From: a virus | DNA length: 32,035 nucleotides | IMG/VR virus record: IMGVR_UViG_3300025326_000142 | Span: 1-32,035 of that record | Reading direction: 5' to 3' (one strand) | Shown here: piece by piece, positions 1 to 32,035 of the stretch | Layout of the letters: each line of letters begins with the position of its first letter | Position numbering within the stretch: the stretch's first letter is position 1 | Notes under the pieces: generated by a model | The model's input: the letters and a program-made list of their open reading frames with translations, nothing else | Told to the model about the DNA's origin: nothing | Database searches by the model: none | Program-made: the position numbers and the translations under genes

Positions 1-1
1 G

Positions 2-604
2 CGGCCGTGGACCACGTTCCGGATCGTGGACTGGCATGTACCCTACACCACCCGGCGGCAGCTCAAGGTGTTCAACCCCACCGAGGTAACCGATCGAACC
101 CGGGAGCACTTTGCCTGGTGCAGAGCCTCTTGGGCCAAGAATGTAGGGGATCAGCAGTCCCCGTGTGTGGGGATCGAGTGGCCATTCTACGGGAGGGATT
201 GCTTCATCGGGTACGCTTACCAGCTACTGGTGCTCTTCCGGATCTGGGTGAAGGATGAGCAGCACATCCGGATCTGCCACCCCAAGCGCACCAGGGACTG
301 GTTCTACCGAGAGTACGCTGTCAAGAAGCTGGGCTGGAACCCGAAGGCCAAGAATAGTGGGCCCTCCAAGGTGCAGGGGGTGGAGCTGATTGAGCAGCTG
401 TACCTGGAGAACGCCAAGCGGTTGGATTGGCCCATCCCCAAGGACTGGTGGGGGCTCAGGGCACAGGCTGCATCCGTGGAAGCGGTCTCTGATGCTGCCA
501 TTGTGGCCATCCATACGGCCACCGAGCGCAGCTGGCACCACCGGAACATGCTCCCTGAGGAGCTGCGGAAGAAGAACCTCAAGTTGAAGTTGAAGGAGGA
601 TTAG
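2..604 (+). CDS. RuvC-like Holliday junction resolvase candidate, 5'-truncated
   Basis: The reading frame is open to the left edge, so the true start lies outside the window; 200 residues are visible. A GTG at 26 is the first start-like codon but has no reason to be the real start. The pattern suggests a RuvC-type nuclease: a Glu after a hydrophobic strand (VGIEWPF, about residue 60 of the fragment), a helix, a strand ending in HPK, and near the C-terminus an Asp in VSDAAIVAIH, as in the last catalytic aspartate helix of RuvC. The first catalytic Asp would lie in the missing N-terminus. The spacing between Glu and Asp is longer than in E. coli RuvC. If correct it would resolve branched DNA before packaging. 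It is the first visible gene of the plus-strand run. The assignment rests on pattern only; another RNase H-fold nuclease is possible. Confidence 0.4.
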   Translation, partial: RPWTTFRIVDWHVPYTTRRQLKVFNPTEVTDRTREHFAWCRASWAKNVGDQQSPCVGIEWPFYGRDCFIGYAYQLLVLFRIWVKDEQHIRICHPKRTRDWFYREYAVKKLGWNPKAKNSGPSKVQGVELIEQLYLENAKRLDWPIPKDWWGLRAQAASVEAVSDAAIVAIHTATERSWHHRNMLPEELRKKNLKLKLKED

Positions 605-610
605 GCGACC

Positions 611-814
611 ATGATGTATCGGTTTGAGCGCCGGATTCAGGGGATCGAGTACGGTTACGTTGAAGCTGACAACGATGTGGCCGCCAACGTGATTTTGCAG
701 TCGATCGAGGGGCCAGTGAACAATCGTGGTGATGTTACCAACTTTGAGGCCCATTCGGTGATGGAAGTGGTGTCCTTGGAGCGGGCTCCAGAGCTAGAGG
801 AGGAGGAGGAATAG
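611..814 (+). CDS. Small acidic protein of unknown function (67 aa)
   Basis: The start is ATG 611, preceded by AGGAGG at 594-599 inside the end of the upstream gene. The protein begins with an alternating polar and hydrophobic stretch (YRFERRIQGIEYGYVEA), which could form a beta hairpin, and ends in a run of glutamates. I recognise no family. It lies 6 bases after the resolvase candidate and 1 base before the next gene, which fits co-transcription. Confidence is in the gene being real, not in any function. Confidence 0.6.
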   Translation: MMYRFERRIQGIEYGYVEADNDVAANVILQSIEGPVNNRGDVTNFEAHSVMEVVSLERAPELEEEEE

Positions 815-815
815 G

Positions 816-1031
816 ATGTTTTGGCGGAAGAAGAAGAAGGAACCGACCTATACGGTCGAGTGGTTTCCCAAGGGGTCTAGAACCGGTAAGGTTCGGTCTG
901 GGGTGTCGTTGGTCCGATTGGCTCGTGCGGAGAGGGGAACTTGGTCCCTCACAATACGGGGGCTGGATGGAGCAGTAGAGACGCGATGGTTTACTTCCCC
1001 TCCAGATGTTATTGAAACTCCGGAGGAGTAG
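816..1031 (+). CDS. Small basic protein of unknown function (71 aa)
   Basis: The start is ATG 816, after an AG-rich stretch that codes for the glutamate tail of the previous gene and can serve as its ribosome binding site (GAGGAGGAGG). The N-terminus is strongly basic (FWRKKKKEP), and the rest alternates polar and hydrophobic residues in a way that suggests a small beta-rich domain. No family is recognised. The stop at 1029-1031 is one base before the RNA ligase start, so the two are probably translated together. Confidence 0.55.
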   Translation: MFWRKKKKEPTYTVEWFPKGSRTGKVRSGVSLVRLARAERGTWSLTIRGLDGAVETRWFTSPPDVIETPEE

Positions 1032-1032
1032 G

Positions 1033-1701
1033 ATGGACTTCGTTGGGTTCCCCTCCATTGCCCGGCTGCGGAGGGACATGATCATCACGGAGAAGATCGA
1101 TGGGACCAACGCCCAGGTGTTGATTACAGATCAGGATTGTTTCCCCCTTACGTCCGCTACTTGGACGTATGAACCCGGGCACGACTCGAAGCATGTTGCC
1201 CGGGTTGGGGATTGCTTTGTGTGGGTTGGCTCCCGCACCCGGTGGATCACCCCTGAGGATGACAACTTCGGCTTTGCAGCCTGGGTCAAGGAGCACGCCG
1301 AGGAACTGGTTGAAGGGCTGGGCCCCGGCCGCCACTACGGGGAATGGTGGGGGCAGGGCATCCAGCGGAAGTATGGGATGGATCGGCGGGTGTTCAGCTT
1401 GTTCAACGTTTGGCGGTGGATCGGGAAGCAGGGTGAAGTCCGCGAGTTCTTTCCGTGGGAGGAGATGGGGAAGCGAAAGAAGGCCCCAGTGTGTTGTGAT
1501 GTGGTTCCCATCTTGTACCGGGGTCCTTTTCTTGTGAGTAAAGCAGAGGAGATACTGGCGCGCTTAACAACAACAGGGAGTACTGCAGCCTATCAGCAGG
1601 GATCCCTATTCCCCCCCAAGCCCGAGGGGGTGGTGGTCTACCACTGCAAGGGGAAGCACTCCTACAAGATGACCATTGAGAACGACGAGGGGAAAGAGTG
1701 A
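1033..1701 (+). CDS. RNA ligase (phage, nucleotidyltransferase superfamily)
   Basis: This 222-residue protein would join RNA ends through a covalent lysyl-AMP intermediate. Motif I is clear at residues 19-25 (TEKIDGT), with Lys21 as the expected nucleophile. Downstream are a GEWWGQGIQRKYG segment (103-115), a motif III-like FSLFNVW (121-127), a motif IV-like PEGVVVY (197-203) and a motif V-like YKMTIE (211-216). The length fits the short phage RNA ligases that consist of the catalytic domain only. ATG 1033 is preferred over an in-frame upstream start at 1006 because GGAGG at 1022-1026 is well placed and 1033 follows the previous stop. Such enzymes are known in T4-like phages to repair cleaved tRNA; no tRNA gene or end-healing kinase is visible here, so the substrate is unknown. 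Confidence 0.9.
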   Translation: MDFVGFPSIARLRRDMIITEKIDGTNAQVLITDQDCFPLTSATWTYEPGHDSKHVARVGDCFVWVGSRTRWITPEDDNFGFAAWVKEHAEELVEGLGPGRHYGEWWGQGIQRKYGMDRRVFSLFNVWRWIGKQGEVREFFPWEEMGKRKKAPVCCDVVPILYRGPFLVSKAEEILARLTTTGSTAAYQQGSLFPPKPEGVVVYHCKGKHSYKMTIENDEGKE

Positions 1702-1958
1702 TGCGGATCGGCCGATCCGCCTCCCAGGACGACCAGGCGGAAGCCCGAAAGATTATGGATCAGGTCGACCTGATCCTCCGGCAGGAGGTACTGGCTGGCC
1801 GGCTCCCCCGGGAAGAGGCTTGGCGGATCGGGACGGCGGTGCAGCGGGTAGTCTTGGGTGAGCAGGAAAAGTTGGTTGCAGATCCTGACGCTTCGTGTAA
1901 GTGTAAGTGTTCGGGATCAGCGGAGGTGCCTGATGAACCACAAGTGCCCGAGGTGTGA
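1701..1958 (+). CDS. Small protein with helical core and CKCKC cluster (85 aa)
   Basis: ATG 1701 overlaps the RNA ligase stop by one base (TGATG), a typical coupling arrangement; a GTG three bases earlier is also possible. Residues 8-58 look like two or three helices (DDQAEARKIMDQVDLILRQE and following). The C-terminal part has three cysteines in a CKCKC pattern followed by a proline-rich acidic tail. I recognise no family. The cysteines could bind metal, but three clustered ones are not a standard zinc site. Confidence 0.55.
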   Translation: MRIGRSASQDDQAEARKIMDQVDLILRQEVLAGRLPREEAWRIGTAVQRVVLGEQEKLVADPDASCKCKCSGSAEVPDEPQVPEV

Positions 1959-2145
1959 TTGCAACCCCCTCCCTGAGGGGGGAGGGTTGTGTGAGGGGTG
2001 TGTTGAGGAATTGGCAGGTTTAGAGGCATTGGCGGCTTGGTTCGATGAGCAGGAGCAGAACCAGATTGATCTTGATGCAGCAACGGAGCAGGCGCTTCAG
2101 GATGAACAAGACTGGCAGGACGATGATGGAGGGCAGCTCGGATGA
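1933..2145 (+). CDS. Mini zinc-ribbon protein (70 aa)
   Basis: ATG 1933 is preceded by GGAGG at 1922-1926 and overlaps the previous gene by 26 bases in another frame. The N-terminus carries two CxxC knuckles, CPRC (residues 5-8) and CEGC (about 20-23), separated by a short glycine-rich loop, which is a compact treble-clef or zinc-ribbon pattern. The rest is acidic, with many Asp, Glu and Gln. Other small zinc-knuckle proteins occur near 30-31.7 kb in this window. It could bind a nucleic acid or protein partner; the function is unknown. Confidence 0.65.
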   Translation: MNHKCPRCDCNPLPEGGGLCEGCVEELAGLEALAAWFDEQEQNQIDLDAATEQALQDEQDWQDDDGGQLG

Positions 2146-2300
2146 AACTTGTATTGTGGGGGCTAGCGGCCACCTCTGCACTGTTCATCCTAGGGGAGAT
2201 AAAGCGGGCGGCGACAAACGCTGAGTGGGGTCCATCCATGCTGATCATCCAACTTGCCATTTTCACTGGGTCCCTCTTAGCTATAAGGAATCTACCATGA
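2142..2300 (+). CDS. Small two-span membrane protein (52 aa)
   Basis: ATG 2142 overlaps the previous stop (ATGA), and the stop at 2298-2300 overlaps the next start (ATGA), so the frame sits precisely between two coupled genes. It codes for two hydrophobic segments, residues 3-18 (LVLWGLAATSALFILG) and 33-48 (MLIIQLAIFTGSLLAI), joined by a short basic and polar loop. Two closely spaced membrane helices in a short phage protein recall holins or small superinfection-exclusion proteins, but it lies outside the lysis cassette. No family is recognised. Confidence 0.6.
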   Translation: MKLVLWGLAATSALFILGEIKRAATNAEWGPSMLIIQLAIFTGSLLAIRNLP

Positions 2301-2800
2301 AAATCGACCGTCTGGTGACCCCCCGGGTGCTGGTGAACTACCAGATTGATGCTTACATCCTGGATGTGGATCGGATGATGTCGGTGGTCAGTGGGGTATT
2401 GGTGCGTGATGGGGCGCTTCAGCCCTACCGGTTCCCTACCCTTGATGCAGCGATCAAGCACAAGCAGAGGCTCCCGGTGACCGACAATGGTGGGTGGGCG
2501 ATTGAGTCCTGGGATGAGCACTTCTCCTCGGACGACTACCAGAAGCGGAAGGCTGCGGATGATGCAGCACTCTGCAAGAAGGATCCGATGTATTGTCGTA
2601 CGTCGATGGATGAAGTGCCGAATCTGTTCGACATCCCCCCGGGGCAGGTATCTAGGGTTGCGGTCTTTACCATCCCAACTTCGGATCCCGGTATCTCGCT
2701 TAGAATTCGCACACTGGTTAGTTTCAATGAAAACGGTCATATCACAGCATGGGAGGAAGATAGTCGGACCATACTAGTTGAGCCCCCGAAAGCCGTTTGA
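2297..2800 (+). CDS. Protein of unknown function (167 aa)
   Basis: ATG 2297 overlaps the previous stop in an ATGA quartet and has AAGGAA at 2285-2290, so it is preferred over an in-frame upstream start at 2225. The protein looks mixed alpha/beta, with strands around VLVNYQIDAYILDV and SVVSGVLV, a charged central helix with two cysteines (LCKKDPMYC), and a beta-rich C-terminus. I recognise no motif. It is the last gene of the plus-strand run and ends 28 bases before the convergent terminator hairpin. Confidence 0.6.
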   Translation: MKIDRLVTPRVLVNYQIDAYILDVDRMMSVVSGVLVRDGALQPYRFPTLDAAIKHKQRLPVTDNGGWAIESWDEHFSSDDYQKRKAADDAALCKKDPMYCRTSMDEVPNLFDIPPGQVSRVAVFTIPTSDPGISLRIRTLVSFNENGHITAWEEDSRTILVEPPKAV

Positions 2801-2828
2801 TTGGGGGCCTGCACTAACGAATGAAATA

Positions 2829-2868
2829 ACCCCGCCCGGGGGTTGGTCAAACCCGAGTCGGGCGGGGT
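2829..2868. terminator. Nested hairpin between convergent gene runs, likely bidirectional terminator
   Basis: Perfect 10-base arms ACCCCGCCCG (2829-2838) and CGGGCGGGGT (2859-2868) enclose a loop that itself contains a smaller inverted repeat, GGGTT and AACCC. It lies between the stop of the last plus-strand gene (2800) and the stop of the last minus-strand gene (2886). There is no strong T-run on either side, so a classical intrinsic terminator is likely but not certain. Confidence 0.75.
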
Positions 2869-2885
2869 GGAAGTACGTTGGAAGG

Positions 2886-3068
2886 TTACACCGGCGGAGT
2901 CTTCTGGGTCTGCTTGAGGGCAGCGATGATGGCGGTCAGCCCCGCCAACAGGGTAGAGAGCAGGGTGGCTAGATCCGTGGTGCCCTGGAGGTAGGTCCCC
3001 CCAGCACCAGCCATTGCTCCGATGGCCACGAGGATCGCTCCCCAACCGAGTTTGTTCAACTTGTTCAA
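2886..3068 (-). CDS. Holin-like small membrane protein (60 aa)
   Basis: TTG 3068 is chosen because AAGGAGG lies 7 bases upstream; there is no ATG. The protein has a short basic N-terminus, a hydrophobic segment at about residues 9-27 (WGAILVAIGAMAGAGGTYL), a short polar turn, a second hydrophobic segment at about 33-51, and a basic C-terminal tail. Two helices, 60 residues and a place at the end of the lysis cassette fit a small class II-type holin that would release the endolysin. Sequence alone does not prove this, because small two-helix phage proteins are diverse. Confidence 0.6.
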   Translation of the reverse strand: MNKLNKLGWGAILVAIGAMAGAGGTYLQGTTDLATLLSTLLAGLTAIIAALKQTQKTPPV

Positions 3069-3080
3069 TGAGGTTCCTCC

Positions 3081-3683
3081 TTAGTCAATCTTGACGTAGA
3101 ACCCGAGCCCGATGGCGGACTCCACTCCGGGGCTGCTTGGGGAGTCGCTCAGCTCCCCCAGCACCCGGAAATGGCCAGGACCAACCCGGTTCATGTAATG
3201 GGCCCACAGCCCATACTGTGGGGCATCGAAGCCCACCCGCTCCAGCCCGGCTGCCACGTTGTAGTCTGGGTCATCCGACGGGTCCTCGAAGATGATCCAG
3301 CCCGCTCGGGTCCAGGTCACCGCGTTCTCCTTGATCTGCTCGAAGGTCAGCCCTGCTCCACCCGTCTCGTAGTCCAGCACCAGGCCGGCATCAAAGATCA
3401 CCATGAGCCCCCCCGTGGTGGCCGCAGCTTCCTCCTCGGGGGTGTTGTACTCCCCGAAGGTGGCAGACCCGGTCACTCCAACGTAGATCGTACGGGCGGA
3501 GTCCGACAGCACGATGGTCAGCGGCACCTCGAAGCCCCCACCCGTTGCCACGGTATCCGGGGGGCAAGGGGATTCAACAACAGCAGTGGCCGGAGGGGCC
3601 TCCTTCACTGGGGGAAACCCGGTGGCCAGTACCGGCAGAGCAGTACAAGCCAGCAGCATGATTAGACTAATCAGCGGGCGCAT
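3081..3683 (-). CDS. Secreted protein of unknown function, possible lipoprotein (200 aa)
   Basis: ATG 3683 opens a typical export signal: Arg2, a hydrophobic core (PLISLIMLLACTALPVLA), then a proline-rich linker. LLAC at residues 10-13 could be a lipobox, which would make it a lipoprotein cleaved before Cys13; cleavage after VLA at about residue 20 is the alternative. The mature part looks beta-rich (VPLTIVLSDSARTIYVGVTGSATF) with no catalytic motif that I recognise. It overlaps the HExxH gene by 17 bases and precedes the holin-like gene. A role at the envelope during lysis or in superinfection exclusion is inference from position and signal peptide. Confidence 0.6.
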   Translation of the reverse strand: MRPLISLIMLLACTALPVLATGFPPVKEAPPATAVVESPCPPDTVATGGGFEVPLTIVLSDSARTIYVGVTGSATFGEYNTPEEEAAATTGGLMVIFDAGLVLDYETGGAGLTFEQIKENAVTWTRAGWIIFEDPSDDPDYNVAAGLERVGFDAPQYGLWAHYMNRVGPGHFRVLGELSDSPSSPGVESAIGLGFYVKID

Positions 3684-4164
3684 TCAGCAGATCCTCCTTT
3701 GGATCAAAGTTGGGGTAGATCACGGGGATGAGGGCCAACGCCAGTCGATCCAGCTCCCCGTGCCAGTACCGGTATAACATGTTCTGTGCGGGTTCATCCT
3801 CTTTGAAAGCCTTCCACAAGAGCTGCTCCAGGTTCCAGAAGTAGGCGTGGAGCATCTCGTGAACGATGAGCCACCGGAGGTGGAACCCGGGATTGCTTTG
3901 GCCATTGGTGGCCTCGGGGCTGACGAGGAAGTAGAAGTTGTTCCCGTAGGCCGAGCTGGTCTCTCCTTCCTCCTCGGGGGATGGATTCGGTTTCATCCGT
4001 ACATCCCAAATCTTGATCCCGAGGAAGTCGGCGGTGGGCTGCATGACCTCCCGTAGGCCTGCTACCGGTGGTTCTGCTTCGAGCCAGCTGGTCCAGAAGT
4101 TGGCCCCATCTTCTTTCGGCTTTCCATCCTCATCAGAGCTGGGCAACACATCCTCCCGATCCAT
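3667..4164 (-). CDS. Putative zinc metallopeptidase with HEMLH motif (165 aa)
   Basis: ATG 4164 begins a protein whose centre contains IVHEMLHAYF, a standard HExxH zinc site in a helix preceded by hydrophobic residues. About 30 residues downstream is GELDRLALAL, whose Glu could be the third zinc ligand of a gluzincin-like fold. No signal peptide is present. The N-terminal 25 residues are acidic and low complexity. It lies between the M15-type endolysin and the secreted protein, so it may act on the cell envelope or on virion proteins. The family is not recognised, and an enzyme acting in the cytoplasm (SprT-like) is also possible. Confidence 0.6.
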   Translation of the reverse strand: MDREDVLPSSDEDGKPKEDGANFWTSWLEAEPPVAGLREVMQPTADFLGIKIWDVRMKPNPSPEEEGETSSAYGNNFYFLVSPEATNGQSNPGFHLRWLIVHEMLHAYFWNLEQLLWKAFKEDEPAQNMLYRYWHGELDRLALALIPVIYPNFDPKEDLLNAPAD

Positions 4165-4182
4165 ACAACTTGGTAAATCTCC

Positions 4183-4605
4183 CTACCCCCACCCATCGGC
4201 GGGGTATTGAAGGTGTACATGTTTGACGTGGGCCGTATCGCTGCCGGCGGATGCCGGGATAGTTTGCTGCCGATAGATCATCGAGTACCCTGGGGTGCCA
4301 TCGACGTACCGGTACGGGAACTGGAGGTTTACCAGGCACCGCAGGTCCAGGAGCACCCCGATCACCGCATGGTCGGTGGCCATGCGGTTGTTGGACTCCA
4401 CCTGCCAGTCGAGCCCTCGCCCGGTCGCGTGGACCCCGCTACCGGGTCTCCGCACACTGGTGACCACGATGGGCGTGGCTGGCCCCAGCTTGGCCCACAC
4501 GTAGGTGGCACACCAGTAGAAGAGGTCCTGGAGCTGCGGGTGGGCATCCCGAACCCTGGCCCCCTCTAGCTCGGTCCACTCAATCTGCTTTAACACGGCT
4601 CGCAT
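4183..4605 (-). CDS. Endolysin, M15-family-like peptidase (VanY/L-Ala-D-Glu type)
   Basis: From ATG 4605 the protein has 140 residues. It carries the M15 zinc signature: His59, Gly62, Gly64 and Asp66 in SGVHATGRGLD, and an HVH motif with His129 and His131 near the C-terminus. Known members cut peptide cross-links of peptidoglycan, so it is the best endolysin candidate. ATG 4614 and TTG 4644 are in-frame alternatives; 4605 gives a normal N-terminus (MRAVLKQIEW) and a 26-base overlap with the upstream gene. There is no separate cell-wall-binding domain and no signal peptide, which suggests holin-dependent release and a host with a thin, accessible wall. Confidence 0.8.
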   Translation of the reverse strand: MRAVLKQIEWTELEGARVRDAHPQLQDLFYWCATYVWAKLGPATPIVVTSVRRPGSGVHATGRGLDWQVESNNRMATDHAVIGVLLDLRCLVNLQFPYRYVDGTPGYSMIYRQQTIPASAGSDTAHVKHVHLQYPADGWG

Positions 4606-4804
4606 CCTGGACATGCACCCCGATCTTGGTGATCTCGGTGGCAATCTCGTCCTGCTTGTTGGCTAGCCGCTCCAGGGTCCGCATCAGGTACTTGATGTCC
4701 CCTCCCCCGTTGACCCCGGTTCGGGCCGCTTTGACCAGTGCGATGGCCCGATCAAGGGCCACAATTGCAATTCCGGCGTTGATGATGATCTCGTTGCCGG
4801 TCAC
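4580..4804 (-). CDS. Small helical protein with hydrophobic N-terminus (74 aa)
   Basis: GTG 4804 overlaps the stop of the GroES-like gene (GTGA), so translation is probably coupled. Residues 5-27 form a moderately hydrophobic helix (EIIINAGIAIVALDRAIALVKAA), followed by a glycine turn and a charged amphipathic helix that could form a coiled coil. The arrangement resembles small membrane-associated lysis accessory proteins, but the hydrophobic stretch contains Asp and Arg, so insertion in the membrane is uncertain. It lies directly upstream of the endolysin. No family is recognised. Confidence 0.55.
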   Translation of the reverse strand: MTGNEIIINAGIAIVALDRAIALVKAARTGVNGGGDIKYLMRTLERLANKQDEIATEITKIGVHVQDASRVKAD

Positions 4805-5271
4805 TCCTCGATCACCCCCTCTTCTTCCGCCTGGCTACTATACTCGGCAACCAGGGCCTCGTGCCGTTCGATCCATTCCTTCATCGGCCAATCATCGTCG
4901 AATCCCTCCACCTGGTCCTCGAACACGCTGAAGTGGCAATCTGATTCCCGGATGAACTTGTACCAGTACTTCTCTTGGTCAGTCCCGAAGCACACGTCGA
5001 TCCCGGTGTATTTCCCGTAGATCACGATGTCCCCGAACTTGAGCCAGGAGCGTTCCTCCTCCTCGGGGTGGATCCAGACCACCCGCCCACAGGTCTCCAC
5101 CTGGGTCCGGCCCATCTTGGCGGTCTGCGGGATGTAGAGGGACCCGATCTTCTCGTTGTACTTGATCGGAGTCCGAACGATGAACTCCTCGTGGTTGCAC
5201 TCCTTGATGTTCCAGGGTGCTGAACTGAGTACCTTGGCGGTGTAGCCGCCTGGGCCGTCACTCCCCGACAT
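4801..5271 (-). CDS. GroES-like co-chaperonin
   Basis: From ATG 5271 (AGGAG about 10 bases upstream) the protein has 156 residues and overlaps the upstream gene by 14 bases. Residues about 40-120 follow the GroES pattern: a strand and mobile-loop region (KIGSLYIPQTAKMG), a GxVV strand (CGRVVWIHP), the FGDIVIYGKYTGIDV core, and a final strand (FIRESDCHFSVFE). Host GroES is about 95 residues; here there are extra N- and C-terminal extensions, the latter acidic. Phage proteins of this type (T4 gp31 is the model) replace GroES to help host GroEL fold the capsid protein. No GroEL gene is visible, so host GroEL would be the partner. Confidence 0.8.
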   Translation of the reverse strand: MSGSDGPGGYTAKVLSSAPWNIKECNHEEFIVRTPIKYNEKIGSLYIPQTAKMGRTQVETCGRVVWIHPEEEERSWLKFGDIVIYGKYTGIDVCFGTDQEKYWYKFIRESDCHFSVFEDQVEGFDDDWPMKEWIERHEALVAEYSSQAEEEGVIEE

Positions 5272-8200
5272 TGGGGAACTTCTCCTGGGCTTGCTCCTGC
5301 TGCCGAAGCTGTATGAGCAGCTGCCCCGTTGGGGTTGCCATGAGCGCTGGGTTCCGCAGCACCATCCGGGTGGCTGCATCGACGTGGGTGCCGAGCAGCT
5401 GTCGTTGAATAGCGTTTGCAATGGAACCCGGGTCAAACAGCTCGCTGAACTCCACCACCCCGTTCTGGATGGCATCATCGAAGATTTCTGCGGCCAGCTC
5501 CGGGTCCTTCCGCCGGAGGGCGTTGACGTAGTTGGACGAAAACTGGTCACGTTGGTACGCCAGGGCGATCCCCTGCCGCCGTTCTCCATCACGAGCAATC
5601 TGGCTCCGACGGAGGGCGGTGGGCCTGAAGCCCATCATTCGCTTGACGGCATCCTCGGGGGCCACCCGCTCGGTGAATTCGTAGTCCGGGTTCCGCCGCT
5701 CCCAGTCCGCCTGCTCCCGCAGGAAGGCCAGGATGCGTGCCCCGAACCGGGACCCAAGGTCGGTCTCCAAATCAATCTTTTCGGCTCCAGGCACCCCCGG
5801 GATCTCCAGGGTCTCTGAGACCTTGAGGTCCTGAGCAGGGATCCCCAACAGGAGGATGGGGGGTGCAACTCCACCGGCCAGCCCGGTCAACAGCTGGCCC
5901 CATTGCTCCATCATCTTGTTCTGGATCTGCTTCCGCTCCCGTGGATCCTCGGTAGCCCCCAGCTGAAGGGCGGTGGCCACCATGTTGACCTCGGGGCTGG
6001 CCCCTGGCAGCGGCCCGATGTTCTCGGGGATGAACCCAAAGCCGAAGGCTTGATCGGTCTCCACCCCGAAGGCTTCCCGGTTGATGCGGGTGATGAACCC
6101 CGAGTAGGCCAGGTACCGGAGCATCCCGGTGGGGTCATCCCGCAGCTGTTCCACGAGGAACCGGGCCTGGTTGGCTGGGTAGGAGGTTAGGGTCGTCAGG
6201 TTCCGCAGGACCGGGTGCTGGAAGGCTGGCGGTAACCCCATGACCCCATAGATGAACTGGGTGGTCTCTGCGGCATCCAGCCCCGCCTTGGTCAGGGCAT
6301 GTTGAGTCTTCGCCGGCAACTGGGCAAAGCGAGCGGGATTCACCTTGAGGGCCTTTGCAGCCCGAGAGACCCCCGCATGGAAAGCCACCCCTCGGTTCAG
6401 GTACTCCGCCAGGTGCATGGGGGCCATGACCACGTCTTCCAGGGACCTCCACTTTGCCCCAAGGCTGCCCGAAAGGGACAGCATGTTACGATCCGACCGG
6501 CGGAAGAAGCTGTTGTAGTCCAGCATGAGCCCCTGCTTTTCAAACTGCTTGCGGCCCTCCTTGGTGAGGATCCTGCTGAACCCCCGCATGGTGGCCAGCG
6601 GGCCCTCGCGGGCAGCGGTGTTGATGGACTGCCCCAGGTTGTACATCCCGCTGGAGATCATGCCGGCGAGCAGCGCCCGGTGCATGGCCCGACTGATGGC
6701 CACCGAGGAGCGGTACGCCGGCCGATTGAGCAGGATGGGCTCCCGCCCGAACCGCTGCCGGAAGGCGTTGACCCCGTTTTCGAGGACCATGTTCACTTCA
6801 GTTTCCAGCCCAGATGGGCGACCCTTGAGCCGCGCCAACCAGGACTTCCAGTATTTCTGCTGGATGGGGGCCAGCTCCGTCTTGGCTAGCGTGTTGGCCT
6901 TTCGCAGGGCATCCTCGAAGTGGAGTTTCCGGGCAGCTCCAGGGGCGTAAGCCCGCAAGGCCTCAAGGACATCCGGCAACTGCTCGGTGGCCAGCCGGTC
7001 GCTGAACCTGCGGTCCAGGAGGTGCTTGAAGTAGATGTTTGGGCCCACGGGGAGATCATCGGGGATGAGCCGCTGCTTTCCAAGGAGCTTGATTTCGTCG
7101 GGGGAGTAGACCCGCATGAAGTAATCCAAGAGGGGTTTCCCCTGCTCGAATCCCCTGGCCCCCTGAGCGGTGAACTGGTCGGCTACCTCATCCACCCAGG
7201 CGCGGACTTTCTTGAACACCTCCAACTCGTGGGGGGCCAGTTCAACCTCCTTGCTGAGGACCACCTTGTTCCTGGAGTCCACCGCCTGGTAGCGGAACCT
7301 CCTGGTTCCATCCCCGCGTACCTCTGTAAGCTGCCCAGAAAGGGCCATTCCGAGGCGCTGGCGGAGGTCCAGGAGCTGACCCTTGGTGTAGTCCTCGAAG
7401 CCGGCTGGGCGAACCGCCTTGCGGTTCCCAGTAAGAAATCCAAGGTCTTGATCAAAGCGGGCAGCCCACTCATCCACCTGCTGGCCGGTGCGGCGGTAGC
7501 CCGCCTTTACCAGGTCAAGCACCTTGGTGCCCTTGAGGGCCAGACTCGGGGGGCTGATGTCCGTCTGGAGCAGATTCCCCCCAGTGGGGGGCATGTACTT
7601 GAGGGTATTGCGGAGGACCTTTCGATTGTCCACCACATCCTCCAGGGCACGCAGGGAGTGCTGAAGCTGGGGCATCCCCTTGCCACCAGCCTGCAATTCA
7701 TTCAGATACCCGATGGCTTCATCCGCATTCTTGCCGGCCAGATCGGTGAGGTGCTGCTGGATCTCCAGCCGGAGAGCATCAGCCACCTGGCCTGATCCAA
7801 GGTAGGACTCCATGAGGGACTGGAACCTGCTCAGATTGCCAGCAGGGGTGGCCTTCAGCAGCTCTTGGCCCTTGAGGTAGTCCCTGAAGGCCCTGATGGG
7901 GGCGGTGTGGTTCTTGATGGTTTCCACCGAGGCGGTGATCGTCTCGTCCGAAACCTCCCCGAGGGTGGACTTGGCAAGGTCGGTGAGGGCCTTGGTCAGC
8001 TGCTTCGGGGTCCGGTTGGAGGCCGCCAGCGCGATGGCTTGATCCACAGTGTCCTCTGGGAGGATGCCATCGGCGGTGAGGTTCCTGCGGGCCATCATGG
8101 TCATTTCAGCTTGAAGGTCGAGGTCCCCCTTGGCAACCCGGGCAGCCAGCTCGGGGTCGGCATCAATGAACTGGTCGATCCCCCGCATGAGCTTGACCCC

Positions 8201-9388
8201 CTTGACCACCTCCCCAGAGATTGCACCGGGGGTCACACGCGACAGCTCCTGGAGGGCTTTGGCCTCGGTGTTGAGGGCCTCCGTCAGTCGGGGAACAAGC
8301 CCCTGTTTGGCCAGCTGCTCTGCCTCAGTGAGGACCCTGTGCCCCTTCGGGGGGATGAGCCCCATTATGATGGTGGGGTCAGCGGTACCCAACTCGGTGT
8401 CGAGATCCCTGGTAACCTTGGGGAGCCCCTTGGTGAAGTAGAGGTCCCAACCAGTGTCCATGTCAAAGTCCACCCCGTTGGAGCGGTTGACCTCATCAAC
8501 CCGATCGAGGAGGGCTTGTGCGTCTGGGCTGTAGTCGTGGTCGCGGAGGAAGGCGTTGCGGACGGCTGCCACCGTGGAGTTCCGCATGGGCTTCGAGTGG
8601 CGGAGGAAGCTGATCCACAAGGCGTCTTCCTCCTGCTGGACTGCCCCCAGGCGGGCTTCGATCTCTTCCCGTGGGGGCTCCTTGAGCTGCCCTTGGTCCA
8701 CCAGGCTGTTGAGCCACCCGAGTTTTGGGCGGAAGAAGGTGGTTTGAGTGCCCAACCCTAGGGCCTTAGCCCCTTCAATCGGGGTGGTTAGTGGACGGAG
8801 CATCCCTTGTTGCAGGCGGTGGGCGTTGTACGCTTCTTCCACCTGGGGAACTCCACCGTACAGCTCCTCCGCCTGATCCAGCAGGGCCCGCTCGCGGGCG
8901 TCCATCCATTGACCGGCCTCATGGCCAGTGGGGAACTTCATCGTGGCCAAGACACCCTCTGCTGTGAATGGGCGGAGGGTAGCATCTTGGATGGATGCCT
9001 TCCAGTCTCCCCGCCTGCTGCGGTCGGCTACCTGAACCTTTCGGGGGAAGTCCAAGAAGGACAGTCCCCTCACAAACCCGATGGCTTTCTCCAGGGGGGC
9101 GTGGACCTTCTCCAAGAAGCGGTTGAAGCCCCGCTCGTGGGCTTCCTCGGCCAGTTGGGTGGGCAGCATCCCTTCTTGGTCCGCCGTGCGGCGGATGAGG
9201 TCGATCCCCGCTTGCACCTCCGGCTCGGGGGTGGGATCGGTGAACGCCATCCGCCCCGGCTCAGACGGGGGTTCCCCGTGGAGCTGGTCGAAGGTGTCTT
9301 CGAGGAGCCGCCTGCGGCGATCGGGGTTCTCTGCATCAAACCCCACTACCTCGTCGGCTAGCTCGTCAAGGAGTCGGCGATCCGCCAC
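5258..9388 (-). CDS. Very large virion protein, likely internal/ejection protein (1376 aa)
   Basis: The gene is the longest in the window. An upstream TTG/ATG (9439/9436) is possible, but GTG 9388 has AAAGGAG seven bases upstream and a small overlap with the previous gene, so it is preferred. The protein is mostly helical and charged, with long amphipathic stretches through the first 800 residues. A more hydrophobic C-terminal third includes LLTGLAGGVAPPILLLGIP. I see no lytic transglycosylase motif and no tape-measure-like hydrophobic repeats. Size, position after the tailspike and before lysis, and two further internal-type proteins upstream resemble the large core proteins of T7-like phages that are injected with the DNA. 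That role is inference. Confidence 0.65.
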   Translation of the reverse strand: MADRRLLDELADEVVGFDAENPDRRRRLLEDTFDQLHGEPPSEPGRMAFTDPTPEPEVQAGIDLIRRTADQEGMLPTQLAEEAHERGFNRFLEKVHAPLEKAIGFVRGLSFLDFPRKVQVADRSRRGDWKASIQDATLRPFTAEGVLATMKFPTGHEAGQWMDARERALLDQAEELYGGVPQVEEAYNAHRLQQGMLRPLTTPIEGAKALGLGTQTTFFRPKLGWLNSLVDQGQLKEPPREEIEARLGAVQQEEDALWISFLRHSKPMRNSTVAAVRNAFLRDHDYSPDAQALLDRVDEVNRSNGVDFDMDTGWDLYFTKGLPKVTRDLDTELGTADPTIIMGLIPPKGHRVLTEAEQLAKQGLVPRLTEALNTEAKALQELSRVTPGAISGEVVKGVKLMRGIDQFIDADPELAARVAKGDLDLQAEMTMMARRNLTADGILPEDTVDQAIALAASNRTPKQLTKALTDLAKSTLGEVSDETITASVETIKNHTAPIRAFRDYLKGQELLKATPAGNLSRFQSLMESYLGSGQVADALRLEIQQHLTDLAGKNADEAIGYLNELQAGGKGMPQLQHSLRALEDVVDNRKVLRNTLKYMPPTGGNLLQTDISPPSLALKGTKVLDLVKAGYRRTGQQVDEWAARFDQDLGFLTGNRKAVRPAGFEDYTKGQLLDLRQRLGMALSGQLTEVRGDGTRRFRYQAVDSRNKVVLSKEVELAPHELEVFKKVRAWVDEVADQFTAQGARGFEQGKPLLDYFMRVYSPDEIKLLGKQRLIPDDLPVGPNIYFKHLLDRRFSDRLATEQLPDVLEALRAYAPGAARKLHFEDALRKANTLAKTELAPIQQKYWKSWLARLKGRPSGLETEVNMVLENGVNAFRQRFGREPILLNRPAYRSSVAISRAMHRALLAGMISSGMYNLGQSINTAAREGPLATMRGFSRILTKEGRKQFEKQGLMLDYNSFFRRSDRNMLSLSGSLGAKWRSLEDVVMAPMHLAEYLNRGVAFHAGVSRAAKALKVNPARFAQLPAKTQHALTKAGLDAAETTQFIYGVMGLPPAFQHPVLRNLTTLTSYPANQARFLVEQLRDDPTGMLRYLAYSGFITRINREAFGVETDQAFGFGFIPENIGPLPGASPEVNMVATALQLGATEDPRERKQIQNKMMEQWGQLLTGLAGGVAPPILLLGIPAQDLKVSETLEIPGVPGAEKIDLETDLGSRFGARILAFLREQADWERRNPDYEFTERVAPEDAVKRMMGFRPTALRRSQIARDGERRQGIALAYQRDQFSSNYVNALRRKDPELAAEIFDDAIQNGVVEFSELFDPGSIANAIQRQLLGTHVDAATRMVLRNPALMATPTGQLLIQLRQQEQAQEKFPNVGE

Positions 9389-10622
9389 CAATGGGCTCCT
9401 TTGCGACGGCCGCATCAATGCGGCGCTCGGCCTCATCAATGATCTGGGTCTTGGTCCACTCGGGGTGCTCTTGGGAAACCTGTTGAATGACTTGCTGATA
9501 CAGCTGTTGCTGGGCAGCTCGATCCGGGTTCCTAAGGGCCACCCGCTGGTTGACCAGGGCTCGAACGTATCCCTCCTGCAACTCCTGGGGGGTAGAAATT
9601 AGCCCCGCATCGGCGTTCCCTCGACGGATTCCTGCTGCCCCCTGGAGGGCTTCCCGGTAGATGGTGGTCATTCCATCTTGGAGTTTATCAAACCCGAACC
9701 GGGGGTCTAGGATGGCGGCATTGCGCAGGGACTGGTCCGCCCGCATGTCCACGTAAAGCCGGATGACATCCCGCTCATTCAGCCCGGGCTGGTCCATCCC
9801 CAGCTTGACCTGCCAAGCCCGCAGCTCCGACATACTCAGGTTCTCCATGATCGTCTCAACGGGCTGCCCATCCTCCAGCATCATCTGGATTTTCTGGTCA
9901 GCCTGCCAAGCCTGCATGTTGACGAAATCGGGGATGCTGGTGCCGGCCTCATCTGCCAGGGCGGCCTCATCAAACTCCAACTGTCCCAGTTCCCGTTGAG
10001 CTGGGGGAGTGGCAAGGAACCTCCGGCGGGAGTCCACTGTGAATCGCTTCGACTCGGCCGCCGACAACACGACCCCAGGGGGGAGGCCCTTCTGGGCATC
10101 CTCGGGGAGCTGGGCTACTTGGAGCCCGATGTTGAGCTGGTCGGCAAACTGTTGGGCCAGCGGCTGATCCTTGGCTTGGAGGGCGGTCTGCATCCCGTAG
10201 AGGGCCTGACCTGGCTCCAGCTGGCTGGCTTGCTGGGCGAGGGACTGGAGCAGCTCTCCGGCGGCCTCCTTGGCCTGGGGGAACCCAGGGCCCATCCCAG
10301 ATTGCTCGGCCAGGACTTCCCCGATGGCGGACTGGAAAGGCTCCCGCTGGGGGGCAGGCATATTGATGATCGCCTGCGGGTTGGTGACCGCCAGCTTGAA
10401 GGCCAGCAGCATGTTCTCCCGGCGGTTGGCTTCCCGGGTGGCCTCCTGCTGGGCTGCGATCTGGCGGAGCTGGTCCGTGGTCTGCGTGTAACTTTGTGCG
10501 TAGGGAGCCTGCTGGGCGCGTGGAAGCAGGGCACCCGCACCAACAGCCAGCCCACCCCCGAATAGTTGTCCTAGGAGCCCCTGGAGATCAAATTGGGGGG
10601 TTGTGGGGTCATTCAACGGCAT
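9366..10622 (-). CDS. Internal virion protein candidate (418 aa)
   Basis: ATG 10622 is preceded by GAGG with suitable spacing. The protein opens with a glycine- and alanine-rich hydrophobic stretch (about residues 13-33, LQGLLGQLFGGGLAVGAGALL), then a long Gln/Ala-rich helical region with coiled-coil character (TTDQLRQIAAQQEATREANRRE). The rest is helical, ending in charged helices and a GGGSPTP tail. A glycine-rich hydrophobic N-terminus plus helical body is common in proteins ejected with phage DNA. It overlaps the 1376-residue gene by 23 bases. No enzymatic motif is visible. Confidence 0.65.
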   Translation of the reverse strand: MPLNDPTTPQFDLQGLLGQLFGGGLAVGAGALLPRAQQAPYAQSYTQTTDQLRQIAAQQEATREANRRENMLLAFKLAVTNPQAIINMPAPQREPFQSAIGEVLAEQSGMGPGFPQAKEAAGELLQSLAQQASQLEPGQALYGMQTALQAKDQPLAQQFADQLNIGLQVAQLPEDAQKGLPPGVVLSAAESKRFTVDSRRRFLATPPAQRELGQLEFDEAALADEAGTSIPDFVNMQAWQADQKIQMMLEDGQPVETIMENLSMSELRAWQVKLGMDQPGLNERDVIRLYVDMRADQSLRNAAILDPRFGFDKLQDGMTTIYREALQGAAGIRRGNADAGLISTPQELQEGYVRALVNQRVALRNPDRAAQQQLYQQVIQQVSQEHPEWTKTQIIDEAERRIDAAVAKEPIGGGSPTP

Positions 10623-10631
10623 GGGTGTACC

Positions 10632-11393
10632 TCATCCTCTCATGGGGCCACCGATGCCCCCTGGTCCCCGATATCCGCTGCCCCCTCCGCCGCCGAAGAG
10701 GTTTTCCAGGCCACCTCCAACCAGCCCCCCAACAGCGGTCCCAACCCCGGGGATGATGGAGCCGGTCAGCCCCCCAACGAGGCTCCCAAGCCCACCCCCA
10801 CCGGCCTGATCCCGTTGGAAGCGGCCCATGCGGAGGGTCTCGAAGAGGTTCTGCCGGTTGATGTCCAGCCCTCCCAGGTTCCCGAGCATTTGGCTCGTCT
10901 GGAAGGGGAGCTGGAGGAGCTGTTCCAGGCCAGTGGTCTGCAGCTGGCCCTGGAGGTTGCCCACCTGCCGGAGCATTTCCTCCCCAAGGAGCTGTTGCTG
11001 GCCGAGGGCGGTGCTGGACCCAAGGAGCCCCCGGGCGGCTGCGCTGGATCCGAGGATCCCGCTCAGGCGCTTGGTCTGCTCACCCAGCCCCTGGATCCCC
11101 TGCTCGAAGCGGGCTTGGGTGAGTCGGGCCACCAGGTCCTGCTGCTGCTGGGTGGGCCCCCCGAGGGCGGAGGCAGCCACATCGGCTGCTGAGCCGGCTT
11201 GAAAGACGTTGGCGAAGGGGTTCTGGAGATCCTGCCAGAACCTGGAGCCTGATTGGGCTGGCGAGGGCGGACCCTGGGGGGTAGCCCCCAGCTGCGCCTG
11301 GCCAGATTGGCGGGCGGCTCCTCGGGTGGCAGCGGGGTTGAACCGCTGCTGGAGCAGCTGCATCATCTGTGGGTTAAAGCCTTGTACAGCCAT
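10632..11393 (-). CDS. Gln/Gly-rich virion protein (253 aa)
   Basis: ATG 11393 gives a plain N-terminus (MAVQGFNPQMMQLLQQRF); an in-frame TTG at 11426 is possible, and neither has a strong ribosome binding site. The first two thirds are rich in Gln, Ala and Leu and helical. The last 60 residues are glycine-rich and hydrophobic (GGGLGSLVGGLTGSIIPGVG, then VGGLVGGGLENLFGGGGGSG), a pattern seen in membrane-active ejection proteins of podoviruses. Its gene ends nine bases before the 418-residue protein starts. Function is inferred from composition and position only. Confidence 0.6.
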   Translation of the reverse strand: MAVQGFNPQMMQLLQQRFNPAATRGAARQSGQAQLGATPQGPPSPAQSGSRFWQDLQNPFANVFQAGSAADVAASALGGPTQQQQDLVARLTQARFEQGIQGLGEQTKRLSGILGSSAAARGLLGSSTALGQQQLLGEEMLRQVGNLQGQLQTTGLEQLLQLPFQTSQMLGNLGGLDINRQNLFETLRMGRFQRDQAGGGGLGSLVGGLTGSIIPGVGTAVGGLVGGGLENLFGGGGGSGYRGPGGIGGPMRG

Positions 11394-11427
11394 CGTTGTT
11401 CGTTGTTCACCCCGTTCGTTGAGCAAA

Positions 11428-12834
11428 TTACGTGTTGGTATTTTTGTTAGCCAGGGTTGTATCGAAGAAGAAGGTTGGGCTGCCTGCCAGGCTTACAGCA
11501 TTTGCAGCTGTGTTGTTGGCATTCCCCCAGAATGTACACCCGACTGCTACACCGTCTACGGCCGGGGACCCACCCCCACCGTCGATCAGTGCTCTGCCAT
11601 TCGCATGGTTGAAGGCTGTAATTGAGATCTTGCTCAACCCGGTGTGGGAGGAACTGTTCACCTTCACGCCGACTGCCTCACAGCTGTTTCCGTTCCCCCG
11701 GATCTTGATGTTCTCCGCCTGTACACCAACGGATCCCGTGAGGTCAATCCCAGTTGCAGCAGCGCTGTTGGTGTTGACCCAGATCTCCCCACCAGCAAGT
11801 GCAATGTCGTCCACCGCATCGAAGGCGACTGCCGCGCTAAGTGCCGCTGCGGCCTGATTGGTCGTGATCTGAAAATTTTCTAACCGGATGGACACATCCC
11901 CTGAGGAGCTGGACAGTCGTACTGCTGGATTGGCCCCAGCGTTGTGGAGTGCATAGAGGCCGTCAACGACCAACCCCCAAATGTTGTCCTCCAGCGATAA
12001 ACAATTCCCCCCAGCTCCGCCGATGGCTGTGATGGCTACGTAGAGGTTGCGAATGGAGGCATTCCGAAAGTTGGAGACCCGAACCGCGTGACTAGTAAAA
12101 CTCCCGGTTACCCAAGTATCTTCAACCACGAGACCATCTAACATGGCGGCATCCGTATCGTTGACCGCCTCAAAAGCGCCACCGATGGCTGTGTTGGAGG
12201 ACTCGAAGAGGCACTTTTCAATCCGACAATGGGAACCGAGGTCGGTAATGAAGTATGGGGCACCAGCACTGACACTGGTAGTCGATGCGAACCGAATCCC
12301 GTTCCAGGTGATATTCTGGGCCCTGGTGGAGATCGTCGATCCGCAATCAAACATGGGCGTGCTGGTGGTCCCCATCGAGAGGGTTGACCCACCAGAGTTA
12401 CCCGGGGAACCCCGGACACCGAGAAAGGTGATGTGCTTTTTGCTGACAAGCGACAGCGTGGAACCAATCTTGTAGCTTGCGGTGGTTGGTTCAACCAGGA
12501 TAATTCCTCCACCCGCAGCACTGGCATCATTAATGGCGGTCTGAAAGGCGGAGGCATCGTCTGTAGTCCCATCTCCGACCGCGCCATATCCCCTTACAGA
12601 GAAGATGGCGGTGTTGATGCTGCGGAGGCCGGTGATCCCATAGAGAGCGTTGAAGTCCAGCCCCCCACGCAGGGTCAGGTTGCCGGTGGTGGCTACGGCG
12701 GGAATGGCCCCCAGCTTATCTTCTAGGTCCTGGAATTCATCCTCAAGGGAGACCTCCCCGGTCCCAGCCGACTCGACGATGACCTTCCCATCGGAGAACA
12801 CCTGGGTCTTGGTATACGGGGTCCACTGCGACAT
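11428..12834 (-). CDS. Tailspike with pectate-lyase-type beta-helix
   Basis: The 468-residue protein starts at ATG 12834. A short N-terminal region (1-75) probably anchors it to the virion and includes an acidic helix, EDEFQDLEDKL. Residues 80-101 are the typical start of the Pectate_lyase_3 beta-helix (VRGYGAVGDGTTDDASAFQ followed by TAI). The rest shows repeated short strands with small and Asn residues (RIEKCLFESSN, ASIRNLYVAI, IWGLVVDGLYAL), as in a right-handed parallel beta-helix. Such tailspikes bind and often cut host capsule or O-antigen. The catalytic residues cannot be assigned by eye. It lies right after the nozzle-like gene, as receptor-binding proteins often do. Confidence 0.9.
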   Translation of the reverse strand: MSQWTPYTKTQVFSDGKVIVESAGTGEVSLEDEFQDLEDKLGAIPAVATTGNLTLRGGLDFNALYGITGLRSINTAIFSVRGYGAVGDGTTDDASAFQTAINDASAAGGGIILVEPTTASYKIGSTLSLVSKKHITFLGVRGSPGNSGGSTLSMGTTSTPMFDCGSTISTRAQNITWNGIRFASTTSVSAGAPYFITDLGSHCRIEKCLFESSNTAIGGAFEAVNDTDAAMLDGLVVEDTWVTGSFTSHAVRVSNFRNASIRNLYVAITAIGGAGGNCLSLEDNIWGLVVDGLYALHNAGANPAVRLSSSSGDVSIRLENFQITTNQAAAALSAAVAFDAVDDIALAGGEIWVNTNSAAATGIDLTGSVGVQAENIKIRGNGNSCEAVGVKVNSSSHTGLSKISITAFNHANGRALIDGGGGSPAVDGVAVGCTFWGNANNTAANAVSLAGSPTFFFDTTLANKNTNT

Positions 12835-12849
12835 CTTACTCAGCTCACC

Positions 12850-15576
12850 TCATTGTACGTTCTGTTTGGGTTGGCCAGGGTAAATCTCCACTTCGATACC
12901 GGAGGCAGCCATGTTTCCATCGGCGCAGTCCAGCTCGACCATCAGGGTCCGAGCCCACTTCCGGATGGGCACCGTCCAGATCACGGGGGCAGATCCCTCC
13001 CGGCCGATGGCGTCCTCGCCGATCACGAAGTTACCGATGATGGCGGCATCCATCGGGTTCTGGTTCACCGTGAAGGATACCGGTGCATGATGGTCCAGCC
13101 AATACTGACCGGTGACCACACCGACATCTGGCTTGCGAAAGTGGAGCCGGAGGTCCCGGTATTTGCGGTAATCGGACGGTGTACCGCTGTGGAGCCACAT
13201 GGTCCGCAGCTTGCTTGTGTGCTGCACGGACCCCAGCTCGTTCATCCGGCTGTCTTGATCCAGGCGAAGGACGTAGCCCTGATCCGTCCCGATCAGCAGC
13301 TCCTCCTCCGTGGTATCGGGGTTGACCCGGGAATGGATCGCGGTCACATGGAAGTCGGGGAACTTCCAGACTGACCAGGCCCCAAGGGCGTAGTCGTATA
13401 CCAGGATGGTCCGGGGGACTCCACCGTCGCCGCTGGCGGCCATTGTGAGGCAGTACCAGTTCTTCTTGCGGTAGTGGCACGCCTGGGCTTTGGGGTAGAA
13501 ATCCTTGTCAAAGCCCCTGAACAGGTTCTGGATGGGGGCACTCAGGTACTTCTCCTCCACATCGCCAAAGCGATCGGTGGTCAGGAGCGAGTGAACCCCC
13601 TTGCGCGAGAGGAACAGGACATCCGCCCCGATGTTGACGGCGGAGTTGGGGGCCACACACCCGATGCTCGTGGAGGAGGTGACCAGGGCGAACCCAAGCT
13701 GGGAGGTCTCAACACTGAGCCCATGCGTGGAGCCCTTGAGGCGCATGAAGGCCGTTCGGCCGAAGATCACCAGGTCTCCGTAGAAGGACTTGAGCGCGGT
13801 GGCCGGCTGCCCCCCGGGGAGGTCGTTCAGCTGGAAGAAGGCTGGCTCTTCCTCGTTCGTGGGGGCGGGGGTGATCTCCATACCCCAACGGGTGTCATCC
13901 AGGAGCGCCGAGGCGGTCAGCCACCTGGGGTTATCCACCTGGATCCCCCAGAGCCGGTTGGCGTGCTGCTCCACTACCCTAAACTTCGGGGGGGTGGCAA
14001 TCCCCCAGGTGTTGGTGACGTTGCTGGTGGTGGCTGCCGCACCGTCCCAGGACTTGAGGATATTTTCCCCGTCGGCGATGTAGATTCGGTCCAGGAAGTT
14101 GGCGGTGGAAGCGATGGGCTCAAACTTGCCGTTGCCGATCAGGTTCCCCACGAACTCGGTGCCACCGGCATCGTGGTAGATCCCATCCCCGATGTAGGCC
14201 ACCAGGCGGCGGACTTCGGTGGCAGTTGCAGCGTCGTATTTCTCGAAGTCGGCCAGCTTGACGATGTCTCCGAAGGAGGTTTCCAGTTCGGCATCGCTGA
14301 CCGTGTAGGCCACTGGGTTCCTAGTGGACCATAGGTAATAGTTCTGTACTTGAGAGGACGGTGTGTCGTCCTTGCTAGAGGCGATCACAGCTTGGACAAC
14401 GGGGGTTTTAACACCGATCACTGCTCCGCCAGCATTCTCGATTACTTGGCCAGCATAAGAGGGCAGCGCGGTGGTGGTCAGGGTGTCGTCCGTCCGATTC
14501 CACCGGAGGTGTTTGTAGGTCTGTGGACTGGAATCCCCACTGCCCTGGATGAAGTGGCTGTGGCCCCCTTCATCCACGGCCAGATCGATGAACTCCTCAA
14601 TGTACTCCGCACCCCCGGAGGCATCTTGGCCGATGGTAACCCCCAGGTCCTTGACCGCCCCGATCACGTTCCCGCCAAGGTCGAGGCGGGCTGCCCGAGC
14701 AGTCTGGGCGGAGTCTGTGGACCCAAAGACGCAATGGAACTCCTGGTGGGTGGGGTCGAAGACCACCTTGGGGTACTTGAGCTGGCGGGCCCCAACCCCA
14801 CTGTAGGTGTGGAGGCTCAGGGGGCCGGACCAGGTGGATCCATCCCAGTACATCCGGGCTACGCTGAATGCGGTAGTGCCGCTGCCATAGTGGACGATGG
14901 CCACAGCTCGATTGGTTGCCCCAGCAGCCACTGCGCACACCCCACCGTTGATCCCAGCTCCAAGGCCGAGATCGGTGGCTGCTCCCCAGGCTCCGCTGCC
15001 GGTGTACTGGAAGTAGTTGTAGGCGCTGGTGACCGTGTTGAAGGCCACGATGAACCCGGTCCCATCGGGGGCAAAACCGACACTCGGGGTCTGGTAGGTG
15101 ATTCCAGGGTCCAGGGCGATTTCCGAGGACCAGCTGGCTCCCTGATCATCCGAATACTTGGCACGAAGATAGCCTGCTGTAGTCGGGCTACCTGCATTGT
15201 ATGTGCCGAGGGTAACTAAATATACACACCACACCCTCCCATCGCCCACAATACCCTCAGTAAGGTCCAGAGCAATATTCGGCGCGCCGTAGTTCCACGC
15301 ACGCCCTGTAGATTCTGGTACAACCTCACTTTGGCGAACTAGGGTGTCGGTGTCAAGGTCATACAACCCAAAGCCAACCCCACTATTATCAATTCCTCCC
15401 GGAGCCGAAAGATGGACTCCACTAAACTCGAACACAAGGTAGATCCACCGCCGGTCCAACCAATTCTGACACGAACGAAGGTAGCTTTCGGTAAACCGGT
15501 TTGGATCTCCGAAGGTAGGATCTGTGGTGACCGTGAACCCGGGGTTGAGTTGGGTGAGGGTGGTGCTCCAGGCCAT
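12850..15576 (-). CDS. Tail nozzle/stabilisation-like beta-propeller protein with N-terminal Asp-box region (908 aa)
   Basis: ATG 15576 has its own GGAG seven bases upstream. Residues 1 to about 425 look like a sialidase-type propeller, with an Asp-box at 142-149 (SDDQGASW) and repeated strand-turn motifs. Residues about 440-908 resemble the core of podovirus nozzle or DNA-stabilisation proteins: VAYIGDGIYHDAGG, FLDRIYIADGENILKSWDG, then DVLFLSRKGVHSLLTTDRFGD and IPVYDYALGAWSVW-like segments. Known proteins of this kind close the tail tip and hold the DNA. The usual N-terminal cap is missing here and is found in the separate 63-residue gene just upstream. Confidence 0.75.
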   Translation of the reverse strand: MAWSTTLTQLNPGFTVTTDPTFGDPNRFTESYLRSCQNWLDRRWIYLVFEFSGVHLSAPGGIDNSGVGFGLYDLDTDTLVRQSEVVPESTGRAWNYGAPNIALDLTEGIVGDGRVWCVYLVTLGTYNAGSPTTAGYLRAKYSDDQGASWSSEIALDPGITYQTPSVGFAPDGTGFIVAFNTVTSAYNYFQYTGSGAWGAATDLGLGAGINGGVCAVAAGATNRAVAIVHYGSGTTAFSVARMYWDGSTWSGPLSLHTYSGVGARQLKYPKVVFDPTHQEFHCVFGSTDSAQTARAARLDLGGNVIGAVKDLGVTIGQDASGGAEYIEEFIDLAVDEGGHSHFIQGSGDSSPQTYKHLRWNRTDDTLTTTALPSYAGQVIENAGGAVIGVKTPVVQAVIASSKDDTPSSQVQNYYLWSTRNPVAYTVSDAELETSFGDIVKLADFEKYDAATATEVRRLVAYIGDGIYHDAGGTEFVGNLIGNGKFEPIASTANFLDRIYIADGENILKSWDGAAATTSNVTNTWGIATPPKFRVVEQHANRLWGIQVDNPRWLTASALLDDTRWGMEITPAPTNEEEPAFFQLNDLPGGQPATALKSFYGDLVIFGRTAFMRLKGSTHGLSVETSQLGFALVTSSTSIGCVAPNSAVNIGADVLFLSRKGVHSLLTTDRFGDVEEKYLSAPIQNLFRGFDKDFYPKAQACHYRKKNWYCLTMAASGDGGVPRTILVYDYALGAWSVWKFPDFHVTAIHSRVNPDTTEEELLIGTDQGYVLRLDQDSRMNELGSVQHTSKLRTMWLHSGTPSDYRKYRDLRLHFRKPDVGVVTGQYWLDHHAPVSFTVNQNPMDAAIIGNFVIGEDAIGREGSAPVIWTVPIRKWARTLMVELDCADGNMAASGIEVEIYPGQPKQNVQ

Positions 15577-15580
15577 CGGG

Positions 15581-15772
15581 CTACTCCACGTCGATCACTG
15601 GGATCTGGTTGTACTTCTTGACCCCGCCCCGCTTCTCGCGGGACCCATCGAAGGTCAGCTCAATGTTCTCAGCCACCGTGAGCTGTTGGGGGTCGGTCAT
15701 TGCTGGGTTGGAGACCGTGTTGAGCCCACCGGTCCACGGGATCAGACGGAGGGTGTCACCATCGAACGGCAT
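15581..15772 (-). CDS. Separate N-terminal cap of nozzle-like protein (63 aa)
   Basis: ATG 15772 begins a short protein whose sequence (IPWTGGLNTVSNPAM, then LTVAENIELTFDGSREKRGG) matches the usual N-terminus of podovirus nozzle-like proteins, where a GGLN segment is followed by a strand and a KRxG turn. It ends at TAG 15581-15583, four bases before the start of the 908-residue gene, which is in another frame. Either the cap is a true stand-alone subunit, or the gene has been split by domain insertion or frameshift. The preceding 104-residue gene ends 9 bases upstream of its start. Confidence 0.65.
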   Translation of the reverse strand: MPFDGDTLRLIPWTGGLNTVSNPAMTDPQQLTVAENIELTFDGSREKRGGVKKYNQIPVIDVE

Positions 15773-15781
15773 GTGCTGGGG

Positions 15782-16096
15782 TCACCGCCCTTGACGTTTG
15801 CGGTTCAACTGATGGACCCGCTGGACCACCTTGGGGGAGCCGCCCGAGCGGAGGTACGCCCGCTCCTGCTTGCTCACCAGTGGCCCAAGCATCTGTTCGC
15901 GCCGCTTCCGTCGGGCCTGGTAGATCAGCTGATAGGCGCTCTGCTTAAGATCCTCCACTGCGGCACGAGCGATCGCTCGAACGGGGCCCGCTCCGGGGGT
16001 TAACAGCTCCTCGGGGTCAGCAGGGGCCTCCCCGATCCCCTTCAGCGGGGGAAGTACCGACTTAGGTCGGGGGGACCGGAAAACCTTCTTTGCCAT
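15782..16096 (-). CDS. Small basic protein with C-terminal SKQERAYL motif (104 aa)
   Basis: ATG 16096 has GGAGG 8-9 bases upstream. The protein is very basic (KRRKR-type clusters in the middle and KRQGR at the end), with a central helix (RAIARAAVEDLKQSAYQLIYQARRKRRE). The segment SKQERAYL near residue 75 recurs as SKQERAFL in the equally long protein at 25386-25700. It lies between the adaptor and nozzle-like genes. It may bind DNA or a virion partner; no family is recognised. Confidence 0.6.
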   Translation of the reverse strand: MAKKVFRSPRPKSVLPPLKGIGEAPADPEELLTPGAGPVRAIARAAVEDLKQSAYQLIYQARRKRREQMLGPLVSKQERAYLRSGGSPKVVQRVHQLNRKRQGR

Positions 16097-16116
16097 GCTT
16101 ACAACCTCCGGGGGTA

Positions 16117-17091
16117 TTACAGTTGGGCCCTGATGACGTGCAGGGTGGCCTCATCCAGGCGGTCCCACATCACCCCGGCGAGGATGTTGGCCCTGGTGGA
16201 CTGATCCACTTGGAGCTGGAGGAAGGGGGAGTCAAAGGCTTCCTGCTCCTGCAACATCTGGCGCAGCCAGAACTCGAAGTCCTGGGAAGCTAGGGCTGTC
16301 CGGCTGGCGTCGTCCAGCTGGTGCTTGTAGTATTGCCGGAGAACCCCGTCAACCAGGATCTCTTGATATTCGGATGGGATCAGGGGGATGTCAGAGTCTT
16401 CCACCAGATCATCAGCCTTGCGGATGTACTTCACCAGCACATCCTGCGCGGTCTTCGGGCAGGGGTCAAACCACAGGATCCTGTTCCCGGCTTCATCCAC
16501 CCCGAAGGCGGTGTAGTGGCTGGGGTCCTGCACGTAGATCAGGGAGCCCCGGCGCTGCCGGCGGTCCTCCAGTTCATCCGAACTAAGGGGGGCCAGGATG
16601 ATGGCATCCCTGGGGCGGGTGATGGTCCTGACCCGGCGGTACTTGGTGGGGAAGCTGTACCTGGGGCGGACGATCTGGTAGGTGGCCGTGGTGTTGGCAT
16701 CCACAATTGAACTTGTCAGAACAAGGCTAGTGTTGGAGGCCACCGTCTGGATCTCGTAATACTCCTGCTTGCCGATCAACTTGAAGTAGTCCCCGGGGAG
16801 AATGCCGCTCGTGACCCAAGTGGTGGTGGTCCCGGTGACCGTGGTGGAACCGGCGGTATTGGCCACGGTGCCGGTGGAATAAGCCGGAAAGAGCCGGATT
16901 CGGGTCTCCTTTTCCAGCCACCACCATTCCCGTAGGATCTCCACCTCATGGTAGACCCGGTTCACCAGCTCAGCGATCACCAGGTCGGAACTGGCGGCGG
17001 GGCTGGCCAACCCAAGCAGGGTGGCTAGATCACCGGTCTGATCCTCACCCACCCGGCGGCGGATCCGGTTGACGATCTGGAGGTAGTTCAT
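16117..17091 (-). CDS. Head-tail adaptor / tail tubular protein A-like (324 aa)
   Basis: ATG 17091 follows GAGG at a good distance. The N-terminal helices (YLQIVNRIRRRVGE, ASSDLVIAELVNRVYHEVE, WWWLEKETRIRLF) and the C-terminal helices (EYQEILVDGVLRQYYKH) form the four-helix adaptor pattern common in podoviruses. Between them is a beta-sandwich insertion (GTVANTAGSTTVTGTTTTW to ATYQIVRPRYSFP), also usual for this family. The role would be to extend the portal ring and hold the nozzle. Its place directly before the nozzle-like genes supports this. A head-completion protein is a close alternative. Confidence 0.75.
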   Translation of the reverse strand: MNYLQIVNRIRRRVGEDQTGDLATLLGLASPAASSDLVIAELVNRVYHEVEILREWWWLEKETRIRLFPAYSTGTVANTAGSTTVTGTTTTWVTSGILPGDYFKLIGKQEYYEIQTVASNTSLVLTSSIVDANTTATYQIVRPRYSFPTKYRRVRTITRPRDAIILAPLSSDELEDRRQRRGSLIYVQDPSHYTAFGVDEAGNRILWFDPCPKTAQDVLVKYIRKADDLVEDSDIPLIPSEYQEILVDGVLRQYYKHQLDDASRTALASQDFEFWLRQMLQEQEAFDSPFLQLQVDQSTRANILAGVMWDRLDEATLHVIRAQL

Positions 17092-17101
17092 GGGCGGAAC
17101 C

Positions 17102-17998
17102 TCAGTCTCCTGCCCCCGCGCAGGACAGAATCCTGGGAGTAAAGTTCACATTGACCGTCATGTAGTCGATTCCCCAGCGGGGGGTGCCAACCTTGGCGTC
17201 CTTGTTGTGGACCAGGTAGGCCGGGCTGCCAGCAAAGTAAACCCCGCCGGTAACCGTGAAGCAGAAGACCTCTACGGCCTCGGGGTACTCGATGTGCTCA
17301 ATCAAGGTGATCTCTACCAACTCCTGGTTGATGTCCATCAGATGCTCCCCGAGCTGAACAAACTGGGCCTGCTTCTGCCGCCGCCCGTTGATCATCAGGG
17401 GGTGCTCGGGGGTCACCGTGAAGGCGTTGTTGAACCGGTAGAATTTCTGCCCTGTGCCGCTCGTCACAGCCTGCACGACCGCCGCCCCCTCAAGCCCTTT
17501 CAGCTCCGTCCCAACAACCACATCCTCTACCAGGATGGAGTCCCCACTGGTGAGGGTCAAGACCTCCCCCTTGGGGTGGCACGTAAAGATGCCCGCACGG
17601 ACGCGGAAGTTGCTGCTTGTGAGTTGTGCAGACGTAAAGTACATCCCCCAGGTGTCCATTGTGCCTCCCAGTGTGTATTCGGTTTCGACGGTGGTGATGA
17701 CTTGATCCTTGGTTGAAGAAATTGAAGTGCCCCCATCGTTGGTTAGTGACAAGCGGATTCCCCCACCGACCCAGTTGCCACTGGTGTATTTCGCCTGGAT
17801 CTTGACCGTAACCCCAAGAATACGGCTGCCGTTGAACGGGGTGGTTCCCCAGGCGAAGGTGTACATGTCCATGATACCAGTCCCGATCACGCTCTCACCA
17901 CGATCGGCAAACTGGTTGTTGTCCGTCTCAACCCGGACGGCGTTGGACCAGCCGTTGGCAACCTGATCGGTACAGGGGGTTGCACCAGTTGTTGGCAT
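17102..17998 (-). CDS. Virion beta-sandwich protein interrupted by a Hint (intein-like) domain
   Basis: The 298-residue protein starts at ATG 17998 after AGGA. Residues 1-139 look like a virion beta-sandwich domain, with strands such as RILGVTVKIQAKYT and GGIRLSLTNDGG. Residues 140-265 form a complete Hint domain: Cys140 at the start (CHPKGEVLTLTSGD), a TPEH motif with His199, and a C-terminal block ending in VHN with His264 and Asn265. Residues 266-298 return to the beta-sandwich (TPRWGIDYMTVNVNFTP). The residue after Asn265 is Lys, not Cys, Ser or Thr, so normal intein splicing cannot finish; the pattern fits a bacterial-intein-like domain that cleaves or splices by another path. No homing endonuclease fits in 126 residues. 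Confidence 0.8.
   Translation of the reverse strand: MPTTGATPCTDQVANGWSNAVRVETDNNQFADRGESVIGTGIMDMYTFAWGTTPFNGSRILGVTVKIQAKYTSGNWVGGGIRLSLTNDGGTSISSTKDQVITTVETEYTLGGTMDTWGMYFTSAQLTSSNFRVRAGIFTCHPKGEVLTLTSGDSILVEDVVVGTELKGLEGAAVVQAVTSGTGQKFYRFNNAFTVTPEHPLMINGRRQKQAQFVQLGEHLMDINQELVEITLIEHIEYPEAVEVFCFTVTGGVYFAGSPAYLVHNKDAKVGTPRWGIDYMTVNVNFTPRILSCAGAGD
17204..17581 (-). other. Hint/BIL-like domain coding segment inside the virion protein gene
   Basis: This segment codes for residues 140-265 of the preceding entry, from Cys140 (TGC at 17579-17581) to Asn265. Block A (CHPKGEV ... GDSILVEDVVVGTEL), block B (FTVTPEHPLMI) and the terminal block (VEVFCFTVTGGVYFAG to VHN) appear in the order expected for the Hint fold. 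Flanking sequence reads through in frame on both sides. The base composition looks like its neighbours, so there is no obvious sign of very recent insertion. Confidence 0.8.
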
Positions 17999-18007
17999 GG
18001 GGCTTCC

Positions 18008-18898
18008 TCAGACGTAGAAGAACATGACTTCAAGGGCAGTGGTCGGCGCGGTATTACCCCCACCAGTGGTTGCTGCGGCGGCCGACATCGCAGTCGTGAA
18101 GGTAATCCCATTCGCGGCGAGGATGTTCGCGGTTTGACCCGCACCAACTGCAAAGACCAGCTGGGCGGTTGAGGTGCCCACCGTCACACTGGCTGCAGCA
18201 ATGTTGTAGACCAGGATGTAGACCGTGGTTGTATTGGGGTTGTGGAAGTACCAGCCGTAAATCTGCCCGGCACTGGCCTTGATCACCTGGGCCCCGTTGG
18301 TCAGGGCGGTGTAGGTATCCCCACTTGTGAAGTTGGCTACCAACAATCCCCCTGCGGTGTGGGGCTGGGTCGTCACAATCTGCTTCCGGTCCAAGGTCAT
18401 CCTCGCAGCACCAACGTCGCCCTCATCAACAGAGTCGGTCGAGGACTCGTCTGCAAGATACCCCACTGGTGCAACGTGGTGTGTGCCTACAGTAAAGGCG
18501 GAGTCATCTGTTTTCAGCCACCCCGAAACTGTAGAATCAACACTAGTGGCTGCATCTTTTGCAGCTGTGACGAGGGTTTCCAACTCGTCGACGAGCCCCT
18601 CTATGATCCCAAGGGCCCCTTCAATCGCAGTCAGCGTTGTTTCGGTTGCAGCCCCAGTCGGCAAAGGAAGAGTTGCCGCAGAGATGGGCACAGCGGACTG
18701 GTTGGAGGCGATCACCACAGCCACCGAATTGGCCATTGTATCCTGGCCAATGGGGTCAGTGATGGTTACGGACCCGCCGCCGCCCCCGCCGCTGATCACA
18801 TCGACTTGGAGGTTGCCGTTGAGCACGGTGGCTGTGGAGCCATCTCCACCCCCACCATCCTCGATGGTTACATGTTCCCAGGTACCACGATCGCCCAC
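18008..18898 (-). CDS. Virion protein, head fibre or decoration-like (296 aa)
   Basis: GTG 18898 is chosen because AAGGAG from the end of the upstream gene lies 7 bases upstream; a longer in-frame start at 18952 would overlap that gene by 50 bases. After a glycine-rich stretch comes DPIGQDTMANSVAVVIASNQ followed by SAVPIS, a segment common in phage virion proteins. A helical middle (TLTAIEGALGIIEGLVDELETLV) could trimerise. The C-terminal part is a beta-sandwich (GQIYGWYFHNPNTTTVYILVYN). This domain order fits a small trimeric fibre or capsid decoration. The exact location on the virion is unknown. Confidence 0.65.
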   Translation of the reverse strand: MGDRGTWEHVTIEDGGGGDGSTATVLNGNLQVDVISGGGGGGSVTITDPIGQDTMANSVAVVIASNQSAVPISAATLPLPTGAATETTLTAIEGALGIIEGLVDELETLVTAAKDAATSVDSTVSGWLKTDDSAFTVGTHHVAPVGYLADESSTDSVDEGDVGAARMTLDRKQIVTTQPHTAGGLLVANFTSGDTYTALTNGAQVIKASAGQIYGWYFHNPNTTTVYILVYNIAAASVTVGTSTAQLVFAVGAGQTANILAANGITFTTAMSAAAATTGGGNTAPTTALEVMFFYV

Positions 18899-18902
18899 GA
18901 GG

Positions 18903-19793
18903 CTACTCCTTCGCCAGGGTCTGCTGCCGTTTCGCCCGGCGGATGGCAGCAAGCTGGTTGTTGATCTCTCGTTCCCACTCTTGTAGCTCGGTCTGCTTCT
19001 GGGCTATTGCATCCAACTTAGCCTGGGACCGCTCGATCTGGGTCTTTAGTTCGGCCAGTTTGGCCTGAGCTACCTCTACCTCGGCTTTGCTACGGGCTTC
19101 CTGTGTAGCTGCATGAACAGCGTCCAGGTTGGCCTTCTTGGCAGCTTGGTCAGCCTCCTCACGAGTTTGGGTTACCCGGGTCCACTCCTTGGCCAGGGCG
19201 GTGGATTCCTCCTTGAGTCCAACCTCACGGAGGTTCAACTCCTCGGCCCATTCATCCAATTCAGCCTGCCGACGTTCCTGTTGGCGCTGTACCGATTGGT
19301 GGAGTTCCCACCGGCGTTCGGCATCATGCTTATCCTGTGCCAACGTCAACCGGAGCTGCTCTTGGGCCAGGTTGATGGTGTTGAGCCGCTGATCCTCAGC
19401 AGCAATCTGAGCATGACGGGCCTTGGCCTCGGCAAAGCGGAGGGCGATATCGACCTCCCGCTCATCCAACTCATCCTCCCGGACATCAAGGGCCCGCTCT
19501 CGCTGACCCAGCTCGTGCTGGCGGTGCTGGTACGCCCCCTCCAGCTGCTGGGTACGAGTCTCGATGTTGGCCTTGGCGCCCTCAAGCAGCTCCTTGGCCT
19601 CCTGTTGACCCTGACGGTAGGCTTCCTCGCACTCCTCACGAAGATGCTGTAGGGCTTCTTCTAGGGCCAGCCGTTCGTGGAAGGCATCGTTGATCTCTGC
19701 TCGGATTTCAGCCAAGGCAGCCCCCTCGGGGGATGGAATCTGCACCTCAACCACTTTAAGAGGCTGGGGACGAGATCTGCGACCACGCGGCAT
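18903..19793 (-). CDS. Long coiled-coil protein (296 aa)
   Basis: ATG 19793 has AAGGGAG at a usable distance. After a basic and proline-rich start (PRGRRSRPQP), residues about 25-290 form an almost uninterrupted helix rich in Glu, Gln, Arg and Ala, with heptad-like spacing (REDELDEREVDIALRFAEAK and similar). There is no membrane segment. It could be a structural rod or an assembly factor. Because it sits among capsid and decoration genes, a virion role is likely, but no family is recognised. Strong bias towards charged residues makes remote homology unreliable. Confidence 0.6.
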   Translation of the reverse strand: MPRGRRSRPQPLKVVEVQIPSPEGAALAEIRAEINDAFHERLALEEALQHLREECEEAYRQGQQEAKELLEGAKANIETRTQQLEGAYQHRQHELGQRERALDVREDELDEREVDIALRFAEAKARHAQIAAEDQRLNTINLAQEQLRLTLAQDKHDAERRWELHQSVQRQQERRQAELDEWAEELNLREVGLKEESTALAKEWTRVTQTREEADQAAKKANLDAVHAATQEARSKAEVEVAQAKLAELKTQIERSQAKLDAIAQKQTELQEWEREINNQLAAIRRAKRQQTLAKE

Positions 19794-19811
19794 CTTGCTA
19801 GGCTCCCTTGA

Positions 19812-20300
19812 TCAGACGGGTACAAGTGCAACCGACAACGCCCAGGTGTCAGCTGTGTTGATCGTAGCAGCATTGGTTAGCAGAATTTGGGCGTACACCT
19901 TCCGGACATCCGTGGTCGAATCATAGTCGGTGTAGGACATCCCAACCTCATGGTCTGCGGCAGTCCAGAGGGTGTCGGTGAACTCGAAGGCATCAAGCCC
20001 AAAGATGAACCTGAGATGTCCACGCTCCAGGTCGTTGGCTAGGGTAATGTCCCCGTAGGTTGAGTTGCCGTAGAACGCGAGCCACAGGATCAATCCGGAA
20101 AGCCCACCATCATCTGCATCCTTGATCCGCAGAACCACCGAGTCCAGCACATAGTCCCGCTGGGTGGGGGATACGCCGGGGATGACGGCGGAGATGTTGG
20201 CCGACTCGCCGGTGGCATCAAGCCCACTGGCGGTCGATGACCCCAGGAAGGGGGTGAAGTGAACCCAGATTGGGCGCTGGTCGCCATAGGTTGGATCCAT
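19812..20300 (-). CDS. Virion beta-sandwich protein, paralogue A (162 aa)
   Basis: ATG 20300 has AAGGAGG seven bases upstream. The protein is a near neighbour and clear relative of the next gene upstream: both share RPIWVHF near the start, IPGVSPTQR, DSVVxR, FYGNSTYGD and a final DTADxW segment. The predicted fold is beta-rich throughout. Tandem relatives of this size near the capsid gene suggest capsid decoration or head-fibre subunits. Whether both are in the virion cannot be seen here. Confidence 0.7.
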   Translation of the reverse strand: MDPTYGDQRPIWVHFTPFLGSSTASGLDATGESANISAVIPGVSPTQRDYVLDSVVLRIKDADDGGLSGLILWLAFYGNSTYGDITLANDLERGHLRFIFGLDAFEFTDTLWTAADHEVGMSYTDYDSTTDVRKVYAQILLTNAATINTADTWALSVALVPV

Positions 20301-20315
20301 CGGGGTTCCTCCTTC

Positions 20316-20792
20316 CTACAGTGGGATCAGGCAGACGGAGATCTTCCACGAGTCTGCCGTGTCGAGGGAGGCAGCCCCACCAGCTGGGATCAGGGCTTCC
20401 AAGTAAACCTTACGGGTGGCACTAGTATCCTCGTCCTTGTAGATCATGCTCACCGAGTGGTCACCGAGCGTGGTCAGATTCGTGGTAAATACCGTTCCGT
20501 CTGTACCTGCGGCGAGGGACAACCAGCCCTGGAACCGATCGTTGGCCAGGGTCGCATCCCCATACGTGGAGTTGCCGTAGAAAAGTAGCTGGACAGAGAA
20601 GTCCCCCACCCCTCCAGCAGCGGCGTTGAGCACACGGACCACCACCGAGTCCACCAGATACGTTCGTTGGGTGGGGGAGACCCCCGGGATCGTGGCCGAA
20701 AGCTGCTTCTTATCCGCAATCCCGGCGGTCTCCAACCCGGTAAACGTGTCAAAGTGGACCCAGATGGGTCGCTGAAAACCAAACTCCGGCAT
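20316..20792 (-). CDS. Virion beta-sandwich protein, paralogue B (158 aa)
   Basis: ATG 20792 is preceded by GAGGAGG. It shares with paralogue A the N-terminal RPIWVHF, the IPGVSPTQR turn, FYGNSTYGDATLAND and the DTADSW ending. The two differ most in the loops between strands, for example residues 15-28 and 115-130, as expected after a tandem duplication followed by loop divergence. Function as a decoration or fibre subunit is inferred from context. Confidence 0.7.
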   Translation of the reverse strand: MPEFGFQRPIWVHFDTFTGLETAGIADKKQLSATIPGVSPTQRTYLVDSVVVRVLNAAAGGVGDFSVQLLFYGNSTYGDATLANDRFQGWLSLAAGTDGTVFTTNLTTLGDHSVSMIYKDEDTSATRKVYLEALIPAGGAASLDTADSWKISVCLIPL

Positions 20793-20826
20793 CTGGGTCC
20801 AACCTCCTCAGTTGGTGATGGTGGTC

Positions 20827-21450
20827 CTAGACGAACCGGCGGGTGTACTGCATCTCAAGTCCGAGGATCAGGTTCTCGTTCACAGAGAATGTCACAACGG
20901 TAGCCGTAAACACCACCATCAAGAAATCCGGCCGTGTAGAAAAAGTCCCGGCAGCAATGGTGAATGGGCCGTCGTTAATAACCCTACCGTCCCAGTTAGT
21001 AGTCGTCGCGCCCACTGTAATCCCAGCTCCATTTGCCGTCGCTGCAGTCGTCGGAAACGCCGTATACGCCGTACCATCAGCTGGGGAAGCCTGGGCAGCA
21101 GGATAGGTGATAGCCTTATAAACCATCGCGTGACTAACCGCGTCTGCAGCAGTAGTAGTTGCCGCGATCAGCGTAGGAACATAGAAGCTAATCAGCCCAG
21201 TATGGTCACAATCATAGGGAAGACGAATCCCAGAAGCAGGCCCCCACTTTGCCGTGTTCGTCGGGCAAATTCCTGACGTGAGTACGGTCGCACCATTACC
21301 CGATACAGGTGTACCACCTAGAATACCGTTCAACGTGGTACCAGCAGCCGATACTGCACCGTACATTGCAATCGAAGGGATCCACAGCCGACCTAAAGCC
21401 TCCGTGGCATCCCGGGGAACGATCTGCGAATTGAAACGAGTCGTCGGCAT
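20827..21450 (-). CDS. Virion protein, decoration-like (207 aa)
   Basis: ATG 21450 is chosen over TTG 21474 because GAGGAGGT lies about 10 bases upstream. The sequence is rich in Ala, Thr and Gly, with strands such as HTGLISFYVPTLIAA and FLMVVFTATVVTFSVNENLILGLEMQY, typical of phage capsid-surface or fibre proteins. It is not clearly similar in sequence to the two paralogues downstream, but has a similar composition and beta-rich layout. Its leader contains a hairpin at 21476-21500. No family is recognised. Confidence 0.65.
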   Translation of the reverse strand: MPTTRFNSQIVPRDATEALGRLWIPSIAMYGAVSAAGTTLNGILGGTPVSGNGATVLTSGICPTNTAKWGPASGIRLPYDCDHTGLISFYVPTLIAATTTAADAVSHAMVYKAITYPAAQASPADGTAYTAFPTTAATANGAGITVGATTTNWDGRVINDGPFTIAAGTFSTRPDFLMVVFTATVVTFSVNENLILGLEMQYTRRFV

Positions 21451-21475
21451 AGCTAGTTTGACCTCCTCGATCAAT

Positions 21476-21500
21476 CGGCCAGAACGCCGAGCCCTGGCCG
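21476..21500. other. Perfect inverted repeat in leader of the 20827-21450 gene
   Basis: Arms CGGCCAG (21476-21482) and CTGGCCG (21494-21500) enclose an 11-base loop. It lies 25 bases upstream of the ATG at 21450 on the minus strand, just before the GAGGAGGT ribosome binding site. There is no T-run, so an RNA leader hairpin or a processing site is more likely than a terminator. Confidence 0.5.
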
Positions 21501-21527
21501 TCTAGTTTGAATAGGGGTAACTACACC

Positions 21528-21608
21528 CTAACGGCGCAGATACCAGAACAAATCCAGAAACGCAATCGCCTTTGCGATCAGCAGAACCACTGGCATCCAA
21601 TGAACCAT
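21528..21608 (-). CDS. Possible 26-residue membrane peptide
   Basis: ATG 21608 has GAGGTG seven bases upstream. The frame codes for a single hydrophobic segment (WMPVVLLIAKAIAFLDLFWYL) with a basic end (RR). It fills the otherwise non-coding stretch between the small basic protein gene and the next virion gene. One short frame with a ribosome binding site could arise by chance, so this is tentative. Confidence 0.35.
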   Translation of the reverse strand: MVHWMPVVLLIAKAIAFLDLFWYLRR

Positions 21609-21625
21609 GACGGAGCACCTCTTCA

Positions 21626-21638
21626 GGGGGCTACCCCC
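21626..21638. other. Short G/C hairpin upstream of the small membrane peptide
   Basis: GGGGG (21626-21630) and CCCCC (21634-21638) are separated by CTA. It lies between the stop of the 37-residue basic protein and the ribosome binding site of the 26-residue frame. With a three-base loop and no T-run it is a weak candidate for an RNA structure that limits read-through or protects the messenger. Confidence 0.3.
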
Positions 21639-21663
21639 CGTTCGGAGGTAGTCCTGGTTGGTT

Positions 21664-21777
21664 CTACCTCTTCTTCTTGGCTTTCTTGCCCCGCATCTTC
21701 TTCATCATCCGCTGATGTTCCGCCTCCGACATCTCCATGTGGGAAGCCGGCATCTTGGCCTTCTTCTTCTTGGCCAC
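21664..21777 (-). CDS. Very small, very basic protein (37 aa)
   Basis: GTG 21777 starts directly after the stop of the gene upstream (TAG then G then GTG), with AGGGAG from that gene as ribosome binding site. The product begins AKKKKAKM, has a short helix with Met and Glu, and ends in KKAKKKR. The charge suggests binding to nucleic acid or to an acidic partner. The next gene upstream is a similar small lysine-rich protein. No family is recognised. Confidence 0.5.
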   Translation of the reverse strand: MAKKKKAKMPASHMEMSEAEHQRMMKKMRGKKAKKKR

Positions 21778-21778
21778 C

Positions 21779-21934
21779 CTACTTCTCCCTATTCTTCTTT
21801 GGCTTTGGCCCCCTGGACTGTCCGCCAGCCACCGCCCCAAAGTACCCCTTCTGCTTCTTCGTCAGGGGCTTACCTTGGGCCTGGTTCTCGCGGAGCATCT
21901 TCTTGGCCTTCGCCTTGGTCAGCTTCTTCGCCAT
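21779..21934 (-). CDS. Small lysine-rich phage protein with LTKKQKGYFGAVAGG motif (51 aa)
   Basis: ATG 21934 has AGGAG seven bases upstream and is preferred over a longer in-frame start at 21979. The protein is lysine-rich with the segment KPLTKKQKGYFGAVAGG, a motif that recurs in short proteins near capsid genes of many tailed phages. The motif resembles the SKQERAYL segment of two other small proteins in this window only loosely. A role in head assembly or DNA binding is a guess. Confidence 0.65.
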   Translation of the reverse strand: MAKKLTKAKAKKMLRENQAQGKPLTKKQKGYFGAVAGGQSRGPKPKKNREK

Positions 21935-22003
21935 TCCCACACTCCTAATCCCGGGGAACTGGGTGGTGGTCATGACCATGTCTCGCTCCTTGTTGAAGCC
22001 GGC

Positions 22004-22381
22004 CTAGGCTTCAAACACCCAGAACTGGACGGTCACACTCGCGGTGTTCGCCTTCGCGTTGATGGCGGTGTGGGCCATGCGGAACAAGGCAAACTCCCCA
22101 GCCTCCAGCTTGATCGTGTAGTTCGCTGGTGCAGCCACCGTGTTCAGTTCCACGTAGTTGGTTGCATCAATGTTCTTGATCAGGATGTAGCCCGGGGTGG
22201 CGATGGATGCTGGGATCGCAAGGAGGGTATCCGAGGTCGCAATGACCTGGGTAACACCCGCCCCAACATCTCCACCGGTGTTGGTTACCTCCAAGGAGAA
22301 GGTTCCGGTGTCCACCGCCAGTTGCTTGGCATTATCAGGGGTGAACTTGACCCCTGCCTTAATCGTGAGCGTATTGGCCAC
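22004..22381 (-). CDS. Capsid-proximal beta-rich protein, decoration-like (125 aa)
   Basis: GTG 22381 follows AAGGGG. The protein is composed of alternating strands (TLTIKAGVKFTP, TFSLEVTNTGG, GYILIKNIDATNYVELNT, TIKLEAGEFALFRM, ASVTVQFWVFEA), as in small beta-sandwich virion proteins. It lies immediately downstream of the capsid gene, beyond a terminator-like hairpin. A head decoration or minor head role is likely but not shown. Confidence 0.6.
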   Translation of the reverse strand: MANTLTIKAGVKFTPDNAKQLAVDTGTFSLEVTNTGGDVGAGVTQVIATSDTLLAIPASIATPGYILIKNIDATNYVELNTVAAPANYTIKLEAGEFALFRMAHTAINAKANTASVTVQFWVFEA

Positions 22382-22395
22382 TGTTCACCCCTTGG

Positions 22396-22424
22396 AAAAG
22401 ATGGGGGGCTGTTGGTCGCCCCCC
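22396..22424 (-). terminator. Terminator-like hairpin after the major capsid gene
   Basis: On the minus strand GGGGGGC and GCCCCCC form a perfect 7-base stem (22403-22409 with 22418-22424) around an 8-base loop, followed by ATCTTTT. It lies 8 bases after the capsid stop codon. This is an intrinsic-terminator layout with a short T-run, so partial read-through to the downstream virion genes is expected. It would make capsid mRNA the most abundant late transcript. Confidence 0.7.
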
Positions 22425-22432
22425 GGTTGGAA

Positions 22433-23371
22433 CTAGACAGCCGGGACCTTGACCCGCCCACGCCAGTCGGAAACCCCACGGGCGAGCTTCTTCGAGGCGG
22501 TGACGTAGGCCGACTCATTGATGATGTTGATGTCCTCCTGGATCTGGAGCGGGCGCATCCAGAGCCAATTCCACCCCTGCTCGCTGGACGCATACGAGGT
22601 ATCCCCGTAGTACGCCCCACTCGTCAGGAGGTAGCGGAGGATGATCGTTTGCGGGGCAACCGCCTTGAGCGGGTGGGCCGCACGCTCAGCCGACTCAGGG
22701 TCGGTCTCAAGCTGGGCCAGGAGCCGCATCGCGGTGTACTGCTGCGCCTGATGGATGAAGAGCCGCTCCATCCGGAGCATCATGAGATCCCCGTTGTCGT
22801 CCACCGTCTGCTCAACCGCATCGTTGAGCGTCTGGAGGGACGTGATCGCCAGGGTAGCAGCCGTGAGCAGGTTGGAGTCGGTCATCACAGCCCCCTCCCC
22901 AATCGGATGGGAGGCATCGAAGATGTTCTGTCCGTCTGCAACCAGGTACTCGGCAGCCGTGCCGGTGTCGCCGTTCTCCAGGAGATCCACCCCGAGAATC
23001 TCGTCGTGGATGTCCATCTGCCGGCGAAGTCCACGGCCCGAGTCCGAGAAGATCCGGATCCGCTTGTCCACTTCCTCCACAGTTTCCTGGGAGAACTGGA
23101 GGCGGAACCCGTACTTCCGGGTATCGAACCGCTTCGTGTAGGTTTCCCGCAGCGAGACCAGCGGCAGGTCCTCAAGCTCCTGCACCTCGGTCGGATGCCC
23201 CGGGCCAGCGTACAGGAGGTGGTTGATGAACGCTGCGTCCATCGTGCCCACGTTGTAGTACTGAGTGTACTCCGACGGCCAACGCGGCTCCTCCATCCCG
23301 TACGCAAGTTTGAGATTGGCCAGCCCAGTATAGAACATGCTGGGGAACAGGCCGGTAGTCATGATAGCCAT
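22433..23371 (-). CDS. Major capsid protein (HK97-type fold)
   Basis: The 312-residue protein starts at ATG 23371, with AAGGAG upstream. Its pattern matches Mu gpT-like and related major head proteins: TYTKRFDTRKYGFRLQFSQET (about 77-97, a strand pair and helix start), FDASHPIGEG (151-160), SNLLTAATLAITSLQTLNDA (166-185), and a hydrophobic C-terminal segment after the peripheral domain. There is no obvious N-terminal scaffold domain, which agrees with a separate scaffold-like gene upstream. The next gene downstream is separated from it by a terminator-like hairpin. The fold is inferred from motif order, not from an alignment. Confidence 0.85.
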   Translation of the reverse strand: MAIMTTGLFPSMFYTGLANLKLAYGMEEPRWPSEYTQYYNVGTMDAAFINHLLYAGPGHPTEVQELEDLPLVSLRETYTKRFDTRKYGFRLQFSQETVEEVDKRIRIFSDSGRGLRRQMDIHDEILGVDLLENGDTGTAAEYLVADGQNIFDASHPIGEGAVMTDSNLLTAATLAITSLQTLNDAVEQTVDDNGDLMMLRMERLFIHQAQQYTAMRLLAQLETDPESAERAAHPLKAVAPQTIILRYLLTSGAYYGDTSYASSEQGWNWLWMRPLQIQEDINIINESAYVTASKKLARGVSDWRGRVKVPAV

Positions 23372-23389
23372 TCCGTCACATGCTCCTTC

Positions 23390-23911
23390 CTAGTCCTGGA
23401 ACCAAATGGTCTCAGCCACATTGAAGTGGACCAGAGCCTCAACGAAGTTCGACCCGTACGCGGGGGTGTAGAGCACACCTGAAGCGTAGGGCTCGGTCGC
23501 GTTGACTCGACCCACCAGAATGAACTGTCCCCCAGCAACCTCCGCCACGTCGTTCAGCTCCATGTTGCTGATTCGACCCGTCGCAGGTGCCGCCGGGGCA
23601 ATGATATCAAATCCGCTGAAAACGTCCGTCGCTGCGAGCTGGGAGCCACCGTTTTCGACCTGAACACGAAAGATCGCATTCGGATCCACCACGATCTTGG
23701 CAACCTTGGTGCCATCACCAACGATGTAGTCGAGACACACCCCGATTACAGTGTCGCCAGCAGCGGCACGCTTGATCGTGCCGCTGGTTGCTCCCTCGCT
23801 AACCACATCCCCTGAAAATACCGTCGTGCCACTCACAACGACCAGGGGGAGAGTTTTCACATCGTCGGACGCACCAACCAGCGTAAACCCATGTGGGTTG
23901 TCGTACGCCAA
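23390..23911 (-). CDS. Head decoration-like protein (173 aa)
   Basis: TTG 23911 is the only practical start; AAGGA lies rather far upstream (about 13 bases). The sequence resembles capsid-associated beta-barrel proteins (DUF2190-like in general layout): VVVSGTTVFSGDVVSEG, a GDTVIGVCLDYIVGDG strand-turn, and KIVVDPNAIFRVQVENG. It directly precedes the capsid gene, as decoration or cement proteins often do. The assignment is by pattern and position. Confidence 0.65.
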   Translation of the reverse strand: MAYDNPHGFTLVGASDDVKTLPLVVVSGTTVFSGDVVSEGATSGTIKRAAAGDTVIGVCLDYIVGDGTKVAKIVVDPNAIFRVQVENGGSQLAATDVFSGFDIIAPAAPATGRISNMELNDVAEVAGGQFILVGRVNATEPYASGVLYTPAYGSNFVEALVHFNVAETIWFQD

Positions 23912-23937
23912 CTAGTTCGTCACATCCTTTTCGTTCT

Positions 23938-24468
23938 TCAATCTTGCCCCGGGAGCAGATCATCTAGACCCGGCAGTCCAGCTTCCTTCAGCTCTCGTTC
24001 GGCATCCTGACCCACTTCCTGGATCGACACTGGACCTCCGTCCTCGAATACACCCTCCACGGGGATGTGTACTCCTTCCCGCCGAGCAACCCGCCCGAGT
24101 TCCGCCTTTGCCCCCGAACCAGATTGCATGGATCGCTTTCGAGCGGCCCACATCTGGTCGATGGGATCACGGTCTTCGAGCTGGATCACTTCCTTGGGCT
24201 TCATGCAGAGGAACATCACACCCCGTCGAACCCGGTTACCCGGGCCTGCGGGGGTGTTGTCGATCTTCGGATCGTGTTCCACGATCACCCAACTCCCCAA
24301 GCCCTCCTCCTGGGCGGTATTTTCATCGTACCATTTGAAACCCATGTGAGGGTACTTGAGGATGTAGCCTCTAGGCACCGCGAGCCGGTCAACCCGTCTC
24401 GGGTGCTGGACCACCGCCACCTGCTTCCGCTGGGGCGTTGTTGCTTGTTTTAACGGTTTAGCTGCCAA
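23938..24468 (-). CDS. Head-region protein of unknown function (176 aa)
   Basis: TTG 24468 is chosen because GGGGGAG at the end of the scaffold gene lies 7 bases upstream; TTG 24489 is an in-frame alternative. The N-terminus is basic; the middle has a compact motif (YPHMGFKWYDENTAQEEGLGSWVIVEHD). The C-terminal half is charged and probably helical, ending in an acidic and Leu-rich tail. Position between scaffold and capsid genes suggests a head-assembly role. No enzymatic motif is visible, and no family is recognised. Confidence 0.55.
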   Translation of the reverse strand: MAAKPLKQATTPQRKQVAVVQHPRRVDRLAVPRGYILKYPHMGFKWYDENTAQEEGLGSWVIVEHDPKIDNTPAGPGNRVRRGVMFLCMKPKEVIQLEDRDPIDQMWAARKRSMQSGSGAKAELGRVARREGVHIPVEGVFEDGGPVSIQEVGQDAERELKEAGLPGLDDLLPGQD

Positions 24469-25372
24469 TGATGTACTCCCCCTTCGCAAGGCGATCAGAC
24501 ATGGTAATCAGCTGCTGGAGATCAGGGTTCTTCTTGATGTAGTCGGCCACCTTCTCAGGAGACCAACCCTGACGCTTGATCATCCGCTGCATGTCCGGGG
24601 GCAGCTTCGCTACTTCCGCCTGGGCGTTGCTGGCAACTGGTGCTTTGCCTGAGGACGGAGGTGGGGCAGCCGCGCCAGCGGCGGGAGCTGCCTGGGTAGC
24701 CGCGTTGGGAACAGGGATACCGGGGGTTCTTGGGGCCTCGGGCTTCACACCCAGCTCCTCAGCAACCTCTCGGGCCACATGGTACACCGTGCGGGGGTCC
24801 GGCTTATACCCTCGCGCCTGTGCATCTGCAAATATACTCCGCGCACGCTTGGTAACTTCGGTGTGGAGTGGGGAAAACTCGTCGTTCAGTGCTGGGTAAC
24901 GCTCAGTCGCGCGTTTGGTCCAATCATCGTAGGCTTCGCGGTACTCCGCCTCACGGCGGGTCTGCTCGACCTGCTGAAGTTTCTGCTCCAGCCGCTGCTC
25001 AATCAATTGATCCAACGCGGCTGGATCCAACTGCGGGGTCTGTACCCCGGGGATCGTCTTCTGGAAGGCTGCTGCTGCGGGCGATGCGACTGGGGGAACA
25101 TACGGCTGCGGCTGGGTCTGCTGCTTGAGAAAGGTCTCAAACCGCTCGTTCAGCAGCCGCTCCGACTCCGAGCGCTTGATGCGCTCCTCCTCCAACAGCT
25201 CCATCGCTCGCTCAAGTTTGCGCTTGTGCTCCTGCGCCACGTTGTAGTACGGCACCCCTCGGGCATCTTTGGCTGGAGGCTCTGCCGCCGTGGGATCCGG
25301 GGTTACCCCTGGATCAGGGGGGGTTGCGGGTTCGTGACCCTCACCGGCATTGGGTATCAATTCATCGGGCAC
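24458..25372 (-). CDS. Scaffolding protein candidate (304 aa)
   Basis: GTG 25372 is preferred because GAGGAG lies 9 bases upstream; GTG 25405 is possible but has no site. The acidic, proline-rich N-terminus leads into a long charged helix (HKRKLERAMELLEEERIKRS followed by more Glu/Arg) and a second helical region with Gln-rich heptads (DQLIEQRLEQKLQQVEQTRR). A Pro/Ala-rich linker follows, and a short C-terminal helical domain ends in YIIGS. Acidic coiled-coil proteins in this position, before the capsid gene, usually guide procapsid assembly. I see no protease motif. The role is inferred. Confidence 0.75.
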   Translation of the reverse strand: MPDELIPNAGEGHEPATPPDPGVTPDPTAAEPPAKDARGVPYYNVAQEHKRKLERAMELLEEERIKRSESERLLNERFETFLKQQTQPQPYVPPVASPAAAAFQKTIPGVQTPQLDPAALDQLIEQRLEQKLQQVEQTRREAEYREAYDDWTKRATERYPALNDEFSPLHTEVTKRARSIFADAQARGYKPDPRTVYHVAREVAEELGVKPEAPRTPGIPVPNAATQAAPAAGAAAPPPSSGKAPVASNAQAEVAKLPPDMQRMIKRQGWSPEKVADYIKKNPDLQQLITMSDRLAKGEYIIGS

Positions 25373-25385
25373 TGGTGGAAACTCC

Positions 25386-25700
25386 TCAATACTTCTTCGC
25401 GCCACGGGCGCGGGTGATTACCTCGTGGACCCTGGTGCGGTCCCGGGTGGGGGTTGCAGCGAGAAATGCACGCTCCTGCTTCGACAGCTTTTTGAACTTC
25501 TCCTTGGCAGGTTTCATTACCTGCTCCGTCATGCTGCCTGCGCCCTGGAAACCTCCAGGGATACCTCCCAGCGCCTCCGCACGCTCCTCCTCAACCAGGG
25601 TTGGCCGGCGGGTCAGGCCGCGCGTCATCGGCTGTGCCATCCGCTTTGCGTACGCGCTCGCCTGGGCCTTGGCCTGTTCCCAAACACTACTCTTGGGCAT
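25386..25700 (-). CDS. Small basic protein with SKQERAFL motif (104 aa)
   Basis: ATG 25700 starts 8 bases after the upstream stop. The protein is helical and basic, with a Gly-rich middle (GGIPGGFQGAGS) and the C-terminal segment KFKKLSKQERAFLAATPTRD. This matches the SKQERAYL segment of the protein at 15782-16096, which has the same length. Both end in arginine- and lysine-rich tails. It lies between the portal and scaffold genes. A virion or assembly role is likely, but no family is recognised. Confidence 0.6.
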   Translation of the reverse strand: MPKSSVWEQAKAQASAYAKRMAQPMTRGLTRRPTLVEEERAEALGGIPGGFQGAGSMTEQVMKPAKEKFKKLSKQERAFLAATPTRDRTRVHEVITRARGAKKY

Positions 25701-25707
25701 CTTTAGG

Positions 25708-25995
25708 TTACTTCACCCCCTCAGATTTGTTGGAAGCCTCATTCAAGGTCATTGCGACCTTCTTCATCTCCTCACCAATCTCAGCTACCCGGCGGTACGC
25801 TCGGTATCGACCCTGCCGCGCACCCCTGGTAAAATCATCGTCGCCGGAGTCATCCATGTGGGCTTTCATCAGTTCATCCATCCAGAGCTTCAGCTGCTCG
25901 ACGAGGGCGAACCACTCGTTCTGCTTGACGAGTTTCCGGATCTCGATTGCTCGACCGAAATCCGTGTGGGTGGTCTTCTTCTGCTGGTTAGCCAA
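25708..25995 (-). CDS. Small helical protein (95 aa)
   Basis: TTG 25995 has GGAGGT a few bases upstream and overlaps the portal stop by 8 bases; GTG 26010 is an alternative. The protein is helical and charged, with an amphipathic middle (EIRKLVKQNEWFALVEQLKLWMDELMKAHM) and an acidic-then-basic stretch (DDSGDDDFTRGARQGRYRAYRR). It follows the portal gene. A head-assembly role is possible; no family is recognised. Confidence 0.55.
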   Translation of the reverse strand: MANQQKKTTHTDFGRAIEIRKLVKQNEWFALVEQLKLWMDELMKAHMDDSGDDDFTRGARQGRYRAYRRVAEIGEEMKKVAMTLNEASNKSEGVK

Positions 25996-28291
25996 GGAGA
26001 CCTCCACCACCTGGGGCCCGCATCGGCCTGGGCTGCCCCGGCATCCGGCGCTCGGTGCCCATCGGGCGGCCCCCGGTGTTCGTGTTCACTTCCGCCTGCT
26101 TGCTCATGAGCTGTTGCATGTGCAGTCCCTCGTGCTCGGCGATCTCCTGGGAGATTCGGGGATCGAGCACAACCCCCATCTCCTGGAAGTCCTGCATCAT
26201 CGATCGAAGCTCCTGGATGTGCTGAAGGTCGTTGTCGGTGGGGAGAACGTCCACCGGGATACCGTTCAGCAGCAGCTCGTTCTCCAGCCGCTGGGGCATC
26301 GGGGCGCGGCTCACCATGTCCAACGGACTCGGGGTGACCTCCCCAGGATTCACCACATCGTACGCCCGGTACAGCCGCTCTAGCCACTTGATGACCTGAG
26401 GATCAGCACCCCGCTGGGTCAAAAGTGGGAGGACCGACTGCCACATCAACAGGGCGTTGGCCTGCCGGACAGCCGGGTTGGCCATCAGCATGTTCACACT
26501 GAACATGAAGTCCGCTCGGCTCGGCATGTCCCGCTTGGTCCGCTCGATCACCTTGATGCCGTTCGGCCCAAGTACCTGAAGTTTCTTGTTCACCGGGTAG
26601 AAGGACATGTACATGTCGTAGACCTGATGAAGCAGCTCGTTGAACCCACTGGAGTCGTCGGCTCCGCCCATCGCAAAGTGCTTGATGATGTGCTGGATCC
26701 GAACCATGCCTTCCCGCATGATCATGTTGGTTCCGCCAAACGTGCGGGGGAACCCGGTCCCAGCACCCACCTGCTTGTTGCCGCCGGCCATCACACTGAA
26801 CTTGCCCGAGCGGGCCTCCGTGAACTGCTGGAGGAGCTGGATGATGGGGAGCAACCGATCGAACGGCGGAGCGGCGATCGCCGGGAAGTGCATCGCCCTG
26901 GTTGGGTCGCCCAACGCGGGGATCCCTTTGCCGGGCCGGACCTGGATGGCCTCCATGCCCTCGAACATCGTTTTGTCGTAGATGAAGGGCATCGAGATGG
27001 CCAGCTGTTGGGCATCGATCGTCTGGTTCAAGAGCGTGTTGATCATGATGCTCATGTTGAACAGGATCTCAGGAAGCCCGATGCCGGTCAGTCGGTTAGC
27101 AATCTGGCGATAACGAAATACAACGACAGGAATACGGCCATGAGGGTAGCGCCGATTAAGGTAGTCCAGAGCCAGGATAGTGCGCGTGTGCCAATCGAAC
27201 TCCAGCACCGCGTCCTCTTCAAAGCCGTCTCCGTCGATGTCATAGCGGAGAAACCGGGTGACAACGGGGCGCGTCCCACTCGACTGCGGGTTCGTGCGGA
27301 TCCCCGTGGTGTCGTCCTTCGCATCCTGCACCTCCCGCGCAGTGGTAGCAGGTTCATGCTTCGTGGTCCGGCGGAGCTTGGCCTGTTGGGCCTTCTTGGG
27401 ATCCTGGGCCTCAAACCCGAGGTGATGCCGCTCGATCTTCTCCCAGTCCGCATCGGTGGCAACGTTGAAGAAGCCCTGCTGCCGGCGGCGCTTGAGCCAG
27501 TCGAAGCTCACCTCTTGGTCCACATCAACAAAGGGGGATTCGGCGATGTCGCCCACATCCGTCGCCCACACCCGGTTGGGTTCGAGGACGGTGAGTCGGG
27601 GGCACTCCTTGACCACGGTTTCCCGCTCGATCTCCAGGACGATCTCACCAGCGTGGTGCTCAGGCTCATGCTCAATCCAGATCTTGATGGTCCGGATCTC
27701 CCCGGAGTCCATGACCCGGACTTCCCAATGATCCGTGAGGTACACCGGGTCACTGATGGCCAGAGTCCCCAGCTCCTTGAGGATGATCTCATCATCAGGG
27801 ACATCAGGGGTGTACTTCCCCACCGGCACCAGGATCTGGGTCAGGGTCTTGCGGACCTTGCGGTCCCAGGAGATGTAGACGAAGCAGGTGCCGTTGATGC
27901 AGGTCTCCTGCACAATGGCTTCCCACTTGCCCCAAGCCTTCATGTCCAACTGGAGGGCCCACTGCATGAAGCCCTCGATGTCCTGGACCAGGGAGTCGTC
28001 GGCACCCTCCACAGGGGCCACGGGGGCCCACTTCTGGTCGCCGAGGAGGACATCCATCGTGCGAGCCACGGTGTCGTCCACGGCCTCTGCAACAACGTCG
28101 AGGGTCACGTTGGCCGCATCGGGCCAGGGGGTGTCCTTCGGAGTAACGTGACCCTCGTACATCCTGCGCCACTGCGGCAATCGTTGTTCCCATTCAGACC
28201 GCTCGGTCTTCACCTGGGTCCGACTGGACTCAATGTAGGTGACGAGATCCCGCTTTTGATCGTCCGTCAGCGTAATCTTACGAAGAGGCAT
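25988..28291 (-). CDS. Portal protein (767 aa)
   Basis: The start is ATG 28291 with AAGGA closely upstream. The N-terminal part has the portal pattern: a charged helix with WEQRLPQWRRMYEG, then TPWPDAANVTLDVVAEAVDD (about 54-73), and a long helix bundle. The middle shows LDYLNRRYPHGRIPVVVFRYRQ and a glycine-rich crown-facing stretch; the C-terminal part is Met- and Gln-rich with a disordered tail ending in GGGGLLG. The length is typical of P22-type portals. It follows TerL by 11 bases. The twelve-subunit ring at the capsid vertex, through which DNA enters and leaves, is known for the family. Confidence 0.9.
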   Translation of the reverse strand: MPLRKITLTDDQKRDLVTYIESSRTQVKTERSEWEQRLPQWRRMYEGHVTPKDTPWPDAANVTLDVVAEAVDDTVARTMDVLLGDQKWAPVAPVEGADDSLVQDIEGFMQWALQLDMKAWGKWEAIVQETCINGTCFVYISWDRKVRKTLTQILVPVGKYTPDVPDDEIILKELGTLAISDPVYLTDHWEVRVMDSGEIRTIKIWIEHEPEHHAGEIVLEIERETVVKECPRLTVLEPNRVWATDVGDIAESPFVDVDQEVSFDWLKRRRQQGFFNVATDADWEKIERHHLGFEAQDPKKAQQAKLRRTTKHEPATTAREVQDAKDDTTGIRTNPQSSGTRPVVTRFLRYDIDGDGFEEDAVLEFDWHTRTILALDYLNRRYPHGRIPVVVFRYRQIANRLTGIGLPEILFNMSIMINTLLNQTIDAQQLAISMPFIYDKTMFEGMEAIQVRPGKGIPALGDPTRAMHFPAIAAPPFDRLLPIIQLLQQFTEARSGKFSVMAGGNKQVGAGTGFPRTFGGTNMIMREGMVRIQHIIKHFAMGGADDSSGFNELLHQVYDMYMSFYPVNKKLQVLGPNGIKVIERTKRDMPSRADFMFSVNMLMANPAVRQANALLMWQSVLPLLTQRGADPQVIKWLERLYRAYDVVNPGEVTPSPLDMVSRAPMPQRLENELLLNGIPVDVLPTDNDLQHIQELRSMMQDFQEMGVVLDPRISQEIAEHEGLHMQQLMSKQAEVNTNTGGRPMGTERRMPGQPRPMRAPGGGGLLG

Positions 28292-28302
28292 CTCAATCCT
28301 TG

Positions 28303-29913
28303 CTAGTAGTTGGTGTGACTCTTCTGAAACTTGAACTCATCGGTGGTGGTCTTGTTGAAGGTTCCCCACTTGAGCGGGTGAACCCTGCTTCCGGCCTCTG
28401 GGACGAACTTACTGGCCATCTTGATCACGTTGGCGGACACGAAGGCCAACCAGCAGTCGATCAGGTCGTTGCCCGTCTTCTTGGGCTTTCCCGTCTTGGG
28501 CTCAAAGTACCAGTGCCGTAGCTCATAGTCCAATCGGGGGCAGGTGGTCCACACCTGGGTAACCGGGTTCCCGGAGTCTACCCGGGGGCGGAGCCAGTCC
28601 TGGGCAACCATGATGCGGTTGTCTTTGTCAGCTCGATCCCACCGTGCGCAGTAGACCCCGTGCTTGGCCAACTCCCGTTGGACGTTCGTGCGTTTGTCCG
28701 TGGTGACTGGCTCAGAGGCAGCTGGGTCGATCCATCTGATGGTGGGCCGGCCCAGGGGCCCTCGATGCAGGTTGCCGTTGGCGTCGATCTGATCGAACAG
28801 GATCTCGGTCTCGATCTTCTTGACCTGATCCGCGAACTCCTCGATGGTCTTGATCCGCTCGCTGTACAGCTCATGGATCAGGTGGAGGGTATCGGTGTAG
28901 GGGTCTACCACGCCCCAGAGCGCTGCGAAAGGCTTCTGCGGGTGGGGGTCGATAGCCATCACCCGGAGCCAGTTCGACCGGATGGGAACCGGGTCGATCC
29001 GCCAAGGGATCGTCGGGCGGTACTGCTTGAAGACCTGCCCCGAGGCGTAGATCGGGCGGCCCATGACTCGGGCGGCGTATTCGGCCTCCGTCAAAAAGGA
29101 GGCAAAATCTTCGACGGCCTCTCGGGTCAAGACTCCACCTCGCTCGATCAAGTTGTCCTCAGTGGAACCCTCGATGATCGTGATCTTCTCAGGCTCACGA
29201 AGTCCTCGCTCCCACACCTGATCAAAGATCCAGGGCTCAGAGTCGAGGAGCGTCAGGCACATGTACCAGGGTCCGTGGGTGTCCACCAAGCCTCGAAGGG
29301 TGGCCTTGAAGTGCTGCTCCTTCGGGGGCTCGTTGAAGACAGCCCAGTCGATCTTTCCACCTTCCCAGGTGATGTCGTCCATCTCCCTGGTCATGATGTG
29401 GATGACCGAACGGTTCTGCATCACAATCTTGGTGACGTTGTTCTGCGTGTTCCGAACGTAGCGGTAGGTCCCCTTGGGGATCCACTTCTCCCACTCGTTG
29501 ACGACATCTCGCTCCCAGGCTTTGTAGTCCGTGATCCCAAAGCGGCCCACATTGGGGACCTCAATCCTCGGGGCTCCAGTCACCCAATGAAGTCGGAGAA
29601 AGTAATCTGGATCCTCAGGAGCCAGGAAAGGATGGTACCCCATGCTCAAGGCGAGGGACTTGAGGACGGCCGCCGTGGACTTCCCCATGCGGTTCCCTGA
29701 AAAGAGTCCAGCCCCCCAGGTCTTGGCTCGAAGGAACTCCTCCTGCGGGCGGTTGGGGAGGAAGGCCAGGTCCGGCCTCGACCGGATGGCGGTCGTCAGG
29801 GTGTCAAGCTGTTGCGCCAGCGCATGGAGCTGAGGGAGGAGGGCCATTCCCTCCGGGGTCTTCAGGATCCGCTGGAGTTCATCCGGGTTCTTGAGGGCGT
29901 CACTGAGTCGCAA
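28303..29913 (-). CDS. Terminase large subunit
   Basis: TTG 29913 is the first start in frame after the upstream stop; ATG 29847 is possible. Of 536 residues, the ATPase part has a Walker A at 72-80 (SGNRMGKST) and a Walker B at 187-196 (KIDWAVFNEP, with Asp189 and Glu195). The nuclease part has Asp322 (MAIDPHPQ), a second Asp at about 396 (RWIDPAA) and GNDLIDCWLAF near 481-491. This is the complete set for the DNA packaging motor that cuts concatemers and pumps DNA. It lies between the TerS candidate region and the portal. Confidence 0.95.
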   Translation of the reverse strand: MRLSDALKNPDELQRILKTPEGMALLPQLHALAQQLDTLTTAIRSRPDLAFLPNRPQEEFLRAKTWGAGLFSGNRMGKSTAAVLKSLALSMGYHPFLAPEDPDYFLRLHWVTGAPRIEVPNVGRFGITDYKAWERDVVNEWEKWIPKGTYRYVRNTQNNVTKIVMQNRSVIHIMTREMDDITWEGGKIDWAVFNEPPKEQHFKATLRGLVDTHGPWYMCLTLLDSEPWIFDQVWERGLREPEKITIIEGSTEDNLIERGGVLTREAVEDFASFLTEAEYAARVMGRPIYASGQVFKQYRPTIPWRIDPVPIRSNWLRVMAIDPHPQKPFAALWGVVDPYTDTLHLIHELYSERIKTIEEFADQVKKIETEILFDQIDANGNLHRGPLGRPTIRWIDPAASEPVTTDKRTNVQRELAKHGVYCARWDRADKDNRIMVAQDWLRPRVDSGNPVTQVWTTCPRLDYELRHWYFEPKTGKPKKTGNDLIDCWLAFVSANVIKMASKFVPEAGSRVHPLKWGTFNKTTTDEFKFQKSHTNY

Positions 29914-29919
29914 GGGGAG

Positions 29920-30228
29920 TCACCATACCGAATTGCACCCGCTCCAGGTTACGTCCCCAGTCCGAGTCCCCCTTGGGTCTGCGTACCAGTGGTGGTCTCC
30001 TTGCCAAAATGGCCGACACAACTCATCAAGCCACCTAGGCTGACTTGGAGGGTACTCGACTTGTGGGGGCTGGTACGCATACCAGATCCGATTGCGCCAG
30101 ATGGCTGCACAGATCCCGCAGAAGGGGCCTTCGCCCTCCAACCAGGAGGCATTGTTGGAGGCCCGCCCACACTGGGTACAAACGATCTTGCCGGCGGTGG
30201 AGTCGGTGGTCGTGGTCGCCTCGTTCAT
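29920..30228 (-). CDS. Small zinc-ribbon protein upstream of TerL (102 aa)
   Basis: ATG 30228 overlaps the stop of the TerS candidate (ATGA). Two knuckles, CTQC (17-20) and CGIC (about 37-40), with SNNASWLEGEGPF between them suggest a zinc ribbon. The rest is rich in Trp and Pro (RIWYAYQPPQVEYPPSQPRW). A role in DNA packaging or regulation is possible given the position between TerS and TerL. No family is recognised. Confidence 0.6.
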   Translation of the reverse strand: MNEATTTTDSTAGKIVCTQCGRASNNASWLEGEGPFCGICAAIWRNRIWYAYQPPQVEYPPSQPRWLDELCRPFWQGDHHWYADPRGTRTGDVTWSGCNSVW

Positions 30229-30860
30229 TTCTGTTCAAGAACCTCCACAGTCTGAGCTGGGATCTGGACTTGCGATCGGGCTGCTTGCCTCGCCATGTAG
30301 GTCTCAAGGAGGGCCACCCCGCCCGCCATCTTGCGGAACATGGCCTGCATGGATTCTGCATCCTTCAGGTTGTCCGCCCCAGCCCGCTCAGCCAGATCGG
30401 CCTCAAGGGCCTTGTAGCGCTCCAGGAGGATGGCTGCCCCCTGGACCAGCTCCTTGATCTTCCCATCATCGCGGTAGGCGTTGATGGCTTCCGGGGTCAA
30501 GCTGTTCAAGATCAAGAGGGCTTTCTGCCGGACGGTGTACGCCAAGGCGCCCTCGTCCTCCAGCCGCTGGGCAGCCTCATGGTCCGTCTTGGTCTTTTCA
30601 ATAGCCTTTTCGACGGCCTTCAGGCTGAAGCGGTACTTTTCAGCAATCTCTCGGGCGGAGAACCCGTTGGCGGCCAGGAAGCCGATCTGCTCCATCTCCT
30701 TCTTGGAGAGGAAGACCTTGCGCTTCTTGCCCATCGGGATCCGTTGGAGGGTTACCTGGGGGAGTCCTTGGGTGGGAAGGACAGTTGTGAACTTGGAATC
30801 CCCCTTCGGGGTCTTTTCCTCCACCGCGAGGGTCTGCTGGATGATCACTTCGTCCTTCAC
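30225..30860 (-). CDS. Terminase small subunit candidate (HTH protein)
   Basis: GTG 30860 overlaps the previous stop (GTGA) and has GGAG upstream. Residues about 51-90 (LSKKEMEQIGFLAANGFSAR followed by EIAEKYRFSLKAVEKAIEKTK) look like a helix-turn-helix DNA-binding domain. The rest is helical with a charged oligomerisation-type region. TerS proteins have this layout and bind the packaging site. Position two genes before TerL supports the call, although the intervening zinc-ribbon gene is unusual. A transcription regulator is the main alternative. Confidence 0.65.
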   Translation of the reverse strand: MKDEVIIQQTLAVEEKTPKGDSKFTTVLPTQGLPQVTLQRIPMGKKRKVFLSKKEMEQIGFLAANGFSAREIAEKYRFSLKAVEKAIEKTKTDHEAAQRLEDEGALAYTVRQKALLILNSLTPEAINAYRDDGKIKELVQGAAILLERYKALEADLAERAGADNLKDAESMQAMFRKMAGGVALLETYMARQAARSQVQIPAQTVEVLEQK

Positions 30861-31060
30861 TCGTCCTCACTCCGCTCCGGGCGAAGGGGGGGATCCTGCC
30901 TTGCTCGGGCGGCTGCCTCATAAACCGCCTGGATCCGGCGGGCGGAGGGTCGGGCTGGTTTGCGGGATCGGCCCCTACCCACAATGCCCGAATTTCGCAT
31001 TCTGGGGCCCGTAGAGCGCTTTTTCCTCGGGGGGGTGTAGTCCGGGTCAGGCTGGTTCAT
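30857..31060 (-). CDS. Small basic protein of unknown function (67 aa)
   Basis: ATG 31060 lies close to a GAGGG site and overlaps the preceding gene by 14 bases. The protein is very basic (PPRKKRSTGPRMRNSG, GRGRSRKPARPSARR) and then turns helical and acidic at the end (RPERSEDE). The stop overlaps the TerS-candidate start. It could bind nucleic acid. No family is recognised. Confidence 0.5.
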   Translation of the reverse strand: MNQPDPDYTPPRKKRSTGPRMRNSGIVGRGRSRKPARPSARRIQAVYEAAARARQDPPLRPERSEDE

Positions 31061-31337
31061 ATTCCCTCAACAGGGCCCAGGAAACAAGAAAACACTGTTT
31101 GCAGCGGGGGCACCCGATGTGGGCGGTCTCAGACCAGGTTTGGTACGCCTCAAGTTCAAGAAGTCGGCCGCACCGCTGGCAATGAATCCCGGTTCGGGGT
31201 CGGGGTTTCTGAACACGGAGACTCTGGTCCTCATTCAGTACATGGGGGTGCTGGGGGGGTCGAGTCTTTTGCTTCCGCTGCTCGGGCTGCCCGTTGAACC
31301 CGTTTCCGGTGCCGATCTCGGGCTCGAACTTCTTCAA
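31047..31337 (-). CDS. Small zinc-ribbon protein (96 aa)
   Basis: TTG 31337 has GGGAG eight bases upstream and is the only practical start; the frame overlaps the upstream gene by 107 bases, which is unusually long. The C-terminal half contains CQRCG (about 53-57) and CPRCKQC (about 76-82), a four-cysteine zinc ribbon with an extra Cys. The first 50 residues are polar and proline-rich and are the part that overlaps, so they may be under little constraint. The function is unknown. Confidence 0.5.
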   Translation of the reverse strand: MKKFEPEIGTGNGFNGQPEQRKQKTRPPQHPHVLNEDQSLRVQKPRPRTGIHCQRCGRLLELEAYQTWSETAHIGCPRCKQCFLVSWALLREYEPA

Positions 31338-31719
31338 GATGCCGCTCCCTGAACTTCCGCTGACGCTTGTTTCCGCAGGGGCGACATTGGATGAAAGCCC
31401 CTACTGGGATGAGGTTGGTTGATTTACACTTAGGACAGGTGTACAGGTACTCGGTGTCCAAGTCGTTCTTACGTTGTAGGGCCTTGTTGGGGTCCACAAT
31501 CCAATAATTCTCCTGCTTCTGTCCCGTAAACTGGCGGATCAAACGCTGCCATTTTTGATTTTCCTCATTCGGGGTGACCCCCCGGGCTGGAGGTTCCCGA
31601 TGTTTCCGGGCAGCCTCAGCAAAAATCCAGGCGATCCCTGGGGGAGGAAAATACTCTGGCTGGGGACGTAGAGACTCCCAGCGGTGTGCCCCATCATCAC
31701 GATCAAAATTATACCACAT
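31231..31719 (-). CDS. Zinc-ribbon protein with basic C-terminus (162 aa), first gene of the late run
   Basis: ATG 31719 has GGAG nine bases upstream. The middle contains CPKCKSTNLIPVGAFIQCRP followed by CG, a zinc ribbon, and then a long Arg-rich helix (RQRKFRERHLEEVRARDRHR). This layout suggests nucleic-acid binding. It is the first minus-strand gene after the promoter at 31754-31783 and so could be a regulator of the late region. I recognise no family; the zinc knuckle beside a basic helix also occurs in HNH-associated proteins, but no HNH motif is present. Confidence 0.6.
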   Translation of the reverse strand: MWYNFDRDDGAHRWESLRPQPEYFPPPGIAWIFAEAARKHREPPARGVTPNEENQKWQRLIRQFTGQKQENYWIVDPNKALQRKNDLDTEYLYTCPKCKSTNLIPVGAFIQCRPCGNKRQRKFRERHLEEVRARDRHRKRVQRAARAAEAKDSTPPAPPCTE

Positions 31720-31740
31720 TTAACGACTCTCCAAAGTTGG

Positions 31741-31758
31741 ACTATCCACAAGGATAGT
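31741..31758. promoter_or_regulatory. Operator-like palindrome overlapping the late promoter
   Basis: ACTATCC (31741-31747) and GGATAGT (31752-31758) are perfect inverted 7-base arms around ACAA. The right arm overlaps the -10 box of the leftward promoter, and the left arm falls near its expected start site. A second inverted pair, CCACAA (31746-31751) and TTGTGG (31762-31767), is centred nearby. Such a position fits a repressor site or a 5' messenger hairpin. Confidence 0.55.
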
Positions 31759-31783
31759 ACGTTGTGGACACGGGTGAAGTCAA
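31754..31783 (-). promoter_or_regulatory. Sigma70-type promoter for the leftward late genes
   Basis: On the minus strand TTGACT (31778-31783) and TACTAT (31754-31759) are separated by 18 bases. The -35 box matches the consensus at five of six positions and the -10 box at four. The expected start site is near 31747, about 28 bases before the first late gene's ATG at 31719. It is the best promoter for the leftward run. Confidence 0.6.
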
Positions 31784-31821
31784 GTTCTAAAATGGGACTA
31801 GGACTCGAAACTATTCCGTGA

Positions 31822-31836
31822 CGTTCTTATAGAACG
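31822..31836. promoter_or_regulatory. 15-base palindrome upstream of the late promoter
   Basis: CGTTCT (31822-31827) and AGAACG (31831-31836) are perfect arms around TAT. It lies about 40 bases upstream of the -35 box of the leftward promoter. A dimeric regulator site is the natural reading; it may be an activator or a repressor site. Confidence 0.45.
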
Positions 31837-31853
31837 AGGGGAATGGGCTGGAA

Positions 31854-31876
31854 CCCCCCTTCAGAATCCCCCCTTC
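31854..31876 (+). repeat. Short direct repeat CCCCCCTTC
   Basis: CCCCCCTTC occurs at 31854-31862 and again at 31868-31876, with starts 14 bases apart. It lies in the non-coding control region between the palindrome at 31822 and the inverted repeat at 31896. It could be chance, since the region is C-rich here. Confidence 0.3.
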
Positions 31877-31895
31877 CGGACTTCCTGATTATTTC

Positions 31896-31918
31896 TTGGG
31901 AAAGCACCTCTTTCCCAA
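31896..31918. other. Perfect 9-base inverted repeat in the control region
   Basis: TTGGGAAAG (31896-31904) and CTTTCCCAA (31910-31918) enclose CACCT. There is no T-run after it on either strand, so it is more likely a protein-binding site or a structural element than an intrinsic terminator. It lies between the leftward promoter and the 9-base repeat array. Confidence 0.5.
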
Positions 31919-31957
31919 ACCCTATCACCTCCAAGGAACACACAGGTATATCCAACC

Positions 31958-32007
31958 AAGGTTGACGGGGTTAACAAGGCTAACCTATTGTATATAGTGA
32001 GGTTAAC
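31958..32007 (+). repeat. Iteron-like array of 9-base repeats (RRGGYTRAC)
   Basis: Three copies lie head to tail without spacers: AAGGTTGAC (31958-31966), GGGGTTAAC (31967-31975) and AAGGCTAAC (31976-31984). After 14 bases with an AT-rich core (TATTGTATATAGT), a fourth copy, GAGGTTAAC, follows at 31999-32007. CCAAGGTT (31956-31963) and AACCTTGG (32005-32012) also form inverted arms around the whole block. The array fits an origin with iterons or a cooperative operator. Confidence 0.55.
31962..31991 (+). promoter_or_regulatory. Possible rightward sigma70-type promoter inside the repeat array
   Basis: TTGACG (31962-31967) and TATTGT (31986-31991) are 18 bases apart on the plus strand. The -35 box lies in the first repeat, so a protein bound to the repeats would control it. 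Any gene it drives is outside the window. Confidence 0.4.
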
Positions 32008-32016
32008 CTTGGTGGC

Positions 32017-32035
32017 GGGGGAGGGTGGGGATGGG
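32017..32035 (+). other. G-quadruplex motif at the right edge
   Basis: Four G-runs of at least three bases occur with one- or two-base loops: GGGGG (32017-32021), GGG (32023-32025), GGGG (32027-32030) and GGG (32033-32035). It lies ten bases beyond the repeat array, on the plus strand, and may continue beyond the window. Confidence 0.5.

Follow-up and report, generated by a model that had tools for sequence, protein, structure and literature searches.

The window analysed here, the whole stretch of 32,035 nucleotides of IMG/VR virus record IMGVR_UViG_3300025326_000142, encodes a 298-amino-acid protein in which a Hint domain, resembling bacterial intein-like (BIL) domains, interrupts a second, host domain. 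The gene lies directly upstream of that for an SU10-type adaptor, and the genes for an SU10-type portal and a capsid protein are located further upstream (Table 1). A preliminary description of this DNA had placed the reading frame at 17102-17998 and had given no strand. These positions are confirmed, and the frame belongs to the minus strand; translation of the plus strand over the same interval yields no open frame. All of the residues named at that time (Cys140, TPEH with His199, VHN with Asn265, and Lys266) are found in the translation, although Cys246, at position 4 of block F (F:4), had been left out of the inventory. Base composition gives no clear sign of a recent import of the Hint domain: its GC content is 0.606 against 0.602 for the window, although its GC3, at 0.84, is higher than that of the two flanks (0.67 and 0.76).

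Table 1. Features of the Hint-bearing gene and of two further genes in the window.
Feature	Position	Strand	Basis
ORF, 298 aa, ATG start; split, probably beta-rich domain with Hint insertion	17102..17998	-	translation
Host domain, N-terminal part: residues 1-139; W17, DTWG 115-118, F131	17582..17998	-	21.2 bits to viral domain profile; conserved columns in MAFFT alignment
Hint (BIL-like) domain, residues 140-265	17204..17581	-	33.5 bits; AF2 pLDDT 91.7; Foldseek to 2lwy TM 0.80
Host domain, C-terminal part: residues 266-298, final strand WGIDYMTVNVNF, and stop	17102..17203	-	aligns to last strand (VDHIRITVYY) of Hint-less relatives
Cys140, position 1, predicted N-S acyl shift nucleophile	17579..17581	-	C in 62/62 relatives, a set chosen by that Cys
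TPEH: Thr196 (B:7), His199 (B:10)	17402..17413	-	viral relatives: T 61/62, H 50/62
Cys246, block F position 4	17261..17263	-	position equivalence from profile/alignment; Cys in 0/62 relatives
His264-Asn265, block G, predicted Asn cyclisation	17204..17209	-	translation and profile match
Lys266 at +1, replacing Cys, Ser or Thr	17201..17203	-	translation
SU10-type adaptor protein, neighbour	16117..17091	-	Pfam SU10_adaptor E=2.9e-16
SU10-type portal protein	25988..28291	-	Pfam SU10_portal E=2.2e-20

The assignment of residues 140-265 to a Hint domain, first made from the sequence alone, is borne out by profile and structure searches. Viral relatives were collected by scanning contigs for DNA encoding a VTPEHP-like block B together with a YFxxGxxVHNK-like block G; 62 of them were selected by the VHNK motif and an N-terminal Cys, so that conservation at these positions is built into the set. 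Their profile matched exactly residues 140-265 over its full length with 33.5 bits, whereas none of 500 shuffled sequences scored above 6.6 bits. The excised domain also matched two Hint families in Pfam, Vint (E=0.0035) and Intein_splicing (E=0.014), both below the curated cut-offs. NCBIfam returned no match and PHROG a weak one only. Structure prediction from the single sequence reached a pLDDT of 31, against a mean pLDDT of 91.7 for an AF2 model built with 23 relatives in the alignment. This model comprises the Hint domain alone, joint alignments of host domain and Hint having misaligned one of the two sets in every trial. With the model as query, Foldseek placed the BIL domain 2lwy first in the PDB (prob 1.00, TMq 0.80), followed by T. 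thermophila BIL2 and then by inteins, including class 3 DnaB inteins. A profile search had been proposed at the outset as a test of the Hint assignment; when the viral Hints and residues 140-265 were run as a profile against PDB sequences, 2lwy again ranked first (E=1.6e-28).

Close relatives were found neither in viral contigs nor in genome contigs, phages or plasmids, and the protein is represented by one sequence only. Searches by way of the whole protein, the adjacent adaptor or the capsid protein yielded no relatives or distant ones, and among 380 fetched loci (a sample biased by the fetching) no other protein matched both the Hint and the host-domain profiles. Pfam AXH was matched by 16 of the 24 viral Hint domains in the folding alignment (best E=6e-17), and the profile also matches ataxin-1 chains; a relationship between Hint and AXH is possible.

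The two flanks of the Hint domain had been read as parts of one beta-sandwich virion domain, and comparison with Hint-less viral relatives agrees that they form a single domain. The core pattern of the host domain (W-N ... DLWG..WT..DIN...FGV ... VDHIRITVYY) was used in a DNA scan that recovered 89 viral stretches, 45 of which entered a profile. Against this profile the protein scored 31.1 bits with residues 140-265 removed, more than the N-terminal part (21.2 bits), the whole protein (20.8 bits) or the C-terminal part (4.6 bits), and the best of 200 shuffles reached 2.7 bits. Several shifted cuts scored 33-35.5 bits, so the excision scores do not fix the exact junction. In a MAFFT alignment of the 298-aa protein with 15 Hint-less relatives there is a single long gap, which falls at the Hint boundaries. 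Without the Hint, Phe131 and Asp278 are 22 residues apart, compared with 19-22 in those of the Hint-less relatives that were counted. The host domain is probably beta-rich, with the Hint inserted in its last long loop. It matched no PHROG family and no PDB entry significantly, one member of the family has one weak Pfam match, and tblastn of the excised flanks against phages found nothing. In four relatives (L216, L221, L226 and L227) a segment like HYLKATNFGFSIPxGATIxGIxVEVER appears, by eye, to have moved from the first half of the domain to the last loop, and a segment swap or permutation of the host domain is possible.

In two Manatee Spring podovirus records the host domain starts a protein annotated as tail tubular protein A (148.9 and 120.1 bits), and the gene order there is terminase, portal, capsid, then the host-domain-bearing protein. 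Based on synteny and on these two records, we infer that the 298-aa protein is a virion protein of an SU10-like podovirus. The window's adaptor has no sequence match among the Manatee proteins. Other genes of the window have peculiarities of their own. Many tail fibre PHROGs contain short modules that match the adaptor at residues about 70-141, and SU10_adaptor covers only residues 132-282; an inserted domain is possible. Two adjacent minus-strand ORFs of the structural block, 19812-20300 and 20316-20792, encode proteins that look similar by eye (..RPIWVHF.., ..PGVSPTQR..), as in a tandem duplication. Among the PHROG matches of the 908-aa product of 12850-15576 (minus strand) are a family that bears the name amidase (E=5.6e-16) and further ones with names of virion structural or of tail proteins; it is doubtful that the amidase name suits a gene at this position after the adaptor.

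Hint domains that lack a +1 nucleophile recur in viruses. Among 111 viral Hints sampled regardless of the +1 residue, Cys, Ser or Thr occupies this position in 95; the other 16 have K (4), G (3), A (3), F (2), V (2), R (1) or P (1). Some nucleophile-less Hints occur in what we take, by eye, to be tail or virion proteins, before CEGPI/CGPI (L031, L371) or before DPxxQTF (L057, L299). In the sample selected for Lys at +1, a number of proteins (L034, L035, L038, L039, L066, L077 and others) end exactly at ..VHNK, and other Hints are internal, some of these being followed by glycine-rich linkers. A Hint is also located at the C-terminal end of a tail-region protein in two phages with cultured hosts, Alcaligenes phage Afa-NA1 (L383, 4032-5462, with collagen repeats) and Achromobacter phage 2-1 (L384, 4083-5525).

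Position F:4 is Asp in class 1 inteins and Cys in class 3 inteins (PMC4031507). Of the 62 viral relatives, 37 have Asn here, 11 Gln and 8 Thr, and none has Cys; in the profile alignment 2lwy has Asn. Four viral inteins (L323, L325, L362 and L379) combine Cys1 and an F:4 Cys with Cys at +1, so that the Cys1/F:4 Cys pair is not confined to the present protein; in the sampled viral Hints it does not occur with a non-nucleophilic +1 residue. Cys246 may be a second thioester carrier, it may form a redox-sensitive disulfide with Cys140, or its presence may be due to chance.

In inteins, Thr B:7, His B:10 and F:4 serve the N-terminal junction and Asn cyclisation serves the C-terminal one, and in type A BILs without a +1 nucleophile cleavage dominates, splicing being possible when the freed amine attacks the thioester (PMC4031507; PMC7664689). 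By analogy, we suggest that residues 140-265 form a type A BIL-like mini-Hint of 126 aa, without a homing endonuclease, that probably cuts itself out, the outcome being cleavage with a certain amount of splicing by aminolysis. Cys140, helped by Thr196 and His199, would attack the Thr139-Cys140 bond to form a thioester, and Asn265 would cyclise with the help of His264 and free the amine of Lys266. Attack of this alpha-amine on the thioester would then produce a spliced protein of 172 aa; alternatively, hydrolysis of the thioester would result in cleavage, with the halves possibly remaining paired. It can be argued that amine and thioester should be close and ligation favoured, because both flanks form one domain. 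Excision with substantial splicing seems to us to have a little less than an even chance, and cross-linking or another capture of the thioester is quite improbable.

Self-excision has to be weighed against the reading that the Hint is an inert or structural insertion, its catalysis lost or its fold kept as a loop decoration, in a protein that works uncut. The missing +1 nucleophile and the non-canonical F:4 residue would agree with this, as would the replacement of three otherwise conserved Hint residues (Thr145 to Glu, Asp164 to Thr and Gly260 to Ala). Hint termini are usually near each other, so such an insertion might be tolerated unexcised. However, Cys1, Thr B:7, His B:10, His G:6 and Asn G:7 have all been kept despite only 21-31% identity to relatives, and we consider an inert insertion unlikely. 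A decaying canonical intein, the +1 nucleophile of which was recently lost, would likewise be inserted within one domain and have the intein-like fold predicted here. But the homing endonuclease is absent, BIL domains outrank inteins in both PDB searches, and Lys at +1 is shared by many of the fetched viral Hints (a set selected for it), all of which makes this origin very unlikely.

If the domain is active, the two junctions might be cut and never ligated, with fragments 1-139 and 266-298 staying paired in one fold or a new terminus being exposed as a maturation step. We regard this outcome as somewhat unlikely: cleavage products prevail in BILs (PMC4031507; PMC7664689), and paired halves are compatible with one-domain flanks, yet such flanks, and the normal loop length obtained when they are rejoined, suit ligation. 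The thioester might also be captured by an amine on a second subunit, and the two would then become covalently cross-linked as the particle assembles. This is chemically possible, and Hedgehog passes its thioester to cholesterol, but it seems very unlikely. A phage-specific use of Hint chemistry in assembly, in which the acyl group moves between Cys140 and Cys246 and is released by the Lys266 alpha-amine or by a neighbouring subunit, and in which a Cys140-Cys246 disulfide acts as a redox switch, is highly unlikely. If it did apply, release by Lys266 would be a splicing event by which a structural domain is completed on cue, and release by a neighbour would cross-link the virion covalently.

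Two things set this locus apart: a Hint that interrupts one structural-block domain, and the Cys at F:4. In the literature surveyed, most of the phage inteins described reside in terminases or in enzymes of replication, and BILs are known from variable bacterial proteins; no published description of this class was found in the open-access literature, although one may exist. If the domain cuts itself out, the product of a structural gene would self-process while the particle is being built. Taken together, a BIL-like domain in the structural block and the large number of viral Hints that carry Lys at +1 suggest that phages may use Hints for the self-processing of structural proteins more often than has been described, and the protein is a small system that can be tested directly.

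The Hint domain described here shares features with several known systems. It consists of a Hint only, 126 aa without an endonuclease domain, and is not a homing intein. PT-HINT domains have the same fold and a terminal VHN, and in phages tblastn with the whole protein gave a single match, in a Ruminococcus phage, to a PT-HINT-like protein that is 34% identical over 79 residues (E=0.06). A PT-HINT polymorphic toxin is rejected: no toxin domain follows the Hint, and the 33 residues that do follow it are accounted for by the last strand of the host domain. Class 3 inteins of the DnaB type also have Cys at F:4 and are a good structural match in Foldseek. They carry the Trp-Cys-Thr (WCT) motif (PMC7664689), of which only Cys246 is present here; Leu201 (B:12) and Val263 (G:5) replace Trp and Thr. 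They also have neither Cys nor Ser at position 1, which here is Cys140, and a class 3 intein is rejected on these features. The class 1 mini-inteins of phage proteins, such as terminase inteins, resemble it in predicted fold, in their blocks and in being inserted in a host domain, which here becomes whole on excision, but their +1 residue is Cys, Ser or Thr, not Lys. Type A character, as proposed in the preliminary description, is upheld by Cys1, the block B Thr-x-x-His, the C-terminal His-Asn, a +1 residue that is neither Cys nor Ser nor Thr, the predicted Hint fold, and the first rank of BIL domains in structure and profile searches. The type A BIL of Clostridium thermocellum (2lwy) has the same Cys1, block B Thr and His, and terminal His-Asn, and likewise has neither a +1 nucleophile nor an endonuclease. 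In contrast to 2lwy, the phage Hint has Cys instead of Asn at F:4 and is embedded in a structural-block protein, between flanks that form one domain.
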